Source of the DNA: Comamonas sp.
GTDB lineage: Bacteria > Pseudomonadota > Gammaproteobacteria > Burkholderiales > Burkholderiaceae_C
Assembly (NCBI GenBank): GCA_018384835.1
Contig: JAHAYB010000040.1
Location: 1 to 12,819 of the forward strand
Length of the DNA: 12,819 nucleotides
Direction: 5' to 3'
In this document: positions 1 through 12,819 of the stretch, one piece after another
Position numbering within the stretch: position 1 is the first letter of the stretch
Layout: the number at the start of each line of letters is the position of its first letter
Program-made: the position numbers and the translations under genes
Notes under the pieces: generated by a model
What the model was told of the DNA's origin: nothing
Seen by the model: the letters and a program-made list of their open reading frames with translations, nothing else
The model's database searches: none

Positions 1-2236
1 CCCCCCGCCCCCCGCCCCCGCCCCCGCGCCCGCCGGGGCGCGCCGGCGGGGCGCTGGCCGGGGGGGGCGGGGGCGGGGAGGTGTAGGACAGGGCGGCGGG
101 GTTTTCAGGCAGCAGCGCGGTGTTGCCCGCACTGCCCAAGTTGCCCAGCATGGCCGAGGGTGGCAGGGCTTGCAGGCTTTGCAGTGAGCGAATTTCGCGG
201 TAACGGTCCATGGCTAGGCTGTTGCTACTGTCTGCATCGCGCATGACGATGGGGCGCAGAAAAATCATCAAATTGGTTTTGCTGTGGCTGCGCGTTTGCG
301 ATTTGAACAGGTTGCCCATGATGGGGATGTCGCCCAACAGGGGCACTTTGTCTTGACCCTGGCTGAAGCTGTCTTGCATCAACCCGCCCAGCATGACAAT
401 GGAGCCGTCTTCCACCAGCACGGTCGATTCAATCGAGCGTTTGTTGGTACTGGGGCCGTTGGAGTTGGTGAGGGTGGATTGGTCAATGTTCGAAGCCTCT
501 TGGTTAACCACCAGTTTGATAGTGCCGTTTTCGTTGATGGTGGGTTTGATGCGCAGCATCAGCCCCACGTCTTTGCGCTCTACGGTGGTGAAGGGGTTGA
601 CGGTGCTATTGCCCCCCGTGGTGGCGTAAGAGCCGGTGACAAAGGGCACGTTGTTACCGATGATGATGCGCGCCTCTTGGTTATCCAAGGTCATTAGGTT
701 GGGGCGGCTGAGGATGTTGCTGCTACCGTCTTGCTGCAAGAAGTTAGCCAGCGCCCCCAGGTAATACTGCCCTAGCGCCTTGGGAGCCAGGGCGATATTC
801 ATGCCGCTGCCCAGGCTGTTTAAGGCGCTGGCCATCTGCTGCGTATCGCCCGAGGCCAGCCCAGCCATGATGCCCAGGATATTGCCACCAGCGACGTTGG
901 AGTTGGTGCCAATCGCCCCCAGAGTATTGCCCTTATCGCCCAGGGTGGCCTGCCACTGCACGCCAAACTCGGCCAGTTTGTTGTCTGAGACTTCCACAAT
1001 CATGCTCTCTACCAGCACCTGGGCGCGGCGGCTGTCGAGCTTGTCAATCACGGCGCGTAGCTGGCGGTACAGCGGTGCAGGCGCGGTAATGATGAGGGAG
1101 TTGGTATTGGGGTCGGCCTGCACCTGCCCACCGGTGCTGGGCATGTGCTCCTGCCCTAGGCTTAGAGGGCTGGCTTGCCCCAGACCACCGCCATCGCCGC
1201 CCGAGCTGGCGTTGCTGCTCATGCCGCTGCTACTGGTGGCGCTGCCCGATGCGCCCAAGCTGCTGCGCCCTGCGCCCTCGCTTTGCACGGGGGCAGATTG
1301 CTCTAGCGTGAGCATGGCGGCGCGTAGGGTTTCAGCCAGAGAGACAGCATCGGCATGTTTGAGGTACACCACGTGCAGATTACCAGCGGAAGATTCGTTT
1401 TGAATGGCCGGCTGGTCCAGCCGCTGCACCAGCGAGCGAATTTGCGCCAGCTTGGCCGCATTAGCGGCACGCACAATTAACGTGTTGCTGCGGCTGTCGG
1501 CAATCAGCGTGGAGCGCAGGCCGCCGGCCATGCCCTGCGCGGCTTGGCCTGGGGGAAGGCCGAGGGTGTCGGCATCTATCAGGCGTTGCAGCAGGGGCAC
1601 CATCTCAGAGGCAATGGCGTGCTCTAAGGGGATGATTTGCACATCGCTAAAGCTATCGCGGTCTAGCGCGGCAATCAGGCGGCCAATGCGCCCGATGTTG
1701 TCGGCATAGTCGGTCACTACCAAAGCGTTGTTGCCGGGGTTGATGTTCACCACATTATTCGGGCTAACCAGGGGCTTGACCACATTGAGCACCTGCGCCG
1801 CGCTCTCGTGCTTGAGGGGGAAGATTTGCGTAATAACTTCGCCGCCCGCTGCGCCGGGGTTGATTTTGGTGGAGTGGGTTTTGGCATCCGCCTCGGGCAC
1901 CACTTTAAGGATGTTGCCTGCATCAATCAGCGCAAAGCCATGCAGACGCAGCGCTTGCTGCAATTGCAATAGCGCCTGTTTGGGGGGCAGAGCCTGCTCG
2001 CTCACCAGGGTGAGGCTGCCTTTGACCTTGGGGTCCACCACCACGTTTTTGCCCAGCATGGCTCCTACGCTGATGGCTACGGCATCAATTTGCGCATCGG
2101 TAAAGTTCAGCTCAATCAGGTTCTGGCTGTGGCCAAAGCTGGGGGCGCTAGCGGCTAGGCCGAGCGCCAACGCCCAAGGGCGCAAAACAGTAAACAAGCC
2201 AGAGCGGCGATTGAGGGGGAAAGGGCAGAGCAACAT
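1..2236 (-). CDS. gspD: Type II secretion system secretin GspD (3' end beyond window)
   Basis: GspD forms the outer-membrane ring through which folded proteins leave by type II secretion. I read 745 uninterrupted codons from the ATG at 2236-2234. Residues 1-34 look like a signal peptide (LRPWALALGLAASA core). N0 begins at NLIELNFTDAQ and carries VVVDPKVKGSLTLVS. N1 starts near residue 133 (EVITQIFPLKH, later NNALVVTDYADNI). N2 follows, and N3 carries a long Gly/Ser-rich insert (about 312-368). The secretin core starts near 409 (VESMIVEV). It contains NILSRPNLMTLDNQEARIII, NVPFVTG and, near residues 630-643, VPLLGDIPIMGNLF, the secretin signature, then LMIFLRPIVMRD. The tail after residue 700 is Pro-rich, then Gly-rich, and continues off the left edge. 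An in-frame ATG at 2329 is an alternative start; neither start has a good Shine-Dalgarno. Other gsp genes would lie to the left. Confidence 0.95.
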   Translation of the reverse strand, partial: MLLCPFPLNRRSGLFTVLRPWALALGLAASAPSFGHSQNLIELNFTDAQIDAVAISVGAMLGKNVVVDPKVKGSLTLVSEQALPPKQALLQLQQALRLHGFALIDAGNILKVVPEADAKTHSTKINPGAAGGEVITQIFPLKHESAAQVLNVVKPLVSPNNVVNINPGNNALVVTDYADNIGRIGRLIAALDRDSFSDVQIIPLEHAIASEMVPLLQRLIDADTLGLPPGQAAQGMAGGLRSTLIADSRSNTLIVRAANAAKLAQIRSLVQRLDQPAIQNESSAGNLHVVYLKHADAVSLAETLRAAMLTLEQSAPVQSEGAGRSSLGASGSATSSSGMSSNASSGGDGGGLGQASPLSLGQEHMPSTGGQVQADPNTNSLIITAPAPLYRQLRAVIDKLDSRRAQVLVESMIVEVSDNKLAEFGVQWQATLGDKGNTLGAIGTNSNVAGGNILGIMAGLASGDTQQMASALNSLGSGMNIALAPKALGQYYLGALANFLQQDGSSNILSRPNLMTLDNQEARIIIGNNVPFVTGSYATTGGNSTVNPFTTVERKDVGLMLRIKPTINENGTIKLVVNQEASNIDQSTLTNSNGPSTNKRSIESTVLVEDGSIVMLGGLMQDSFSQGQDKVPLLGDIPIMGNLFKSQTRSHSKTNLMIFLRPIVMRDADSSNSLAMDRYREIRSLQSLQALPPSAMLGNLGSAGNTALLPENPAALSYTSPPPPPPASAPPARPGGRGGGGGGRG

Positions 2237-2502
2237 GGGCAGCGTAATGGGTTGAAAGGCAGCAAAAACGGCAAACAGCCAGGCGGCGATTATCCCGCGT
2301 TGCCGTCTTGCCCCGTATTTGACCCGCATCTTGCGGCGCAAAGGTGCGTGGCCAGCCGCATTACCGACGTGTAGCTAACCAACATTCAAGGCATTCAGTG
2401 CATTAACCGGGGTTTTGCCCTTTTCATCGGCCTACTGCCCGCCGCTGCCTTGGGGGAGGATAACGCGCCCACCACCCCCCTTTTTAGGTTTAGGAGAACC
2501 CG

Positions 2503-2799
2503 ATGCAAACGCTGTATGACTCTGACCGCTTTGCCGTCCTGCATATGGAGCCTGATTACCAGCCCACCCCACCCATCCTCTGCGCCGATGGCCGCCCCCC
2601 CGCTCAAGCCCTGACCCGCTACGGCTTTGCCCTGGTGGATAAGCGCAGAGCCAAAGAGGTATATCTGGACGGCGAGTGGGCAGAGCTATTTCAGCGCGAA
2701 ATCAGCGCCTGGTACGACAAGCCTAGCTGCGAAGAGCAGGTGCAAGCCATTTTGGAGAGCTACGCCAGCTTGGCACAAACGCCAATGTTTGTGCATTAG
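2503..2799 (+). CDS. DUF3567 family protein (conserved betaproteobacterial hypothetical)
   Basis: This 98-residue protein begins MQTLYDSDRFAVLHMEPD and ends SLAQTPMFVH. It resembles the small betaproteobacterial DUF3567 family, whose members share an N-terminal MQM(L/I)Y motif, a central VDK...KE(I/V)(F/Y)LDGE block (here ALVDKRRAKEVYLDGEWAE) and a C-terminal LAQ.P..(L/V)H end. The function is unknown. It is soluble, with no signal peptide or membrane segment. The start is well supported by TTTAGGAGAACCCG directly upstream (AGGAGA at 2492-2497). It lies between divergent gspD and convergent mltD with its own upstream region, so it is probably monocistronic. Family assignment is from memory of the pattern. 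Confidence 0.8.
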   Translation: MQTLYDSDRFAVLHMEPDYQPTPPILCADGRPPAQALTRYGFALVDKRRAKEVYLDGEWAELFQREISAWYDKPSCEEQVQAILESYASLAQTPMFVH

Positions 2800-2847
2800 C
2801 TGGCAAGCGGGGTTGGCAAAACTACGATCAAAATTGCTATTACTGGT

Positions 2848-2865
2848 AGTGAGAACGCATTCACT
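2848..2865. terminator. Weak hairpin between convergent DUF3567 gene and mltD
   Basis: AGTGA and TCACT form a short 5-base-pair inverted repeat with an 8-base loop in the 64-base gap between two convergent genes. It is followed on the plus strand by AGCGCTTTTT. It could act as a weak terminator for the DUF3567 gene. The stem is short and its right arm overlaps the mltD stop codon (2864-2866), so this is tentative. Confidence 0.3.
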
Positions 2866-4450
2866 AGCGCTTTTTCGGCGCAGCTTTTGCAGCCGTCCTT
2901 GCAGCTTTGGCTGAGGGCTTGCCCGTTGATGCTGCCGTGCGGCGTTTAGTCGCTGGGGGCGAGCTGGCAGCGCTACTTACCCGCGTTGTGGCCGCTGGGC
3001 TGCGGCTGCGTGCCGAGGCGGTGGTGGCTGAGGCACGCTGCTGGTGTATTTGCAGCACTTGGCCGATTTTTAACTGCGCTTTGGGCGATAGGTTGTTCCA
3101 GCTAGCCAGTTGGCTAACGCTAACCTTATGCGCCTTAGCCAACCCTAGCAAAGTCTGGCCGCGCTGCCCTTGTACGCGGCGAATGGTGGGGGCGGGGGGC
3201 GGCTCAGGCAGCAAGCTCAAGCTGGCGGTATCGGCAATATGAGCAGCCACGTTATGGGGGCGCGTGGTGGTGCGCGGAACCATCAGGGCAGAGCCAGCCT
3301 TAATCAACATGCGCGGAGGGATGTTGTTGGCATCGCGCAGCGCCGCTTCGCTCATGCCTACCTGCTTGGCCGCTTCGGCCACACTCATGGTTTTGGGGGT
3401 AGTCCACACTGTCCAGCTTGCTAATTTGCCCTGTCCCAATTCACGCAGGTTGCGCTGAAAAACCTGGGCGTTATCCCAAGGCAGCAGCACTTGTGGCGTT
3501 GCAGCGGCAAAAATAACGGATTTTTTCAAAGAGGGGTTGAGGGCGCGAAAGTCACTCACGCTCACGTCTGCCAGGTTGGCGACTAACTCGGCATCCATGT
3601 CTTGCTGGATGTTGACCACCTGGAAGAAGGGGTGGTTTTCAATGGTGGGTAGCTCGGTGGCAAACGCAGCAGGGTTGGCAATGATGTTTTTAACGGCTTG
3701 CAGCTTGGGCACGTACATCTGGGTTTCGGCAGGCATTTGCAGCTCGGCGTAGCTGGTTCCTAACCCCTGGCTTTGGTTGCGTTTGATGGCGCGGCTAACG
3801 CTGCCCTCGCCCCAGTTGTAGGCGGCCAGTGCCAGATGCCAATCGCCAAACATACGGTGCAGCTTTTGCAGGTAATCAAGCGCGGCGCGGGTGGAGGCCA
3901 ACACATCGCGCCGGTCATCGCGCAGCATGTTTTGCTTGAGGTCAAAATACGTGCCCGTAGCGGGCATAAATTGCCACATGCCAGCGGCCTTGGCGCTAGA
4001 GACGGCCTGGGGGTTGAACGCGCTTTCGATATAGGGCAGCAGCGCCAGCTCGGTGGGCATGTTGCGCTTTTCTAGCTCTTCAACGATGTGAAATAGGTAG
4101 CGCTTAGAGCGCTCTGTCATGCGCAAGATGTAGTCTGGGCGCGAGCTGTACCACTGCTCTTGCTGGGTAACACGCACGCTGTCTAAATCAGTAATGGCAA
4201 AGCCTTGGCGGATACGGTCCCACAGGTCTGCCGCTGGCTCTAATGAGGCAGCGCCCTGCTCGGGGCGCTGCCCCATTGCCAAGGGCGAATGTGCAGCCCG
4301 ACCTAGGCGCAAATCCATGCCGTAGGGAATACCCCTCTCAGCTTGTGATGTGGTAGACGTGGTAGTGGTGTCGGTTGAAGTAGGCAACACGCTGGCGCAG
4401 CCCGCCAAGCCTAAAACGCTGCCAGCCAGAAAGAGACGCAGAACAGTCAT
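2864..4450 (-). CDS. mltD: Membrane-bound lytic murein transglycosylase D (lipoprotein, LysM)
   Basis: This enzyme cleaves peptidoglycan glycan strands, leaving 1,6-anhydroMurNAc ends, and is anchored in the outer membrane. From the chosen start it has 528 residues. MTVLRLFLAGSVLGLAGC is a lipoprotein signal with lipobox LAGC (Cys18). The SLT (GH23) domain covers about 110-225, with catalytic Glu142 in LLPYIESAFNP, then GMWQFMPATG and LALAAYNWGEGSV. Two LysM-like peptidoglycan-binding modules follow, a degenerate one at about 345-392 and a clearer one at about 424-470 (QTLLGLAKAHKVSVSQLASW). The last 55 residues are an Ala/Ser/Lys/Arg-rich basic tail. The ATG at 4450 overlaps the gloB stop as ATGA, which favours this start over an in-frame ATG six codons upstream (4468) and suggests coupled translation with gloB. 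Confidence 0.93.
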   Translation of the reverse strand: MTVLRLFLAGSVLGLAGCASVLPTSTDTTTTSTTSQAERGIPYGMDLRLGRAAHSPLAMGQRPEQGAASLEPAADLWDRIRQGFAITDLDSVRVTQQEQWYSSRPDYILRMTERSKRYLFHIVEELEKRNMPTELALLPYIESAFNPQAVSSAKAAGMWQFMPATGTYFDLKQNMLRDDRRDVLASTRAALDYLQKLHRMFGDWHLALAAYNWGEGSVSRAIKRNQSQGLGTSYAELQMPAETQMYVPKLQAVKNIIANPAAFATELPTIENHPFFQVVNIQQDMDAELVANLADVSVSDFRALNPSLKKSVIFAAATPQVLLPWDNAQVFQRNLRELGQGKLASWTVWTTPKTMSVAEAAKQVGMSEAALRDANNIPPRMLIKAGSALMVPRTTTRPHNVAAHIADTASLSLLPEPPPAPTIRRVQGQRGQTLLGLAKAHKVSVSQLASWNNLSPKAQLKIGQVLQIHQQRASATTASARSRSPAATTRVSSAASSPPATKRRTAASTGKPSAKAARTAAKAAPKKR

Positions 4451-5292
4451 ACAAAAATGTTTTTCCAAGCCCGCAGTGCAGCCAGCACTTGGACAGAGGT
4501 GGGGGAAGAAGAGGAAGGAGGGAGTGTTGTGGTGTGCAAATTGGGGTCAAACCGCAGCGCAGCACTGGCAACCGCCGCCTGCGTGCAACGCAAAAAGGGG
4601 TTAATCGCCAGCTCTTGCGCCAAGGTGCTGGGTAAGGTGGGCAAACCTTTTTCGCGCTGGTTGAAGCACCAAACCTCGTATTGTTGCAGGGCTGCATTAT
4701 CAGGCTCAACCTCGCGGGCAAAACGTAGATTGCTCAGGGTGTATTCGTGGGCGCAGAACACCAGGGTTTGCGCGGGCAAAGCGGCCAACTGCATCAGTGA
4801 GGTGTGCATTTGCTCGGCAGTGCCCTCAAACAAGCGCCCGCAGCCGCCAGAAAACAAGGTGTCGCCACAAAACAGCGCGGGCGCTTGCGCCCCATCTGCC
4901 GTTTGTACGCCCTGGGGCAGATACCAAGCGATATGGCCAGCGGTATGCCCCGGCACATCCAGCACTTGCCACGTTTGCCCCAGCAGCGCAATACCGCCCG
5001 GCGGCTGGCTGGCGCGAACACGCTGCACCGGCTCGGGCAGCTTCTCGGTGGCTGGGCCATAGACGGTGCAGCCCGTGGCCTGCTGCAATGCCTGCACGCC
5101 GCCGGTGTGGTCGCCGTGGTGGTGGGTCAATACAATGGCCTGCAACTGCAAAGCCTGCGCCTGCAAAGCTGCTAGAACGGGGGCGGCCTCCCCAGGGTCC
5201 ACCACCACCGCTTGCTGGCCTTGGCGTACCAGCCAGATGTAATTGTCAGAAAACGCCGAAATGGGCACCACTTCAAGCACAGTCACGGGCAT
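4447..5292 (-). CDS. gloB: Hydroxyacylglutathione hydrolase (glyoxalase II)
   Basis: Glyoxalase II hydrolyses S-D-lactoylglutathione to D-lactate and glutathione, completing methylglyoxal detoxification in the cytoplasm. The 281-residue product is a metallo-beta-lactamase-fold hydrolase. The metal motif THHHGDHTGG lies at 56-65, followed by VPGHTAGH (His116), the bridging Asp144 in FCGDTLFSGGCGR and His182 in CAHEYT. The C-terminal domain has RFAREVEPDNAALQ and ends WKNIFV. Family members are usually about 255-265 residues; a short Ser/Pro-rich stretch near the C-terminus adds length. The start at 5292 has GGAG (forward 5299-5302) six bases upstream and matches the family N-terminus VVPISAFSDNYIWL. 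An ATG at 5331 would add 13 residues and has no usable spacing. It is followed by mltD with a 4-base overlap. Confidence 0.95.
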   Translation of the reverse strand: MPVTVLEVVPISAFSDNYIWLVRQGQQAVVVDPGEAAPVLAALQAQALQLQAIVLTHHHGDHTGGVQALQQATGCTVYGPATEKLPEPVQRVRASQPPGGIALLGQTWQVLDVPGHTAGHIAWYLPQGVQTADGAQAPALFCGDTLFSGGCGRLFEGTAEQMHTSLMQLAALPAQTLVFCAHEYTLSNLRFAREVEPDNAALQQYEVWCFNQREKGLPTLPSTLAQELAINPFLRCTQAAVASAALRFDPNLHTTTLPPSSSSPTSVQVLAALRAWKNIFV

Positions 5293-6097
5293 GAACAACT
5301 CCACAGTAACGCAAACTACAAAGGGTAACATTCCTGAGCCGCTTTGTCGCGCCTGGCTGCCCTATTTATTGCAGTGGCAGCAAGCGCGCTGTGACGAGGC
5401 GGTGGCCGACATCTTTGGCTACTACGCCCTGCAACTAGGCCAGCCCGCCCTCGATGGCCTGCGCTGCAACCGCATGGGGCAGCGCTGGCTGGTGCATACC
5501 CCTAGCGACCTTGCCAAGGCAAATGCCGCGCCAGCCCTACCCACTGCCCAAGCCACTTTGCACTGCTACCCCGAGGCTCTGCCCTTTGCCCAGGCCAGTG
5601 TGGACTTGCTTATCCTGCCCCACACCCTAGAGCATTGCCAGCAGCCCCATGCCGCCCTGCGCGAAGTGGCGCGGGTGCTGGTTCCCGAGGGGCGGGTGCT
5701 GATTTTTGGCCTCAACCCCTACAGCCTTTGGGGGATGCAACATGCGCTAGAGCGCCCTAGCCACCCCCCCCTGAATGCCGCCCGTGGCCTTAGCTACCGC
5801 CGCCTGCGCGATTGGCTGGCGCTGCTGGCCCTAGAGGTGGTGGCCACCGACTTTGGCTGCTATGCCCCCGCCCTCAACAGCCCCGAATGGCTTGCGCGTT
5901 GGCGCTGGATGGATGGCCTAGGCCAGCGCCTGTGGCCTGTGCTGGGGGCGGCATACTGCGTGCTAGCGGTAAAAAAAGTGCATGGCAGTATGCGCCTACC
6001 GGCCAGTGCGCCTAGCCGTGCTTGGCAGCCTCAGGCGGCAGGCGTGGCAGCGGCTAGCAGCAGTTACTATCCACCCCCTTCTAACCGTTCTACCTAA
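5291..6097 (+). CDS. Class I SAM-dependent methyltransferase (Methyltransf_11-like)
   Basis: This 268-residue protein belongs to the methyltransferase group often encoded between gloB and rnhA in betaproteobacteria; its substrate is not known to me. Visible parts are [20 protein letters not shown] at about 41-60, where a normal SAM-binding GxGxG would be expected, the acidic/post-I region [20 protein letters not shown], and the motif III-like block [20 protein letters not shown]. The C-terminal half is consistent with the group ([17 protein letters not shown]). The canonical glycine-rich motif I is absent, so catalytic ability cannot be assumed. ATG 5291 is the best start; in-frame TTG 5243 and ATG 5261 lie inside gloB. 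No Shine-Dalgarno is evident. Its start codon overlaps the divergent gloB start by two bases. Confidence 0.8.
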
Positions 6098-6129
6098 AAA
6101 AACACCCTATGCCCTCCCTCCTTAGCCCT

Positions 6130-6576
6130 ATGACGACCGTAACGATTTACACCGACGGCGCTTGCAAAGGCAACCCCGGCCCTGGCGGCTGGGGCGTGTT
6201 GCTGATGGCAGGTCAGCACCGCAAAGAACTATTTGGCGGCCAGGCCGATACCACCAACAACCGCATGGAGCTAATGGCCGTTATCCAAGCGCTGCAAGCC
6301 TTAAAGCGCCCCTGCGCCATCACCCTCTACCTAGACAGCCAGTACGTGCGCAAGGGCATTACCGAATGGATTCACGGCTGGAAGGCCAAAGGCTGGCGCA
6401 CCGCTGCCAAGCAACCCGTAAAAAACGCCGACCTGTGGCAGACCTTGGACGATTTGGTCAGCCACAGCGGCCACCAAATTGATTGGCGCTGGGTCAAAGG
6501 CCACGCGGGCGACCCCGGCAATGAATGCGCCGATGCGCTGGCCAACCGCGGGGTGGAGCAAGTATTGGGAGCCTAG
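6130..6576 (+). CDS. rnhA: Ribonuclease HI
   Basis: RNase HI degrades the RNA strand of RNA-DNA hybrids, removing primers and R-loops. The 148-residue product has all catalytic residues of the family: Asp9 in [17 protein letters not shown], Glu47 in [10 protein letters not shown], Asp69 in [12 protein letters not shown], His125 in [12 protein letters not shown] and Asp135 in ADALA. The basic protrusion [13 protein letters not shown] is present, as in the Escherichia coli type. The ATG at 6130 gives the usual N-terminus ([10 protein letters not shown]). An in-frame ATG at 6109 would add seven residues. Neither has a strong Shine-Dalgarno. It follows the methyltransferase gene by 32 bases in the same direction and is probably co-transcribed. 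The dnaQ gene that I would expect next in many relatives is not seen here (from memory). Confidence 0.96.
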
Positions 6577-6601
6577 AACAAGACCCCAGAGCATTAACCA
6601 G

Positions 6602-6650
6602 CAGAGCGGTTGCGCTTTCCGATTTATAATTGCGGGTTTTTTGCGGAAAG
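6602..6650 (+). promoter_or_regulatory. Putative rpmE promoter with an inverted repeat spanning the -10
   Basis: A perfect TATAAT occurs at 6625-6630, about 97 bases before the L31 start, in an otherwise GC-rich stretch. The -35 position (about 6602-6607) is poor. The -10 sits within the loop of a 7-base perfect inverted repeat, CTTTCCG (6615-6621) and CGGAAAG (6644-6650). This could be a repressor site or a hairpin in the leader. Both readings are inference. Confidence 0.4.
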
Positions 6651-6726
6651 TATCCTGGGTTTTTAGCCAAGCAGTGGTTGCTGGCGGCCTGGTACGGCTA
6701 CCGCAGTTGACCCAAAGGAAATCGCC

Positions 6727-6972
6727 ATGAAACCCGGCATCCACCCTGATTACCGCGAAGTGCTGTTTGTTGACCTGTCCAACGGCTTCAAGTTTGTGAC
6801 CCGCTCCTGCGTGAACACCAAAGAGACCGAAACCTTCGAAGGCAAGGAATACCCCCTATTCAAACTCGATACCTCTTCCGAGTCCCACCCCTTCTACACC
6901 GGCACACAAAAATCCCTGGACAACATGGGCGGCCGTGTGGAGCGCTTCCGCAACCGTTTCGCTCGCAAGTAA
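6727..6972 (+). CDS. rpmE2: 50S ribosomal protein L31, type B (zinc-independent)
   Basis: This 81-residue protein is the B-type L31, located at the inter-subunit bridge of the ribosome. It matches the type B pattern: [20 protein letters not shown], then [28 protein letters not shown] and a basic C-terminus ([11 protein letters not shown]). It has a single Cys (residue 29) and no CxxC pair, so it is the form that does not bind zinc. In many bacteria such paralogues are induced when zinc is scarce, through Zur. No Zur box was recognised here, and it may instead be the only L31 of this organism. The start is supported by AAAGGAAATCGCC directly upstream. It is monocistronic, followed by a strong terminator. 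Confidence 0.95.
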
Positions 6973-7012
6973 TTGCCCCAAGCGCCTGCCCCTTATCTGG
7001 CAAGGCCGCCGC

Positions 7013-7043
7013 AAAAAGCAGCTCTTTATGGGCTGCTTTTTTT
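7013..7043 (+). terminator. Rho-independent terminator after rpmE2
   Basis: AAAAAGCAGC (7013-7022) can pair with GCTGCTTTTT (7032-7041) around a 9-base loop (TCTTTATGG), and the right arm runs into a seven-T tract (7037-7043). This is a good intrinsic terminator 41 bases after the L31 stop codon and separates it from the downstream membrane-protein genes. Because the A-run mirrors the T-run, it could also act on the opposite strand. Confidence 0.85.
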
Positions 7044-7152
7044 ATGCCTGTGCTTTAGCCGCACAATGTCGGGTTTCTACTAAGTTTTACGCCTAGCCTG
7101 CCCTAGCCCGCTCCTGTGCCAAGATGCACAAGTACGTTGCAGCGCCTTTGTG

Positions 7153-7176
7153 TTTGGATTTGTTTTTGGATTTGTT
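7153..7176 (+). repeat. Perfect 12-base tandem repeat immediately upstream of the GT-C gene
   Basis: TTTGGATTTGTT is repeated twice without mismatch, ending two bases before the ATG at 7179. If the ATG is used, the repeat fills the ribosome-binding region and supplies only weak GGA elements. If the in-frame GTG at 7116 is used, it encodes a duplicated WICF unit. Confidence 0.8.
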
Positions 7177-7178
7177 TC

Positions 7179-9017
7179 ATGCACTTGCCCTCGCCCGCCC
7201 TGGTTTCTCAACAAGCTGTGCGCCGCCTGCCGCGCTGGGTGGTGGTGCTGTTGTGTGCGGCCTATGTGTTGGCAGGCTTTGTAGGCCGCCAGCCTTGGCG
7301 CGAGGCGGATATGGAAACCCTGGGCTTGGCACACGCTATGGCGCTAGGCGACAGCCTGTGGCTTGCCCCCGCCCTGCAAGAAGGGGCGCTGCTGCCCGAA
7401 GCGCCCGGCCTGCTGCATTACTGGCTGGGTGCTGCCGCGCTGTGGCTGGCTCCTAGCAGTTGGCCAGCGGATACGGTGCTGCGCCTGCCGTTTATGGGCT
7501 TGCTGGTGCTGTGTATGTTGGCGCTGTGGTGGGCGGTGTATGGCTTGGCACGTCTGCCCAGCGCCCAGCCGGTGGCTTTTGCTTTTGGCGGGGAAGCCCA
7601 CCCCAAAGACTACGCTTGCACCCTGGCTGATAGCGCTTTGCTGGCCTTGCTGGCCTGCCTGGGGCTAGCGCAAATGGGGCACGAGGCCAGCCATAGCCTG
7701 CTGCAACTGGCGGGGGTGTGCATCAGCCTGTATGCCCTGGGCAATATGGGCTGGCAGCCTAAGCGCACAGCGCTGGCGGCTTTGTTGGGCAGCTTGGTGC
7801 TGGCCTTGTCTGGGGCGGTTTTGCTGGCGCTGGGGCTGGGGGCATTTGCCATCGTGCTGGCGCTTTTTGCTCCGGGAAGCAATCAATGGATTGCCCGCAG
7901 CCAGCGCCATAGCTGGGCGGCTTGGTGGCTGCTGTGCCTGTGCGTGGCCGCTGCAATGGCTCTGCGCCTGGGGCAATGGCCAGAGGCTGCTGCCCTCCTC
8001 CCCACAACCTGGCTGGCTACCGGTACTAGCCGCTTGGCCGATTGGGATAGCCTGGCGCGGCTGCTCACCTGGTTTGCCTGGCCTGCTTGGCCGTTTGCCC
8101 TGTGGACGCTATGGCGCTGGCGTGCGCAACTGCGCCAACTGGGGCAGGGGCGGCATTTGCACCTGCTGATTCCCCTATGGCTGTGGCTGCTGGCTTTGTT
8201 GGCCACCATCTTCTCGCCCGAGCGCGAGCGCTCCCTGCTATTAAGCCTGCCGGCAATTGCTGCCCTGGCGGCCTTTGCCCTGCCCACCTTACAGCGCAGC
8301 CTGAGCGCCTTTATCGACTGGCTGACGCTGATTTTCTTCACCGCCTGCGCCTTGACGGTGTGGGTGGTTTGGCTATCGGTGCAGACCGGCATTCCCGCCA
8401 AACCTGCCGCCAACGTGGCGCGATTGGCCGATGGCTACCAGCCGCCGTTTGAACTGTTGCCCTTTGCCATCGCCCTACTGGCTACGGCGGCTTGGCTGTT
8501 GCTGTTGGCCTGGCGCACCCGCCGCCACCGCGCCGCGCTGTGGAAAAACCTGGCGCTGCCCGCAGGCGGTACGGTGCTGGGCTGGGTGCTGCTAATGACG
8601 CTATGGCTGCCCATGCTGGACTATGGCCGCAGCTACGCCCCCCAGGTGCAGCGCCTGGCCGCGCTACTGCCCGCCCCACCTACCCAGGCTATGCAGCCTA
8701 CTCAACTGAATGGGCAAGATGGGGGCTGCCTCTACACCCTGGGGATGAATGCCGCCCAAGTCAGTGCCCTGGCATGGCATGGCGGTTGGCAGGTACGTGC
8801 TTACCCCGGCACTGGTGAGGCTACAACCGAGGCCACAACCTGCCCCTGGCTAGTGACCCCAGCGGCGGCCTGGGGCGACATCGTCACCACCGAATCCAGC
8901 CAACAAGCCGCCCTGCCTTTAGAACAATGGCAGCAATGGCATTTGCTAGGCGGTGCAACCCGCCCCACTGACCGCCAAGACCACTGGCTGCTGCTACAGC
9001 GGCGCAGTGCTGAATAA
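7179..9017 (+). CDS. GT-C membrane glycosyltransferase, ArnT/PMT-like
   Basis: This 612-residue polytopic inner-membrane protein is rich in Leu/Trp/Ala and has about a dozen hydrophobic segments, the first at about 19-36. After the first segment the periplasmic loop reads WREADMETLGLAHAM...GDSLWLAPALQEGALLPEAPGLLHYWLGA. This aligns in pattern with the ArnT/PMT loop (acidic DxE-type motif, then GDW..P.L.G...EKPPL.YWL). Asp44 and Glu46 are candidate metal/donor-binding residues. ArnT-type enzymes move a sugar from a polyprenyl-phosphate carrier to an acceptor such as lipid A; the substrate here is unknown. A GTG at 7116 would add 21 residues. The gene ends 15 bases before the MATE gene, so the two are probably co-transcribed. 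Identity as a GT-C enzyme is fairly secure; calling it arnT would go too far. Confidence 0.75.
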   Translation: MHLPSPALVSQQAVRRLPRWVVVLLCAAYVLAGFVGRQPWREADMETLGLAHAMALGDSLWLAPALQEGALLPEAPGLLHYWLGAAALWLAPSSWPADTVLRLPFMGLLVLCMLALWWAVYGLARLPSAQPVAFAFGGEAHPKDYACTLADSALLALLACLGLAQMGHEASHSLLQLAGVCISLYALGNMGWQPKRTALAALLGSLVLALSGAVLLALGLGAFAIVLALFAPGSNQWIARSQRHSWAAWWLLCLCVAAAMALRLGQWPEAAALLPTTWLATGTSRLADWDSLARLLTWFAWPAWPFALWTLWRWRAQLRQLGQGRHLHLLIPLWLWLLALLATIFSPERERSLLLSLPAIAALAAFALPTLQRSLSAFIDWLTLIFFTACALTVWVVWLSVQTGIPAKPAANVARLADGYQPPFELLPFAIALLATAAWLLLLAWRTRRHRAALWKNLALPAGGTVLGWVLLMTLWLPMLDYGRSYAPQVQRLAALLPAPPTQAMQPTQLNGQDGGCLYTLGMNAAQVSALAWHGGWQVRAYPGTGEATTEATTCPWLVTPAAAWGDIVTTESSQQAALPLEQWQQWHLLGGATRPTDRQDHWLLLQRRSAE

Positions 9018-9032
9018 AAACACGGCTCCCCC

Positions 9033-10406
9033 ATGACCCCCACCCTACTTACCACCCCCAAGCCCCCTTCTGAACTGGGGATGATTGCCCGCCACGCTGG
9101 CACTGTGCTGGTCGGGCAACTGGCCGTGATGGCCTTTGGTGTGACGGACACCATCGTTGCCGGGCGCTTTTCTGCCGATGCGCTGGCGGCGCTGTCGGTG
9201 GCCTCTGCCGTGTTTATCAGTGTGTTTGTCGCCTTGATGGGGGTGCTGCAAGCGCTGCTGCCTATTTGGTCAGAGCTGCACGGGCGCAAAGACTATTTGG
9301 CACTGGGGCGCTCGGTACGCCAAGCGGTGTATCTGGCGGTGGCAGCTAGCCTGCTGGGCATGGGCTTGCTGCTGTTTCCCGAGCCGCTGCTGCGCTGGAC
9401 GCAAGTGCCTGAGGCCATGCAGGCCAGCGTTCGTGCCTATCTGATGGTGGTGGGCTGGGCGTTGCCATCAGCGCTGTTTTTTCGCCTTTACACCACGTTG
9501 AACCAATCGCTGGGCAAGCCCCAATTGGTCACTTGGATACAGGTGGCCGCCTTGGTGCTGAAAGTGCCGCTGTCTATCTGGATGACTTTTGGCGGCGCGG
9601 GTATGCCTGCCATGGGTGTGGTCGGCTGCGCCTGGGCAACGCTGATTGTGGATTACGCCATTCTGGCGCTAGGCTTGCTGCTGCTGCGCACGCAAAGCCT
9701 CTACCACCCTTTGCAGCTTTGGCAGCACCTGGAAGCGCCAGACTGGGCGCAACTGCGCCAGTTTTTGCGTCTGGGCGTGCCAGCAGGCTTGTCGATTTTG
9801 GTGGAAGTGACTTCGTTCACCCTGGTGGCCTTGTTTGTGGCGCGTCAGGGCACACAGGCAGCAGCTAGCCACCAGATTGCCGCCAACTTGGGCGCTTTGT
9901 GCTACATGCTGCCGCTGTCGCTGGGCATTGCCGTCAGCGCCCGCGCCAGTTGGTGGCGTGGCATGGGGCAGGAGCAACAAGCGCAAGCCACCGCATGGCT
10001 GGGGGTGAAGGCTGCCCTTATCAGCGGTTTGCTGCTATGCGCCGCCCTGCTGCTGGGTCGCCAAGCGCTGCCCGGCATCTACACCACCGATGCCGCCGTT
10101 ATCGCCCTGAGTAGCGCCGTGCTGCTATGGGTGGCGCTGTACCAAGCGGCAGACAGCGTGCAATGCGTGTGCATCTTCCTGCTGCGCAGTTGGCGCGTGA
10201 CCCTCGCCCCGTTGCTGGTGTATTGCGCCTTGCTCTGGGGCGGCGGCCTGGGCGGGGGCTATTGGCTGGCCTATATCCACCCCAGCAGCAGCGCCTACTG
10301 GGCGGGCAACCCTACGCCGTTCTGGCTAGCCAGTGCGGGGGCGTTGACGGTGACTTCTTTGGTATTTGTGGGCTTGCTGCGGCGGGTGTTGCGCGGGCAG
10401 GGGTGA
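9033..10406 (+). CDS. MATE family efflux transporter (NorM-like)
   Basis: The 457-residue product is an inner-membrane antiporter of the multidrug and toxic compound extrusion family, which exports cationic drugs or metabolites in exchange for Na+ or H+. It has two similar halves of six hydrophobic segments. The first half has GTVLVGQLAVMAFGVTDTIV, AALSVASAVFISVFVALMGV and VRAYLMVVGWALPSALFFR. The second half has FLRLGVPAGLSILVEVTSFT, SHQIAANLGALCYMLPLSLG and ASWWRGMGQ. These fit the MatE domains (PF01554), and the length is typical. The ATG at 9033 follows the GT-C stop by 15 bases and lacks a strong Shine-Dalgarno, which suggests coupled translation. The first Rpn-like gene starts 51 bases downstream. 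Confidence 0.92.
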   Translation: MTPTLLTTPKPPSELGMIARHAGTVLVGQLAVMAFGVTDTIVAGRFSADALAALSVASAVFISVFVALMGVLQALLPIWSELHGRKDYLALGRSVRQAVYLAVAASLLGMGLLLFPEPLLRWTQVPEAMQASVRAYLMVVGWALPSALFFRLYTTLNQSLGKPQLVTWIQVAALVLKVPLSIWMTFGGAGMPAMGVVGCAWATLIVDYAILALGLLLLRTQSLYHPLQLWQHLEAPDWAQLRQFLRLGVPAGLSILVEVTSFTLVALFVARQGTQAAASHQIAANLGALCYMLPLSLGIAVSARASWWRGMGQEQQAQATAWLGVKAALISGLLLCAALLLGRQALPGIYTTDAAVIALSSAVLLWVALYQAADSVQCVCIFLLRSWRVTLAPLLVYCALLWGGGLGGGYWLAYIHPSSSAYWAGNPTPFWLASAGALTVTSLVFVGLLRRVLRGQG

Positions 10407-10457
10407 GGTGTGCTGCGCAGTCACGGCAAGCAGACGAACGGGTTCTACAATGGTTCC

Positions 10458-11417
10458 ATGCCCCAAGATGCCGACGCTTCCTACAAACTGCTGTTCTCCG
10501 CACCCGAAGTCGTGCGGGATTTGGTGCTGGGCTTTATTCCCGATGAGTGGCTGCACAGCTTGGACTACAGCACCCTGGAAAAAATGCCAGGCAGCTATGT
10601 GACGGACGATTTCCGCCACCGGGCAGACGATGTGGTGTGGCGGGTGCGAGCCGGGGGCGAATGGGTGTATTTGTATTTGCTGATTGAATTTCAAAGCAAA
10701 AACGACCCCTGGATGGCCGTGCGCATCATGACTTATATGGGCTTGCTGTACCAAGACTTGATACGTGCTAAACAGGTGCTGCCCGGTAAAAAGCTGCCAC
10801 CGGTACTACCCATCGTGCTCTACAACGGCGAGCGCAAATGGACAGCAGCCACCAACATTACCGACCTGATTCCCAAAGCGCCGGGCTTGGTCGCCCAATA
10901 CCTGCCTCAGTTGCAATACCTGCTGATTGAGCACAACCAGTACAGCAGCGAGCAGCTAGGCAAGATTTCCAATCTGGTTGCCGCTATCATGGCTTTTGAG
11001 CAGCCCGAAAGCGAGCAGGCGCTGCTAGACCTGATAGACCAACTACGCCTATGGCTGGCTGACAACCCGGAACTAGAGCGCACCTTTGCCTTCTGGATAA
11101 GAGCGGTACTGCTGCGCCAAAAACGCCAAGACTTGGTACTGCCCAAGGTACAAGATTTAAAGGAGTTAAAAATGACACTCGCCCACCGACTGGATCAATG
11201 GGAGCAGGCTTATGAAGAGCGGGGCTTGCAAAAGGGTTTGCAGAAGGGCTTGCAGAAGGGCGAAAGTGACTTCCTACGCCGCCTGCTTGTGCACCGCTTT
11301 GGCCCCTTGCCTAAAGAGTTGCTTGCCCGTATGAACCAAGCCTCTAGCGAGCAATTAGCGCTTTGGGGCTTGCGCGTACTGGATGCGCGTAGCTTGGATG
11401 AGGTGTTTGGGGCTTAA
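10458..11417 (+). CDS. Rpn/YhgA-like PD-(D/E)XK nuclease, array copy A (RpnL-like)
   Basis: This 319-residue protein belongs to the Rpn family (PF04754, older name transposase_31/YhgA-like), DNA nucleases now described as toxin components of anti-phage systems. The N-terminal nuclease domain (about 1-200) starts DADASYKLLFSAPEVVRDLV. It has RADDVVWRV (candidate catalytic Asp58) and LYLLIEFQSKNDPWMAVRI (Glu77, Gln79 of the D...ExQ core), then LPPVLPIVLYNGERKW. The C-terminal part is helical and charged, with GLQK x3 at about 256-267. The ATG at 10458 is chosen because all three array copies share it; a longer reading from 10410 adds 16 residues. Its own Shine-Dalgarno is poor, unlike the strong internal one at 11159-11165. 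The gene ends eight bases before copy B. No terminal inverted repeats suggest a transposon. Confidence 0.9.
   Translation: MPQDADASYKLLFSAPEVVRDLVLGFIPDEWLHSLDYSTLEKMPGSYVTDDFRHRADDVVWRVRAGGEWVYLYLLIEFQSKNDPWMAVRIMTYMGLLYQDLIRAKQVLPGKKLPPVLPIVLYNGERKWTAATNITDLIPKAPGLVAQYLPQLQYLLIEHNQYSSEQLGKISNLVAAIMAFEQPESEQALLDLIDQLRLWLADNPELERTFAFWIRAVLLRQKRQDLVLPKVQDLKELKMTLAHRLDQWEQAYEERGLQKGLQKGLQKGESDFLRRLLVHRFGPLPKELLARMNQASSEQLALWGLRVLDARSLDEVFGA
11159..11165 (+). promoter_or_regulatory. Internal Shine-Dalgarno of copy A
   Basis: AAAGGAG is followed by the six-base spacer TTAAAA and an ATG at 11172 in the same frame as the large gene. It is far better than the sequence before the large gene's own ATG. 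The same seven bases and spacer recur at 12127-12133 in copy B and 12660-12666 in copy C. Confidence 0.75.
11172..11417 (+). CDS. Internal small ORF of copy A (RpnS-like intragenic antitoxin)
   Basis: An in-frame internal start would give 81 residues, MTLAHRLDQWEQAYEERG, then three GLQK units, then a conserved C-terminal block (LLVHRFGPLPKELL...WGLRVLDARSLDEVFGA). In described Rpn systems the C-terminal domain is translated separately as RpnS. It dimerises through a helix with four-residue repeats of variable number, and it blocks the toxicity of RpnL. The features seen here (strong internal Shine-Dalgarno, ATG, four-residue repeats, conservation in all array copies) match that architecture. 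Separate expression is inferred, not shown. Confidence 0.7.
   Translation: MTLAHRLDQWEQAYEERGLQKGLQKGLQKGESDFLRRLLVHRFGPLPKELLARMNQASSEQLALWGLRVLDARSLDEVFGA
11223..11258 (+). repeat. 12-base coding repeats, copy A (GLQK x3)
   Basis: Three tandem 12-base units encode GLQK-GLQK-GLQK. The units differ from each other only at third codon positions. They lie in the part shared by the large and small products, where repeat number can change by slippage without shifting the frame. Confidence 0.9.
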
Positions 11418-11425
11418 ATAACACC

Positions 11426-12397
11426 ATGCCCCAAGATGCCGATGCTTCCTACAAACTGCTGTTCTCCGCCCCCGAAGTCGTGCGAGATTTGGTGCTGGGC
11501 TTTATCCCCGATGAGTGGCTGCACAGCCTGGACTACAGCACTCTGGAAAAAATGCCCGGCAGCTATGTGACGGACGATTTTCGCCACCGGGCAGACGATG
11601 TAGTGTGGCGAGTACGCGCTGGCGGTGAGTGGGTGTATTTGTATTTGCTGATTGAATTTCAAAGCAAAAACGACCCCTGGATGGCCGTGCGCATCATGAC
11701 CTATGTGGGCTTGCTCTACCAGGACTTGATACGTGCTAAACAGGTGCTGCCCGGTAAAAAGCTGCCACCGGTGCTGCCCATCGTGCTCTACAACGGCGAG
11801 CGCAAATGGACAGCAGCCACCAACATTGCCAACCTGATTCCCAAAGCGCCAGGTTTGGTCGCCCAATACCTGCCCCAGCTGCAATACCTACTGATTGAGC
11901 ACAACCAGTACAGCAGCGAGCAGCTAGGCAAGATTTCCAATCTGGTTGCCGCTATCATGGCTTTTGAGCAGCCCGAAAGTGAGCAAGCGCTGCTAGACCT
12001 GATAGACCAGCTACGCCTGTGGCTGGCCGACAACCCGGAACTAGAGCGCACCTTTGCCTTCTGGATAAGAGCGGTACTACTGCGCCAAAAGCGCCAAGAT
12101 TTGGTGCTGCCCAAGGTACAAGATTTAAAGGAGTTAAAAATGACACTCGCCCACCGACTGGATCAATGGGAGCAGGCTTATGAAGAGCGGGGCTTAAAGA
12201 AGGGTCGCGCCGAAGGCCGCACCGAGGGTCGCGCCGAAGGCGAAAGTGACTTCCTACGCCGCCTACTTGTGCATCGCTTTGGCCCCTTGTCTAAGGAATT
12301 ACTTGCCCGCATGGACCAAGCCTCTAGCGAGCAATTAGCGCTTTGGGGCTTGCGCGTACTGGATGCACGTAGCTTGGATGAGGTGTTTGGGGCTTAA
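11426..12397 (+). CDS. Rpn/YhgA-like PD-(D/E)XK nuclease, array copy B (RpnL-like)
   Basis: This 323-residue paralogue of copy A starts eight bases after its stop. The first 74 residues are identical to copy A although 16 nucleotides differ. Elsewhere the only substitutions I find are MTYV for MTYM, IANL for ITDL, LSKE for LPKE, MDQ for MNQ, and the repeat region. The candidate catalytic Asp58, Glu77 and Gln79 are kept. The four-residue repeats are GLKK-GRAE-GRTE-GRAE (four units) in place of three GLQK units, which accounts for the longer protein. The sequence before the start (AATAACACC) has no Shine-Dalgarno, so translation may depend on re-initiation from copy A. It is probably in one transcript with A and C. 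Confidence 0.9.
   Translation: MPQDADASYKLLFSAPEVVRDLVLGFIPDEWLHSLDYSTLEKMPGSYVTDDFRHRADDVVWRVRAGGEWVYLYLLIEFQSKNDPWMAVRIMTYVGLLYQDLIRAKQVLPGKKLPPVLPIVLYNGERKWTAATNIANLIPKAPGLVAQYLPQLQYLLIEHNQYSSEQLGKISNLVAAIMAFEQPESEQALLDLIDQLRLWLADNPELERTFAFWIRAVLLRQKRQDLVLPKVQDLKELKMTLAHRLDQWEQAYEERGLKKGRAEGRTEGRAEGESDFLRRLLVHRFGPLSKELLARMDQASSEQLALWGLRVLDARSLDEVFGA
12127..12133 (+). promoter_or_regulatory. Internal Shine-Dalgarno of copy B
   Basis: AAAGGAG with the spacer TTAAAA precedes the in-frame ATG at 12140. It sits in an 89-base block identical to copy A (11139-11227 there) that covers the site, the start codon and the first 18 codons of the small ORF. Confidence 0.75.
12140..12397 (+). CDS. Internal small ORF of copy B (RpnS-like)
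   Basis: The internal in-frame start would give an 85-residue C-terminal product. It shares MTLAHRLDQWEQAYEERG and the end block (WGLRVLDARSLDEVFGA) with copy A but has a different repeat helix, GLKK-GRAE-GRTE-GRAE. If the repeats form the dimer interface, as described for RpnS, this protein may not pair with the GLQK-type products of copies A and C. Separate translation is inferred from the ribosome-binding site. Confidence 0.7.
   Translation: MTLAHRLDQWEQAYEERGLKKGRAEGRTEGRAEGESDFLRRLLVHRFGPLSKELLARMDQASSEQLALWGLRVLDARSLDEVFGA
12191..12238 (+). repeat. 12-base coding repeats, copy B (GLKK, then GRAE/GRTE/GRAE)
   Basis: Four 12-base units encode GLKK-GRAE-GRTE-GRAE. The last three are Arg/Glu type and unrelated in codons to the Leu/Gln/Lys units of copies A and C, although the flanks are almost the same sequence. 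This points to replacement of the repeat block rather than point mutation. Confidence 0.9.
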
Positions 12398-12659
12398 TAA
12401 CACCATGCCCCAAGACGCTGATGCCTCCTACAAACTGCTGTTCTCCGCCCCCGAAGTCGTGCGGGATTTGGTGCTGGGCTTTATCCCCGAAGCCTGGACT
12501 ACAGCACCCTGGAAAGCAGGCGCTGTTAGACCTGATAGACCAGCTACGCCTCTGGCTGGCCGACAACCCGGAACTAGAGCGCACCTTTGCCTTCTGGATA
12601 AGAGCGGTACTGCTGCGCCAAAAACGCCAAGACTTGGTTCTGCCCAAGGTACAAGATTT

Positions 12660-12666
12660 AAAGGAG
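12660..12666 (+). promoter_or_regulatory. Internal Shine-Dalgarno retained in copy C
   Basis: AAAGGAG plus TTAAAA before the ATG at 12673 is unchanged from copies A and B, although the upstream coding region is destroyed. Confidence 0.75.
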
Positions 12667-12672
12667 TTAAAA

Positions 12673-12819
12673 ATGACACTCGCCCACCGTTTGGATCAAT
12701 GGGAGCAGGCTTATGAAGAGCGGGGTTTACAGAAGGGCTTGCAAAAAGGTCTGCAAAAGGGCGAGAGCGAGGTTTTACGCCGCCAGCTTGTCCATCGTTT
12801 TGGCCCCTTACCTCAGGAG
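12673..12819 (+). CDS. Small ORF of copy C (possible orphan RpnS; 3' end beyond window)
   Basis: The internal ORF is open for 49 codons to the edge: MTLAHRLDQWEQAYEERG, three GLQK units, GESEVLRRQLVHRFGPLPQE. It differs from copy A at DF to EV, L to Q and K to Q in the visible part. Because the nuclease part of copy C is gone, this small ORF could be an antitoxin without its own toxin, possibly acting on the copy A protein, which has the same repeat type. The 3' end is not visible, so completeness is unknown. Confidence 0.65.
   Translation, partial: MTLAHRLDQWEQAYEERGLQKGLQKGLQKGESEVLRRQLVHRFGPLPQE
12724..12759 (+). repeat. 12-base coding repeats, copy C (GLQK x3)
   Basis: Three units encode GLQK-GLQK-GLQK, the same as copy A at protein level but with different synonymous codons (TTA, AAA, CTG). 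Confidence 0.9.

Follow-up and report, generated by a model that had tools for sequence, protein, structure and literature searches.

Do the adjacent rpn-like genes at the end of a Comamonas contig form an array of gene-within-gene toxin-antitoxin units, in which each long gene carries a small antitoxin gene in its 3' part, and is such an array unusual? A sequence-only reading had proposed both, counting three genes. We followed up these proposals in the window, that is, the whole stretch of 12,819 nucleotides analysed, which is one entire contig whose end falls within the third copy.

An array of two intact rpn genes and one remnant

The rpn array (10458 to 12819, + strand) consists of two intact genes and one remnant arranged head to tail, with the following features:

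10458..11417, + strand: rpn copy 1, full-length RpnL-like, 319 aa, from the ORF list (PF04754 E 3.9e-31, PF14261 E 3.7e-07)
11159..11165, + strand: internal Shine-Dalgarno AAAGGAG of copy 1, spacer TTAAAA
11172..11417, + strand: predicted RpnS1, 81 aa, internal ATG, DUF4351 (PF14261 E 4.5e-08; start-codon conservation)
11223..11258, + strand: four-residue repeats of copy 1, GLQK three times
11426..12397, + strand: rpn copy 2, full-length RpnL-like, 323 aa (PF04754 E 3e-30, PF14261 E 4e-07)
12127..12133, + strand: internal Shine-Dalgarno AAAGGAG of copy 2, spacer TTAAAA
12140..12397, + strand: predicted RpnS2, 85 aa
12191..12238, + strand: four-residue repeats of copy 2, GLKK GRAE GRTE GRAE
12405..12500, + strand: copy 3, N-terminal remnant, nuclease frame broken by deletions of 13 nt and 433 nt
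12660..12666, + strand: internal Shine-Dalgarno AAAGGAG of copy 3, spacer TTAAAA
12673..12819, + strand: predicted RpnS3, 49 codons open up to the contig end
12724..12759, + strand: four-residue repeats of copy 3, GLQK three times, the same as in copy 1

For copy 1, an in-frame GTG at 10410 is an alternative start that would give 335 aa. Copy 2 begins 8 nt after the stop codon of copy 1, and copies 2 and 3 both start 7-8 nt past the preceding stop. The count of three adjacent genes thus holds for copies 1 and 2, whereas the two deletions in copy 3 rule out three intact units: its N-terminal frame is gone after about 28 residues, and only the frame of the small protein remains open.

Copy 3, and possibly the order of the array too, could be a chimera put together from several rpn genes during assembly, given that the assembly is fragmented (526 contigs, 85.42% complete, 4.57% contamination), that the contig ends inside the repeat and that the same genome holds a further rpn gene on contig C383. 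However, copy 3 carries private variants on either side of the deletions, and comparable arrays, including an RpnS-only copy, exist on one 3.96-Mb contig of another genome (G225), which makes a chimera unlikely overall; copy 3 itself, cut by the contig end, may still be an assembly product. The gene on C383 is 85% identical over residues 1-272. We considered this contig as the other end of the array, but because 105 nt of other sequence precede its rpn gene and overall identity of the protein to copy 2 is 80%, it is apparently a locus in its own right.

Copies 1 and 2 differ almost only in their repeats

DNA identity is 93.9% between copies 1 and 2, and where copy 3 aligns it is 91.3% to copy 1 and 90.1% to copy 2. 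Upstream of the repeats, 36 synonymous changes and 3 nonsynonymous ones separate copies 1 and 2 (dN/dS 0.022); downstream, the counts are 7 and 2. These differences indicate that both copies have been under purifying selection, barring gene conversion from another selected copy that masks decay. The four-residue repeat segments of the two copies, on the other hand, are wholly different. The repeats start 17 residues past the internal Met, inside the 8-20 residues that define RpnL/RpnS loci, and number 3, 4 and 3 in copies 1, 2 and 3, and 8 in the C383 gene. The description of the locus as multi-allele is therefore plausible for copies 1 and 2, whose repeats differ, but does not extend to copy 3, which has no toxin frame.

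Such an array might also represent degenerating duplicates, with one working gene beside decaying copies that have no combined function. The broken third copy would fit this reading, as would the fragments of a decayed rpn copy that adjoin the array in G225, yet the selection on both copies 1 and 2, with the same proviso about gene conversion, speaks against it, and we regard it as rather improbable.

Copies 1 and 2 are Rpn family members with a complete set of catalytic residues

The assignment to the Rpn family was confirmed by the PF04754 profile, which scored 108.7 and 105.8 bits for copies 1 and 2 against a cut-off of 21, and the C-terminal DUF4351 profile (PF14261) also exceeded its curated cut-off in both. 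The copy 3 pieces 12405-12716 and 12421-12819 matched no Pfam family. Scores against the RpnA orthologue model NF007361 (51.4 and 51.5 bits, cut-off 583) and the subfamily TIGR01784 (34.9 and 33.1 bits, cut-off 52.1) stayed below threshold for copies 1 and 2, which are hence Rpn family members by Pfam, under the TIGR cut-off, and not RpnA orthologues. Residues D6, D58, E77, Q79 and R89 of copy 1 align with D11, D63, E82, Q84 and R94 of RpnA, and all five are identical in copies 1, 2 and the C383 gene. In RpnA, none of the three phenotypes survived the substitutions D11A, D63A, E82A or Q84K, while Q84A and R94A lost only the recombination phenotype (PMC5350276). Among solved structures the best sequence match had an E value of 0.76; a predicted structure model (mean pLDDT 79.2, pTM 0.68) places Met239 within a helix spanning residues 234-259.

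The family names would also suit proteins that act chiefly as recombination-promoting nucleases or putative transposases and not in defence, and RpnA overexpression raises RecA-independent recombination (PMC5350276). Against this, terminal inverted repeats and target-site duplications are absent and a transposase role has been judged highly unlikely (PMC10327210), and RpnP2 lowers phage plaquing (PMC10327210). We consider such a primary role improbable, somewhat more so than decay of the duplicates.

As PADLOC matched the copies to none of its Rpn models and found no match for eight neighbouring ORFs of the window, no defence island was seen. Its only hits were weak ones to a 'putative invertase' model, from copy 1 and a copy 3 piece, and were not taken as a defence-library match. 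A phage origin was likewise rejected, with 4 of 50,697 phage records matching and none covering more than 80% of the query in a single place, as were close plasmid relatives, identity being at least 60% in 0 of 3,726 matching plasmid records.

An internal start signal in the same position as in RpnA

As the sequence-only reading had noted, AAAGGAG and a 6-nt spacer lie directly upstream of the ATG codons at 11172, 12140 and 12673; the spacer reads TTAAAA at every one of them. Within the window, AAGGAG-N4-9-ATG occurs three times on the + strand, at precisely these starts, and 0 times on the - strand. For each of the three, the 20 bases upstream give an anti-Shine-Dalgarno duplex energy of -8.2, a value reached by 10 of the 332 ATGs on both strands (8/198 and 2/134). 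Since the copies are duplicates, identity of the three sites is to be expected; they therefore count as about one observation, and we rejected them as independent evidence. We also discarded the idea that weak ribosome-binding sites set the long ORFs apart. Called poor in the earlier reading, these sites reach -3.2, -4.7 and -4.7, which by the standard of this contig is not poor: among three neighbours compared at their listed starts, the genes for MATE (-1.7) and RNase H (+1.8) are weaker still, and that for L31 (-5.6) is stronger.

The internal start lies in the alignment column of RpnA K240-E241-xx-M244, with AAGGAG and the 6-nt spacing alike, and mutating this internal start site abolishes RpnA-S (PMC10327210). 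A search of 10300-12819 for sigma-70-like promoters returned none, where 1.1 would be expected by chance; in E. coli, by contrast, transcription does begin inside rpn genes (PMC10327210).

The internal start is conserved beyond the encoded peptide

In homologues, we examined 19 of 27 loci (21 genes or fragments) for the motif surrounding the start, leaving out L026, L027 and L029-L034 as partial or remote. An LKELxM-type motif was present in 13 of the 21, and all 13 carried a lenient Shine-Dalgarno pattern; L016, L019, L021, L022, L022b, L022c, L023 and L028 lacked the motif. At the codon level, 24 motif-bearing rows were available, of which L018 was set aside (codon CGG). The remaining 23 scorable genes all used AAG-GAG at the internal site (23/23, 5.65 expected), a result conditional on the motif, since only motif-bearing genes entered, and drawn from rows that are not independent (7 from G225, 5 from one Lautropia MAG). 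A hand-picked, less redundant set of 12 names, 11 of them scorable, gave 11/11 against 2.91 expected, and other K-E pairs in the same genes used AAG-GAG in 2 of 14 cases. When same-codon conservation was scored across 17 genes (excluding L020, L021, L022, L023, L025 and L028), the five-codon windows across the internal start took ranks 1-5 of 300. A test on six betaproteobacterial sequences did not single out the internal start, the window 234-238 ranking 67th of 308.

Fifteen genes without LKELxM were scored separately, and 15/15 have an ATG in or close to this position that follows a Shine-Dalgarno-like stretch of -6.0 or stronger; this listing shows passing sites only, and some genes have further passing codons nearby. 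The cut-off of -6 had been fixed ahead of its control, in which not one of 52 in-frame ATGs elsewhere in the genes passed (0/26 and 0/26); once GTG and TTG were included, 17 of 230 codons did (6/103 and 11/127). Seven of the eight motif-less rows were looked at again here, L028 being left out: L016, L019, L021, L022, L022b and L023 have modest stretches (-6.0 to -7.4), either in the aligned position or a codon past it, and the fragment L022c shows a separate, strong start (-10.3). Another nine genes, from G140, G225 and G266, range from -7.5 to -11.6, their starts having been placed by distance from an EFQS/EHQS motif and not by alignment.

That the signal is merely a by-product of a conserved peptide, LKELKM, with no separate small protein, is very unlikely: the peptide is indeed strongly conserved (LKExxM in 113 of the 120 homologues listed, ELKM in the other 7) and codon conservation was unexceptional in the six-sequence set, but the codon choice stands out at this site, the Shine-Dalgarno-like stretch is kept where the residues differ, and initiation at the equivalent site of RpnA is proven (PMC10327210). 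Together with the family assignment, the catalytic residues and the RpnA-S column, these sequence data support the proposal that the intact copies are Rpn gene-within-gene units.

Comparable arrays and known systems

The earlier suggestion that the array is unusual was not supported. Arrays of rpn genes that arose via tandem duplication are described in the text on SI Fig. S1B of PMC10327210; like the Comamonas copies, they lie head to tail through duplication of a region, and against that text we found no difference in kind. Others occur in the same order. G225, from another family of this order, has a four-gene array whose members are 66.6-69.5% identical to copy 2, with AAGGAG-ATG in 4/4, 20-nt spacing inside both pairs and four differing repeat numbers; unlike the Comamonas array, it has more copies, and its pairs lie 892 nt apart. 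The closely related homologue P0002, on an 8,680-bp contig, is 99% identical to copy 2 over 95%.

The Comamonas copies share with the RpnL/RpnS systems of E. coli (RpnA-E, plasmid RpnP2) and C. difficile (PMC10327210) the family, the catalytic residues, the position, AAGGAG and spacing of the internal start, and four-residue repeats just past it. They differ in the tight head-to-tail arrangement of several copies and, compared with E. coli RpnA, in a longer C-terminal part of the DUF4351 type. Copies 2 and 3 resemble E. coli rpnE and the downstream ypaA/rpnES (PMC10327210), where a full rpn gene is followed by an RpnS-only copy, an arrangement that the RpnS-only copy L070 in G225 likewise parallels. 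In contrast to rpnES, copy 3 retains a deleted nuclease remnant and ends with the contig, and its repeats match those of copy 1, not of the adjacent copy 2. Judged by these features, the locus is an rpn toxin-antitoxin array, a fresh example of a class already described.

A model for the array

Very probably, then, this is an operon-like rpn array produced by tandem duplication, whose intact copies would encode an Rpn toxin together with an RpnS inhibitor and whose third copy would encode the antitoxin frame only. By analogy with the family, each intact copy would give a long Rpn protein, a PD-(D/E)XK DNA nuclease that is toxic when free, and the internal start would give the small C-terminal RpnS. 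The latter would bind the long protein via the variable repeat helix and thereby block the nuclease, and a role in phage defence would follow the same analogy. Tandem duplication would have built the array, the nuclease part being held near constant while the repeat segment diverged among copies; given this pattern, the toxin-antitoxin pairs may be partly insulated from one another. In copy 3 the nuclease is gone and just the antitoxin frame is left. Because the gaps are 7-8 nt and a clear Shine-Dalgarno is lacking, the long proteins of copies 2 and 3 may need ribosomes that have just finished the preceding copy, a hand-over suggested by the spacing.

More tentatively, and as a possibility we would not favor, rpn arrays in general could consist of toxin-antitoxin pairs that are insulated from one another: the nuclease would stay constant while the number and sequence of repeats diverge between copies, and a small protein would thereby guard chiefly the long protein of its own copy; toxin loss with the antitoxin kept, as in copy 3 with its copy 1 repeats, would be a regular tuning step; and tight spacing would let translation of one antitoxin feed the next toxin start.

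For the family, the codon-level evidence in proteobacteria beyond the published test species supports the view that the antitoxin start inside rpn genes has been selected. In this Comamonas locus, near-identical copies whose repeats are almost the sole difference, with one nuclease combined with different repeats at a single site, would make the published idea that repeat number sets toxin-antitoxin specificity directly testable.

Composition of the rpn array

The window is an entire contig of 12,819 bp, at the right end of which the rpn array follows a MATE transporter gene after a gap of 51 nt. The sequence-only reading had described three adjacent Rpn-like genes, which holds for copies 1 and 2, both complete and both with proteins matching the PF04754 HMM, but not for copy 3, in which two deletions relative to copies 1 and 2 have removed the nuclease frame after approximately 28 residues. 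The small-protein frame of copy 3 comprises 49 open codons from 12673 and reaches the contig end.

The rpn copies of the window
10458-11417: copy 1, complete, 319 aa, PF04754 and C-terminal PF14261/DUF4351; repeats GLQK x3
11426-12397: copy 2, complete, 323 aa, PF04754 and C-terminal PF14261/DUF4351, 8 nt after copy 1; repeats GLKK-GRAE-GRTE-GRAE
from 12405: copy 3, incomplete, 7 nt past the copy 2 stop, deletions of 13 nt and 433 nt; repeats GLQK x3

The assembly is fragmented (526 contigs, 85.42% completeness, 4.57% contamination), and copy 3 could be a product of assembly. Its layout nevertheless has counterparts: it resembles a locus in G225, another genome of the same order (L070, 300-1200, minus strand), where a full rpn gene is directly followed by a copy reduced to the last part of the long frame, the internal Shine-Dalgarno (SD) sequence and the small protein, as well as the E. 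coli rpnE-ypaA arrangement described in the text of PMC10327210, the paper on RpnL/RpnS gene-within-gene systems. At L070, a run of short CCCCATG repeats precedes the RpnS-only copy.

The other window ORFs scanned encode a GspD-like secretin, an SLT/LysM protein, a hydroxyacylglutathione hydrolase, a methyltransferase, RNase H, DUF3567, L31, the MATE transporter and an unmatched 633-aa protein (7116-9017, between the L31 and MATE genes; no Pfam, NCBIfam or PADLOC match). PADLOC, given eight of these ORFs (every one except DUF3567), matched none.

Conservation of the internal start

The identical internal start that had been noticed in all three copies was confirmed: AAAGGAG-TTAAAA-ATG lies at 11159, 12127 and 12660, with the ATGs at 11172, 12140 and 12673, and a scan of both strands of the window for AAGGAG-N4-9-ATG gave no further occurrence. 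Since the copies are duplicates (93.9% identity between copies 1 and 2), this identity says little by itself. The 20-nt core of the site is also identical in a further rpn gene on another contig of the assembly, C383 (76% DNA identity). This gene (106-1125) is intact, encodes 339 aa with eight four-residue repeats, and overlaps by its stop codon with the ATG of a HIT-domain ORF located downstream.

K235-E236-xx-M239 of the window proteins aligns with K240-E241-xx-M244 of E. coli MG1655 RpnA, and both share AAGGAG with a 6-nt spacer; changing K240, E241 and M244 abolished the RpnA small protein, according to the text of PMC10327210. D11, D63, E82, Q84 and R94, the RpnA residues reported as mutated in the PMC5350276 text, are conserved in the alignment in copies 1 and 2 and the C383 protein.

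Among genes bearing the LKELxM-type motif, whose Met is the internal start, the Lys-Glu before Met was encoded by AAG-GAG in 23 of 23 scorable cases, with 5.65 expected from the codon use of the genes themselves, although these are partly related (seven from G225, five from one Lautropia MAG). A hand-picked, less redundant subset gave 11/11 against 2.91 expected, and other Lys-Glu pairs of motif-bearing genes used AAG-GAG in only 2/14 cases. This test is conditional on the motif, which eight of the 21 outside genes or fragments lack. More broadly, LKExxM occupied the site in 113 of 120 listed homologues (of 2,268 found, with 7,995 candidates scored).

Same-codon conservation across 17 genes placed the five-codon windows over the internal start at ranks 1-5 of 300 (KELKM 0.77 versus 0.458 overall). 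Among six betaproteobacterial sequences, window 234-238 ranked only 67th of 308 and was not outstanding, and in the three own genes conservation was 100% at the internal start, as in several other windows. In a set of 15 genes without LKELxM, all 15 carried an SD-like stretch (anti-SD duplex energy of -6.0 or better) before an ATG at or near the corresponding place. Several of these were modest (-6.0 to -7.5), the strongest being CAGGAGG (-11.6) in 4/4 array copies of G140, another genome of the order. None of the 52 other in-frame ATGs of these genes reached -6; with GTG and TTG counted too, 17 of 230 did.

Divergence of the copies

Over the 257 codons that precede the repeats, 36 synonymous and three nonsynonymous changes separate copy 1 from copy 2 (dS 0.235, dN 0.0051, ratio 0.022); beyond the repeats the respective counts are seven and two. 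The text of PMC10327210 reports that adding one repeat to RpnC-S prevented neutralization of RpnC, which a matched number restored. By this repeat-matching rule, long protein 1 would be the partner of small proteins 1 and 3, and long protein 2 that of small protein 2.

Related arrays and origin

PF04754 occurs in 11 of 300 genomes of the order, own included, and adjacent same-strand rpn genes whose starts lie under 2 kb from each other in at least three of these (own, G225 and G140), a lower bound given that scoring in G225 and in G266 covered no more than 10 candidates. The G225 array has four complete genes in two pairs (20-nt gaps, pairs 892 nt apart), all with AAGGAG-ATG; any two differ by at most four nonsynonymous changes over 235 codons, and their repeat segments have 6, 7, 10 and 3 units, counts that, unlike those of our copies, include a trailing GEAx unit. 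Beside it lies a degenerate further rpn copy in fragments (L065, ~1600-1950, minus strand). In Oceanospirillum beijerinckii (L022, 1087-5050), two full rpn genes flank a separate RpnS-like ORF that has a strong AGGAGG start of its own.

The copy 2 protein had no match at E 1e-3 in 60 other genomes (36 congeners), the MATE gene has a relative in 37/37 genomes of the genus, own included, and GC is 54.8% in the array versus 61.3% in the contig up to 10406, which together suggest that the array was acquired beside a core gene.

We conclude that the array is real and best read as a predicted RpnL/RpnS toxin-antitoxin array. That it is unusual, as initially proposed, is weakened by these comparable arrays and by the text of PMC10327210, which reports rpn arrays, seemingly arising by tandem direct duplication (PMC12707154 and PMC10865869 are later papers citing it). 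A small addition to what that text describes, which may already be in print elsewhere, is the pattern common to our array and that of G225: a near-constant nuclease with copy-specific repeats, accompanied by toxin-less copies that retain the antitoxin start.
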